NCBI GenBank assembly: GCA_949128115.1
Contig: OX421963.1
Coordinates: 79,603,635 to 79,667,634 of the forward strand
DNA: 64,000 bases
Reading direction: 5' to 3'
Source: Anaspis maculata
Taxonomy: Eukaryota; Arthropoda; Insecta; Coleoptera; Scraptiidae
Positions 1 through 64,000 of this stretch are shown piece after piece. Position numbers and translations under genes: made by a program. The notes below the pieces were generated by a model that saw only the letters and a list, made by a program, of their open reading frames with translations, ran no database searches and was not told the DNA's origin. Numbering within the stretch: position 1 is the stretch's first letter; every line of letters starts with the position of its first letter.

Positions 1-264
1 TGGTGCCAAAGAGGCCTTGGTCTTTATTGGAATAAAGTAAAATCAATTCGGAGTTATCTTGGAAGTTATCGAGTAGTGAGTTGAAAGAGCAAGCTTGACG
101 AAATACTTGAACGGCTCTAGCACTTTTTTGAAAAATTTTCATATTCAACGGCTCATATCCCAAAATCGAATCGAGGTGAAACGTGGATACACCATTTGGA
201 AGGGAATTTCATCAGCTTCAATTTCGATTGGTATGAAATTTCCGTGAGACGCACCGTTTTTGAG
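1..264. other. Left flank, no gene seen
   Basis: No coding or RNA gene is recognisable. The sequence resembles the interior of the TA-flanked repeat elements found elsewhere in the window. It ends where the (GATA)n-like tail of the first LINE begins. Confidence 0.4.
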
Positions 265-681
265 ATAGATAGATAGAGATAGAATCATTTATTTGTTCAA
301 GATGAAGACAGGCTTACATCATAAAATGCCTTTGTGGAGGCGTTGAACGTGTCAGTAAAGATAATTAAATAAAAAAATAACAAATATAGGCAACATCACA
401 AACAGTACATATTAAAATCGTTGACAGAAAAAAAAACGTCGACATCATAATAGGCATTTGCAACTAGCGTTCTATATATACAATTTCTAAAACTATTGTC
501 AGGCAGGTCACGAATAACAGCTGGTACGTGATTATAAATTTTTGTGGCCATGAATTCAACATTTTTTTGTAGGTAGGCATAACTATATTCACAAATAACA
601 AGATCTTTTTTGTTTCGGATGTCATGTGCATGCGAAAGTGTGTTGAAAAGGTTCATATTCTTTCTTACAAACATTATACAG
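265..681 (-). pseudogene. 3' part of a truncated LINE (LINE-A): RT C-terminus and 3' tail
   Basis: Read on the minus strand, 396-681 encodes the C-terminal end of a CR1/Jockey-superfamily reverse transcriptase ORF. It shows the usual pattern of a short helix with LPD, followed by a closing segment with a YYDVDVFF-like motif and a stop. Below it, a short 3' UTR ends in a (TCTA)n-type tail at about 265-285, as expected for a LINE 3' end. The reading frame enters from the other half of the same element at 5503-6365. That half was separated by insertion of LINE-B. The join is proven by the shared 18-bp target duplication and by the matching CIYIY residues on both sides. The clade assignment is an inference. 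Confidence 0.8.
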
Positions 682-699
682 TGGTAAATATAAATACAA
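682..699. repeat. 18-bp target-site duplication of LINE-B, left copy
   Basis: The sequence tggtaaatataaatacaa occurs here and, identically, at 5503-5520. The two copies exactly flank LINE-B. Confidence 0.92.
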
Positions 700-721
700 T
701 TCAATTCAATTCAATTCAATT
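700..721 (-). repeat. (TTGAA)n 3' tail of LINE-B
   Basis: The pentanucleotide unit TTGAA is repeated about four times on the minus strand, next to the target duplication. Simple-repeat 3' tails of this kind are typical of CR1/L2-like LINEs. Confidence 0.85.
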
Positions 722-956
722 TAATTTATTGTTTCTAAAAAATATTCAATTTTTACAACAAGAAGTTTGATTAAGACAAAGTCATATAAAAATAAAGTTA
801 CATCGAGACAAAATGCGTGAAAATACCAATAACATACCAATGGAAATACCAGGGAAAATTAAAACAAAATGCGAACAAAATAATAACGAATAACTCGCGA
901 ATAAATAATACAAGAATTACAAATTGAAAAAAAAGAATGATTCACATCATTGACTG

Positions 957-3900
957 TCACTCGTTGAGGGCAAACGATCGCAACTCCAGCATTGATGTGA
1001 CGTACCTGAATACAACCCCACCATGCGATTCCGGAATCCCGTTGATGACACCCGCAAAGTCGATCAGATTCCCAACCCGTGTCAACAAAGGCGGTCTAAT
1101 AAATTTATAAAAAGGGCATTCGAACAGCAGGTGGTTCAAGTTCTCAGGTGTTTGGAGGTTGCAGATTGAGCAATTTATTTCAGTGTCAATTACATAAGAG
1201 GATCCCTTGTGGTAAAACCTAATGATTTTATTGGTTCCCGTGATCCTTAGCTGAGATAATATTCTTATTACGCCGATAGGTAACTTCATGCAGAGATATA
1301 CAGCCGGGTCCCGCGTGACAGTAAAGTAACGATAAAACTGAGTAAACTCGGAGTCACTTAGCCTGTTCAGGTCATCATCGAAAAGTTTATCTCTATATTT
1401 AAGTAGAATCTCATCAGTATAAGTACTCAAGGTGTCAAGTCTCCCCAAACTACACAAATCAGCGAATCCCAGTTCAGAAAGTATGTCTTTGATCTGCGTA
1501 AACCAGTTCAGTCTGGCGCTGTTACCTGGAAAAGATGCGTCGAGCTTTATCAACCGCAGGAGGCACATCTTTGGATAACGACAGTCAGGCAGCAGTAAGA
1601 CCTTGTTCAAGAACCTGAGGGAGTGTTTCAGTACCAAGTGACACAACCTCACACTTCCGGTCTCAAGGCGAAGTAAATAATTTGGTGTATTTCTCGGCAA
1701 CAGTAAGAGACGTTTAAAGAAGTTGAGCTGAATACGCTCGAGTACATCAAAGTAACGCAGGCCCCAAACCGGAATACAATGAATTATCGAATTGATAATT
1801 GTTGAGTTATATAGAGTCATGCGGGACTTCCAGGAATTGAGTTTCGATTTCGACATCAGACTCATCGTAGCTCCCATCGCGATATTTGCCCGCTCAACGG
1901 CCCTCCCCGTATGTTGAAGGAAGAAGGAAGAAGGTGTAAAAGTTATACCTAAGTAGCAATAATCACTCGCAATCTCAAGCAGCTGATTGTCATATACAAA
2001 ATTTCATCATTGCTTCGAGCAAAACCACCCCGCTTGAAGCACATGATTTTGGACTTTTTAATATTTATCTTTAATTTGCTCTCACTCAGGTACCTGTACA
2101 ATAAATCGAGCTTCCTGTTCAAATCTCTCACAGAATCTCCGAGTAGCACCAGGTCGTCAGCAAATAACAACATAAGTAAGTCGCTTGTTCCATCGATATC
2201 AATACCAACGGCACCCTGCGAGCGAAAAAATTCATCAATTTTGGCAAGAAATAAAGAAAAAAGTAAAGGACTCAAAGATTCACCCTGGAGCACACCCGCA
2301 GTGATATCAAATTTTTTGGTATAGGCATTGTCGACTTTTATTTGCACAGTAGCGGTTTCGTACAAATTTTTTATTATTCGGATTATTTTGGAACTAATTC
2401 CTAGACAAAAAAGTCGTCGCCAGAGAATGGAGTGATCAATGGAATCAAACGCCCGCGTTAAGTCAATAAAGGCAGCGTAGACCTTGCGTTTTTTTAATCG
2501 AATATTTATTTGTATGGCGCTAGCAAGCGTAAAAACGTTATCAATGCATCCGCGATTTTTCCGGAACCCGGACTGCGACTCCGGTATCACTTTGATATCA
2601 TCGCACCATGAAGTTAAACGGTGTAGGAGGATTTGGGTGAATATCTTTACCAGGCAGTTTACGAGGGCAATGCCTCTGTAGTTCCGGGGATCATCGCGCA
2701 CACCCTTCTTGAAAAGCATTACAAGTACTACTTCGGACCAGCCTGACGGGCAGATCTCAGATTCCAAAATTTTATTGAACCAGCAAACAATATAAAGTAA
2801 CCAGTTTTGGGGGAGAAACTTCAGAAACTCATACGAGGTCCCATCTTTGCCTGCAGCTTTACCGTTTTTACATTTAGACAGGCTGCTCTTAAGTTCTTCA
2901 AGGGTAAATGGTGAATCCAAAAAAGGGTGCCTAACATCAATAAACATAGTGTTGTCTATTAGGCGGGGCTGAAAAACAGTGGAGTAAAATTCATCCCAAA
3001 TGTGTAACGGCAATGAAGTCGGGGGTGCGCGATTGCGAAATTTTTTAATCGCCATCCAGAAGTCTGCTTGATTTTTGCATGCGCTCAACGTGTCGACCAT
3101 CATTGAATCGTACGCATTCTTCTTCTGCCTTATTATGCGCTTATAGTTTTGTTTAGATTTAATGTACGCATCTCTGGAGCAGGGTTCAAAGCTATTTCTT
3201 TTGCAGGTAGCAAGTGAAGTGTTTAACTCTCTCTTGAGGGCGACGCACTCGAAATCATGCCAAGGCTTACTTGTGTTTAGCTTGTGAGCAGAGCGTACGT
3301 TTTTTGTCATGCCCAGCAATTCGGCGTTATCAGCAATAACTGATAGTAGGTTTTTGTACAAGATTTCTTGTTTGTCAACACAAGAGATCTGCTTAGAGTA
3401 GTACATACGGGACAGGTACTCTTCATATAACTGACAATTCCACCACAGGACTTTGTGTGTAGTGCAATCTGCAACCTCCGCACTCCTAGGGAGTAGAGAC
3501 TTGTGAGGAATACTGAGACTGACACAAGTTGGGAAGTGATCCGACAAAACAGGGCATTGCAAGACTCCGAAATCGCCCACCAAAGCCAAATGAGCACTAG
3601 AACAAAACACCACATCAACCACGCTGCTACCATTTCCCCCGACATAAGTGAATTGAGCAGGGCGGTCACCAGGAGTTCGCCCGTTCAGCAGTATAAACGA
3701 TTTTGAACACATGAATTCAAGCAAATGGCGTCCTCTTGAATTAAACACTTTATCGTTACTTGATCGGGTCTCATGCAAAATAGTGCCCGCCATGGATTCC
3801 ACTGAGACTTCGCCCTGACATCCCAATCTACAGTTTAGATCCCCACCCAGAATGTACATTGCATTTTCGAATTTTTCGGTTATTTCAGTGATTGTTAATT

Positions 3901-4273
3901 GCAAAAGCTCAAGGAAGTCGGAAATGTCCAAAGAAGGCTTGATGTACATAAATATTACAATAATTTCCAATGCGTCCTGCTTTACCTTGAATATTATCCA
4001 CCAGTGAGTGACAGATAGAACAACAACATCATATTTATCATTATACAAAACTAGCAAACCGCCACTAGCCCTTCCCCTATTTTTTTCCTTTAGTGCAGGT
4101 GAACATAAAATTTTACAGTTTAAATAGTTTACTGATGGGTCCTTGACAGCGTAGGTAGCCCAGGTTTCGGAAATACAAAGAAAATCAAAGTCAACGCAGT
4201 TTTTGATCAAATTGTCCATGTTACGAATGCCATTCACATTAGAAAATATTAATTTAAGTCCCGTTCTTCGTTG
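957..4273 (-). pseudogene. LINE-B ORF2: APE endonuclease and reverse transcriptase (one frameshift)
   Basis: ORF2 makes the endonuclease/reverse transcriptase that nicks target DNA and primes cDNA synthesis. The endonuclease spans about the first 230 residues, with SNVNGIRN, CISETW, GGDLNCRLG, SVVDVVF and SDHFP motifs. The reverse transcriptase follows, with AAGKDG, YRGIAL, LTRAFDSI, GVLQGESLSPLLF and the catalytic FADDLVLLG. The C-terminus has a CNLQ-type C-x2-C...H...C knuckle near 1110-1190. A single-base loss in a short T run at about 1999-2005 shifts the frame between 1949-4237 and 957-1990; both segments are otherwise open. The reading frame is the same as ORF1 and starts directly after the ORF1 TAG. 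The first in-frame ATG is about 18 codons later, inside the conserved endonuclease start. Confidence 0.9.
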
Positions 4274-5188
4274 CTATGAATCCGATTTCTGTTCTCCATC
4301 ATCATACTCTCCCATCCCCGTAGAGGCACTGAGCTTGTTTGCTTTTTTAGGACGGAGGGGAGACTCTTCCTCTTCTCTGCGACGCTTTGAATCCGAGTTC
4401 GAATCACCCGCTTCGACAATTTTGGGCTCGCCGTCAAAATACTTGATGGTGAATCTCTTCTGTTCTTCCTGCATTCTAATTTTCATTCTCTCGCGTAGAG
4501 TCTTCAGCTGCGCAGACTGTTGCGGAGTCAAGTCAGCACGTATCATGACGTTGGGGTATAGATTCCTATTCAACTTCTTTGCAGAGCCTATAGCTTTCCA
4601 CTTTTCAGCTCGATTTTGCAGTTGGACCCTTACCATTGGTGATGAGTTTTGGTTTTTAACATTGATTTTTTCGACAGACTGAATAACAGCAGGGTCGAAG
4701 CTTGGCATAATTGACTTAAGGATTGTTGTGGCGGTTTCAAAACTTTCCGAATCAGGCTGACGTGGGAAACCGAATATAATCAAATTATTTTCACGCTCCA
4801 TCCTTCGGCAAACCTCAAGATAACTTAAAGAGGACTTTTCCAAAGTTGAAATTCTTTGAGACATTTTCGTGTTATCGTGTTTAAGCAACTTGATTTCGTC
4901 TTTGCACAATTTCAACTGTTCGGCGTGTTCCGATAAAACTTTATTCGTGGCCTGAATGTTTGCGTTGCATGTTTCAATCGATGTCCTGAGTCCCTGCAGC
5001 TCCCTCATGATAGCCTCGAAATGAGACGAGTTGAGGGGGACCTCCTTTTTGAAACACTCGGGGCATATCCAGTTGGCATCCTTTTCGTCGCGTCGGAGGC
5101 ACAATTTGTGAAAAACTTTTTCGCAGATATGACATCGTTCGTCGTTGTATTTAACACTTGATGAGCAGACTGCACACTGCAGGCGGCG
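4274..5188 (-). CDS. LINE-B ORF1: PHD-like zinc finger and coiled-coil nucleic-acid-binding protein
   Basis: In LINEs, ORF1 binds element RNA and forms the RNP. The open frame begins with a PHD-type finger (about 5060-5178). Its metal ligands can be read as CAVC, then C with HIC, FHKLC, and WICPEC. A coiled coil rich in Leu, Lys and Glu follows, with a LEKSSLSYLEVCRRMERENNLI-type segment. An RRM-like segment (NLIIFGFPRQ, then MVRVQL) comes next, and the C-terminal tail is basic and acidic (KRRREEEE). No ATG is in frame upstream of the finger; a stop lies at 5189-5191. An ATG at 5194 is out of frame, so a small indel probably broke the start. The frame ends in TAG at 4274-4276, followed at once by ORF2 in the same frame. 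Confidence 0.82.
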   Translation of the reverse strand, partial: RRLQCAVCSSSVKYNDERCHICEKVFHKLCLRRDEKDANWICPECFKKEVPLNSSHFEAIMRELQGLRTSIETCNANIQATNKVLSEHAEQLKLCKDEIKLLKHDNTKMSQRISTLEKSSLSYLEVCRRMERENNLIIFGFPRQPDSESFETATTILKSIMPSFDPAVIQSVEKINVKNQNSSPMVRVQLQNRAEKWKAIGSAKKLNRNLYPNVMIRADLTPQQSAQLKTLRERMKIRMQEEQKRFTIKYFDGEPKIVEAGDSNSDSKRRREEEESPLRPKKANKLSASTGMGEYDDGEQKSDS

Positions 5189-5502
5189 TCATTTCATCCA
5201 ATCTTCAAACTCTCAAGCAACCAGGCACAAAAAACTAATCGCGCAGCCGAAGAAATCGGTGTACAATCACACTTTAACACCGCACAAATTCCGGACAGAA
5301 AAATGAAGAAGCCAAAGAGATGGTCAAATCACACACAGACCAAACAGTTTACCACTACTTTCGTCAAAAGGAATATGAAGTATTCACTTCTCAAGATACG
5401 ATAATTGCAAAATCTTGGTAGTAATTGGAAATTGTCGAACAATCTTGGCTGTCTCGTTCGCACGATGCGCACAGCTTCGTGGTCAGAATCAAACTGACAA
5501 AC

Positions 5503-5520
5503 TGGTAAATATAAATACAA
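5503..5520. repeat. 18-bp target-site duplication of LINE-B, right copy
   Basis: Identical to 682-699. It marks the 5' end of LINE-B and the point where LINE-A was interrupted. Confidence 0.92.
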
Positions 5521-6365
5521 GGCAGGGTAAGTATACCTCTATGTACGAAATGCTGTTTACAACTTTCCCTGTCTTTCAATTTCAAAATGTTTCTGATGCA
5601 TTTTTTTTGTAGGCAAAATACTCGAACAGCCTCCCCAGATGCACCCCAGAAAACCACACCGTAGCTGATCCGAGAATCTACATATGCATAGTATGCTTGA
5701 AGAAAAGCCTGCACCCCAACGAAACGGCTTATCATACCCAACGCATAGGCATAACTCCCCACCCTGGTGACAAGGCTGTCAATGTGGTGTGTCCAGTCCA
5801 GCCTGGAATCTATGTATATCCCAAGAAACTTCACACAATCCACGGCCTCAAGGTGACCGCTGCCATACTTAACACGAAGGTTTCCATTGCTTTGGTGGAA
5901 TCCAAATTCGATCATCTGAGTCTTTGCGACGCTCATTAAGAGATTATTCTTCTTAAACCATCAGCCCTCGAGAGTTTCTAGAGTATAAATGATTTTCTGC
6001 TCTAAGGAGTTGCTATCTTCCCCATCGCTCATGACAACTGATGTATCGTCAGCAAACTGAAGCACTGTTTCTTGCAGGACTGATGGAAGGTCATTTGTGT
6101 AGACAATGTACAACAACGGTCCAAGAATCGATCCCTGGGGTACGCCTCTTATCACTGCAAGTATGCGTGATCTCATATATACTCCATTCCCGTCCTGTTC
6201 CGCAACATATTGAGTGCGATCCGAGAGATAACTTTTTATCAAATCAAGTGCAATTCCTCTTACTCCATACTTCATAAGTTTTTGTAAAAGTATTCCATGC
6301 TCCACACTATCGAATGCCTTCGATAAGTCCAAACAATATAGAAACAAAGATAAACGGCAAAAACT
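5503..6365 (-). pseudogene. 5' part of truncated LINE-A: reverse transcriptase
   Basis: The minus strand encodes the reverse transcriptase palm onward: LDLSKAFDSVEH, GVPQGSILGPLLY, the catalytic FADDTSVVMSD and KFLGIYIDSRLDW motifs. A C-terminal RT region (QLQKKCIRNI-like) follows. One in-frame TGA at 5961-5963 interrupts it. The 5' end is truncated just upstream of the LDLSKAFD motif at about 6365, so endonuclease and ORF1 are absent. The frame runs into the 18-bp target duplication and then continues at 681 and below, beyond LINE-B. It is a dead 5'-truncated copy of a CR1/Kiri-like LINE by motif style. The clade is inferred. Confidence 0.85.
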
Positions 6366-9300
6366 AACAAAACTGACATTTGTCACCCCCTCCCCCACCC
6401 CGCGGCGTCAAAATCGAAAGAACTTTATTAGGCGTTGTTCAGGGAACCACCCTCTACACATTCCTGAAGAAATTGGAACCCTATGATTTAATGCACGATT
6501 GACCGCCATTTTGGGCTTATTTGACTGGACTATGATTGTGAGCTTCCCATTAATTAACCTGAAAAATGATGTTAGGTTTCCTTCTGTCTTTGGAGCGTTT
6601 TCGAAGCGACACGGAATTTTCTTGGCATTGTTCAAAAGGGTTCTCTTCTGTATGGAATGCTAGCTTTTAATGCTCATGAACTCCTTGTCTTGCCTCACCA
6701 TTTTTTTGGCGTCTTGAAGGTCGGTAGCTGAAAACAAGGTATTTAAAAACTCACAGCAATTGCACGCTATTAATTCGGTTTGCCACTTATTATGGCTGTT
6801 CGAAATATCAAGAATCAAAATTACCAACGTTTATAAACAAAACAATCACTTCAACCCCATTCAACAATTATCATTTGATTACAATGGAAATCAGACTTGC
6901 TTCAATATTTTCTTCTCTCGTCACTGATGCACTACAATTATTAACGATGATTTCAGTACTCTAGTCACTTTCTTCTTCATAAATATTAATTTTCTATCTG
7001 CATTCACACATCTGTCGTTGTCGAATGCTACGACGCTAGTCCTCCCTCTCATCCCCGTATTCTTGGACCAATCCTATTTCCACCCCCCGTCATAAGTCTG
7101 TACAACCCCTGGCCAACAAGCAGGCCTCAGGAATGCGGCGCGAGCCCAGCATTCTTCCTTGTCCCACTTCATTCCTTCCCAATATTGCCCGCATTGCTAA
7201 TTTATTTCTGAATATTGATTTCCCTTCTATGATTCTAAGCTGTACGCTACAATAGTACCTTGTTTAGTTCATAAGTATGAATCAAATAGCTAGTGCCCTC
7301 TTTTATTCATCGCCTGAGTCAAAGCCTCAGCTGTTCCGAGTGTACATACATTTATTGATTTTTCTCGTCCATTTATGCCACGATATACGTGCGGTGGGCT
7401 TCAATATCGAATCAAAATACAAGACAAATTAAATCAGAGCTTAAAGTAGCATTCTCGATCGTTCTAAAGGAAAATCTCCAAAGATCGTGAAACAGTAAAC
7501 CCGAGAATGGTTCAGCAATATTTCTGGGAAACGTTAAGCGACATTTCTCGGAATTCGTAAAGCTATAATCCTCCAAGGCTCGTATTAAACCTACAGACAC
7601 CTACATTTTGTCACCTCATATAACCAAGCGTATAGGTCACCCACGACAACAACTTGTTCCAACTGTACCTAAGTGTCTTCGATTCGATTTTTGGCCACCA
7701 AAAAAACCTGAGGACCCAAATATCAACGCTCTGCTGCAAATTAAAAGTGAATGAATGGATGATGCTTTGGGTAGGTCTCGGGGTAGGTAGGTATAGAAAA
7801 AGTTTCGAAGAACCGCAAAGAACTTTATATAGGTTATTGTGTAGCCGAACGTAGATATGGGTGCAAAAAAAGGAGCGTCGAAAAAATCCTCTCTGTGGGA
7901 ACATTTTCATCCAAACAGCTACGACTTTTCTTTCGATATTTCTCTCCGTCCGCCGCGCCAACGTTCTTATCATTATCGAACGCCAGGTGGTAGGATTTAT
8001 TACGCGGATAATAGCCGGATGGATGTTCCTTTCACTATCGTTTTGTCTCTTCAGCATTTCAGCCGAATTTCACCTTTAATACGTTTATATATTTCTGCTT
8101 TTCCAACTTCCCTTCCTGCAAAATGTACGAATCCTGCAAGCAAAATAGCAGGTTGCTCGAGGCTCGATACTCGAACGAATCTGAATTGCAAACCTTGCTG
8201 CACATTCAGTGCACAGGTAATTCTGAAGGATAAATCTAATGTAAGTACCTGCTTATGGAAGAAGTTGTAGGACTTGTAGGTTTTCAAAAAGGATGCAAGC
8301 CACCTGGCAGGTCACCGAGGTCAATGGACGATACTTGAGGATCAATTCTGTATTCGTACTTTATTCGTACCTACCGTCTGTCTATTCCTGTGCTGTTTGT
8401 AATTTTCTCTGTTGAATAGAGATACCCATCCCAACCTCTACTGAGTAATCGAAGCTTTGCCATTTAGGATTCCCCAACCTGCTTAAATATTGAAGGAAAT
8501 CCACGGACCTTTTTTCGGCGGGAAGAACCCCTCCCGAATCCATTTAGGTGAGGAGTTGCACCGCACACAATTTAATATTGCATGAAATGAGACGGGTAGC
8601 ATTTTTTCTGCACAAAAGCGCTTTTCTCGGTATGCGCGATCTGTCGTGAAACTTTCAAGCGCGTCTGGATATTGGAATTCGCGCGCGGTCATGATTGGTA
8701 AAACAATTTCAAACTTCATCGTAAAAGTTGTTGTGGGAGTACCTAATTCCTTTGAAATCATTTTCTGAAGAGGGAATTTCCGCGTAAAAACTGCATACCA
8801 GATCCTACATGATAGGAGCTTCTTATGTATACGCATGGTTGGCAGCCCGCTTTGAAACTCCACTATCTTTTGGAACTTTCTCTTCGGATGGCGAAAGGAA
8901 TAAAAGTCGGAAAGTTTGCCGAGGCACAACGCATCATACTTATTCCACCATACCTACCGCATGGCTATAATGTAGACCTCTCACCTCTGGCCCAGAGATA
9001 CAAAATGCGAGGATTTTATACCCGAGGGAAAAAGACGTGTCTACTTCTCTCCCAGATCCGGGACTTTCCCCGGACCCGATAGCTAACAGAATGCCAATAT
9101 CGGCACGGAATAGCGCGTGTTGTGGGATACAGATTGCCGGAGGCCTATACACAATACACCTTCTTCACTCCAATGGTGGCGACTTGACGACTTCAGAAAG
9201 ATCATTTTACATGTTTTCCTTTATTTCATATCATACTGAGCTTCCGTCTGATAGGTCAAATAATTGTTCAGAATCAGAAGGACTTTCAAATTGGTTTAAA

Positions 9301-9520
9301 AAAACAAGTGTCATAAAGGACTCTATCACGGACAAGGTTGCGTAAGTGTGTCTCACCAGAGCATACTCGTTAAATGTTCTTTTAAAATACATACTTTATG
9401 GGTTTAATTTTTTTTTAATGTAATTTGACTTTGTAATGACGTCATTGAATTAAACTGTCCCACTTTCGAGTGAGCCACACCACAGCGTCATGTCCCTCAA
9501 ACCTGACCATCAAACATCCA
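6366..9520. other. Intergenic DNA, no supported gene
   Basis: Several 60-150 residue ORFs occur here (for example near 7611-8057, 7857-8270 and 8483-8929). None shows a recognisable domain, splice context or codon pattern. AT-rich unique-looking sequence and short TACCTA motifs are the only visible content. Confidence 0.5.
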
Positions 9521-9524
9521 AGCA
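9521..9524. repeat. 4-bp target-site duplication of the errantivirus-like element (AGCA)
   Basis: AGCA at 9521-9524 matches AGCA at 18329-18332. The two copies sit directly outside the LTRs, as expected for Ty3/gypsy integration. Confidence 0.8.
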
Positions 9525-9732
9525 AATTAAATGTTCGTTCTCGAGAATCTTAAAAAAAAATGTTTTTATTCACAAAAATACAATGATAAATGCATGTGAG
9601 CTCTAAGCGTGCAATGTCGTAACTGGCGCGCGCTTAGGGCGCTGGAGTCTATATAATGTTAAGAAAGCTAAGCTAAGCATAATATATAATAAGCGATGTA
9701 AGCTAAATCCGGAGGAAAACTGGGATATAATT
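9525..9732 (-). repeat. 3' LTR of the errantivirus-like element (208 bp)
   Basis: It matches the 5' LTR (17078-18328 minus its insert) over its whole length with few differences. Both carry the same gcaatgtcgtaactggcg block and the same run of AAGCTAAGC repeats. Terminal AATTA/TAATT inverted ends and the purine-rich GGAGG at 9733-9737 on the minus strand set the boundary. Confidence 0.93.
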
Positions 9733-9766
9733 CCTCCAGGGCGAGTGTGAGGCTCCGACGAACTTT

Positions 9767-11345
9767 TCAGAATTTCGCCATATTCGGGAAATGCTGGTCT
9801 TCATGGACGCGTTCTTGTTCTGCTGTCGGTGCATCTGACGTTGTCATCTTCTTCTGTCTCTTCTTAATCACACGATATGTGATTATGCAGGCTGCAGTTA
9901 TTATTATCAGATAGACTATGATAATAGGTGACGTGTGGAAATGTGATGTCGTGGGTCAGCGGCTGGATGTTGGTCTCCAGTTTCTTGAGGGTCAAATGAT
10001 TGATCTTCAGCTCGGGTAGTTTTGACTGTTCTTGTTTCTTGAAGTCGAAGTCGAAGTCTTGTAGGTGGAGTGATTGGCCACTGCTTTCATCGTTGAAAAT
10101 CAAGGGTCTCTCTTGAATGAAGATGGTACAAGACGAATTCTCGAACAGGAATGTTCCGGTCTTCTTGCGGGTGTTCCAAGACTCGGCACAATGTTCTTTG
10201 ACGAGCTCTTCTTTGACGAAGGTCCCGAGGTAGCTTTGTAGTTCGGATATGAACTCTAAGGCGTTTTCTTCGAGGTGTAGTTTTTGGTAGGAACAAGTCG
10301 AAAAGTCATTTTCGAGTAGAATGTTGCGTTCGCAAGTGTTGTTGGCGAGCGATATCAGGCTCCGTTGGCATTGATAGATACCGTTCAGCAAGACACAGTT
10401 GTCTACTAAGGGCAATAACTCTGATCCCTTTTTTCGAACGAATTTCGAAGAAGGTATAATCGTATACGAGTGTTCGTTAGGCAAAGGCAGAAAGTAGTAT
10501 AATTCGTAATGATTTGGATTCAGCAAGGGGATTGGCATAAAGAAAATCATTTGTTTTCCTTTAATGGCACACCTAGGTTTTATTAGGGTTTCGTAGTTAT
10601 GAATTTGAGACAAAGTTACTGGAAAAGGTAATTGGTTTCCATAAAATTCGGAAATTCTATTGAGTTCTTTTCAAAGTTCCTCACTTGTTACTATGCTGGG
10701 GTGTAAAATATTCAACTTGCAAAATGTTATTGAATTCTCTGTATCTTGAAGGATATGTAGAATTATATTAAAAAGGTTTATTAATTGATTGATTATGTCT
10801 TTTGCGAACAGTATGTCAGTATGGGTTATGGTTGTCGTCATTAGAGATTCTAATTGTTTTATTCGAGAGACCATAAGTAGTTCGTTATGTTCGATGTCCT
10901 GTATAGTTTTGTTGAAATTTTCTATAATTTCCTCATTGATAGAATATTGTTGGTTGATTTGGTTTATAATCGAATTTTGATTTTGTTGTAAGTCATTAAT
11001 GACTGCATCAAAATGTTTGCCATCTTCGGCATCTAAATTGCCTGAAATTTGCTTAATGATAGAACCTAATTCATTATATCCACGATTAGTCCTCGTTTCT
11101 TTCTTGATAGTTTTTGAAATGGTCTTAATTTTTCGTCTATTAGATTTTTGCGATATTGGACAATATTATTGTAATTTCCTAATTCGCGTTCGTACACTTG
11201 ATTTGTTTTAGTCAAGTTTGATACCGTGAGGTATTGATTTTTTCAGTCTTTCGTATTCGTTGATTAGGTTAGTTAAGTCGTAATAATGTATGAACGTGTG
11301 AGTAGAGGTTTGAAGTCTTGCGGGTCCCGTTTTTATTGGTAGTAT
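9767..11345 (-). pseudogene. Envelope-like gene of the errantivirus-like element, broken
   Basis: The third gene of insect errantiviruses is related to baculovirus F fusion proteins. It acts at the membrane in intact relatives. Here the N-terminal region (about 11200-11345), a central segment with the conserved GNLDAEDG motif (about 11010-11040), a helical region (10671-10990) and a C-terminal ectodomain (9864-10613) are all visible, but they lie in different frames. A single transmembrane helix and short basic tail at about 9767-9925 are in yet another frame. At least three frameshifts make it non-functional. The position after integrase and before the 3' LTR is the standard env position. 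Confidence 0.8.
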
Positions 11346-11380
11346 TCCGGGGTTGTTTGTCAAATCTTTGTAACATTGTC

Positions 11381-13132
11381 CTAGTCTGAAGTGGATGGAC
11401 CTGGAATAGGAGGTGTTGTTTTAGTAGGGCGTTTGATATTGGAAATATGTAGTTTGTGAAATTTACGTCCAGTTTTATTGGACAAAACTCTGGGTTTTAT
11501 GGTTTTCCTAATGGGATCTACACTGATGATTTTTTCTGGTTTAAATCGATTACGAAGTTTCGATCTGAAATTGCTTTTTACGAAAACTTCTTTTGGTAAA
11601 GTGGGAATTTCTTCTCTATTTTCGTTTGCTTTAGAAATGACTTTCTCTTTTTCATTTGAAATATTAGCATTGACGATTTTATACAAAACTGACAATTTGT
11701 TTTTGTGGTTTTGAACGTAGGTAGTTGTTTGCCATTTGTTTTTCTATGTCTAGATCAATGATTTGCTTTGGATCCGGGTGACCGTTTAAAATTTCGAATG
11801 GGGTCATTTTAGTGACTGAATGAGTAGAGTTATTATATATGCTATCAGGGCATATTTGAATTTAGTGTTGATATCATCCCTTTTGAAATCAGGTTGATTA
11901 TTTATCAAGTTGACGTGTTCTAAAATAGTGGAATGAAATCTCTCAATTATTCCGTTACTTTCTGGGTGATGGGGTGAACAAAAATGGACTTTGATTTTGT
12001 GAAGATTTAGGAAATCTTTCACTAGACCGTTGTCAAATTCTGAACAGTTATCGGTGATCAATATTACGGGTACTGAGTGGTGTGAAAAGTATTGCAACAG
12101 ATTTTCGGCAATTTCTGAAGCTTGGGTGCTAGATAGCATGTATGCCTGAGCGTATTTGCTGAAGGCGTCAATGATTGTCAAAAATTTGGAAGTATTATAA
12201 GTTAGAACGTCGATGTGAATAATCTCGAATGGTTTCACCGGCGTGGGAGTAATGTTGTATTTCATTTTCAAGGGTTTTCTGTCATACTTGACGACTTTAC
12301 AGATTTCACATTGATTAATGAAATTTTGAATAGTTTTCATTTGATTTGGCCGATAGTATTTTTTGGATAGTTTTGAATGGGTCTCGGTCATGCCACGATG
12401 ATTGGTTTTACCTTCGTGGTAGCCTCTTACAATGTTTATCTGTTCATCGAGGGTTTCGATGTCTATCAAAGTTTTAGTGCATTTCTTGAATTTGAAGGAA
12501 TCATTGAAATGAAGCTGTACGACATTACTGAATTGTTCGTACATTTTATCGTTTGAAAAGGTGACACTGTAATTGACATTGGGGACAATATATTCTTTTA
12601 GGAATTCTTTGATTTCCTCTTCGTGATCCTTTTCTGAAATTTGGACTGTGTATCTAATTTTTGAATTCTCAAAAAATAATCTGATCACAGTCGGGGGTAA
12701 TGGGTTCATTTTAACTGAAAGGAATTCGATTTGGTTTTTTCCAAAATTTATGGGGTCTTCAGAAATCGGAATTTCAGCGACTGGGTTTTCAAAATTGGAG
12801 TGCACGGTTACGTCGTCAGCGATTATGCCTGGAGTGTCGTCAGGGGGATCGTCAATGGGATCGTCAGGAATATCGGTCCTGTCGTCACCGAGCTCGACAA
12901 TCATTGACTGACTGTCGATTGATGTTTTTTTGTTTAAATCTTCCATAAACTCGAAGAAAGGGTTACTTTCTTCGGTTTCTTCGGGAATCTCATTATTCAA
13001 AATGTAAATAAAGACGTCAATTTTTGCGCCTTTGAAAACTGATATAATCATTGGTAACACTTCTTCCCAATTTAGTCCATCCAAACCGCATCCTAACTTT
13101 GGTATGGCTAAATTTCTGACACTATGTTTCAA
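11381..13132 (-). pseudogene. Integrase region of the errantivirus-like pol, with end of macro domain
   Basis: Integrase inserts the cDNA into the host genome. The minus-strand frame begins with the C-terminal third of a macro domain (IPKLGCGLDGLNWEEV, about 13000-13090). An acidic linker follows. The HHCC zinc finger (TNHRGMTETHSKL ... NQCEICKVV) lies near 12280-12400. The DDE core has HIDVLT, LITDNCSEF and NGIIERFH, giving the first Asp, second Asp and Glu. A basic C-terminal tail ends at 11381. Two compensating frameshifts lie between about 11700 and 11840, so the catalytic core is open but the tail is displaced. A third frameshift in an A run at about 13155-13165 separates it from RNase H. 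Confidence 0.9.
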
Positions 13133-13416
13133 GCAAATTTGTTTTAAAGCAATTAAGAATTTTTTAGGTCTTCGTAAGTGGGCTTGTCATAAAAGTTTTT
13201 CTTTGTTATTAAATAGTAGATGTATCTGTCCAATAATTTCAGGAAAGCCACATCTCCTATTGTTTTATGCTGACTGACAAGTGTTAGGACGTTGCCGAAT
13301 TTTTCTTTGAAAGTCCTGGCTATGCCAGCGTTCATGATTAAGTCTTCTGAGACACAGTGCGCCAGAGAGAAGTCCTCTGGGGCTTCAAATAAATCGGCAT
13401 TCAGAATGTGGACATT
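13006..13416 (-). other. Macro domain embedded in errantivirus-like pol, between RNase H and integrase
   Basis: Translated on the minus strand, this part of pol reads as a nearly complete macro domain. It contains NADLF, then [17 protein letters not shown] (the ADP-ribose loop region), a core with [20 protein letters not shown], and IPKLGCGLDGLNW with a closing beta strand DVFIYIL. The pattern is closest to OARD1/Poa1-type macro domains, which bind or hydrolyse ADP-ribose derivatives. One frameshift near 13160 splits it. Related insect gypsy pol proteins seem to carry a similar block (recollection, not checked). The role in the element is unknown. Confidence 0.75.
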
Positions 13417-13885
13417 GCCGAATTCTGTTTCCGTCAACAGATTTAGGTTGGGAACCCGCGAAAGGGCATCAGCGTTGGAATTCATTTTCCCTTTTTTATA
13501 GACTACTTCGTAGTCGTATTCCTCCAGCTTCAGTCGCCAACGCACTAATTTTGAATAAGGCTCTTTGAGTGACATTATCCACTGAAGGGGCTTGTGGTCG
13601 CTGATGACCTTAAATTTTCGACCAAATAAGTAATGCCTGAACATTTTGGCATAGACTAGTCCATAGACTACGGCAAGTAGTTTTTTTTCTATGGTTGAAT
13701 AATTGATTTCGTGGGCATTAAGGGTTCTTGATGCATAATGCAATTGGTAGGTCCGACCCTATTGGACCTTGGGATAAAACTGCGCCTATAGCGTAATTGC
13801 TTGCATCACAGGAAAGTGAGAATGGGGGATTCAAAATTTGGGTATTGGAGCAATGGTTCATTTGTCAAAAGTGTTTTACATAGGT
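13416..13885 (-). pseudogene. RNase H region of errantivirus-like pol, frameshifted
   Basis: RNase H removes the RNA strand during reverse transcription. Visible blocks are [34 protein letters not shown] and the tether end [14 protein letters not shown] that closes RNase H in Ty3/gypsy pol. The first block (Asp-containing CDASNYAIGAVL) lies near 13780-13810 in another frame, so one or two indels lie between 13740 and 13885. The open part covers 13416-13743. Confidence 0.88.
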
Positions 13886-15252
13886 TAAAACATTTGGAGT
13901 AATCCTCGTCCTTGACGTTGATTTCTGTCTTTCTTTAATCGTGACGTAAGTGGTTTTGTAAGTTTTGCAACGCCCTTGATAAATTTCCGGTAATATCCAA
14001 CTAGTCCCAAAAATCCCTTTAGTTGCTTTTTGGTTGTTGGAATTGGAAAGTTTTCAATTGCTGAATTTTTTTCTGGATTTGGTTCAATACCTTGTGGAGT
14101 GACGACATGTCCTAGGTATTGGACCTCTTTTTTGAGAAACTCTGATTTGTCCAGCTGGATTTTCAAATGGGCCCTTCTGAGCCTTTCGAAGACTTCCCGG
14201 AGTCTGACAATATGCTCTGGGAGTGAAGTACTGAATATTATTATGTCGTCCAGATAAACAAAGCAGGTTTCATTCTGAATACCTCTTAAAATGTTGTCCA
14301 TAGCGCGCTGGAACGTTGTGGGCGCGTTTTTTAACCCGAAGGGCATGCGTCTAAATTGGTAATGGCCATTGTCCACGCTAAAAGCAGTTTTTTTGACGTC
14401 GCTAGGGTCCATTTCGAGCTGGTGAAATCCACTAGCCAGATCGATACATGAAAAATATTGACTTCGGCCCAATTTGTCCAATATATCAGAAATATTTGGC
14501 AAAGGGTACCGATCATCTACAGTATTTTCATTCAATTTCCTGTAGTCTATGACTAAACGCCATTTTCGTTTGTTTGTTGCATCCAATTTTTTTGGAACGA
14601 CCCAAATTGGTGCATTGAAGGGTGAATTTGAATGTTCAATAATTCCTTGGTCAATCATGTCTTAAATTTGTTTATTAACTTCCTCCTTATGCACGTAAGG
14701 GTAGCGATAACTCTTCGTGTATATGGGTTTATCGTCTTTCAGTTTTATTGTATGCTTGGCGGAATTTGTGAAAGTCAATTTCTGATCTGGGAAATGAAAA
14801 ATGTCTTTATATTCCACTAAGAGTTTGGTTATCTCTCTTTTCTCTTCTTCATTCATGTGTTCCGTTCTGACTTTGGACAAGTCGAAGCTAAACTTCCCGC
14901 AATCGAAGCTGTTTAGATTTTCGAAATCATCGGTTTCAGATTCCGAGACCTCAATGGCTTCTTCAAAAGCTTGTGATTGGTTGAAAGAAATTTCGCTTTC
15001 TGTTGCATTCAAAACGGAACAGATGGTTTCGTAATTATTAATTTTAACCAAGCTCTCAGGAATTTCTAGATTTGAAAATTTTTGGTAGGGCAAAATTCCA
15101 ATACCATTGGAGATATCCTTTATTTTGAGTTCAACAATTTTCTGTGTACGTGGTTCAATCGTATGAAAATTATTACACTCGTTCACAATATTTTCGTGAT
15201 GCAATTTAATTTTTGTTTTGGGAGTGAGTGAGCTTCCCTTTGCTCGCGTCAA
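13885..15252 (-). pseudogene. Reverse transcriptase of errantivirus-like pol (in-frame stop)
   Basis: RT copies element RNA into DNA. Motifs in order: [65 protein letters not shown], the catalytic [11 protein letters not shown], then VQYLGHVVT and [12 protein letters not shown]. The YLDD box is intact. An in-frame TAA at about 14659-14661 lies just before [11 protein letters not shown]; the two sides are in the same frame. The part upstream of the stop (14662-15252) is the protease-RT connection with KPIYTKSYRYPY. Frameshifts follow downstream of 13885. Confidence 0.93.
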
Positions 15253-15577
15253 TAACTGCTCCTAATGCTTTGAGGATGTCCCATCCTAGGAGACAGTCAA
15301 AATATTGGTGAAATTTTAATAAATAAAATTTGACGGTTGTGTCCGATTTAAAAATTTCAGGAGTTTTGATTATCATTCTGAAATTTTCCTGCGTCGTGCC
15401 ATGGGCGGTTTTTATTTTCAGTGGGTCTTTTTTAATGTTTCTGGGGAAGTGTTTTTCCGCAATTTCGGGGCTTACGAAGCTCTTCGTGGCCCCAGTAGCG
15501 ACTAGACATCGCAAAGTAAAATTTTTGTAGAGTATAAGGATATAGGGTAAGGAAGATTTTTCGTGGTCCAATGTCAA
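15206..15577 (-). pseudogene. Aspartic protease of errantivirus-like pol, catalytic Asp lost
   Basis: Retropepsin-type protease that would cut the Gag-Pol polyprotein. The active-site loop normally reads DTG(S/T/A). Here it reads LVATGATKSFVSP, so the catalytic Asp is Ala. That requires only one base change (GAT to GCT). The second half-domain motif FDCLLGWDILKALGA is present and marks the family clearly. The start and end overlap the neighbouring gag and RT regions in other frames. Confidence 0.88.
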
Positions 15578-16706
15578 TAATTCAACGATTGGTGATTCGA
15601 GGCTTGTTCCTCTAAAAAATGGTTTTGTCCGTCCTGCACTGTATTTTCGGCAGAGGGCTCGATTACATTCTCTGGAGGATTTCCTTCTTCTATATTGTGG
15701 TGAGTTATGAATGGCTTATTTTTATATTTTTGAAAGTTATTATTATTTATCGTTGAAGTTGACATGGGTACCGGTTTGTTTGTCGGTACGTAATTTGGGC
15801 TTGGTTGAAACGCGTTATATGGTTTCGGATTTTGGTATTGTTGCCTTTGCGTTGTCTGATAATTTTGAAATTGTTTATTTGGGTACTGAAATTGGGAATT
15901 TTTCACGAACCTTGGCGGGTATCGTGCTTGATATGGAGCCGCTGGCACGACGGGGTTTGTTTTTTGATTTATTTGAAAATCATTGGTTAAATCCTTAGCG
16001 CTTCTTGAAGCGTCGCCGGATTGCGCGTGGTGATGTAGTCACCGACTGGTTTATTTAAATATTTGAGGAACACCCTAAGTCCTAAATCCGTGGCATTTTC
16101 TATCAGGTGAACTTTCTTGTCGTTTGGAGAATGATTAGTGCAATATGCTATTTGTAAATTTAAGTTTTTCTGTATAGCGTTAAAGAATTCAATAGCCGAC
16201 ATACGACTCTGTCTGAGTTCGCATAACTCCAACGTTACTGACTGCAAGTCGCGCTTACCTGCATAAGTTGCTAACAAAGCGGATTTTGAATCCAGCCAGC
16301 AATCGATTGTGTAGGTTGAGATATCGCTTTTCGCTTTACCTGTAACTTTGTTTTTTGAACAATTTAGGATGTATTTGTTCTGAAAATCATTCGGATTTTG
16401 ATTGTTATAAAAACTTACAATTATATCTTCTGCGAGGCGTAAATAATCGCCTAATAAAGCCTGGTCTCCTGTAAACTCAGGGACCATATTAAGGTAGGCA
16501 TCTTTAAAAATTTGTGGCACTACATTCGGAGGGTTCCCAAGGGGTACTTGCTGCATTACTTGTTGTACCGTGGGAGCTGCTCCTGTTGCCATATTTGCTA
16601 GAATTTCGGCTGTGCGTAATTCTATTTCGTTACTTCTGTAACTTCTATGAGGGGAACGCGATCTAAACCTTCTGCCTTGTCCTAATCCTAACAAGCGGAG
16701 AGACAA
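15574..16706 (-). pseudogene. gag-like gene of errantivirus-like element, frameshifted
   Basis: Gag forms the particle around element RNA. The first part (15987-16706, 239 residues) has an Arg/Ser-rich N-terminus followed by the Ty3/gypsy capsid fold region, with YLNMVPEFTGD, YILNCSKNKVTGKAKSDI and GDYITTRNPATLQEAL. A frameshift near 15990 ends this frame. The remaining Gln/Asn/Pro-rich tail (15574-15948) continues in a second frame. The start at 16706 is the first ATG after the leader. There is no CCHC knuckle, which is common in this group. Confidence 0.85.
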
Positions 16707-17059
16707 GATAGCGTCTTCGACCTTCGCGTCTAAATTCTCCTCTGAATCTTAATCTGAACTGGAGTTACGGCCGCTTAGAGACATAAAGTGTACTTACAGC
16801 GTGATCAGGTATATCGCTGCTGTGGACATTGGTTCGATTTGGTTTGTAGTCGTGTTGCTCATCAATTCTCGGACTTGTTGTTCGGAACTCTGATGTGGAA
16901 GGCCTCAATTATTACGATTGGATCCACACTCGAAAGTTCGTCACTATTTCTTTGTAGGTTGTAGGTTCGTCTGTCGGTTTAAGGCATCATAATGCTCCGT
17001 GTCTTAGCGCGTTTTTTGGAACTTGGACGCACTATTTTAGAACACGTTTTTGACAGAGT

Positions 17060-17078
17060 GATCCTACCGACTGCGCCA
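17060..17078 (-). other. Primer-binding site, tRNA-Ser type
   Basis: Next to the 5' LTR the element strand reads TGGCGCAGTCGGTAGGATC. This is complementary to the 3' end of insect tRNA-Ser (...CCTACCGACTGCG plus CCA). The same primer is used by 17.6- and 297-like errantiviruses. Confidence 0.9.
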
Positions 17079-18328
17079 ATTAAATGTTCGTTCTCAAGAA
17101 TCTTCAAAAAAAATGTTTTTATTCACAAAAGTACAATGATAAATGCATGTGAGCTCAAAGCGTGCAATGTCGTAACTGGCGCGCGCTTAGGGCGCTGGAG
17201 TCTATACAGGATGGTCCTCGTTTTATGTCATTAAATTTAAGGATCAATAGAAAATGAAAAATTAAGGCGACTTTTTCAAGAAAACATATTTGAGAAATGC
17301 CTAATAACAGAGATACAGCCCTCCAAAGTTGGAAATAAATAATCGTTTTTTCCGCATAACTTTTGAACCGTTCAACCGATTTCAATCAAAATAAAACCAA
17401 AGGTTTACTGAAGTTATTCCCTGTCGAACAATCATAACATGTTCCATAAAAAAGTTTCAGGAGCGTAGATATCAGGGGGTGTTCCTACTCCCCCCCCCCT
17501 ATTTCTCACCCACCATTTATTTTTGAAAACTGTTCATAATTTTGAATTTCACGTTAAATTTAGAAGAAAAAGTCACTTGCAAAATTTTGATAAGAGGCTT
17601 TTTTTAGGAGATATTCGAGTTTGAAACTTTGGAAAACATCCCGAAATCGCCACTTTCCAGAACCCAAATTGTTTTTTTTCTGAAAATTTCCCGTATTTTG
17701 GAAAAAATGGTGGTTTATCAACTTAGAAATTCTATAAAACCTATTTCAGCGGAGAAATCATGAGTTTCTTTGAATTTTAATTTTTAGACCTTTGAAAGTG
17801 ACGATTTCGGGATGTTTCCCAAAGTTTCCAACCCAAATATCTCCTAAACGAAGCCTCTTATCAAAATTTTGCAACAGTGATTTTTTCTTAAAAATTGAAC
17901 GTAGAATTCAAAATTATGAACAGTTTCCAAAAATAATTAGGGGGGTGAAAAATAGGGGGGGAAAAGTAGAGTCACCCCCTAATGTCTAAGCCCCTGAAAC
18001 TTTTTTATGGAACATGTGATGATTGTTCGACAGGGGATAATTTCAGTGAACATTTGGTTCTATTTATAATCAAATCGGTTGAACGGTTCAAAAGTTATGC
18101 GAAAAAAACGATTATTTATTCCCAACTTTGAAGGGCTGTATCTCTGTTATAAGGCATTTATCAAATATGTTTTCTGGAAAAAGTCCCCTTCATTTTCCAT
18201 TCTCTATCGACCTTTAAATTTAATGACATAAAAGTCGGACCACCCTGTATAATGTTAAGAAAGCTAAGCTAAGCATAATATATAATAAGCGATGTAAGCT
18301 AAATCCGGAGGAAAACTGGGATATAATT
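17078..18328 (-). repeat. 5' LTR of the errantivirus-like element, split by a hairpin MITE
   Basis: LTR sequence runs 17078-17206 and resumes at 18250-18328. Together these match the 208-bp 3' LTR. A 1041-bp hairpin element and a TA duplication interrupt it. The AGCA target duplication follows at 18329. Confidence 0.92.
17207..18247. mobile_element. Full-length hairpin MITE (CAGGRTGGTCC termini, TA target duplication)
   Basis: The ends read CAGGATGGTCC and GGACCACCCTG and are flanked by TA (17205-17206 and 18248-18249). The whole element is an inverted repeat. The arms are 17207-17657 and 17794-18247 (about 450 nt each, highly similar), with a loop of about 136 nt. Comparison with the intact 3' LTR gives the pre-insertion site exactly (one TA). 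TA duplication suggests Tc1/mariner-type mobilisation. There is no coding capacity. Confidence 0.93.
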
Positions 18329-18390
18329 AGCATCACTTGTGGCTCGGTGACTTCGGCTGGTTTGAGAGGGGTACATTGGGTCTGGTTCTA

Positions 18391-18545
18391 GGACAATTCG
18401 TCGCACGGACAATTTATTGCGGGCAATTTGTCGCGGATATTTCGTCGCGCGGACAATTCGTCGCGCGGACAATTCGTCGCACGGAAAATTCGCCGCGAAA
18501 GAAACGACACTTCTCGATGCGTGGCCGGACAATTAGTCACACGGA
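18391..18545 (+). repeat. Left array of 16-bp GACAATTCGTCGCGCG-type units
   Basis: About six to nine degenerate units, inverse to the array at 21355-21492. Confidence 0.85.
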
Positions 18546-21354
18546 ACATTCGCAAGAGAACCGAAAAAGAAACATGATAAAACCACTAAAGCTTCGGAAC
18601 GTAAGGGGACTTATTATATTCACATGAAGGCACAAGGAGTCTCAAAAGAGTTCGGAAAAAAACAAGAAAACAAGGGGGTCCAATAGGGCTCCAAATATAT
18701 CACATGAAGGCACAAAAGAGGCTCACTGATGCTTCGATAATCCAACAACTAGAAAGGCACAAGGGCGTTTAGTGAAATTCTCACAGCCAGAAAAACACAT
18801 AGGGGCTCATCAGGGCTCCAAACGACACCTGAGGACAAAAGGGAGCCTGATAGAGCTCCAAAGCCACGGAAAAAAGCAAAGGTGCTTAGCAGGGTTTTAA
18901 ACTATATATATTGAGCACATAAGGGGGCCTAATGGAGTTCTCTATAACAAAACAAGGCAAGAGGGGGCTAACTGTTCGTAGTACTCTGCGAGTCAAGAAA
19001 AAAACATGAGTAGCAGCTAATTAGGGCCCTAAACCACACTTGAGGACACAAGTTGAAGAAACAATGGAGTCCAATGAAGTTTGCTTGAATTCAGATCGCT
19101 GGCTGTGAAAAAAACATAAGGGAGCTGATTGGGGCTCCAAACTACTTTTTCGGACCCAAGGGGGCCGATAGGGCTTCAAATATCACATGAAAGCACAAGG
19201 AGCTCACTAATGCTCCAGAAGACACAAAAAAAGATGAGGGGGCTCAGCGGAGTCTCAAAAGACGTTGAAGAAACAAATGGGCACACGAATGATCACTAGG
19301 GCCTCTAATAGCGTCAAAAGCACAAGGGGGCTCACTGGAATTCTGAAGGCTACAAAAAATAGGGCTCATCAGGATCCCAAACGATAAATGAGGGCGCCAG
19401 AGGACCCGATAGAATTCCGTAAGCCACGGAAAAATGCTAGGAGCTCAGCAGGGCTTCAAAAGACGTTGAAGAAACAAGAAGGCTCTTGAAGGGCAACTAG
19501 GGCAACAAGGGGGCTCACTGATATTCTCAAAGCTACGAAAGGATTAAGGGGGCTCATCAGGGCTCCAAACAACACATGAGAAAACAAGGGAACCGGATGG
19601 AGCTCCGTATGTCATAGAAAAATGCCATGTGGCTCGCATGCAGGGCTTTAAAAAACGTTTGAGGAACAAGAGGGCTCCTAGATGGCCACTAGGGCCTCCA
19701 ACAACGCCAGAAGGCACAAGGGGGCCCAAAAGAGGTCCGTAAACAACGGGAAAATGCTACGGGGCTCAGCAGGGCTTTAAAAGACGTTGAAGAGGTAAGG
19801 GGGCCCTTCCCTTAAAGAGCAACTGGGGCAACAAGGGGGCTCACTGAAATCTTGAAACCTACAAAAAAACATGAGGAGGCTCATCAGGACTCCAAACGAT
19901 ACATTAGGGTACAAGGAGGGCCCGATGGAACTCCATGACCAACTAAGAAATGCTAGGGGACCCAGCAGGATTTCAAATTATATAGACGACACAATGGCGC
20001 CCGACGGAGCTCTGTTGAACAAAAGAAGGCAAAAGGGGCTTACCTCTGGGCTTACTGGTACCCTGGAAGCCATGAAAAAACAGGACGGGGCTAATTAAAA
20101 TTACACTTGCAGAAACAGGGGGGAGGGGCAACAAGGGTCGGAATATTTTATGAAGACACAAGAGACTTACTAATGATCGGACCGATAAGGCTCCAAATGA
20201 CACGACGGTACAATGGTTCTTAGTGCTTCTAAAGTAACGGAAACTACAAGGGGACTCAGCAGATCTTCAAATTACATTGAAGATACAAGAAGGGGGCCCA
20301 ATGAAGCTCTGGATAACAGGAGATGATGAAAGAGGGCTTGATGGAATTCTGAAAGCTATGAAACAAGGGGGCCCGATAGAAGGCTGAATATCAGATGAAG
20401 ACACAAGGGGTTTACTAGTGTCTGAAAGTCTCGGAAAAATAAAAAAGGACCTACTAGAGATCTGTATAACAAAATAGGCTTATTTGTACGTATTTTCTCT
20501 GGAAGCCTGTCAGCTATGGGGCTTATCAGAGCTTTGATTACATTTTAAGGAACAAAGGGGCCCGGTAGGGCGCCGAATATGACATGATGACACAACGCTG
20601 CTTGCTGCTCCGGAAGTCACAGAAAATGCAAGAGGGCATAGCAGGGCTTCAAATCACACTGGGACCCATCAGTGGGGCTCCTTATAACACAAGCTTGCAA
20701 AAGGGAGGTTCCTGGAACTCTGAAAACTATGAAAAATATAAGAAGGGTCATTATGGCTCAAAATTACACTTAAGGACGTAAAGAGCCCGACAGGGCTCCC
20801 AACATCACATGAAGGCACAAGGGGCTCACTAGTGCTCCGAAAGTCACAGAAAAATGTAAGGGGGCTCAGCAGAGCTCAGAAAAAATATAGGGAAACTCAT
20901 CAGGATAGGGGTCCGAATATGACATAAAAACACAAAGGTGCTTACTGCTACGAAAGTCACGGAGAAATGCAAGGGGCACCAAAGGCTTTAAACTGCACTG
21001 AAGACACAAGAAGGCCCAATGGAGGTCTGGATGGGCTACAACCTGAGGGGCTAATTGGGTCTTCAAACAACACTTGCGGACACAAGAGACTCGATAGGGT
21101 TCCGAATATCACATAAAGGCAACAGAGGGCTTACTAGAGTTTTGGAAGCTTGGTGCTCTACTAGAAGTGCGCGGAGTAATGCAAGGGCCGGGACTCACTA
21201 GAGGTTCAAAGACATTGAGAAAACAAGGGTGCCCAAAAGGGTTTTAAACGAGGTTTTAAATAATACAGTAAGGTATAAGGGGCTCATTAGAATTCTAAAA
21301 GCAAGAGAAAACACAAAACGGGTTAGTGAAACCAAGGCAAAGAGCTTTAAATTT

Positions 21355-21492
21355 GCGACAAATTGTCCGTCCGACGAATTGTCCGCGCGACGAATTGTCC
21401 GTGTGACGAATTGTCCGTGCGACAAATTGTGCGCGCGACGAATTGTCCGCGACCAATTGTCCGCGACGAATTGTCCACGCGACGAATTGTCC
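21355..21492 (-). repeat. Right array of 16-bp units, inverse to the left array
   Basis: About nine units reading CGACGAATTGTCCGCG on the + strand. Confidence 0.87.
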
Positions 21493-21508
21493 GGTCACGA
21501 TTGGGTCT

Positions 21509-24194
21509 AATAGCACGGTCCACTACGTGCCAGGTCGAACTACGTTCCATCAAATTCCCCAATAAAGCCCGAATCTAGATTTCAGACCAACAACACCCTT
21601 TTCAGGTCACTCTGAGGAATGCTTCACAATGTTTTTCGAGCTTGTTTCTAGAATTTCCACCTGCTGGAAGCCTACCGAGGGAATCAAATAATAGCGTGTG
21701 GTGTACGAACAAAAAAGTCAGGATTTGGATGATTGGATATGTCGGCGGTTGTTCTCCATCCAAATTCTGAACAAACTGATATATAATCTTCCTTGGACGA
21801 CTTCAGGCCAGCCTCTCCGAGTATTGCGCCTGCAACCAGCAGTACGGAAATGTACTGACGCTTCGCGGCTCCAATGCCTGGATGGACTGAATATGAAGCA
21901 TCCAAGCATCACATAGTGGTTCAGTAAGTCCCACTGGTCTAAGATGGTGGTGCAGTAGGCCCAATAGTGAGGTCTACGTGCCAGACGGAGCTATGTTATC
22001 CCCGAGGTTACCCCCATTCAATCCAGAATTCAAAATCTCGACCTGTTGATGATGATTCCACCATCTTTTGATTCACTGAATGTTGGAGGTCGTAGGCCGA
22101 GTCCTAACATAGCTCGAGATCAGGCCTTCGATAAAAGCAAATGTAATTATTCGCAACAAACCCTAGATTTTTAATAAAATGGAAAGCCCAGATAAAATGA
22201 TGTTATCAGGGTGAGGGCGAATTCCGAGCTTTTTTTTCAATCAGCTCCCTGATGCGTTGTCGGTGATTGACTGGCACAATTATTTCCATCAGCCATCTAT
22301 CAATTCCGGCGCTCTGGCTTCAATTTGCATTTAAATCTCGCGGTAATGAATTCGTTTTAATTTAGAGATGGCCCTAACTGGGTGGGTATTGTTGCTTCAG
22401 CGCAGCTCACATTTTTCACGTTCACGTCTGAACAATACTTTCTATTGCTTTTATTATCCAACTCCACTTGATGCTTATTCTTTCGATTAAGGCATCTTTG
22501 AAATCAGCCAGGACCGAAATTACCTACCATGAAAAGAATTCACATTTTACGACGGATTTTGTAGAAGTTTTTATGAAAACAGTAAACCAGTCCATCTCCC
22601 CACCTTGCGGTGTGTCTAATAGGAAGCCTCGGCCAAAAAAAAGGTGTTCGCAGCAATAAATCATTTTGGTACATTATTACAAAAAGCACACATAAAACAC
22701 GTACACACATACATACAATAAGAAGTATCGTTATTGTTTTGTTAGCTTGGAAACTGTTTGAACTTTGCTTGGCAAAAAATTAATAATGATGGTACCTACT
22801 CTACAACTTCAATGGAGTGATATCGAAACATATTTATTTGCCAAATGTGGCTTGAGATAAAATAAGTAGTCATTAATGCAAAAAAAAGGCAATGAAATAG
22901 AAAGAGAAACTGTATGTGGCACGTAAGAATACCTCTCATCTGCGATTTGCGGTAAAAATGGAAGATTATTCAACTAAATAGTTTGAAAGTTTGAAAGGCA
23001 CGAGCAGAGCAAATGTTTGGAATAGGATCTTTTCGATGTAGAAATAAGGGGTGAATAGTTTCATCTCCATCATACCTACTTTACGTTAATACCATTGTAC
23101 CGTTGAGGGCAGTCTTAGCCCCATAACTCGGCTAGCCTAAACGGATGCCTTGTTTTTTTTTTGTAAAATGAAAATATCTGATTATTTCTGTGAAAGCTCA
23201 GCTTCATACGAAAAATGCCCACCTCAGTAGTAATATAGAGCCTTTTTGCATAGTATATATGAGTGGCATGCGCGCACCACTTCTTTACAGTTGTTGGTTG
23301 CGTCAGAAAAAAAATCATATCTAAAAAACTATAAGTCCTAGATCAAAATTTTTCCTTTTAAAAAAATCTGCAATACTTTGGCTCCAATGGCTTTGCTGGT
23401 TATATATAGAAAACTGTGAGAATAAAAATTTTCCTCGCTGATTGAAAATCATGCTGCATTCATAGCCGATGAAAATGTTCATAAACCTTATAAATAAATA
23501 ATAAACCATTGTTTCTCAATCGCTGTTACACTGTGACAAACGTCTGGATATGTACTTCAATTGAAAAAAAATTAGGCACAAAGCCTCATTAGATTCAAAG
23601 ATATGATAATGGAAAGGCTGGCATCCATGCGTTGTCTCTATTTAAATGAGTTTCACGAGTTGTGCATTCTTTATTGTTGTTAAAGATTGTTTATATTTGA
23701 CCGATCATCTTTAAACGTCATCGGTATCAACCTGCAATAGTTGAGATTCGATTAGCGAAGAAATGAACTGAATATATTGAACCGTTCAAAAGATACGGAA
23801 GATTTAGGTGAATTTTGTTCAGAAAGGAGGAACAAGGAACGAGGAAAAAAAAATAATAATCACGAAAAAAAAAGCGGCCACAAATAGCCTCCGCCACTAC
23901 GTCTGGTGAGGCTTAAGAATCTGTTGTAGGCGATACAACATTTCCCGGCGGTATCTAGAGACATCGCTAATGATTTTGATTCAGGCGTCCCTCTGGGAAG
24001 GGGAGACTTGGTTGCGCTGCAGAACCTCATCCATCAGAGCATTCAGTTTCATAGCGGAAATGTTGTTTTTCAACTAGAAAAAAACTCGGGAAATTGGAAA
24101 AAAATTGTTGGAAAATGTTCAACAACCAGTTAGAGATTCACTAAAGGACAATTTGTGAAAATCGGTTCACGGGTTGAATACCTGGGGCAAAGTT
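21509..24194. other. Non-coding stretch, no supported gene
   Basis: I see no gene. Two diverged direct copies of a roughly 70-bp segment (near 21514-21582 and 21968-22040, both with CTACGTGCCAG) are the only structure noticed. Short ORFs here have no domain signature. Confidence 0.45.
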
Positions 24195-24412
24195 ATTATT
24201 TGCACTTCAGGGTCCCAAAATGACATGTGGAATGAGCCTTCGAGCCCATCACAAGGGTAAGTCCGAATCACACCTGACGGCACAAGAGTTCTGAAGACTA
24301 AAAAAAAAATCGATGGGGCTCAAGACACTTGTAGACGTCAGAGGGGGGCCATAGGGTTTCAAAGTAGCCCAAGTGTTCTCAAGTGTCACCTGTCAATGTC
24401 AAGACTTTCCGG
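24195..24412. repeat. Fragment related to the interior of the foldback-like element
   Basis: Recurring text such as GGGGCTCAAGACACTTG, GGGGGGCCATAGGG and CACCTGACGGCACAAG matches the style of the 18560-21350 interior. No terminal array is present here. Confidence 0.55.
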
Positions 24413-24414
24413 TA

Positions 24415-24526
24415 TAGGCTGTCTGATTTCTACATTATTCTAGTGAGCTGTGATTCAGGCCGCGATCGCGGCCGACGGTAACCAGAAACATAGCCCACTC
24501 GAATCATGTAGAAATCCGACAGCCTA
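24415..24526. mobile_element. 112-bp hairpin MITE with TA target duplication
   Basis: Inverted ends TAGGCTGTCTGATTTCTACA and its near complement are flanked by TA at 24413-24414 and 24527-24528. The stem covers most of the element. Near its centre is a perfect 16-bp palindrome, GGCCGCGATCGCGGCC. Confidence 0.8.
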
Positions 24527-24614
24527 TATTTGTTGTGCTGTGCTGAAAACGGAAATAGCCTGAATTTGGGGATAAAACAACGCAACTAAAGCACAAGTGT
24601 GTATTTGTAGTACT

Positions 24615-26300
24615 CTACAACTTTGATAATACCAGTTGGTGTTGGTTTTCCAGGGCTGGCTTGCAACACCGAAGGGAACCGCAAATGGTTTGGAGGTCTT
24701 GACAAGCTAAAACAAGCAAAACCAGGGAATCTACAGCCCTTTCTGTGCAGCAGTCATGTAAGACGCCCTCTGGAGATGAGAAAGGAACCAACGAACTCAG
24801 GGGCAAGCTTGGCAGAAACGTACTGCTCAGCATTGGACTGCACGAAGTTTCGGTGCCATACCCGGTGACCCACCGAGAACTGGATCGGCCTCCGTCGAAG
24901 GTCATACCGAGTCTTGCTTCAATCATGAGCCCGCCGCATTTTGAGGCGAACTTTCCGGTAAATATGCTGGAAATGTTCCACCCGAGGTTCAGGAGCCTCC
25001 TGGTTGTCCCCAATCCGCTTTTTCAGTTCATAGTCCCCACCGTGCATTCTTGGTGGGAGCAAACGAACAAACCCGGTCAGAGAGTCTTGAATAGGCCCGT
25101 TTTCAATCCGCCATGAAGGGAAGTCAGCAGGTCGATCTCGAACCCTGGCCAGCAAGTCGACATACCACAGGGATCGGTGATTTCTGCCGGTTCAAAGAGA
25201 ATCGACCAAACTTCAGCCCCCTCCACTTTCGGAGCTACCCCTACGGAGATCCAGAACCTTGTTTTCCTTGCGGCGGCGTTGTATTACAAAGAACTCGTAC
25301 TGCTGTAAGCGCGCACTCCAACGGGCCAGCCGTCTGTTTGGATCGTGTAATCGATGCAGCCACTGGAGCGTAAAGTGGTCAGTCACCACGATGAACTTGC
25401 TGGCTCCGACATACGGGCGGAACCGCTCGATTGACCAAACCACTCCCAGACACTCCTTCTCCGTAGTACTGAATTTTCTCTCGCTGCCCGTCAGTGAGAG
25501 ACTTATGTAGCTGATGACGTGCTCGATTCCCCCCTTTCTTGTGTGAGGGCTGACCCGGGTCCGTAGTCCGACGTGTCCGTTTAGATTTGAAAGGATAGAG
25601 ACAGGTCTGGGCACACCACCACTGGAGCTGTCATCAAGTGCTGTTCCAGGGCCGCGAAGGCCTGGTCGCAAGCGGAAGTCCATTCAAATCGCACGTTTTC
25701 AGGACACCTCACTCAGGACACGCAAGTGATGGTCAAAGTCCTGTTTCACGATGATGATGTTATCGAGATAAACAAAAAACGTACGGTTCCAGATGTACTT
25801 CGAGGACCCGATCAATGAGGCGCTGCCAGGTGGCGGGGCACTGTACAGGCCGAATGGCATGCGGGCACACTGGAACAGGCCTCGAGTAGGAACAGTAAAC
25901 ACCGTTATCGCCTTCGATCGGTCTTCCACCGGCACTTGCCAGTAGACCGACTTGATGTCCAGAGACGTGAGGTAGCGAGCGCGTCCGAGCTGATCTATGA
26001 TGTTGAAGATGTAGGGAAGCGAATAAGCGTCCCTCTCCGTGACGGCATTTACCTTCCGGTAATCAACGCAGAAATGATAGTTGTGACCCTTCTTGATCAA
26101 GACGATTGGCGACGCCAATGTCGAAGTTGACAGCTCTCCCAAAAGGTCGATACCCATTCTCATGCGCCGCAGAAAATCAACTCTCAAAATCAGACAACTT
26201 GACAGTCTAGGCATAGCTAACAGCTCGAATACTTTTTCCAACTCTCCGACACGAATTGACACTCGCAAGACCCCCACCGTTCCGGCCAGTGGCTACACGG
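24615..26300 (-). pseudogene. Decayed Ty3/gypsy pol (protease end, RT, RNase H, integrase tail)
   Basis: On the minus strand, 25699-26277 encodes the end of a protease (DFLRRMRMGIDL) joined by a deletion to RT blocks: VDYRKVNAVT, YLTSLDIKSVYWQVPV and RMPFGLYSAP. The catalytic box reads YLDN instead of YLDD. RNase H blocks follow at 25213-25683 (ERKFSTTEKECLGVVWSIERFRPY and VTDHFTLQWL). Positions 24745-25155 hold an integrase C-terminal tail in pieces (KVRLKMRRAHD, then an RPIQFSVGHRVW-like block in another frame). No LTRs are visible. It is a fragmented, dead copy from a different gypsy lineage than the element at 9525-18328. Confidence 0.85.
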
Positions 26301-27299
26301 CAAGATGACAACTGGGTTATTGTTATCAACTTGCATCTCATCCTGCGCGCCGGCCGGGTGGAAATCAATTTACAGAGCTTATCACGTAAGTAATTATTAC
26401 AAGCGTAATTTTCCATAGCGGATTTTCCTAGCTTGCCTGCCTATTTTGAGTTGGAACGAGAGGCAGAGCAGAGAGGTTGTTATCGCCGTGAGTTTCTGAT
26501 GCGAACCAAGCTGCAAGGAATGAAATTGCAGGGCCTACTTCTTGGAAAATCTTGCAAGTTCCCCGCCACTGTCTGCCGGTTAAAAAGTTCAACTTGCTCC
26601 GGTTTCTAGCCGCTCCTGATACGTATACCGTATACCCACTTGAAAGGCCTTGAAAGTTCTTGTCGCTTCCATGGTTATTGCTGGTGTATTTGCGAGAGCT
26701 CTAGAAAAGCCTATATTGACTTCGGGAATGTTGCAGCAAGCTCTCAATGCACGGCTCCTCCGCCAATTGTGCAGGTGCGTATCTTATTCGCACGTTGTGG
26801 TCTCCACATTTCCAACACAATCGTACTGTCTTACCTACACTAGTTACATATAACCATCCATCATGTCACTTTTTCCAGGATCCATAGTAAAGCTTCCATG
26901 AACCCAAAAGAAGAGAATATAAAATGTTGAAAGAAAAACGAATATTATGCTCTGATTCAATTCAGAAGCCACACTGGAAAGTTATTTGGAGTTTAGTATT
27001 TAAAAAGCTCGTATATTAAATCCGTTTTGTTTATGCAGTCCCCAAGGACACAATAATATAGCATTCCGCACACAATACCAGGTAGTATTTTTAAAACACT
27101 GGGAATCAATCTGATCGTTGGGCATGAATGAATCAGCAGTTCAATAACAATTTTTCCATGCACACATGCACACGCCGCTTTTCATCTCTGTGCACTAGCC
27201 TACCGGAGGAGGCGTCGGGACGCCTTATAAACACGTGACGCGTATGTTTACAACCTGATGATGTGCTCTTAATTTACTCAGCACCAAACGTTTCACTTC
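26301..27299. other. Upstream region of the membrane-protein gene, no other gene
   Basis: No coding gene is supported. It holds one copy of a dispersed repeat (26708-26830) and AT-rich spacer. Confidence 0.5.
26708..26830 (-). repeat. Dispersed repeat copy 1 (CACCTGCACAATTGGCGGAG family)
   Basis: In reverse complement this shares CACCTGCACAATTGGCGGAG and the following CTTTGAGAGCTTG-like text with 42868-42980 and 50145-50262. A diverged copy lies at 35938-36040. The nature of the family is not known; no TIR or tRNA-like head is clear. Confidence 0.7.
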
Positions 27300-27392
27300 T
27301 TCATCTCGTGTCGAAACAATCAGTTGTGTTCGTGAGTTTCACATGTGCCGTGCCGTATTTTCGCACACGAACAACGGAGAGAAGAAAAACAA
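27300..27392 (+). promoter_or_regulatory. Candidate core promoter and 5' UTR of the membrane-protein gene
   Basis: A TCAGTT initiator-like match with A at 27322 lies 71 nt upstream of the start ATG. No TATA box sits at -30. Insect TATA-less promoters commonly use such initiators. The assignment is inference only. Confidence 0.35.
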
Positions 27393-27473
27393 ATGAAAAT
27401 GGTCGTTCTCAATGAGCAGAAAGAAAACATGGTGGCGACCGATGCCGAGGCCGAAGCCGACGAGTCCCTCAGG
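27393..27473 (+). CDS. Small two-TM membrane protein, coding exon 1
   Basis: Exon 1 encodes 27 residues beginning MKMVVLNEQKENMVATD, followed by an acidic stretch (EAEADESLR). The ATG at 27393 has an ACAA upstream context and is the first start before the open frame. The exon ends in AGG followed by gtattt, an acceptable donor, in phase 0. The next coding exon at 47119 also starts in phase 0. The joined product is 158 residues (27 + 66 + 65). The exon is cytosolic by inference: it is charged and precedes the first membrane segment. I do not recognise the family. Splicing over a 19.6-kb intron is predicted, not shown. Confidence 0.68.
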
Positions 27474-28928
27474 GTATTTATTCTTATTTTTGTTGCATCG
27501 AATGCTTTGTTTTCATCTTTTCGTTCCGCATCTGTAGCTACTTACTCTAATAGTATAACAATAAGTTATCAATTTTCAAAATTTCAGTTTTCATGTTTTG
27601 TTTTACATCTCTGTGCGACAAACCTAAACTAAGGGATGAATTTCAAGTCTGGATTGCCTCCGGAACTGCGTCGGATTACTACCTATGACAACGGCACGAA
27701 ACAGCTTGTTGTAGCCAATCAGGCCGCTGGTATTTGACATAGTTTGCTGAAGCTGCAACTTCCACCTTACTTGGAACTGAGCCTTACTTGAAGGCGATAA
27801 TGTCCGTTCCTTCCTGTTTCTTTCAATTGTTAATTTGAATTACAACTAAAGCGTGTTTGAGATGTACTTATCACGATTTCGGTTATGCTCTTGCTTTGCT
27901 GATGTAATGATTTTGACAGTGAAGGTTTGGTTCAAGCCAGAATTATTTAAGAAAAATCCATTGATGTTGGTCATGTTAGGGGTTTGTAGAACCCTCCCAC
28001 ACGACCTGTCGGACCTGTTGTTATACCTACTTTCATCTGATATAAGATATAACGTCCCCCTTATTCAGCTGTTCCCCACTTTCGATGTTCATGTTGTCTG
28101 ATTATACCTACTCTATTACACGCGACTAACTTGATGTTTTCATCCTTAAAACCTGAAGGGATATGTGATGTATCTCTGACAATTCTAGTCTTCTAGTCCG
28201 ATGTCTATTCACATCTTTTTCGCTTTCGCTACCTACCAATGTCTGTAGTTTCGACAGCTCAAAACCAACAATTCTTTAACCTTAATGCACATGTACACAA
28301 GTTGGACTGATTATGTGATTACTTCCAACAGGTCAACAGCAACAATTTTCTGTATTGATAATGTGCCAAAGGAGATGAACTAATTTACTACTACTTGTTT
28401 CTGGTAAACTCGCACTCAGGTGAACGACATCATATTATTATGAGTCATAGTTCTAAGTGCGATCTGCCCATGAAAAGTACCACAACAAAAATGTTTGACC
28501 GACTACTATGGAATAGTAGTTTGTCCCATACTGTATCACTGACTTGCCATCATTTTTTCTCCTGCAGGCTAAACTTTCAGTGAAATTCATTTATGATAAA
28601 TGCTGTTAAGCTCAAAATAACTTGGATTTGGTTGAAAAACAGTCCAGAAACCTGTTAGGACCAAAAGTCACTGTGATTTTCAGTTTTTAAAATTATTTCG
28701 GACAAAGTGGTTGGTTCGAATGACAATTGATGCAAACACCTGTCACCGGAAACAGATGGCCGCCATCTTGAAACGACGCCATTCTGAAAGTGGAACCAAA
28801 ACATTTTGGAATTTCCACATAATGAACTAGAAACGGAAGGTCTCTTGCCCCCTTCATGAAGGAGCCCACGGGATCAATTTTTCGAACCTATACGCTGACT
28901 ATAATGAAATATTCAAATGGAAATTGTA
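27474..28928. other. Start of intron 1 of the membrane-protein gene
   Basis: Non-coding. A segment at 28825-28890 (AAGGTCTCTTG, AAGGAGCCCACGG) recurs in inverse orientation at the right end of the window (63935-64000). Nothing else is recognised. Confidence 0.5.
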
Positions 28929-30806
28929 GTGGGGTCGGTACACATAAAAAAAACGATACTATACGGCATTTAATGATACAGAAAATTCCTTTTGCATGAG
29001 TGCTCTACAAGGTCTATCGAACGATATTAGAAGGGGAAGGCAGTTTTGAATTCGTCTGGCGATGCTCAGCGTATACTCCCTGACGGCCGTAGTAGGCATC
29101 GCAATTCGACCGACCGAAAGAAAAATGATTTGTGTACTCTCCATGTGCGGTTTAGGATTGATTTCCTCAACATAATGTTTAGGAAATAGTGAGGTCTATC
29201 CACCACTGCGATTATTCCAATAACATCCAGTTGAGCATTGAAAAAAGTACGTCTGAACTGGATGTTAAAAAAACTCGTTGAAAAATATCTAATTTTTAGC
29301 CTACCAATCAGCCCAAAATTAGGAATTTGAAAAATTGACTTCATAAAAGAATTTTGGGAATTCCATACAACAGGTTAAGATACAAAACATGCCACCTTTG
29401 CGTCTTCTTGTATATACAGGGTGGCCCAACGAAAACAGAACAGAGGGATTTTCGGGCATTTCCCCTCATTTTTTTGTAAAAAAGCTCAGACAGGTCGATT
29501 TTTATATCGAGGGGGACATCTGGAACATACATTGGCAAATTTCTATCTTCAGCCCCTTACCCCTACCCACCTCAACTTCAGAATTTTAAATGACACCATC
29601 TACTTTGCGATACTTCAAATCAAAGAGAATCAAATTCTCTTTTCTGAAAAAAATATTCTCAAAAGTTATAACCCCACTCTCCATCTTCCTTAATTCCTCT
29701 GCCTGTCCCATTTTATATTCTCGACCCCTCAATTCTCTTCATATTAATCAGCGTCATCCTGAATAGCATCTAAGGAGAAAATTTTCGGTGGAGGAAAGTG
29801 CTATCCAAATTCACCCCTTTTCTCTCCCCCACCATAACTTCAAAATTCAACAGACACCATCTACTTTGTGATACATCGAGTTGATAAAAATTGATTTCTC
29901 TTTCTGAAAACTTTTTTTTTAATTTTCAACCCCTCCCTTAATAAATAGAATATTCTGAGTATTTCAGGGCTTTTTGAAAATTTTGAAAATATTTTATTCA
30001 GAAAGAGAATTTAGTTCCCTTTAATTTGATGTATCACAAAGTAGGTAGTGTCATTTTAGATTTTGAAGTTGGGGTGGAGGAGTGAAGGGGTGAATTTGGG
30101 TGGCACTTTTTACACAGAAAATTTTCTCCCTCGATACTGCGCAGAATGATGTTGACTGTACTAAAGAGAATTAAGAGGTCAAGAATATTACATTGTAAAC
30201 TCAGACAATTTTAGGAAGAAGGGGGGTGGGGTTGAAAGTTATTGAAATATTTTTTCAGAAAGAGAATTTCATTCTCTTCAATTTGATGTATCGCAAGGTG
30301 GGTGGTGTCATTTGAAACTACGAAGTTGGGGTGGGTGGTGGTGAGGGGGCTGAAGATGGAAATTCGCCAATGTATGTTTCGGATGTCTCCCTCAATATAA
30401 AAATCGACCTGTCCGAGCTTTTTTCAGAAAAATGAGGTGAAATGCCCGAAAACCCCTCTGTTCTGTTTTCGTTGGGCCACCCTGTAAAAAAAAATAAAAA
30501 GTAAATTCTCTGACCTCCTGAAGAAATTATTTTTTCAAGCATGAAGGATGGGAGAGACATGGCGACCAATGCCATCGATATTCACAATGGAGTCACATCA
30601 TCCTCATTTGAATGATACAACGAAATTGAAAGATGGTTTGGTAGGAGTTCTTGGACCGTCAATCTGACAGGGCCCTCTGCGGCCCCCTTAAGGGGAAGGT
30701 CTTGTGCTTCCCCTTCTAATATCGTTCGTTAGGCTTTGTAGAACACTCATGCAGAAGGAATTTTCTGTATCATTAAATGCCGTATAGGAATGGCTACCAA
30801 CTCCAC
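28929..30806. mobile_element. TIR element (GTGGGGTCGGTAC termini) hosting a nested hairpin
   Basis: Left end GTGGGGTCGGTACAC and right end with CTACCAACTCCAC are inverted and flanked by TA (28927-28928, 30807-30808). The first and last roughly 110 nt are clear inverted copies (28960-29040 against 30700-30790). A 1068-bp hairpin element lies inside. The same terminal sequence marks the larger element at 57007-59982. Confidence 0.7.
29417..30484. mobile_element. 1068-bp hairpin MITE (CAGGGTGGCCC termini, TA target duplication)
   Basis: It begins CAGGGTGGCCCAACG and ends with its complement. TA flanks lie at 29415-29416 and 30485-30486. The arms (about 29417-29930 and 29990-30484) are inverted copies with a short central loop. 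Each arm contains a duplicated module of about 260 bp with the text GACACCATCTACTTTG. No coding capacity. Confidence 0.9.
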
Positions 30807-30808
30807 TA

Positions 30809-31663
30809 TTGATTTAAAACAATCAATTTATTATTAGACATGTTTCTATCAAGTTAGCTTTGCAACCAATCAGGAGGATTTAACATTGACAATTCAGTGC
30901 AGAAACAAACTGTCAAGTGCGACTTTTCTGTCACGCAAAAAAATCAAATAACCAAAATTTATGATAAAATGCCTGACTCCCATCTTGAATCACCTCCATC
31001 AGAGCTTCGAAAAAGCAGCTGTAGCAGCCTCGACGCACTTACTGCCAGAAAAAAGTCAGGAGCGCTACAAGAAGACTTTCAAAGCCCATAGATGCCAGGC
31101 TAGCAGCAAGAATACGCTGCAATGAACCGAAAATGGAACTTATTTCAATGAGCTTTCCCAATATAAAAAGCGTCCACTTGGGTGCAATAATTCCATCAAC
31201 ATAAAAAATAAAATAACAACAAATCTCTAAATGTTCCAAGCTTCACTTTGGATCTTTCTGAAAAAGAAAAACACAGGGTATGAATCAAAATAATTGAATG
31301 TGTTCACCCGGACGCAGTTCGAGAATTTTTCGGATAGATGACGATGATGCGTGGGTCAAATTCGTTCTTAAAATCCTGAGAATTGGCAAGTGCAACATGA
31401 ACTTGTAGGAATGTAGGCTACAACAAGATGCGAACATTTACCTATACGGTCCAGGTTTAGATATTGGTGAATATCTAACGTATTTTACATTCCCACTTAG
31501 GCACCTCCGCAGCTTTTGCCAATAATTTCAGGGTCACTCAATACTAATTAAAAGGTGATTTAAATTGAGTTTTCACGGAAAATACACCATGCTGCTCATG
31601 GTTTCTGACGAGCCCGGGGTTTCAAATCTTATCAGACCTGTCGCTCATGAGAATCAATAACAT
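30809..31663. other. Intron sequence, nothing recognised
   Basis: AT-rich non-coding sequence between two mobile elements. Short ORFs only. Confidence 0.45.
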
Positions 31664-31806
31664 TGTGGCGGCTCTTATATGGGCATGTGGCGAAGGAACT
31701 GTTGTCTCCTCGGTAGCTCAGTGGTAGAGTACCCATCCGGCAAATGGAAGACACGGGTTCGATTTCCGCTCAGGGCAGAGACTTTTTCTCCGCCACATCA
31801 CACCAT
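31664..31806 (+). mobile_element. Solo LTR of a TRIM family whose LTR carries a tRNA-like unit
   Basis: 143 bp from TGTGGCGGC to CACCAT, flanked by a 5-bp target duplication AACAT (31659-31663 and 31807-31811). It matches both LTRs of the TRIM at 37224-37723. It contains a tRNA-like A box (31714-31729), B box GGTTCGATTTC (31756-31766) and a T5 run (31783-31787). A single LTR with its own target duplication is the usual product of recombination between two LTRs. Confidence 0.85.
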
Positions 31807-31811
31807 AACAT

Positions 31812-31840
31812 CATATTCATAGCTCGATACACTTACTATA
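31812..31840. other. Short spacer between solo LTR and hairpin element
   Basis: Only 29 nt; ends in the TA target of the next element. Confidence 0.5.
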
Positions 31841-32497
31841 CAGGGTGATTCAAAAGTGTCGGACCACCTTGAAGGTGCGTAATATGGAAGTGTAGTAAAG
31901 TGCTGGAAAGTTGTTAAAAAATTCTATGTCTTCTAATTTTGAAGTTATGGAGCGACAAAAGCTGGTCCTTCGATCGCTTCAATTTTGGTTGTTTCAAAAG
32001 ATTTTAGTAAACTGTTAATGGAAAAAGAATGAGCACAAAAAATCAACCTCCGAATCTGCAAATAATTTCTGTTTTGTATACAGGATGAGTCATGAATCCC
32101 AAAAATTATTTTTTTCTGAAAGTGCCTGTAATCAGCCACATTGGTCCCACAACCTATGTAGAGCACAATAAAACTATAAAACACAATTCATTTTATTAGA
32201 ATTCTGTTGCTTCTGTTTTTTAGGAAAACTAAATTTTTGTAGTTTATGATTCACCCTGTATAGTAAACAGAAATTCAATTCAGAGTCAGAGGTTGATTTT
32301 TTGTACTCATTATTTTTCCATAAACAGTTTACTAAAATCTTTTGAAACAACGGGAATAGAAACAGTCGAAGAAGCAACTTTTGTCCCTCCATAACTTCAA
32401 AATTAAAAGACAGAATTTTTTCAACAACTTTCCAGCACTCTACTATACCTCCATATTACGCACCGTTGAGATGATCCGACAGTTTTGAATCACCCTG
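31841..32497. mobile_element. Hairpin MITE (CAGGGTGATTC termini) with a second MITE at its centre
   Basis: Ends CAGGGTGATTCAAAA and its complement are flanked by TA (31839-31840, 32498-32499). The arms are 31841-32078 and 32261-32497. Without the insert it would be a 477-bp, almost loopless palindrome. The nested element at 32081-32258 lies at the dyad point. Confidence 0.9.
32081..32258. mobile_element. 178-bp MITE nested at the dyad centre of the hairpin
   Basis: Ends CAGGATGAGTCATGAATCC and, inverted, CAGGGTGAATCATAAACTAC. TA flanks lie at 32079-32080 and 32259-32260. The termini resemble those of the host hairpin, so the same transposase may have moved both. Confidence 0.82.
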
Positions 32498-32499
32498 TA

Positions 32500-35400
32500 T
32501 AAGGCCTTATGCCACCGCATAAGGCTTATCTTGACATGTTCATATCGCTATAACTGGAGGGAAGAGTTTGAGAGAGAGGGAAGTTTGACTGTGTAGATGA
32601 TTATTTTGCCACCGACTCAATTGAAGAGCTTATATTCAATTGATGTTGTCCCTCTTCTCAATATTTTTTCGTACATATCTGAAGAAATGAGATTATGAAA
32701 ACATGAAAGTCAAATGAATGAATCGGATATGACCCCCTCTCTTCTGGAACTTTCTGGTGTATCTCGCAATGATAAACTATGAACAAGAATGTGAAAAAAG
32801 AGGGAAAGCAGAAGACAAGAAATGTTCCGAACAGAACAGAAGAGTGCACAATAATGTAGGTACATGGAGCAGAGTTAGAACCAAATATGCAAATATATAC
32901 TTGAACTATTGCGGAATCGCACTACTGATAGGCACTTACAAGGTTTTGGCCATCTACCTGCATCAAGGAGTAGTTAAAAAAATACGTTGGAAAAGTATTA
33001 GGTGGGTATTAATGCGGATTCCGGCAGAACAGATCAGTGTGATGGACCAGAATATATTCACTCTTAAAAAGCTACAGACCTCGCTACAGACCAACTACTT
33101 CGAACAATTTCACTTTGGCAATTTGAATCACATCATTTACATCTAACGCTTTCTGAATTACAGTTGACGCTTTCTGATTTACAATACTGAAGAAGGTGTG
33201 GTAACGAGGGACAACCCTATGGATGCGCCAATAGACAAGGGAAATTTGACCTTTGACATTGCGTTGTCTCGTTCAAGTGCCTACATGAAAATCGCAATGT
33301 GCATTACGATTTCTGAGTTCGTTCAAAAACTCTTCCAGCTTCTTGTTAGCTTTATTATATCGTCATTTGCTTCTAGTGTCATGTGCCTGGTACCATTTCC
33401 AGCTCATTGTCCTAGAAAATTTCTTCCTGGCTTCAATTTTAGAAGACGAAGATGAGAACAATTGGAGTTTTAAGATGTATACCTACCTATTTCCGATAAT
33501 AGGTGGAAGAGAATGGTCCTGGACGATCCAGAGATAGAAAATCGTTGTGGCTTGGCTACAGACATGAGATATTATGATGCCGTTGTTGAAAGCTCCCCAG
33601 GCTTGGGAAAGGTACTCTATTTATCTTTCAGTGCTCAGCCGAGTGCTCAACGCTTTGCCCTCTTTTGTGTTGTGTATCTCTACGCAGCTCCAGTTGTAAT
33701 TTTTCAGTGCTTGTAATTAAAACGCAAAGCATGAAATTAATTCTGCTGGCTTCGAGCTTTTAATACCTACGCAGAGAAGTGATTAATTAAAATTCGATAC
33801 CTTTGCCGACGTGCCTCTCTGAGCTAGCTTTAGGCATTTAAGTATAGGTAGGTATGTACGAGTATAATTATGATATACTGGTATAACAGCAAGAGGGGGG
33901 GTAGAAACAAGGATTTCAGAGATTTTTTTGCAATCTGTCACTTGCAGAAATCGAAGGACGCACCGCGGCGAAAAATTGATCGTGAGGTTCCGTGAGCATA
34001 CGCATGGAGAGGGTTAGGATTATTTATTATTGTTCCGGTGTATTTTCGAAAAGGTTCGTAAATCAACTGGAAAATCCGGCAGCTTTGGCGTGCACACCTG
34101 GGGGCTTGCTGGTTAGGTTTGATCGTGTTTAATCCTAAGCGTGTTTGTCTCAGATGAGTATATGAAAGAAGCAAGAGAAATGAAGAATTGAGAGTGTTGT
34201 TGGTTTGGCAAACGTTGATGCATTCAGAAAGGATACAGGGTCCAGGGATGTTCGGTTGCCATCCGAAAAAAGTTCAATTTGCTTCATACAAGGTGTAACC
34301 AAGCAGGTTGTTCAGGATGTTACCAAACTTTCAACTTGACGAGGCGAGCCGGACGACAAAACCAAGACGGTAATTCAAGTTAGTTTCTTTACAGAGGGAT
34401 TCATTGATTTTTCTGGAAGATCGACCTTTTGTCGCTAACTGTCAAGTTTATGAAAACAAATTTCAAAACCATTGATGACAAATTTGAAGATCTTTCGTTT
34501 CGAAATGAGGCAAGACTTTCGTGCACTACGTTCATGTTATAAGCACAATTTATATTGAGCAGGGAACAACGTTTATAAAAGCTGTATACTTACCTAGACC
34601 TAATAAAATTCCAAGCATAGTTCGGAGTGGGACGAATGACCCTCTCGAACGTAGCTTTTTTCGACAAACAGTTTGCCCAGGCCAAATTTGACCTCTCCAA
34701 CGCCGGCACATAATATGGAATACGACCGCCGGAATTTATGTCAGTTTACTCAAGAGTATACAACCCTTGCGGGGCGCAAATTGCGAAGAATATTAATTTC
34801 CGCCCGCGCGCTTTCTGCGTGATATTCCTCTTCTCTGGATAATAGGCATGGCAAATTTGATGCACAAATATTATTATCTGGCAATAACCAGCTTTTTCAG
34901 GCGCTTTGCTGAACAAATATAGTTTTTGCTGATGTGAGAGTATCAAAATTGAGTTTTGCGGAGGAACATGTGCTTTTGATATGTCTAGGTGCAAAACATT
35001 TCAGCGCAATATTAGTTGGGAAATTGTTGTTTTGAACTTGAACAGCAAACTGAAAAGTTCGGCTGTCTACTACTCTGCGCTTTAAAAATAACCCTGTACC
35101 TAGACCTATGCCTGCAACCCAAGTTTATGTGCTTTGAGAAGAGTTACGGCATAACAGTTTTTTTTTTGTGAAATTTTCATTCAGATCTTTTAAAGTGGTT
35201 CAGCGTTTATGTGGTGTTTATGCGAAATTTAAAGTAGCTACGTTGCTGGAACTTAGCATTAAGTCTAAACCCTGACCTGAATTTATATGCTAAAAATACA
35301 AGCGGTACTTACGAAGTACTAACTCTTACGACCATGCCCCAGTATTTCCATCCCAGGTTTACTCTACCCTGAGGTTAGCTTATGGTTAAATGCCATAAAA

Positions 35401-36098
35401 CGATTGTTGTAACAATGATGTATAATATGTTGTTTCCGCTTACGCTGGATTGTTTTGACTCTCAAACCAACAATGGACTCTTCAATAGATTCAAAAACCT
35501 ACATGTGTTCTCTTTCATACTTACTCAGTAATCAATCGATTGAATCAATGTTTGATAGATGACATATAAAGCATCACTTTGAACTATTCTGAATGCAGTT
35601 TTTCGAGGCCTTTCCAACGACGTGCTGCACGTTTAGCTCCGTGAGAAACAGCTTCATTTCTCATTTCAGCAACCATTTCTTGGAAGTCAAAGTGCCACTT
35701 GGCAGGGGAGGACCAAAAATCAATAAGCACCTTCTACGCTGAAACCACAGAACTGAAACCATATCGTTACGGATTTTGAGCTGGGGTACTTTTATAATTG
35801 CGTTTAATTTAAACAAAAACTCTTCAATACTGCGTACTACTACCTAAATACTCGTCAGTTACTATTCGGCTCTTGGAACAAACTTCTCTAGCTCAACTTC
35901 GCCGATTACTCGCTGTTGTCGCTTTGATATTAAAACTGGCATGACCTGGAAAGCCTGCGCCTCCGCCATTTATGCAGATGTGTTCTGCTTGCACGTTGGG
36001 GTCTCCAGGTTATTTCGAACGGTCCAGAGTTTGCGCGTATGCATTCGAATGCAATGGAATTAATTGCACGAGAGCCTCGCAGGTCGTAACAACATCTA
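32500..36098. other. Intron sequence with few recognisable features
   Basis: No gene is supported; a 129-residue ORF at 32757-33146 has no domain signature. A diverged copy of the CACCTGCACAATTGGCGGAG repeat family lies at 35938-36040 (reverse complement), sharing CTGGAGACC, CAACGTGC and ATGGCGGAGG. Confidence 0.5.
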
Positions 36099-37218
36099 CA
36101 GGGTGTTTCGGTGACCTTGGATAATAAAGTGCTCAACAAAATAAGTGTCGCAACAGAAATTTTCCCCCAAATTTGAGTCAACATAACTTTTGATTGTCAC
36201 AGACGATTTCAATTCGGTTTTCACTGCTCGATTGCCTAATCTTTTGGCTATCTACCATGTTCAAAGATCACCTGAAAAGCTGCACATAAAGTTTCTACAG
36301 GGTGGTGAATAAAGCAGATCATGATTGTTGAAATTTTAATGAACCCTCGTTTGAGCTGAAACTTTTTTTGTCAACAACCGATAACAAAATAATGGAGAAT
36401 GATGACTTACCTCGGAACGGTTTTCGAATTTCCCGGATTAGAAGTGAAATAGCCAAGATACGATTTTTTTGCTTGGAATGATGCTTTTCATCTCTTCTCC
36501 TTCATGAAAAATCAACGGATTCTCGATGTAAGAGGATATCTCTCAGCAGGCTTGCTCATTAGACGATTCTAAGCAATTTGTTGTCTAGCGCACCCCCTAT
36601 TTTGTCTTTTGGGGCTGAAATTGGGTATATTTTTTTATGAATTCGCCACCAATTTCACAACTTAGGCTTGTTTGATATCAATTCTTTTGATTAAGGCTCG
36701 CAAAACAAGACTATCTTGATAAAAACAGTCTTCTGTCTGTCTGACTGTCTGTCAGTCTGTCTGTAACATGTTACGATATGCTCCAATTTCACAACCTAGG
36801 CTTGTTTGATATGAATTCTTTTGATTAAGGCCCGCTGAACAAGATTATCTTGATAAGAACAGTCTTCTGTCTGTCTGTCTGTCTGACTGTAATATGTTAT
36901 ATGCATGTAATATGCTCCAATTTCACAACCCAGGCTTGTTTGATATCAATTCTTTTGATTAAGACTCGCTGAACAAAATTATTTCGATAAAAACAGTCTG
37001 CTGTCTGTCTGTCTGTCTGTTTGTCTGTAATATGTTACGATATGCTCCAATTTTACAACCTAGGCTTGTTTGGTATCAATTATTTTGATTAAGGCTCGCT
37101 GAACAAGCTCATCTTGATAAGAACAGTCTTCTGTCTGTCTGTCTGTAACATGTTAAGATATGCTCCAATTGTACAACCTAGTGAACCTTGGCTGGTTTGA
37201 TATCAGTTCATTTGATCA

Positions 37219-37223
37219 AGGCT
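37219..37223. repeat. 5-bp target duplication of the TRIM, left (AGGCT)
   Basis: AGGCT also lies at 37724-37728. The tandem unit reads through as AAGGCTC when the TRIM is removed, which confirms the boundary. Confidence 0.82.
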
Positions 37224-37364
37224 TGTGGCGTCACACGTGGGCATGTGACGGAGAGACTGTTGTCTCCTTGATAGCTTAGTGGTAGAGTACCCATCCGGCA
37301 AATGGAAGACGCGGGTTCGAGTCCCGCTTAGGGCAGACACTTTTTCTCCGTTACATAGCGCCAT
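37224..37364 (+). repeat. Left LTR of the TRIM, with tRNA-like unit
   Basis: Starts TGTGGCGTC and ends GCGCCAT. A box TAGCTTAGTGGTAGAG at 37272-37287, B box GGTTCGAGTCC at 37314-37324 within a perfect GCGGG/CCCGC T-stem, and T5 at 37341-37345. Confidence 0.85.
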
Positions 37365-37367
37365 AAA

Positions 37368-37381
37368 TGGTGACCCCGAAC
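37368..37381 (+). other. Primer-binding site of the TRIM, tRNA-Trp type
   Basis: TGGTGACCCCGA starts 3 nt after the left LTR and is complementary to the 12 nt at the 3' end of metazoan tRNA-Trp (TCGGGGTCA plus CCA). Confidence 0.82.
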
Positions 37382-37561
37382 AACAATAACACGTACGCAA
37401 CACGCTACTTGAATAAACAAGTAACAGCGAACAATTGAATAGCACCGCCACTTCTCTTCCTACGTCCACCCACGTCCTATCCGTCGCCCTAGCTGGGGGT
37501 ACCGAACAACGGTTTATAAGAACGGTGAACACGGATGACATACGAGACGAACGACGTCTCT

Positions 37562-37571
37562 GGAGGGGGAG
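37562..37571 (+). other. Polypurine tract of the TRIM
   Basis: GGAGGGGGAG lies 3 nt upstream of the right LTR, where plus-strand DNA synthesis would be primed. Confidence 0.78.
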
Positions 37572-37574
37572 TAC

Positions 37575-37723
37575 TGTGGCGGCTCTCATGCATGTGGGCA
37601 TGTGACGAAGGGACTGTTGTCTCCCCCGATAGCTTAGTGGTTAGAGTATCCATCCGGCAAATGGAAGACGCAGGTTCGAATCCCGCTCAGGGCAGACACT
37701 TTTTCTCCGTCACATCGCGCCAT
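37575..37723 (+). repeat. Right LTR of the TRIM, with tRNA-like unit
   Basis: 149 bp, TGTGGCGGCTC to GCGCCAT. A box TAGCTTAGTGGTTAGAG at 37630-37646, B box GGTTCGAATCC at 37673-37683, T5 at 37700-37704. The anticodon-like stem TCCAT/ATGGA is perfect here; the loop reads CCGGCAA and lacks U33. Confidence 0.85.
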
Positions 37724-38085
37724 AGGCTCACTGCACAAGATTATCTTAGTAAAAATGGTCTTTTGTCTGTCTGTCTGTCTGTCTGTAATCATGTTACGAT
37801 AACTTCCGAACCAGTACATCGAATTCAACTGAAATTTAGTATAGACATGATTCATGAAGGTTAAAATTCAAATTGATCCAAAGGCCCCACAATATCTTGA
37901 AAGGTCTTAAGAGACCGCACCATCCACCAGTTCCTTTTATTTTGCTCTCGCAAGATCAATTTTGAATACATGAACATTTCTTCTTATTTCTATTGAATTC
38001 AACACTTGGTATTTTGTCTCCAATTGTCGATCAAGGTAGGTACATATGTAGTTGTTCTGGACTTGAAAAAATTAAGTGAAAACAG

Positions 38086-38708
38086 AAGAAGAGCGGCATG
38101 CGCTCTGCTGAAGCCGCAGCATCGTGCTACTAGCCTAAGATGGGCACAAAACCATATTAGCACTGGGGAATAGCAGGATGGAGTAGGTGCTTGTTTCCAG
38201 ATGAAAGTAAGTTCAATTTGTTTAGGTCGGATGGACGGGTTCTGGTATGGCGACAGAGGAACGAAAGACTTCTGGAAGAAGACATGGAGGCAAGGGTAGT
38301 TTTTGGACGTGGAGGAGTGACTGTTTGGGGAGAAATGAGGACTGAAAGAATAAGTGATTTGGTGATACTGAGAGGAGAGAGTATGAATGGTGAAAGATAC
38401 AGGGATTTGTGTATAAAGGATATTGTGGTCCCCTTTGCTCAAAATTTTGGTGACAATTTCATGTTGGTCGACGACAACGTCCGACCTCATCGGGCTAGAA
38501 TTCTCAACGAATTTTTAGGGGATCACAATATTGAAAGAATGGATTGGCTACCCTTGTCTCCAGATATGAATCCTATCGAGCATGTATGGAGTAAGATAAA
38601 GTTGAAATTGAAAGAAAACAAGGACAATCGGACAATTTGAATGACTTAGCGATTGCAGTTCAGGAAGAAAGGGAGGCTATTCCTCAGAATTTTCTGCGGG
38701 ATAGCTAA
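38086..38708 (+). pseudogene. Tc1-like (DD34E) transposase remnant
   Basis: Tc1/mariner transposases cut and paste elements at TA. The main open part (38191-38640) starts at the first catalytic block FPDESKF, then VWRQRNER and GGVTVWGE. The second catalytic Asp is in VDDNVRPHRA, followed by LPLSPDMNPIEHVWS with the catalytic Glu. Thirty-four residues separate the second Asp and the Glu, so it is DD34E. Upstream, RAACALLKPQHRATSLRWAQNH matches the N-terminal side of the family but is in another frame with a stop at 38158-38160. A second frameshift near 38630 leads to a short tail ending at 38706-38708. The N-terminal HTH domain is missing. Inactive. Confidence 0.88.
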
Positions 38709-38796
38709 TTACGAGATGGTGCGCCCTCTAGTGCACCGACTTGAGCTAAAATCTCATCAACTTACTCGAAAATTCAAATTATGCCCGCATATTTAA

Positions 38797-38880
38797 AGGA
38801 GGAGGAAGAAGGAAGGACAAGGAGAGGAAGAGGACAAGAAGGAATAAACTTATTTATTATTATTATTATTATTAATAATA
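38797..38880 (+). repeat. Purine-rich tract followed by (TTA)n microsatellite
   Basis: About 50 nt of G/A-only-like sequence runs into TTATTATTATTATTATTA. Located just after the transposase remnant. Confidence 0.8.
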
Positions 38881-38884
38881 TGTA

Positions 38885-39086
38885 CACTGACCAAGCTTTG
38901 GAAACACTTTTGAAAACTGTCAATTTTTGAAGTCAAATTGCACACGTATTTGAATGTGATATGACAAAAAAAAGTGGAGTTTCACAGTTCCAAAGATGTC
39001 TTCTACAAATTTTGAGCGCATGTCACCTTCTCAAATCCTTTTCTTGACAAGCTTGACAAGTGTTTCCAAACTTTCGATCGATACTG
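38885..39086. mobile_element. 202-bp mariner-like MITE, TA target duplication
   Basis: Left end CACTGACCAAGCTTTGGAAACACTT and the inverted right end (CAGTATCGATCGAAAGTTTGG...) share CTTTGGAAACACTT-type text. TA lies at 38883-38884 and 39087-39088. The terminal match is imperfect, so this is a moderate call. Confidence 0.6.
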
Positions 39087-39776
39087 TACCTTCACATTCA
39101 CCAAATTTCAGTTAAATTCGATGAACCGTTCGGGAGTTGTAGAAACAGATGACTGACAGACAGACAGAAGAATGTTTTAACCAAGATAATATTGTTCAGC
39201 GAAGCTCAATCAAAAGAATTGATATCAAACAAGCCTAAGTTGTGAAATTGGTGGCGAATTCATAAAAAAATATACCCAATTTCAGCCCCAAAAGACAAAA
39301 TAGGGGGTGTGCTAGACAACAAATTGCTTAGAATCGTCTAATGAGCAAGCCTGCTGAGAGATATCCTCTCACATTGAGAGTCCGTTGATTTTTCATGAAG
39401 GAGAAGAAATGAAGAGCATCATTCCCAGGAAAAAAATCGTATCTTGGCTATTTCACTTCTAATCTGAGAAATTCGAAAACCGTTCCGAGGTAAGTCATCA
39501 TTCTTCATTATTTTGTTATCGGTTGTTGACAAATAAATTTTTAGCTCAAACGGGGGTTCATTAAAATTTCAGCAATTATGAACTGCTTTATTTACCACCC
39601 TGTAGAAACTTTATGTGCAGCTTCTCAGGTGATCTTTGAACATGGTGAATAGCCAAAAAATTAGGCAATCGACCAGTGAAAACCGAACTGAAATCGTCCG
39701 TGACAATCAAAAGTTATGTTGAATCAAATTTGGGGCAAAATTTCGGTTGCGACACTTATTTTGTTGAGCACTTTAC

Positions 39777-42700
39777 TTCGGGAGGTGATTCCTCGTAAGG
39801 AAATAAGTCGAAAAGTGAGAGTAACATTTTACCCTGAAATGCTTCCTAAGGGAGTTACAGCCCCTCAAAGGTACGAAGTTGAACAAAGTTTTGAATTATT
39901 TGCTGAAAAACCGTCAAAGGTAGGAACTTCAAATTTGGTATAGAAAAGTTTCTCAACATTGCAAATGTACATGCAAAGTTCTAAACAAATCTAACCAGTG
40001 GCAGCGAAATTAGAGGGGATTGGGATTATGTTGAAAATTATTCATGACACGTCCGTGTTTTTTCACTTTCACTTTAGAACGATGCATCCTACGGAAAAAA
40101 TGCAGGAGGAATAAAAAATTTGGAATGAACGAATCTATCGAAAACATCAAATTTGAAGCTCTTACTGTAACCTCCCAACCCACCCCTCTTATAAAAATAA
40201 ACCTTTCCCAAAAAAGAAGAAAATCTCCTTTGAAGTTGAAGACTTAGTTTGACCAATCGTGTTTATCTGGTATTGTTTGTTAGGACTTTCGTTATGTTGT
40301 AGTTACTCAAGGTAGTACAGGTAAGTGAAGGCTTGGACATGAAACACAGAGACTTCAAAATCAACAAAGAACAATTTTATTCCAAAGACAAATATATCGA
40401 CTCATGTGCAATCATGCAATATCAATTCAATTAACCCACCCTCCCACTATTTGGAATGCAGTGTGTAAGCCACTGAGGCAGTGTGAACAAGAAAAAGACG
40501 AGAGAGAGTATCGCTCTCGCTAGAACAGATCATATTAGTTCCAGTAACCTAGATTGTTGAGGAACCTGTATAGCGGAAACTAAACGGCAGAACCAAAGTG
40601 TGAGTATCGCCTATACATCACTTGGCGCGAAGGGAAAGAAGAGGGAGACAAACGTTTATTAGTAAGTTCTGCGGCGACCTAAATTGACGAGGGATCTAAA
40701 GAGGGAATAGAGACGAGTTTGGCTAAGCACAGGTTCTCTTGAACAGGCCTCTGCTGCCGAAAGAAGAAAAGAGAACAGTGTTGCATATGCGGATGTCTTT
40801 TAATGGTACCATAATAAAACATGACAATAAAATATCGAAAATAAACCCAATAAATATGGTCAATGAAATCATCAACAATTATTTATCATAATAAATACCA
40901 CAACATGACTCGAGGTAAATCAACAATATCAAAAACGAGGTCTTAACAGTTGAAAACGTATTATATTTCATCAGATAACAAAATAAGGAAAGATATCTTC
41001 TTTCACAAGATAACCTTCTCTTACAAGACACGACAGCAAGTGAAATATCTGTTGTGTGCAGATATTTTGTCTCACAGGACTCAGGCATGAATATAGAAGA
41101 CAGTCGATCAGTGGTAATATGTATCATAGTAAACAAAAGTATGAAAAAAAAATCATTAAAGCGATTCAACTCGACTGAGAAGAATATCACAACCATGCCC
41201 ATCAAGTATGACAGTATACCTTGGAGCTCTCAAAGCCACGTCACCTGTTCTACAGGTCAACGCTTTGTTGTACCGCTAGACCCTGGCTCTCGTGGTAGCT
41301 CGGTCCCAGTTCATCTGGAAATCTTGTGGCGACATCGTTCTACTCTTTCGTCTCTCTCAAGCGTACACAATAACAGTGACCCAAACGCTACGTGTATTCC
41401 CTTGATCCCCTCAGGATGGCGCGTTGCCATCCTCTGCTAGTGGTACCTACCTATACAGCTTTGTTGACCTACCCGGGGTGATTTTCGTTGAACGTCAAAG
41501 TACTTAGGAGATGCTCTTGAACTATTTACACTTAATTTCATAAATTTCATAAATATCTTCCGTGAGCTATGGAGCTGGAACTTTCTACCTTTATGCAGGT
41601 GCCAAATCCAGGGCTCTGATTCGGAGAGAACGCTTTAGAAATGATTATTCATCTCGAATTCAGTCTCGCAGAAAACAACAATAATGCAGGATTCCAGGAG
41701 ATGTTTGCCTTCCACAAATAATGCAAGAGGGGACCTAGCGCGAGCTGCTGCTAGGCTCTGTTGAATTTATGAATAACTTTTATGAACGCAAACACTAGAA
41801 GTAGGTGTAAGTACTGCTTTACCTTGCCTATTAACAGTATAATAAATGTATAAAGTGTGCTTCCGTTCTGTGTTTTACCACAGATTCGATTACTTATTCC
41901 ACTTCGAGGCCCACTCACCCCAAAGCTCGTGACATCTTGTTCCTTCCGAAACAACACAATTATAGTTCTGAGAGGAAGCCCACACTAACCCGCCTTACAG
42001 AAAATCAATGTCGCTTCATTTTACGCTACATTGTAGGAGCACCTTTGTCCTGATTCGTCATTATCATTGTATACTTAGTAATTACTCACATCTAAGTCTA
42101 AGTATTACTGCATCAGTGTCTCATCTTCTAGTGAATTTCGAGCGAAACTTCGAGTAAATATTCCATAACAGCAGCTTTCCACTTCAAGGTTGTATAGAAA
42201 AGATAAATGCTTCAATATTACTTTGTAAGTAGGTAGGTCGCAGATATGTAGGTACTAAAGTTTGAAGCGCTCTTCTAATCGAGCTTCTACGCGATTTTTT
42301 CCTGTTCGGAGTTTTTTTGCGGCTCTAAGAGCTTTTTTGTTTGATTCTCACATGCGGCACTTCGTCGGAGTGTTTAGCAGTTCTGCAAGATTGGTCATTC
42401 CCGAAATGAATGCGAAGCTTCCCTGCGTGGTGCTTTTGTCTAGCCGCAGCGACAACTACGCACACTTGAATGGGAACTGGGAAGAGCTTTTGGGTATTGT
42501 GGAGCTTTCAGGGACGACGAGGAGGGAGGAGCAGGGCACAAATTAATTACACGCATTGTTGGAAAAGTGGCGACAGGATTTTCGCTTTTGTGCGCCTACA
42601 CCATGTTCCGAAACTAGTTAGTAATTTGTTAATTATGATTGAAACCAGATAATATAGCGGTACGGCGAGATAGGCGCCGATGTTCAACGTATAATCTTCG

Positions 42701-42867
42701 AATTTCGGTAGTGAATGGCCTGGGCTGGTCTAGACTTAAGATATGTTGAAGGATTATGTTGTTTTAGTCGAATACATACGTATTTGGTAATTATAAAAGT
42801 ATTGGTGAATGAAAATAATTTTCCTGCTCCTTCTGAAACAAGTAGTGTTCAAGCTGTTACAAAACTC
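39777..42867. other. Intron sequence, no supported gene
   Basis: Non-coding. The part up to about 40250 (CTTCCTAAGGGAGTTACAGCCCC) looks like the interior of another TA-flanked repeat. The rest shows only short ORFs. Confidence 0.5.
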
Positions 42868-42980
42868 GCTCTCGCTGGAGATCACGATGCCGGAATCAGA
42901 CAAATCAGACACACCTGCACAATTGGCGGAGTTGCCGTGCTTTGAGAGCTTGTTGGAATATTCGCGAAGCCGATGGACTT
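42868..42980 (+). repeat. Dispersed repeat copy 2 (CACCTGCACAATTGGCGGAG family)
   Basis: Shares CACCTGCACAATTGGCGGAG, GTGCTTTGAGAG and GGAATATTC with 50145-50262 and, inverted, with 26708-26830. Confidence 0.72.
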
Positions 42981-43734
42981 CCCTAAGGCTCTAGCGAATG
43001 GACTTTCGCTCCATGCTGCAACAGGTATACCGGAACGATAATGAAAGCCACTAGAACCTTCTAGGCCTTACCTAGACATTTCCGGAAGAAGCTGGAATAC
43101 TTCCGAATATAAGACGCGAATATATAAGACGGCGTAGCCAGGGAGCAGGTCAGATTATTTAATAAGTCTAGAGACAGCACATCAGCAAAGTTGAAGAAGC
43201 GATGGTTCAGTGTGACGATTTATGTGATTTGTAAATATATAGTAGTACCAACCCACGCACTACGCAGTAATCAATGGTGTGCTTAAACGTTTGTCTCTTG
43301 AAAATTAAATTGTCCAACGCAAATTGTAACAATCATGTCATGCAGAGGCGGCATCATGAGAGTAATTCGTCCTGCGACTACAATGGGTTAGGGGGATTCC
43401 AGAACTGGAATGTAAATGCCGGAGACGAGTAACATGTTAAAGACAGGAATCGAACATGCTTTAGCTAGCATGATGCAAAATGATGTAGCAGCAAGAAAAG
43501 AAGCGCTTGGAAGGAAATAAAAAATTAAAGAATCTTGTAGATGGGCAAGAGAAGGGATTGAAAATATACTTCGACAAGAACAGCAATATCTGCAGCATAG
43601 AGAACGTTATAAGAAACAAAACTGGAGAGCCTGCTAGAAGAACAGGAAAACAACCGCCTAGAATATAAAAAAGGAGTTGAAGAATGTACTAGAAGAACAG
43701 GAAAAGAAACGTCTAGAAGGATACTGACAATTTG
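42981..43734. other. Leader-like region upstream of the third gypsy remnant, no gene
   Basis: A TATATAAG box (near 43130) and an AT-rich stretch might be an old LTR and leader. A second LTR copy is not visible, so this is not called. Confidence 0.35.
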
Positions 43735-45171
43735 GAAGAACAAACGCGGTATACTATCAGCGTTAGAGCTGTTGCAAACGATTCCAGAGAGTGATGGAAT
43801 TGGACGTCGAACCAGCGTGATACAACACCGCATCAATACTGAGGTACTGAGGACGCCTCTCCGATTCGACAAGCTTCGAGAAGCCCACCACTGGCGAAGC
43901 AGAGAGCAGCTTCTAAGCTCCCAAACTTCTGAAGAAGATGTTGGACAACGGTATCATAGAGAGGAATTCACGAGCCCGTGGTCATCAGCGGTCGTTTCGG
44001 TCACAAAAAAAATGAGAATATGCGTCCATGTGTGGACCACAGGAAGCTCGACGATAGCGACCAGCTATCCTCAGCCAGCCACGAATTAATGAAACCTTGA
44101 CCAGGTCACAATAGTTTTCAACGCTTGACTTGAAGGGTGGTTATTGACAAGTTGGACTTCATCCCGAGAACAAAGAGAAGACCGTCTTCTCCGCTAGAAG
44201 TGGATTGTACTAGTTCACTGTTATGCCTTTTGGGCTTCATAATGCACCGGTTACTGTTGAGCACTTGATGGAGTATATCCTGCGAGACCTCATGATGTAA
44301 ACTTGTCTAGTTCACCTCGACGACGTGATAGTCATCGGTAGAACATTCAAGGAACATCTGAGAAACCTTCGAGAAGTGTTTGGACGTCTCCGAGGAGCCC
44401 ATCTTAAGTTCAGCTGGGAGAAGTGCGTACTTTTCCAGAAGTTGATCAAGTTTTTAGGACACGTGGTATCGTCGTAAGAAATCTAAACTGATCTTGTTAA
44501 GTTGAAAGCTGCAAGGGAGTGGCCACGAACGGAGAATCAACATGAGGTCTGAAGAATTATGTACCTCTGTTACAGACAATTTATGGAGAAGTTCGCCGAC
44601 ATTCTCACACTATTCCAGTAACTGATGACTGAGGACAAGACTCCGTTATTGTGGTCGACAGAAATGAATGTGAAAACGCCTCCAAGACACCAAAAATAGC
44701 GCTGTGTTCAAGTCCCGTATTGACATCTCCCCTGCTATAAGGACAATCCGTCTTTGATACATGCCAGTAATACTAGAATTGGGGCGGTACTGTTGCAATT
44801 TCAGGATGGACAAGAACTGGCAGTGAAGTACTACAGCAAGGTTCTGGCAAAACCGGAAGAAACTGCTGTATCACTCGTAGGGAACTGCTAGCTATAGTGG
44901 CAGCCGAGGATCATTACCACTATAATAGAACCTGGTACGGCAAAAAAAATTGGTGATGACAGATCATGCTTTTCTGTAGTGGTTGCTCCAAGTGAAGAAT
45001 CCGGAGGGACAAACAGAAAGGTGGGCAGGGAATGTGCAAGAGAAGTTGAAAATCCAACACCCGTCAGGTAAAAGTCATGGCAATGCAGACGCTCTTTCCC
45101 GAAGGTCATGCAGAGTCAACTGCAGCACTGCAAGAAGATGGGTTTGTGTTGACGATAGCAAAGTGAAGTAA
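43735..45171 (+). pseudogene. Third decayed Ty3/gypsy pol remnant (RT and RNase H)
   Basis: On the + strand a Mag/412-like pol is spread over several frames. Near 43800-44000 it has RINTEVLRTPLRF...REQLLSS and EFTSPWSSAVVSVTKK (RT start). At 44200-44475 come MPFGLHNAP-like text, LMEYILRDLMM then a stop, and HLDDVIVIGRTFKEHLRNLREVFGRLRGAHL. RNase H follows at 44750-44860 (IGAVLLQFQDGQELAVKYYS), and its end at 45070-45110 reads NADALSRRSC. Stops and frameshifts are frequent and integrase is missing. The catalytic box reads HLDD. It is an ancient dead copy, unlike the two gypsy remnants to the left. Confidence 0.82.
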
Positions 45172-45678
45172 ACATGGAGTTTTAGGAGTGATTTCTCTTA
45201 TTTCTTCTTCTAACAATGTTTTTATATATCCTTTGTTGATGTAGGTAATTGGTAGTTTTTTCATGACATTGCATTGTTGAGCAATTACCTCATCTCTATC
45301 CATTTTTCTTTCTTGATACTGTCATACTTTTCAAAGCCATGGTTCTGCTTTCTGGTAATTCTTTTGTATTTTGTTTCCGGAGTAAATCTAACCGACCAGC
45401 CTTTTCTATTTCTTCCCGCAGTTGCTTCCATCACAAATAACCAAACCAAGCGGTGTTTCAGCGGCTACTGGGGAATTATTTGGACCAGTTATTCTTTGAA
45501 TCGGAACTATTATCAGCATGACTGTCCAATGATCATAAAGATTCTCATGTTGTTAAATTCTTGCAACGGCAGAATGGCAGCTTAAAGCATTCGTAGTATT
45601 TGCCTTTCAGTTTCTTAAAATTTTCCTTCTTCGAGGGTTTTGAAAGCTTGAACATCTTTTAGGTGAAATGCATCTCCA
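45172..45678. other. Intron sequence, nothing recognised
   Basis: Short ORFs without domain signatures. Confidence 0.4.
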
Positions 45679-46260
45679 CTATTGACCGCTCTCATTTTGT
45701 CCAAGATCTTGGAACTGGACCCATTCTGCTTGCACCCTTTTTCGTGGATTCTCTACCAGTTGTACAGAATTTTCTCTTTCAAAAGTTGGACTCAATCCGC
45801 TTCTATTTCGCAGTTCAATTTCTTTACTCAGATTTGTTTCTTCAATTCTTCTTTGTAGAGCTATGATTTCTTCTTGTTCTCTTACTGCTTGTAGTTTAGC
45901 TTGAGCTCGAGCTTGAGCCTCAGCTTTTTCAACTATTCTCTTCTCTTCGCTAAGTTTCGCTATTGCTTTGCATTCTTTCAGCTCTTTTTCTAATCTACGT
46001 CTTTCAACATTGATGGAACCATCCTTTGATTCCAAATTGGATGGTTCACTTACTCTCGGCGCATCCACTTCGGATCGGACGTCAAAGGCGCAGTCTTTTG
46101 AGCCGACCATTTCTATTCCCAGTTCTGGTGCCTTGTCATCTATCCTACGTCTTCTGACACTACCTCGACTTTGTGAACTGTATTTCCTGCGAAGTGGATC
46201 CGGCTCGAAAGGCCAATGGTTAGGCAGTTTCTTGTGGCGTCGGCTCTCTTCGATTGAGGG
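45679..46260 (-). pseudogene. Coiled-coil ORF fragment, possibly retroelement gag
   Basis: The minus-strand frame is open for about 190 codons. It opens with a basic part (RRHKKLPNHWPFEPDPLRRKYSSQSRGSVRRRRIDD). An Ala/Glu/Arg-rich coiled coil follows (LEKELKECKAIAKLSEEKRIVEKAEAQARAQAKLQ, then EEIIALQRRIEETNLSKEIELRN). Such charged helices occur near the start of BEL/Pao-type gag proteins and in host cytoskeletal proteins. No acceptor or donor at its ends is convincing, and no zinc knuckle or protease follows. I therefore list it as a likely gag-derived fragment with low certainty. It lies in intron 1 of the membrane-protein gene on the opposite strand. Confidence 0.35.
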
Positions 46261-47118
46261 CAGGTTGGAAAACTATTCACACATAAATTTCAGGGGTTTA
46301 TTAAGGTCTTTTCAAAGGGAAGTTGCAGAAAGTTGAAAGTTCTTGTTTTCTATTTTGTTGCGATCTAGATTAATTTCATCAGTATTGAAAAGTTTTTGTT
46401 TGTCGAACATTTTGGCACCTGCATAAATCTAACACTCCAACAGGCAACTTCTTCACGCGTGCAACACCGCCGACTTCTACGTGTCTTTGTGGGACACTCA
46501 CAATGTAAAAAAAATTGAATCATGGAAAGTGTTTTTTAAATCATCCACTCTTTTGGCGTCAATAGTACCTATACCTTGACCTATACCTACATGTTTACAA
46601 GTTTGAATTTAATTTACGAACTACGGATATTTTATCATCTCCAGTTATGTATCTAATTTCACTTTTAATTCAACTTCAGTATAGTAGCTTCTTGGAGTTC
46701 CGATGTTAAATATTCAAATAGTTACATAGGACTGCATGATTAAAAGAACTAGCAAATATATAAAATATAATATTAATTTGCTTCCACCAGATTCAAAGGA
46801 GAATTTGTTTTCATCCACTTTTTACTAGGAGTTGTTGAGGAAAATTTGCTTATTAACTCCCAGTAACAGGTGGAGTAAAAGCAGATGCTTCTTTTAATCG
46901 TATACGACCCTTTTTGTTTTCCAACGAATCCTCTTCCTTTGCATCTTAACACGGAGATTTAAGACACGACTAGTATAATCCTTATTAGACTGCTCAAGAG
47001 CTCAAGAGAAATTAATAGGCAGGAGTAACATACTTGAAGCAGTAAAATGTATAACGTGATTATTGCCATAGTCGTAAAACTTGCCTTGCGAGTCAACTAA
47101 ATCCGAACTTAATTGCAG
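46261..47118. other. End of intron 1, acceptor at 47117-47118
   Basis: Non-coding. Ends with TTAATTGCAG directly before coding exon 2. Confidence 0.55.
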
Positions 47119-47316
47119 GAAGAGCGTCGGAGAACTGGCAGATACGTTGCCGCCGGCACTGCGATTTTCCTGTCCTTGCTGGGCCTGTATCAGGCTTTAG
47201 CTAGAGGAACACCCGAGTACGCCGCCCTTTTCCTACCGGCTGTGATAATGTTCGTTTACATCCTGTGGATCTTGTACATGTCGAGAAAAAAACACCATCG
47301 AAACCTAATGGGCGAT
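47119..47316 (+). CDS. Small two-TM membrane protein, coding exon 2 (membrane segments)
   Basis: Sixty-six residues, starting EERRRTGRYVAAGTA and ending NLMGD. Two hydrophobic helices are clear: VAAGTAIFLSLLGLYQAL and YAALFLPAVIMFVYILWILYM. They are joined by a short loop (ARGTPE), so both ends of the protein would face the same side. A basic patch (SRKKHHR) follows helix 2, which by the positive-inside rule puts the termini in the cytosol. The exon is bounded by ttgcag and by gtaagt, both strong splice signals, in phase 0 at each end. The reading frame does not continue usefully past the donor. The family is not recognised. Confidence 0.82.
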
Positions 47317-47677
47317 GTAAGTATAACTTCCTATACCCTCCTCAGCTGCACCCTTTGATCTAAGTTCCATATAATCTGAAAGAGCAAATCTCTTGCTTGG
47401 TAAACCGAGATCGTTATTAAATAAATTTAGATTCACTTGGTGAAAACGGGCATTAAAATGTACCTGGCAAGGTACCTGCGGTTGTGTAAGTTATTGTTAT
47501 ACCTGCCGACCTGAAAGTTGTATTTTGGATCTTTGTGAATCTGAGTTGTGGCCCAACTGTACCTACGTGAAGCTTCTTGAAGCGGTGTCCATACCCACAA
47601 TTTCTTCATTTGTTGCTGTACTTGTCAAGTAGCCAAGATCTTGGTTCTGCAAATTTCTAGTACCTAACGACTACTTA

Positions 47678-47814
47678 TGGCGTTTTCGACTGGCCAGAAT
47701 GGAGCCAGTTCAGCTCGAAAATCGCTATATTCACTGATTGGGCAAGAGTTTTCGAACCAATCTAATCTCCTGATTTTAGAGCCCTGGTTCGGTTGTAGTG
47801 ACTCGAAAACGCCA
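47678..47814. mobile_element. 137-bp MITE, TTA target duplication (Harbinger-like)
   Basis: Inverted ends TGGCGTTTTCGACTGG and TGGCGTTTTCGAGTCA. TTA lies at 47675-47677 and 47815-47817. A 3-bp TWA duplication is typical of PIF/Harbinger elements (family knowledge). Confidence 0.75.
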
Positions 47815-49529
47815 TTAAGTACCTAATAATAGGTAAACAACGGTATTTCCTGCAATCATTTTTCAATCTCCGATATCAGAGTTCAAGAGCAAAAATCTCG
47901 CTCCGCTCCGCACGTGTTGAAGACTAAACCGAACTTTGAATATTTACATTCCCGAAACTGACGTGCTCGGAATATAAGGCCCGGGCGAAGATATCCGGAC
48001 GCGGATCCTCTGAATGTTGATTATTATTATTAATATGTATGAGAGATGTCGAACAGATGGCTCAGGTGTACCGGGCAATGTTCTCCTCCATCCATATCTC
48101 TCCATCTCTCTCTTCCCCTTTCGTTTTATTTTATTATGGACAATTCTAATGCCATTTATCCATTATTCAACGGGGGTGGAATATTGCTGTACGCGGTGAG
48201 CTTTTGATTGTACCGGGGATTGGTTTGTAATTTTCCATTCCTTGGCAGACAGTCGGTAGCTACTTGTCGGAATTTGATGGATATAATGGAAGATATATAG
48301 TATACTGATATAACTTCACACTTTGCCAATCTAGCTATGGATCTTATTTAGTCGTTCTTCTTATTTAGTCGTTCTGTGATGTGGAAATATCTGAAGAAGT
48401 GGAGATTTACTGTGGCGATCTTTTCCTCGTTTAAAAGTTATAGTGCCAAACTCTGAACATAATGCGAATAATGCGGTTTATTAAAAGTTCAAAATTATGT
48501 ACGGTTTATAAAGTTTTAGTGGTAATTTTAGTTCTGTCAGCGGAACTTTCGGGCCATTAAACTACTTTTATTATCCCGTTTTTAACAAACGATCGTTTTC
48601 AACCATTGAAATGGCGAAATATTGACTTTTGTTCTTGTTACGGGGCGAGGTTCGATTGCGGGACATAATTAAGTGAAATATTCACCCCGCATTAGCAATG
48701 CATCTTCAATCCTGCAGCTAGTTTTATACAATACAGCTTGCTGTTGAGATTTTTCATTACTGTGTATTTGTAAGTAGGTAAGTATACCTATACAGGGTGT
48801 TCGGTGTTCCAGTTTTAATCGATCAAATTTTGAAGGTGGATTCTTATTAAAGTCCTTATTCAGAAAACCGTGCCTATGCCGTTATCTTGCTTCCTAAGGG
48901 AAGTACGGGATGCTAAATGTTACCAAAAGAAAAAAATGTTTGCAATAACATTCAGGAAAAAGCATAACTGCTTCCGTTTGATTTGTCCGGTTTTTGATTG
49001 TTTGATGTGAGGAATTTCTTTTTTCTGGATTGGAATGTTGAATGCAATCCTGTATTTTGAATGATCGTTTTGAGTCGATTATTAACCTTGCTTCTTTTAA
49101 CTCAAGTTTTAACTTAAACACAAGGTATAGATTTTGAGAATCGGTGGACCAAGGTGAAAGTTATCATTGCAAAACAAACAAAAAATGTTTTTTCAATCAC
49201 TCCGTAAATGCAGAAGTTAGAGCGGCAATTCAAAGATTATCACGAGATATGAGATCTGTTACCATGGCCTCTGACGTTGGAATCAGAAGAAGAAACTGAT
49301 CAAACGGGAGCGTGTTGTATTTTTAGAAATTTTGCACTAGTTCTTGCAGCACCGTGTAGAAACTTGAAGTGGAGCTCTCACGTTTCACAGAGATACACAC
49401 TGATAGCTGAAAGAATGGGCTATCAAACAGTCTGAATAGAAGTCAAATCGTTTGTAGCAGTCTAAAGTTACTATTTTTCTAAGAGAGGACAATTTTGGAG
49501 GGTGACACTTGTTTTGAGGTTGATTATTA

Positions 49530-49680
49530 TCAGCTGCTTTCTTTCGGCCAGAATCACGAATCATGATTCGGAAATCCGCTGACTAGATTGGTTGGATTGG
49601 TTGCACGTGACACAGCCAACCAACCCCGTGAGCGGATTTCCGGATCATCATCCGTGATCCTGGCCCACAGAGAGCGGCTA
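49530..49680. mobile_element. 151-bp hairpin MITE, TTA target duplication
   Basis: The halves GGCCAGAATCACGAATCATG and GTGATCCTGGCC pair along most of the length, with a short loop near 49600. TTA flanks lie at 49527-49529 and 49681-49683. Confidence 0.68.
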
Positions 49681-50144
49681 TTAAATTATACACAACGCCC
49701 TTGATCATTAGAGCTATAAGGATAAGGATAGTAATCACTTATCTAAATCCCACTGTCAAGAGTCATCGAATAAATTGAATACAAACAACAAAATCTGACG
49801 GTTGTCACCTAAGACTTCTTTTTTGCAAAAATCAGCAAAATATCATCACTCGTGGTTGAAATTTCCCTAGATAATTATGGCCAAGCGTGTTTCCTCGGGC
49901 TGGTTGTCCCTAGATAAATGCTCTCCTCCTACGGAGTCAAACATTTATCGATTATCGTTACAACCAACATTCGTGATCGGTTGGCAAAAATGATCGTGAA
50001 AATCTAAGAACTTGAGATATTATTGTTGATTTTGATTATAACGGCCAAGGCCAAGAACACGAAGATTATAATCGGATTTGGTACAAAGAAAAGTGATTAG
50101 AATCTAGCCTAGAGTTTGACGTCTAGTTTTCCTCTATAGCAACA

Positions 50145-50262
50145 GTATTGTTGCGAAGCTCGCCGGAGACGGCAACGCGCGAATAAGGCACACACCTGCA
50201 CAATTGGCGGAGGAGCTGTGCTTTGAGAGTTTGTCGGAATATTTTCGGAACCAATTCACTTC
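50145..50262 (+). repeat. Dispersed repeat copy 3 (CACCTGCACAATTGGCGGAG family)
   Basis: Best-conserved copy, same order of blocks as 42868-42980 and inverse of 26708-26830. Confidence 0.75.
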
Positions 50263-50962
50263 TTGGAAAATCTTTTGATTTTCAACTACATAAAAAAAAA
50301 TAACTTACATAATACTCTATTATGGTCACGAAATCCCATTGGCTTTGAAACAAGACAAGAATGAGTAATTTTTCAAGTTCCGTTTTTATTTGTAATTTAT
50401 TTTTCTTTCAAGAACTTTGTAATCTGACCCAAGTTTTAAGGGCTCAAATTAAAGTCCAACTTGCAACCGATGCAAAGTTGCACCGTCAAACGTCAAAAAA
50501 ATGTCAAACTTCAACGTCATTTTGCAGCCCTCCCTGACTCAAAACCTGGAACAGATCCACAATGGCAAAAGAGGACGAAAATGGCAGTAAAAACCTTCCC
50601 TGAATTTTGTAAAGATTTTGAGCTCACAGGCAGGTAATGTAAGTCGAAATCAAAACCTAACTTTTTGACATTTCCACAGCTTGCAATTTTGCATCGGTTG
50701 CAAGATTGTATCATCAAAGGTCGAAAAAATGTCGAACTTTCACGTCGAATTGCAGCTCTCTTCTGGCTCTAAACCTAAAACGGGTCCATGGCAAAGGGAA
50801 GACGAGAATGGGAATGAAGATGTTCCTTGCACTTGGTTAAGGTTTGGAGGCAAGCTTGGAATATTGGGCTTTATGAATTAAGATTAGGCAATTGCTTTTG
50901 CTTGATTTTCGTTCCTAGAAAATTCTCAAAAAACTCGAAAACTTCGAGGAACTCATTAATTT

Positions 50963-51157
50963 TTTATTTTTTTTTAATGTTTTCCTCCTTATCGGCTTTT
51001 TTGCCATAGGAGTTAGCCCGTTTAATTATTTAACAATTTATTACTAAGAAAAGTGCGACTTCGGACAACACAACATCCAGACTTTTCACCGGGAATCGAA
51101 CCCGGGACTTCCGCATCGCAGGCAGCCACAGAACCGCCTGCGCCACGGAGCCGTCTT
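50963..51157 (-). mobile_element. tRNA-derived SINE with 13-bp target duplication
   Basis: On the minus strand it starts with GGCTCCGTGGCGCAGGCGG (A box, + strand 51134-51145), has a perfect B box GGTTCGATTCC (51092-51102) in a CCGGG/CCCGG stem, and ends in an A-rich tail. The duplication AACTCATTAATTT flanks it at 50950-50962 and 51158-51170. Confidence 0.9.
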
Positions 51158-54100
51158 AACTCATTAATTTAGGTTTCACTGAGCATCTAAGTAACTGATT
51201 GAAATAATAATAACAACTATGGTTTATAGTCTCATTTCCAAATGATTCTCCGTTTTTTGCTAGTAGATTTTAAGCAAAAGCAGTTTCTTAATATTTATTC
51301 ATAAGGCCCATTGACTTGGATCATCACGGTTCCGTGGCTGTTGTAGCTTATTGCTGCTGACCGTTTTCTTCTCGTCGATCTCCCGGACCTGAGGGTTGAC
51401 TCTTTATCCTTGGCTACTGATGCTAAACTGCGTAACAAATATGTTGTCACGAGGAAAAAATTGGTCCGAATTTGAACCACAATAACTTTTGAATGACACA
51501 AACAATTTCAATTCTGTTTTGACGGTTAGTGAGCTCAGTCCTACCCTCGGTCTTACCGTTATTATTCACCTCCAGGGAGTAAACATCAGGAAGCTCCATG
51601 TAAAATATCCACAGGGTGAAATGTAAAACAGTGCAAAACTTTAGCAAATTCAACGGACCTCCATTTTTGGAATAATTTTTTTCTCGAATGCAAATGAGAG
51701 GATCATAAAGCGTGATGTTTTGGCTTGCGACCAGTTTTGAGATTTTAGAAATCGGAAGTCTGGGTCTGACTTGATGGTTTTTGTTATCTTGGAGGATGCT
51801 GATTTATCCTATCGCTACAAGGGAGACTCTTAATCTGGTGATAGGAGGTTGCAATTCACGAATATTGTTTCACAAACGGTTCTCAGCAACTCAACTCTCA
51901 GATCACTCAGCAACTTGACTCGCAGACCATCTGGAATAACTTGATCAAGGCCTCAAAAAGGATCCCATTCAAAATGGGCGACACAGGTTTTTTTCTTGAT
52001 AATTGAATTCGATCAGATTTTCACATTTGAACCAAGCTCCTTTGTGATTTTGACCTTCTGAACTTGATGCTGATGGTCAATATCAGTTGTTGATGATGAC
52101 AGGCTCTCTAGAGAATTCACAACAACCACTCAGGATTGGCAACAATATTTGCCACAAGCCACAATTCAGTGTTTGTAACGATCGTACCACTCTGTTACGG
52201 GTTCAAATGGCTCCTGTGCGAGCTCATAGAATTTCGTTCGTTCCCTCCATACGGATATATGTGTGAACTATAATGTTTCTCCAGCAACTCACATAGCTCT
52301 TTGTACTCCTTGTCCTTTGGATTGGCGGGGTATCATAGATTTCGAAAAATGCTATAACTTGGCCGGCCTATTAATATGATTATTGATTAGGTTTGCTATT
52401 TGCATGGCGTCTTCGGTAATTTTGTTTGCGCTGAAGTATTTATCCAGCCGTTCCTGATAGATGGTCCAGTTATCTGTTTCCGGACTGAATTTTTCCATCA
52501 TTCTGGTTATTTCTAGAATGGCTTGTTTATAACAGATTCGAGAACTTTTCTCTGTAATTTGCTTTCAGATTTTTTCTTGTCGCCACTTGTTAGGTAGGTA
52601 GGTAGTAAGTAGTATATCTGTGTCCTGTGGTTGATAATTTCAAATTGTAACAATAAAAAATACGTAAGAGAACATGGTACTATTGTTTTTTTTTTAATTG
52701 AAAAATAAACATCAAATGTGAATGTGTTTCTTCACAATACCTACAACAAATCAATAAAATAGTAGGTATGTATACCTACTCACAAATTTGAGCTCCTAAC
52801 ATTTTGTGAACTGAACAAAATGTACCATCTTCGATCTTCTTCTAGGGCAACGATTCAAACACAATTAATCATTCCTGAATTTGCAGTTTGACCCCTGCGT
52901 TTTTTCTTGAATTTGTTCGCCATTTCCTTTATGCGATCTCTATAATGTTTTCAGCAATACCGCAATTCTCGATTTGCTTATTTTTGCCTTTCTTCTTTTT
53001 CCTTGGTGACGCTTTGATGGAATATTGGAGCCTTTTAGAAACATCTCATTTACTCATTCACTCATTCACTCATTTATTCATTTACCGCAATGATCTGCAT
53101 GTTACAAAATGCGTTGATGTCGGCATAGCCGGAAATGTCGGTAGTCATTGGGGACTATTCGAAGTTGGAGACAGTAATAGATGGCTGTGATGATAGACCT
53201 CGCCAGACCCGTCGCCAACATTCACGTTCTAGGTCTTTTATCGACGATGATGATGCCCCAGTCCCAAACCTACATATAGCCCACTGGATCTGAAAACTTT
53301 GTTAACGCGCTCGTTAACTAGTTAACTTCAGTAGGCAGCTTTACTCAGATACAACTTGATTTGTACGGGCCTGACGTCTTTATACCTACTTTTAACATAC
53401 TGCTGATAAAGGTGCCTGAAATAAACGTGTAGAAGGAATTCAATTTTCTTGGGCAAATTTTGGAGTAACATCTCATCAACGTCTCGAAACTTGTCAATTT
53501 CTCCGATATATTCGAAAATAGACGACGATCTCCAATTTAATTATAGCCGAGACACAAGGCGGCGGATTTGGGTCACCATTTCGGTATATGTCAGGGACCA
53601 GACAACCCATAGTCTATCGATTCCGCTTGATGGTAACAGCAAGTGCCATTATGGCAATAATTTGATGATCGCACACTATAACACGACATCAATTTTATAT
53701 CAATATAATTGATTAAGAGAAGTGGTGTTATGTAGGTAGGTAGGTACCTATACTCAGAGTAATAAAGGCTTCGCGTTTATTGGAAGCGGTGGGGAACCCA
53801 GAGGCAATTTCAGTAACAAACTCTTTGCAGGAATACTTTGTTTCATTATCCTTAATGCTGGGAGCCAACAATTGTTATCGCTCGGCTCACCGACACGGCC
53901 CCATCATTACGAATATTGCGTTTCTGTAGTTTTGTCGAGAGTTCTGTACTCGTCCGCCTTGACAAGCATTTTTTCCTCGACGTTAAGTAAATATGTCAGG
54001 GGTAGTCAGGGGCACCCGCCTCAAATATTTGCTTTTCATAATTGCAATTTGACGACATAAAGCATGAAAAAATTTCTGTTCTGAAGAGAATATCTTGAAA

Positions 54101-54236
54101 ATAATAAACAATCCTTATGAATTCGGTTGTACCTACTACCAAAAACTCGCAATTATTAAAATCATAAATTTTGTTAAGCAAAAGCTTCCACCAGCGAACA
54201 ATTGTCCTATTTATTTTATTTTTGTCTTTGTTCCAG

Positions 54237-54434
54237 GACATCTTGGAGAATAACAACGCTTTGCTCGACGAAGTCAAAGTTGAAAGTTCCACTCCGCCAC
54301 CGCCACCGCCGGAGCCTGCAACCGATTCTAAATTTCAGCAATCAGCAGAACCGGAAGCGACGCCTCAAAGCCCATCAGCACCAGTTTTCAAAGAGAACAA
54401 CCATACGTTTTCCAGATCATATTCCATAGCATAG
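54237..54434 (+). CDS. Small two-TM membrane protein, last coding exon (proline-rich tail)
   Basis: Sixty-five residues from DILENNNALLDEV, then a polyproline run (TPPPPPPEP), an Ala/Pro/Gln-rich stretch and the end NHTFSRSYSIA before TAG at 54432-54434. The acceptor is tttgttccag. The phase is 0 and joins exon 2 as NLMGD-DILEN. The tail is predicted disordered and cytosolic; a polyproline run can bind SH3 or EVH1 domains (inference). A polyadenylation signal follows 45 nt downstream. With exons 1 and 2 the protein has 158 residues. No homologue comes to mind. Confidence 0.82.
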   Translation, partial: DILENNNALLDEVKVESSTPPPPPPEPATDSKFQQSAEPEATPQSPSAPVFKENNHTFSRSYSIA

Positions 54435-54478
54435 CTTCAATGGTGTAAATATATTTTGTACATTCAAAAGTTTTCTAC

Positions 54479-54484
54479 AATAAA
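54479..54484 (+). terminator. Polyadenylation signal AATAAA of the membrane-protein gene
   Basis: AATAAA 45 nt after the stop codon, in an AT-rich 3' UTR. Confidence 0.78.
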
Positions 54485-55470
54485 CAAACGTCGAAAGAAA
54501 AGCAAACAATTGATTCGATTCGCTATTGCATATTTGCTCAAGTTTTCAGGAATTTTTATGGCTTGTCCTTGTATACGACTACCTACTTAGTGTGCAGTGA
54601 TTATGCAGTGAAGTTGATAATGCCGTAATGGAGCGCGTCGTACACAACTTCCGGCGCCGGTAACATCTGGCACAATAAAGTTCGGACATTTCCCGCAGGA
54701 ATTGAAAAGCTAATCAAGAGGAAACTGCAACGGACTCCGGATATGGAAGCAGTGGACTTTCAGGTCTCCAAGTTGAGAAAGGTTTCACTTCGATTTTTCC
54801 CGTTTGCTGTTTGTTTCAGTTCCACTCAGCACATTAAAATCATGTTTACATTTGGTTCATCCAGTCCGTTGCCGTTGTATTTTCACCTCGTTTGATTGGC
54901 ATTATTGGGCCGAGTACTGTGGGTGTGAATGGCAAACATAAGTCGTCGCACTTTTATTCAAACACCGAAAAAAAAAGCGATGTCACAACACAAACAGGAT
55001 AAAAATATACGTTTTACAAAGAAATCAGTTTCTTCAATCATAAACTGCCCTGCGGCATGTGTATTCCCGGAAACGGAACTTACTCTGTAAAATGTAAACA
55101 GAATTCCAATTGCACTAGACGAGACGTAAACAAATCTCTTGTTCGACTTCCAGCATTTCTTGCAATTTTAATTTCGCTTGATAACCGTTCTATCATGCAG
55201 TATTTTGCTGGGTTTCGCCTTCGCAGCTATTTCCAATTCTTTTAACAATAAACCGTTCTGTTTATACCCACGCATTCCAAAATGCGCGCTTATTTTTCAC
55301 CAACGGCGTTTATTGCAGCACACATATAATATTGACGCAAATAAAATATCGAGACGACAAGCAGTCCTTTGTTGATTTATCCCCCAAATCGTCGTAAAAC
55401 CTCTACATTGTAATCGACTTGGGCCATTAATTCTATTTCTTCAGAAATACCAACATCAAAGGTAAAACTT
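54485..55470. other. Intergenic spacer between convergent genes
   Basis: About 1 kb; no gene seen. Confidence 0.5.
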
Positions 55471-55476
55471 TTTAAT
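55471..55476 (-). terminator. Candidate polyadenylation signal ATTAAA of the coiled-coil gene
   Basis: ATTAAA on the minus strand about 155 nt after the stop; no AATAAA occurs nearer. Confidence 0.45.
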
Positions 55477-55628
55477 AAAATCATAAGCGGATAACAAATC
55501 ACAGCTAATTGGAATGGTTAAAGTAGAAATACACTGAGGCATAGCAGCTTTTAAAACAATAATACTTTACAAACAACAATACTCATTAAAACATCTAAGT
55601 ACAAAACAATCCGGACGTTTAAAACTTA

Positions 55629-56105
55629 TCAATCTAAACTTGACTCGACAATTTGCTGCTGCAAACCGGAAATCTCCCGCTTCAGCGTGTCCAAACAGCC
55701 CTGGATATCGCTGAGAGGTTGGTCTTGGGAGGGCGCTTGCGTTTGCTGCAGCAACTTGTAGACTTCATCGTAATTGGTAGTCGGAAGATCGGGAAGAAGA
55801 TTGACCGGTAAGCTGCTGAATAATTCTTCTTTTTCCAGGCTCTTGAGCCGTCGTTCCAAGTCCTTGTTGCGGCTCACGTGGTACTTTAACGACGCTTTCA
55901 GGTCGTTGCACAGTCTCTGTAAGAAAAACTTTTCGTTTTTCAGACCGCCCGTTTCGTCCTTGAAGGTCTGAAGCTGCAGTTTCAATGCCAGTATCAAGCT
56001 CTGGAAGCTGTCGCTCTTTTTGCTCGAGTTGTCTTCGAACTGTTTCAGCTGCGCCTTCAACTCGTGTATTTCTTCAGTTCTGCGCTGAAGATTCGAGTTT
56101 GTAAA
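55629..56105 (-). CDS. Coiled-coil protein, last coding exon
   Basis: The exon encodes 158 residues, FTNSNLQRRTEEIHELKAQL to VESSLD, and ends in TGA at 55629-55631. Heptad-rich helices run to about residue 100 (SFQSLILALKLQLQTFKDE, KNEKFFLQRLCNDLKASLKYHVSRNKDLERRLKSLEKE). A short non-helical linker with proline (SSLPVNLLPDLPTTNYDEV) follows, then a final helix. The acceptor ttttgcag and the phase-0 junction fit the donor of the exon at 62463. The protein is likely a cytoskeletal, centrosomal or tethering factor by architecture only; I do not recognise the family. Confidence 0.85.
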   Translation of the reverse strand, partial: FTNSNLQRRTEEIHELKAQLKQFEDNSSKKSDSFQSLILALKLQLQTFKDETGGLKNEKFFLQRLCNDLKASLKYHVSRNKDLERRLKSLEKEELFSSLPVNLLPDLPTTNYDEVYKLLQQTQAPSQDQPLSDIQGCLDTLKREISGLQQQIVESSLD

Positions 56106-57006
56106 CTGCAAAACAGTATTAATCAAACAAATGGAAGAAATATCGTGTGTAAAAAGATTAAAAAGTCAATGCGTAAAGTGATCCCGGAGTCCAATCACGA
56201 CAGAGATAACACTGGTGACGTCACGTTGCATTGCCTGTACCCAAGTGGCGTTCACTCATCATATTTGGACCCCTGCTTTTATAGTATCTATTAAAAATTT
56301 TGATCAAGAAAATATGGATGATCGTGGAGCAAATACACCGCAATTTCACTACAATGATGAATCGCGAAACAGGTGGCGAACTGGATTTCCAGTAAATACA
56401 GAAGAAGACACTGGTCGTTTTGCTTAGCTCAAATCGACCCTTGAAGACTGCAGAAGCGGGGCTTCGATATGACACAGAAAGGTCCGTGATGCCTACGACA
56501 AGCAAGACATCGTCGGGAGTAGACATCAGAAGTCAAAAATAAACTGGGTGTTGAAATGGACGAGAGTCATGAGCCCCCTTATTTCATAGTCCCGTGAGGT
56601 ATAACAACAGTAGATAGTGTGTGGTATGTATGAAACAAAGTAGATGCTGCTACTACTACGATCTGTTGGGAGGTGTGGAACTGACACCCGCAGATACCAG
56701 AGTTAAGTCTCCCGAGGAAATTATCCGATTCAGTGAAAAAGTAGATTTCCTGGGACATTTAACAAAAGCATGGTTACGCACAAAATATAGGTCGCAGTGC
56801 AGAAAGGATCCTCCAAGACCAAACGACCACCTCTAATCTACAATCTACAATCCATTACTACGATTTTGTAGCAGCTGCCAAGCAAATTTTCTCTAGTATT
56901 TCCTTCAAAATTGAAGAAGTAGAGATAGTAGTATCTACTTCGCATACCAGCCAATATTTTAGTGCCATCAGAAATTGTACGGGATCTCGTCGTAGTTTTC
57001 GTAATA
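56106..57006. other. 3' part of the 6.36-kb intron of the coiled-coil gene
   Basis: Non-coding; short ORFs only. Confidence 0.5.
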
Positions 57007-59982
57007 GTGGGGTCGGTACGCTTTTGGATACTGCACTTTTGAGTAGAGTTACGAAACTTGGCACATAGTTTCTAGGGACCATAAGAAGAAATTTCACCCG
57101 ATGTTCCAAAAAAAATTTCCGACGGAATCCGATATATAGGCCCCTTTTTCCAAAATGGCGTCCAAATTTTGAAAATTGGCGATTGGTCGTACAGTGGCGC
57201 GCAAAGTATCAATTCCTAACATTTTGAACATAAAGAGTTGATTTAAGCCACCCCTGACTTGATCCGTTTGATATTTTGGCCATTTGGGACTTTTTTCCAA
57301 AATGGCAGCCAAACTTCGAAAGTTGAAATTTGGTCCTGTAGTGGCCTGCAAGGTATCAATTCTGGACATTTCGACCATGACAAGTCGATTAAAGCCTACC
57401 CCGACTCTACCCAACCTAAATTTTGGCCTCAATACCGAGCTCAATACTCAATTATAGTGCTGATTTAGAATTATTTTTTTTTTATCTTGAGAAGGGTTGT
57501 GAAAAACCCGAGGGAAAACCACTTCTTGGACTTTCTGTGTGTCCAACATGCAAGTCATCCGGAGAGCAGAATCACTACATTTTTCCGAAGAAATAAAAGG
57601 CTCCCCACCCCACTGGCAAAACCTATTCCACGCATGTATTAAACTGTAAAAACCATAAAAAAATGTCGAAAGTACATACATATTTATTTATTATATTTAT
57701 TTATTTAATTGTCTTATTTTACGAGGCGGCATTCAGCTATAAGCTGCTCTACCATGCAACCTCGGGGACAGCACAAAATATCCATGGATGAAGTAGGATT
57801 AGAACCCACACAGGGCAGCGCGAATGGTTTGGCTTGCCATCACCTGTACCACTCGGCTACCACCGCTCCATATCAACTGCAAGTTGTTTCAGAATTTGTA
57901 TTTGTGCTAAAAGATAAGTCAGGTTACATATTACATTACCAGAAATAACAGTGATTGAGAGATCTGCGCTCTATCGCGTGTATTTGCTGTTTCTCAGTTG
58001 TGTTTGGAGGTTAGACTTCTCTCTGCCTCTCAGACCTCAGAATCCGGTTACTTTTTATCAGTGTAGAAGAAATGTTGCATGTTGATTAGGAATAAATTCT
58101 TGCAAGGTTTGATTTTCTGCATGAGAGAGCGTCCCACTGATGTTGAGCATCTGAGTCGACTGTGCGCCGATATGGGATGCAACTTATTTGGAAATTTGCA
58201 CGTTTGCGTTTGAGCGATTGTGCGAGACGCTCACCTACATTCTTCTTCACTGTTTTCTTTATCTATTACATTGATGAAGAACAGAGCTCTCACCTATCTT
58301 GAATCCCTTTTCAATTCTAATTCCTGTAGGTGATCCAATTGCTACATGTTGCATTATACTCGTTTTGTCACTTACCACCCTGCCACACCAAGGTTGGGAA
58401 AGAACTATGTACATAAGGCGCTAAAGCTGTAATGCTTTTCTCGAGATATAATATTCGTTCTACCATAGATACTGAAAAATCTGATTGCAATTCAGGAACA
58501 GGTTTTAATTTTAATAATGAGGGACTTTACGGCTATAAGTGCAAAACATCTAACACTGTACCTACATTATTTGCCAAAAATGTGTCACATGGGACAAACT
58601 AAGACCCATAGGAGAGATCTTTGTGCCTTAGACACACTAGATAAGAGTGTGTTGGTGTTGGTATTCAATACCTAAGAGGTACATTGTGATTGTCTTCTGC
58701 TCAAATATTTTCAAGTACAACTCGTATCGACGTATAAATCGGTAAAAACCGCTTATCTCGATCCGTTTCCGTACATATTCAAACAACTTGCACTTCGAAA
58801 TTTCTTGCGGTTTTGATGCCCCGAGATCTCAACTGACAATAGGACAGGACTATAAATGGGGATTGAGGTCAAAATTTGAGTCAAGTCGAGTCGGGAAGGG
58901 TATTAATCGACTTGCAATGGTCGGAATGTCCAGGAATAGATACCTTGTGTGCCCCTATACGACCACCTGCCGATTTCGGTTTGGCTGCCATTTTGGAAAG
59001 AAGGCCTCAATGGCCCAAATATCAGCCGAATCGAGTCAGAGGTGGCTTCAATCAACTCGTTATGATCAAAATGTTACGAATTGATACTTCGTGCAAACGT
59101 GCAAAATTTATAAATAGCGCACAGTCGACTCAGATACTCTACATCAGTGGGACGCTCTCTCATGCAGAAAATCAAACCTTGCAAGGATTTATTTCCAATC
59201 AACATGCCAAATTTCTTCTGCACTGATGACAATTTTCTGGAACAACTTGCAGTTAGTATGTAAATATGTACTTCCGACGTTTTTTTATGGTTGTCACAGT
59301 TTTATACTAGCGTGAAATAGGTTTTGCCACTGGGGGGAGCCTATGTTTTACAATGGCGGAGCTTTTTATGGAAATAAAATTTATTCTGATTCTGATTTCA
59401 TTCTTTCGGAAAAATGTAGTGATTCTGCTCTCCGGATTACTCACATGTTGGACACACAAAAAGTCCAAGAAGTGGTTTTCCCTCGGGTTTTTCACAACTC
59501 TTCTCAAGATGAAAATTTTTTTCTAAATCAGCACTATAATTAAGTATTGAGGCCAAAATTTAGGTTGGGTAGAGTCGGGGTAGGCTTTAATCGACTTGTC
59601 ATGGTCGAAATGTCCAGAATTGATACCTTGCAGGCCACTACAGGACCAAATTTCAACTTTCAAAGTTTGGCTGCCATTTTGGAAAAAAGTCCCAAATGGC
59701 CAAAATATTAGACAGATCGAGTCAGGGGTGGCTTGAATCAACTCTTTATGTTCGAAATGTTAGGAATTGATACTTTGCGCGCCACTGTACGACCAATCGC
59801 CAATTTTCAAAATTTGGACGCCATTTTGGAAAAAGGGGCCTATATATCGGATTCCGTCGGAAATTTTTTTTGGAACATCGGGTGAAATTTCTTCTAATGG
59901 TCCCTAGAAACTGTGTGCCAAGTTTCATAACTCTACTCAAAAGTGCAGTATCCAAGGGATTTTCGTCGCGTACCGACCCCAC
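57007..59982. mobile_element. 3-kb inverted-repeat element (GTGGGGTCGGTACGC termini)
   Basis: The ends GTGGGGTCGGTACGC are inverted and flanked by TA (57005-57006, 59983-59984). The left arm (57007-57682, resuming after a SINE to about 58170) pairs with the right arm (about 59115-59982). Shared landmarks are TTCCGACGGAATCCGATATA, AACCACTTCTTGGAC and GAGAGAGCGTCCCACTGATG. A second, direct copy of part of the right arm (58865-59095 against 59548-59785) lies in the centre. The left arm has two insertions absent from the right: a SINE and about 150 bp at 57900-58055. The right arm has a 55-bp insert near 59341-59395. Confidence 0.8.
57683..57880 (-). mobile_element. tRNA-Ser/Leu-like SINE inserted in one arm
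   Basis: On the minus strand: GTAGCCGAGTGGTACAGG (A box), GGGTTCTAATCCTAC (B box) and an AAATA-type tail at 57683-57712. The opposite arm lacks it, which gives the empty site. Confidence 0.75.
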
Positions 59983-59984
59983 TA

Positions 59985-60066
59985 TAAGTCTCCTGACAAC
60001 CTAGTATCTAGAAATCTTTTTGTCTTGTGTAAATCTTTATTAGCTCTTTAAACCGTGCCACCCGCA
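59985..60066. other. Short spacer
   Basis: Nothing recognised. Confidence 0.4.
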
Positions 60067-61106
60067 TGCCTACTGGCCTCCCAGGATTTATTTCTGTCGT
60101 CCGAAGTCTTCACCAATTCGTCTCCGGCCCAATCCCCCTCCGGGCGATTCGTCCCCACACTAAACATGGTCGACAATTTGCCCCCACACAATTAGTCCCC
60201 AAATTTTGTATTACTTTCTCGCTCGAAACCACAATAAGAGTCTTTAGGGCTAATGACACAATAAAACACAAGGCAGCTCACTGGATTTTCTGAAAAGCAC
60301 AACTCATGAATGAGTGATCAGTGCAACATATACATACATAGCAAATTTCTGGAGTTCCTTTAGGTCTTGAAGTATAGAAAGAAATACACAGAAAGACACT
60401 AGAGGCTCACAAGAATTCCAGGAGTAACAAAAAGATACCAGAAGGTTCAGTAGAGTTTCAAAAGGCACAAAGAGACAAAAGCAGCCCATTTGGTCAGTCA
60501 ACAACACCAGAATACACAAAGAGGCTCAGTGGACTTTCGGAAGACACAAAAAGATAACAGGGGCTCTAAATTACACATGGAAACAAGAAAAAGGCCACTT
60601 GAGCCCCGAACAGTACCTACAAGAAGACATGAAGGCTCACTGCATTTCCGAAAGGCACAATAAAAGGTAAGAGGGCTTGGTAGGGCTTTAAACAACATAT
60701 AAATACATAAGTATGGGTCTCTATTTTGGACAATACAGGAATACTGGAAGGCTGATGAGATTTTATGAAAATATAGTAGAATATCAGGGGACTCAGTAGG
60801 GTCCCAAAGACTACAAGAAGATACAAAGGGGTCCACGTGGGTTCCGAACAATACGAGAAGACATTTGGAAGCTGAATAGACTTCTTGAAAGCACAAAAAA
60901 AGGTGACTCAGTAGGGTCCAAAGAACACAATCATAAAGACACGACGGCGCCAACTCAGGCTCCGAACAATAAAAGAAGTAAGAAAAGGGGTCATTGTATT
61001 TAAAAAATGCGTAAGTAAAGACAAAGGAGCTTAGGGCTATTGTGTGGTAGGGCTTCAAAGAAAACATGAAGACAGGGAGCCCAAATGGGGTCTTGTTTTC
61101 ACGAGT
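60067..61106. repeat. Partial relative of the foldback-like element
   Basis: Starts with degenerate 16-bp units (CAATTCGTC, GATTCGTCCCC, GACAATTTGCCCCC, CAATTAGTCCCC) to about 60220. The rest is interior-type units with GGCTCACTG, AGACACAA and GGGCTTTAAA. No inverse array ends it on the right, so it is truncated or rearranged. Confidence 0.65.
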
Positions 61107-61169
61107 GAAGCGATCTATCGCTTCGCGCAAAATGACGCTGTAGTCAGGTGGCAACGCACAGTGGAACGA

Positions 61170-61239
61170 CCGTGGCCAAGTGGTCGGACATCGGTCTCCC
61201 ATGCCAAATGTCCCGGGTTCGAATCCGGTTGTCGGCAAC
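61170..61239 (+). ncRNA. tRNA-like Pol III unit, left arm
   Basis: A box TGGCCAAGTGG (61173-61183), B box GGTTCGAATCC (61216-61226), T8 at 61240-61247. The head is tRNA-Ser-like, but the T-stem is mispaired, so this is a SINE-type promoter rather than a tRNA gene. Confidence 0.7.
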
Positions 61240-62251
61240 TTTTTTTTCCTTCATTTTCTCGGTAATGCCGAGATCAATCCCACATTTTATTGCACTTCTT
61301 TAAATACTTTGATTTGACCCATGCTCACGTCAAGTGACATGCGTTTGTGGTCAAGTACAAAAAAGTTACAGAACGATTTATAGCCGATACAAGGTATCAG
61401 GAAAATACTCATAACTTCCAAAGTGGCACGTATAAGCCAGCATTTTTTCATTCATTTTTAAGAGGAAGATCTCCTCTTCAAACTGATATAGATCATCAAT
61501 TGGATCCCGTTGGAGACTTTCCGCAATTGACCATATAAGTGAAGTTAGTGTCACAAATCAAGATTTGCGAGATTTACCTCCACTTTGAAACAAGATTACT
61601 TGAGATTTCCAGGGACGATTTCAATTCTGTTCAAATTGTTTGTTGGACTAATGTATTGGCCATCTGGCTTGGCTTTCATAAATAACAAGAAACTCCACAT
61701 ACACCTTTTATATACATATTTCATGACGGTGATGAATAAAACAGTGATGAAGTTCTGAAACTAAACCTTTTTATAGGCCTTTGTATGGATTTAAACGACC
61801 AAGCTATGCAGATTCACATTCTATACATACGCCGATACATTGGTCCAACGAACAATTCAATCAAAATCGAAATCGTCTCTGGAAATCTCAAGTAATCTTG
61901 TTCCAAAATGGAGGCAAATCCCGCAAATCTTGATTTGTGACACTTACTTCAGTTAGATGGTCAATTGCGGTAAGTCTCCAACGGGATCCAATCGATGATC
62001 TACATCAGTTTGAAGAGGAGATCTTCCTTTTCAAAATGAATGAAAAAACGCCTGCTTATACGTGCCACTTTGGAAGTTATGAGTATTTTCCTGATACCTT
62101 GTATCGGCTATAAATCGTTCTGTAACTTTTTTGTACTTGACCACAAACGCATGTCACTTGACGTGAGCATGGGTCAAATCAAAGTATTTAAAGAAGTGCA
62201 ATAAAATGTGGGATTGATCTCGGCATTACCGAGAAAATGAAGGAAAAAAAA

Positions 62252-62321
62252 GTTGCCGACAACCGGATTCGAACCCGGGACATTTGGCATGGGAGACCGA
62301 TGTCCGACCACTTGGCCACGG
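62252..62321 (-). ncRNA. tRNA-like Pol III unit, right arm
   Basis: Mirror of the left unit: A box at 62308-62318, B box at 62265-62275, T8 (as A8 on + strand) at 62244-62251. Confidence 0.7.
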
Positions 62322-62462
62322 TCGTTCCACTGTGCAACGGCGGGATTTCGGGCGAAGCGATCGTTCAAGAAGTTCAAGCTATCTACAAAGCGTATTTCAC
62401 TTGGCGCCATTGGCCACAACCTAATGCATTCACGAACCCTTCATATAAGACTCTGTACTTAC

Positions 62463-62955
62463 CTCAAGCTCACTCTGAAGGAACTCGTTCTTTTTCACCG
62501 CTTCCTCGCTCAACATGACCCGTTTCCGTTCCACCAACAGCTCTTCGGTGATGCACCCGATTTCGGCATCCTTACTCGACAATTCTCGACTCTTTTCTTC
62601 AAGCAAACCCTGGGTAACTTCGAGTTTATTCTCTAGATTCGCCGCGTCCAGATGCAACTTTTCCAGCTCGTCCGCGTGACGTTTCTTCACAACCTCGTTT
62701 TCCGCGCACTTCTGGCATTGACTAGTCCGTTTTTCCAACGTGAGACGCTTCAGTTTCTGGCTGATTCCGTCGTTCAGAGTTCTGAGGTTTTCGATTTCGT
62801 GTTCCGTGGACCTGTTCTGGAGCTTGAGAGAGTTGTGTTCGTCCGACAGGTTGTTGTACATGTCTTGCAGGTATCGGTTGTGCTTTTCAGAAGCGTTTCT
62901 GCCTCGCATGTGTTCTTTGACTTTGCGCAACAGAGTTCGGTAGTTTGTTTCGTAC
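62463..62955 (-). CDS. Coiled-coil protein, internal coding exon
   Basis: The exon encodes 164 full codons after one base that completes the previous codon. It starts YETNYRTLLRKVKEHM and ends FLQSELE. Nearly all of it is heptad-rich coiled coil, with a short Cys pair (CQKC) near residue 70. The acceptor is tttgttgcag and the donor gtaagt, both strong. The phase matches the last exon at 56105. Upstream exons are not in the window. Open frame beyond the acceptor (to 63176) has no coding character and is intronic. The joined fragment has about 322 residues without a globular domain. The intron between the two exons is 6.36 kb and rich in inverted repeats. Confidence 0.86.
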
Positions 62956-64000
62956 CTGCAACAAAGTACGGCAAGGTAAGTGGCCGTATAGTCATAACTC
63001 CATACTGTATACTGATAAGAACTAAATAGGTACCTACTTACATGCAGATGTGATATCGGAAAATTCCAAGAAAACGGTTCAAATTCCGGTGTGGAAAAAT
63101 GATTTTGAAGCCAGAAAGAATTAGAAACGAGAGAAACTAGCGTCGCACACATTTTTCTTACTATTAACTTGTTCACATTAACCTGTTGCAGGGAATACGT
63201 TTACTTTTTTTTTCTTGTATCTTCATACCTGTCAGATTCTCAAGGTCTCATAGACACCAAACACAGTTATAAAATATCGAGACTCGAGAGCTTAATGGGC
63301 AGGGCAAACTTCTTTCAAACTTATTTGAAATTATGCAGAAATCGGGGTTTGAACGAATGCTCAAATTGTAAGTGTAAGTTCACTGGCGAACCCGGTCGGA
63401 CATGGTTCGGTTCGCCAAATGTTCGATGTAGGACTTCTCTTGCAGGTATTTAATGTGGAGTGGTAATATTAGACGACTTCACTGAAAGAAGAACGGGTAG
63501 AAAAAACTTCACTTTGGATTCCGTCGAACATGAAAGTTGGAGCCACGTTAAATATAAAATTCTAACTCGATCGGATCAATGGTTCAGCAGTTATCGTGTC
63601 AGATTACAGACAAAGAAGCAATTAGACACCCGGGCAGATATGACTCTGGAAATGATCTTGATCGTCTCAAGACACCTCAAAATGAACATATCCACCGACC
63701 GTAGCTATCTAATCCGAGATCTAATCATTTTTTCAGCAGGATCATACTACTTTCCCATTCGCTGGTAACGGCCCGGGAAAGTAAAATGAATAAGCCTCAA
63801 GCAGAAATACGTCAAAGAGAGATCACGAAACACCAAGAAAATCTTAGTTAAACATACTCAAACTATGTCCAATCTTTCAACATCGACTTGAAGTGTCTGC
63901 GTTATAGCATAGAGTTATAGTCAGGTACCATAGGTTCAAAAAACTGATTCCGTGGGCTCCTTCGTGGAAGGGACAAGAGACCTTTCATTTCTTATAGTCC
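62956..64000. other. Upstream intron of the coiled-coil gene, no other gene
   Basis: Non-coding. The last 65 nt (GTGGGCTCCTTCGTGGAAGG, CAAGAGACCTTTC) are an inverse copy of 28825-28890, so another dispersed repeat begins near the right edge. Confidence 0.5.

Follow-up and report, generated by a model that had tools for sequence, protein, structure and literature searches.

The window, by which we mean the whole 64-kb stretch of DNA that was analysed, contains at 37224-37724 an LTR element of 501 bp that encodes no proteins for mobilisation. This non-coding LTR retrotransposon of 0.5 kb, each LTR of which contains a tRNA-derived unit of A and B boxes, is called the window TRIM in the following. 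All of its features lie on the plus strand. The left LTR (37224-37365, 142 bp) begins with TGTGGCG and ends with GCGCCATA, the right LTR (37575-37724) comprises 150 bp, and the two are identical at 130 or 131 of 142 aligned bases, according to which of two alignments is used. Their ends were set from genome copies, those of the left LTR by the flanks of these copies; the right LTR exceeds by 4-6 bp the commonest lengths of 144 and 146 bp, which account for 49 of 64 complete LTRs. Between the LTRs lies an interior of 209 bp (37366-37574) with mechanical open reading frames only, and the sole frame of at least 130 aa that overlaps the element is a mechanical antisense one of 132 aa. The PBS TGGTGACCCCGA (12 nt, 37368-37379), which we take to be of the tRNA-Trp type, begins 2 nt past the left LTR, and its exact sequence occurs only this once in the window. 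At the other end of the interior, the polypurine tract GGAGGGGGAG (37562-37571) ends 3 nt ahead of the right LTR. The element is flanked on both sides by the target duplication GGCT (37220-37223 and 37725-37728).

Much of this architecture had been described in an earlier note on this DNA. The two similar LTRs, the 12-nt PBS after the left one, the polypurine tract with its 3-nt gap to the right LTR and the start at 37224 were found again, but the LTRs had been given as 141 and 149 bp, the gap before the PBS as 3 nt and the end of the element as 37723. The target duplication of 5 bp proposed at that time had to be abandoned: it is the 4-bp GGCT, and the supposed fifth base is the last base of the LTR. 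Since the LTR is thus one base longer, the spacer before the PBS is 2 nt rather than 3 nt, and since the LTRs of the family terminate in ...GCCATA, the window TRIM ends at 37724.

A tRNA-like unit is located at 37265-37335 in the left LTR and at 37623-37694 in the right LTR. Folding against a tRNA covariance model had been suggested as a check, and Rfam does report one tRNA match per LTR, with 51.1 and 52.6 bits, respectively. ARAGORN reads a tRNA-Ala with the anticodon GGC in both LTRs. The consensus sequences of the internal Pol III promoter are TRGYNNARNNG for the A box and GGTTCGANNCC for the B box. Read against these, the left LTR contains the A box TAGCTTAGTGG (37272-37282) and the B box GGTTCGAGTCC (37314-37324), and the right LTR the same A box TAGCTTAGTGG (37630-37640) and the B box GGTTCGAATCC (37673-37683). 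Each unit is followed by five T residues as a candidate Pol III terminator (37341-37345 and 37700-37704), so that the A box, B box and TTTTT claimed for each LTR were confirmed by reading both of them. Within the window, Rfam at gathering scores detected tRNA only, and no 5S rRNA.

The family is represented a second time in the window, by a solo LTR at 31664-31807 on the plus strand that lies within a duplication ACAT (31660-31663 and 31808-31811). It contains an A box (31714-31724), a B box with one mismatch (31756-31766) and T5 (31783-31787), and its tRNA-like unit yields an Rfam tRNA match of 34.6 bits (31707-31777). The window TRIM is housed in a DNA transposon of 3.65 kb (36125-39775) with a DDE_3 transposase fragment and 625-nt terminal inverted repeats, 93% complementary, which is probably IS630/Tc1-like. 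The tandem repeat that had been taken as the empty site of the TRIM is indeed an interrupted repeat, but it belongs to the terminal region of this transposon. Near one end of the transposon (L043), GTCT-rich tandem units of about 130 bp were seen. At the C9 locus, which is 95.7% identical over 3.36 kb, this TRIM is present at an identical insertion point, and four other loci (L009, L010, L012 and L015) have one common TRIM insertion in a second repeat, with pieces 96.6-98.8% identical. These two cases indicate that TRIM copies have also spread inside other repeats. Further transposable elements were noted on the minus strand of the window: a broken LTR element at 11804-14658 with open reading frames for an integrase core (11804-13132) and a reverse transcriptase (13885-14658), a second such element in fragments at 25213-26277 with RNase H-like and reverse transcriptase domains, and a non-LTR element at 1949-4237 with endonuclease and reverse transcriptase. 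For the latter, the matches with an organism in their name come from Cotesia and are 36-43% identical.

Contig C50 of the 758-Mb assembly of the host genome (16,310 bp, covered here over its first 6,000 bp) carries mitochondrial genes. Its COX1 shows 97% identity to Anaspis sp. (Scraptiidae, Tenebrionoidea), against 96% for an entry labelled just Cucujiformia, 93% for an oedemerid entry and 92% for Tenebrio molitor, so that the host is a beetle, probably Anaspis or a close relative. The assembly was searched with the LTR and with the interior. The LTR search gave 43 matches, from 40 scored of 1388 first-look candidates, and the interior search 42 matches, from 40 scored of 550; neither 1388 nor 550 is to be read as a copy count. 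Sample A, comprising the LTR search and the window solo LTR with overlaps merged, contains 41 units, 32 of them with both LTR ends, and sample B contains 33 units from 33 interior loci at places outside sample A, 26 of them with both LTR ends. Units without both LTR ends, 9 of the 41 in sample A and 7 of the 33 in sample B, were excluded from the duplication counts, and L001 and L002 from the family analyses. The complete units of sample A comprise 19 copies of the form LTR-interior-LTR, 11 lone LTRs and 2 tandem copies. In sample A, 27 of 32 complete copies stand between exact 4-bp duplications, and in sample B 21 of 26, together 48 of 58; counted by distinct right flank, it is 24 of 29 in sample A and 20 of 25 in sample B, and one of the 29 flanks of sample A (L010) duplicates the insertion of L009. 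The fifth base also matches in 12 of the 48 copies (7 of 27 and 5 of 21), which is the chance level, so that the duplication is 4 bp long and the LTR terminus is TA. A duplication of 5 bp, favoured by the two insertions in the window, is ruled out by the flanks of these genome copies. Ten copies, five per sample, show no 4-bp duplication. Among those of sample A are L019, to which we return below, L008, which has the end of a purine tract directly before it and adjoins L020, a copy without right LTR (by eye), and L039, which sits beside an inverted copy.

Such copies also bear on the question of whether a SINE or a family of tRNA pseudogenes is present here, paired as LTRs by chance. SINEs have no LTR pair, their 3' ends are variable or tailed, and their insertion by LINE machinery leaves long duplications. 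The tRNA-like unit has the size of a SINE and lone LTR copies do exist, as this explanation would predict. However, complete copies end uniformly in TGTGGC and GCCATA, 4-bp duplications accompany 9 of 11 complete lone LTRs as well as 37 of 43 copies of the form LTR-interior-LTR, and PBS, polypurine tract and tandem arrays are present. The earlier note had named mostly lone copies with variable ends and no duplications as the sign of a SINE; what the genome contains, by contrast, are complete elements, tandem arrays and solo LTRs, all with fixed ends, and the duplications just counted. A SINE origin is thus extremely improbable, and the description as a TRIM with tRNA-like units in its LTRs is borne out by the genome copies.

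Among 31 interiors longer than 150 nt, the PBS is exact in 20, a variant in 6 and replaced by a different start in 5, and the last 22 nt, which include the polypurine tract, are identical in 26. The two LTRs of a copy differ at between 0 of 146 sites (L037, L078) and 12 of 142 or 143 sites (window TRIM, L009, L015). Tandem arrays are exemplified by L041 (C1:71714064-71715632), which has five LTRs and four interiors within a single GGAC duplication, and by L042, where an LTR followed by two interior-LTR units lies within a single CCAG duplication. A lone LTR behind a doubled purine tract (L032, C5:23145874-23146016) may represent the 3' terminus of a related element other than the TRIM. Three arbitrary 10-kb stretches of the genome contained no TRIM copies. 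The LTR pattern had no match in a viral contig collection, and two matches in a genome contig collection were rejected as chance matches of 20 nt in bacterial contigs.

The tRNA-like unit recurs throughout the family. Rfam tRNA matches were obtained in all 20 genome loci submitted (37 matches in total), and ARAGORN found a tRNA in 26 of 27 loci submitted, mostly Ala(GGC). Box counts and conservation refer to 111 distinct complete LTRs only, out of 124 LTRs in all. Here, the exact A box (TRGYNNARNNG) is present in 108, the exact B box (GGTTCGANNCC) in 92, a run of at least four T residues in 108 and all three together in 89. At 15 of 72 positions of the unit the major letter falls below 0.95, and none of these is among the 16 fixed positions of the A and B boxes (P 0.014, a nominal value since the copies are related, with 7 fixed A-box positions on the 111 LTRs); at a threshold of 0.90 there are 10 variable positions, again none in the fixed set (P 0.066, likewise nominal). 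A version with 55 LTRs, in which the A-box set held one position too many (8), gave P values of 0.040, 0.012 and 0.055 at 0.90, 0.95 and 0.97. The variable positions lie in the acceptor stem, the D loop, the anticodon and T stems, at the last position and, within the boxes, at N positions, to which the base that varies most in the B box also belongs. The third pair of the T stem is A-T in 68, G-C in 36, A-C in 5, G-T in 1 and gapped in 1 of the 111 LTRs, a variation that may go back to one or a few inherited changes. RNA folding of whole LTRs gave z values of -4.2, -0.85 and -0.82 in three copies and thus no consistent whole-LTR structure. An inverted repeat around the tRNA unit is little informative: at one of its pairs, among 55 LTRs, a single one has G-C, 31 have A-T and 23 have G-T.

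The unit might still be a relic that is carried along, with the TRIM being transcribed by Pol II from a weak LTR promoter, like other TRIMs. The T5 in the left LTR, which would hinder a full Pol III transcript, is in line with this idea, and the conservation test of the A and B boxes is a weak one. However, A box, B box and T-run are kept in the large numbers of LTRs given above, the 15 variable positions fall outside the fixed box positions, and no TATA box was noticed by eye upstream of the tRNA unit in either of the window LTRs. We regard a relic as unlikely. Pol III transcription of the window TRIM is plausible, to judge from its sequence.

Concerning the origin of the unit, a genome search for the tRNA family, in which 63 of 82,911 first-look candidates were scored, produced 55 matches, and 45 of the matches were compared. 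Among these, the real tRNA closest to the left and solo units in local alignment is Ala(TGC), with 71-73% identity over 58-59 nt. By global score, the next after LTR copies is Lys for the left unit, Thr for the right unit and Ala for the solo unit, again among the matches compared, which represent the best-scoring isotypes and do not include Asp, Gly, Val and Trp. Four of the 45 (L119, L123, L124 and L125) match the TRIM unit itself at 60-68 of 71-72 positions and reach tRNA scores of 64.8, 60.6, 48.2 and 47.7 bits, respectively. L119 and L123, of each of which about 92 nt are known, probably lie within LTRs. The best of these copies, with 64.8 bits, surpasses two tRNA-Ala(CGC) matches with 63.0 bits. 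Annotators should be aware that copies of the TRIM unit can reach scores of this kind. ARAGORN reads Ala(GGC) in them, and an annotation as tRNA genes is possible.

For the larger element that might copy the TRIM, the genome was searched with a 17-nt PBS, presumably typical of elements using tRNA-Trp. This sequence occurs 57 times, and the reversed control not at all. Twenty of the 57 loci were examined, 17 with their flanks and 3 chosen by the junction pattern described below; upstream of the PBS, 7 of the 17 share one sequence, 6 share another and 4 are single. At one of these loci, L019, a tRNA-bearing LTR is followed by AA, the PBS and a coding interior. This LTR has intact A and B boxes, but the longest T-run near its end is only 3, which counts against the preferred reading given below. 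In the interior, a single open frame, probably left by an internal deletion, encodes both DUF7041 and an integrase core; the integrase match ends about 1.2 kb past the PBS. DUF7041 is probably a gag part and the partner of the Gypsy type, although no reverse transcriptase was seen in the partner sequence read. The interior of L019 is also carried by L148 (97.1% identity over 722 nt), where the sequence upstream, compared by BLAST over 640 nt, did not match the TRIM LTR and, over 160 nt, gave no Rfam match. It contains ATAAAAG (by eye) and AATAAA, as Pol II LTRs do, and was taken as the LTR of the partner; the contrast to the window LTRs is a further point against Pol II transcription of the TRIM with its tRNA unit as a relic.

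L148 and L019 have the 12-nt PBS of the TRIM in common, placed before the coding interior. This PBS is the only significant match between TRIM and partner, a 14-nt match including the 2-nt spacer of the TRIM itself, and beyond the PBS no significant similarity connects the TRIM interior with the partner, which was compared over its first 1.2 kb. At the junction in L019, the 2-nt spacer is the AA of the TRIM, and the sequence after the common PBS is that of the partner. The junction pattern, with up to 2 mismatches, was found at 10 places in the genome, including L019 and L148, and at none in the control. Five of the 10 were examined, namely L019, L148 and, as 191-nt pieces, L150, L151 and L152, and in the latter three a tRNA LTR stands directly ahead of the PBS. 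From the PBS start, 35 nt were read in each of these three. Over this length L150 is identical to L019, and 18 of the 35 nt lie beyond the 17-nt PBS. L151 agrees with the interior of the window TRIM at 28 of 33 positions including the PBS. Its PBS is complete with 17 nt, and the 12 nt in the window copy may accordingly be a shortened match. L152, likewise with all 17 nt of the PBS, agrees at 26 of 34 positions, and its interior may differ in kind from that of the window TRIM.

The joining of a tRNA LTR to a coding element at the PBS, in L019 and L150, suggests that both kinds of element have shared particles, and it makes the coding element a candidate mobiliser. The evidence consists of left junctions, read for about 1.2 kb past the PBS in L019 and for 18 nt in L150. 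In a comparison with the 124 LTRs less L019's own, the LTR of L019 is nearest to one of L016 (98%) and that of L150 to one of L087 (99%), and the two chimeric LTRs agree with each other at 138 of 146 positions. The closest relative of each is thus found among the TRIM LTRs and not in the other chimera, which favours two separate joinings. A different explanation would be that a coding Gypsy-type lineage of the beetle itself owns tRNA-bearing LTRs and that the TRIM arose from this lineage by deletion. The two loci at which a tRNA LTR precedes the partner interior would be expected in this case. However, the same interior also stands behind the unrelated sequence of L148, the nearest relatives of both chimeric LTRs are TRIM LTRs, and the TRIM interior lacks any significant match to the beginning of the partner. 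In addition, Pol III rarely makes RNA of several kb. Such a lineage is therefore rather improbable.

The joints might also have arisen at the DNA level, by recombination or gene conversion between the LTR of a resident TRIM and a copy of the partner. The tandem arrays show that DNA recombination occurs among TRIM LTRs, and the joints known are left ones only. On the other side, a PBS of 12 nt as the sole significant match offers little for homologous exchange, and both joints are located exactly at the PBS, which is the handover point of strong-stop DNA. We consider recombination at the DNA level possible, but doubtful.

Our preferred reading, to which we assign a probability of roughly 0.8, is that of a Helenus-type TRIM of a tenebrionoid beetle which is transcribed by Pol III and copied by a larger LTR element, with chimeras arising from strong-stop DNA. 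Pol III would start in the left LTR, some 12-20 nt ahead of the A box. The T5 in this LTR should stop the enzyme, and a genome-length RNA therefore needs read-through: Pol III would sometimes pass the first T5 and stop at the T5 of the right LTR. The resulting RNA would be about 0.45 kb long, with an R region of some 95 nt common to its two ends. Termination at the first T5 would yield a short tRNA-like RNA as well. The TRIM RNA would then be copied in the particles of a larger LTR element, probably of the Gypsy type, that uses the same tRNA primer, and an integrase with 4-bp staggers would insert the product. Plus-strand strong-stop DNA, which contains the LTR and the PBS, anneals to the PBS copy with which the minus strand ends. 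Within one particle, strong-stop DNA of the TRIM could pair with the minus strand of the partner, and the product would consist of the TRIM LTR, the TRIM spacer AA, the common PBS and the partner interior, like L019. The chimeras look like plus-strand strong-stop transfers of this kind, from one well-read and one short left junction. A further step, in which TRIM RNA made by Pol III and Gypsy-type RNA made by Pol II are co-packaged and repeatedly recombine at the PBS, and coding hybrids with tRNA-promoter LTRs spread, seems improbable on present evidence. If true, it would offer a coding retrotransposon a way to replace a Pol II promoter by one of the Pol III type.

The tRNA-like LTR had been regarded in the earlier note as a new parallel invention. 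However, TRIMs with tRNA-derived LTRs, those of insects included, are already published and named Helenus (TRIMp3; Kojima 2024, PMC10886601). With Helenus, the beetle TRIM has in common a tRNA-derived sequence with A and B boxes inside both LTRs, a PBS, a polypurine tract, the lack of coding capacity and a length below 1000 bp. Animal Helenus elements produce 4-bp duplications (PMC10886601), as does the beetle TRIM in 48 of 58 complete copies, and hymenopteran members include some with tRNA-Trp primers (PMC10886601). The arthropod hosts in Table 1 of that paper are Hymenoptera only (PMC10886601), so that the beetle TRIM would be a member in another insect order, a likeness judged by the described features. 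Among listed papers from 2023 on that use the name Helenus, Kojima 2024 and a meeting report are the only ones to concern transposons, judged by title. No beetle Helenus was found among the papers listed, again judged by title. Pol III transcription of Helenus was expected in the naming paper (PMC10886601). For animal Helenus, Kojima 2024 infers Gypsy elements as mobilisers from PBS similarity, which was seen with Gypsy elements only, and names no direct partner in the accessible text; a long LTR stretch common to such TRIMs and an autonomous counterpart is deemed unlikely there (PMC10886601). The chimeric loci with tRNA LTRs in the beetle have no counterpart in the same text.

Other TRIMs share single features. 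Cassandra likewise has an internal promoter of the Pol III type in each LTR, PBS, polypurine tract and tandem copies, but its LTRs contain 5S rRNA rather than tRNA, its hosts are plants and its PBS is of the methionine type (PMC10853983, PMC10886601); according to Kojima 2024, nothing indicates its mobiliser (PMC10886601). PbTRIM of the harvester ant is an insect TRIM with LTRs of similar size, 4-bp duplications and solo LTRs, but it differs by a TATA box in U3 and a Leu-type PBS, and no tRNA unit is described in the accessible text (PMC3532108). Solo and tandem copies of a TRIM in animals are also known from biv-TRIM of bivalves, which differs in its host and in having no unambiguous PBS, as far as the accessible text describes it (PMC6934838). 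In comparison with these systems, the young copies, the identical LTR pairs and the joints of TRIM LTR and coding element at the PBS make the question of the mobiliser testable in the beetle. Our results suggest that the novelty lies in a Helenus member in another insect order, together with a lead to its mobiliser.
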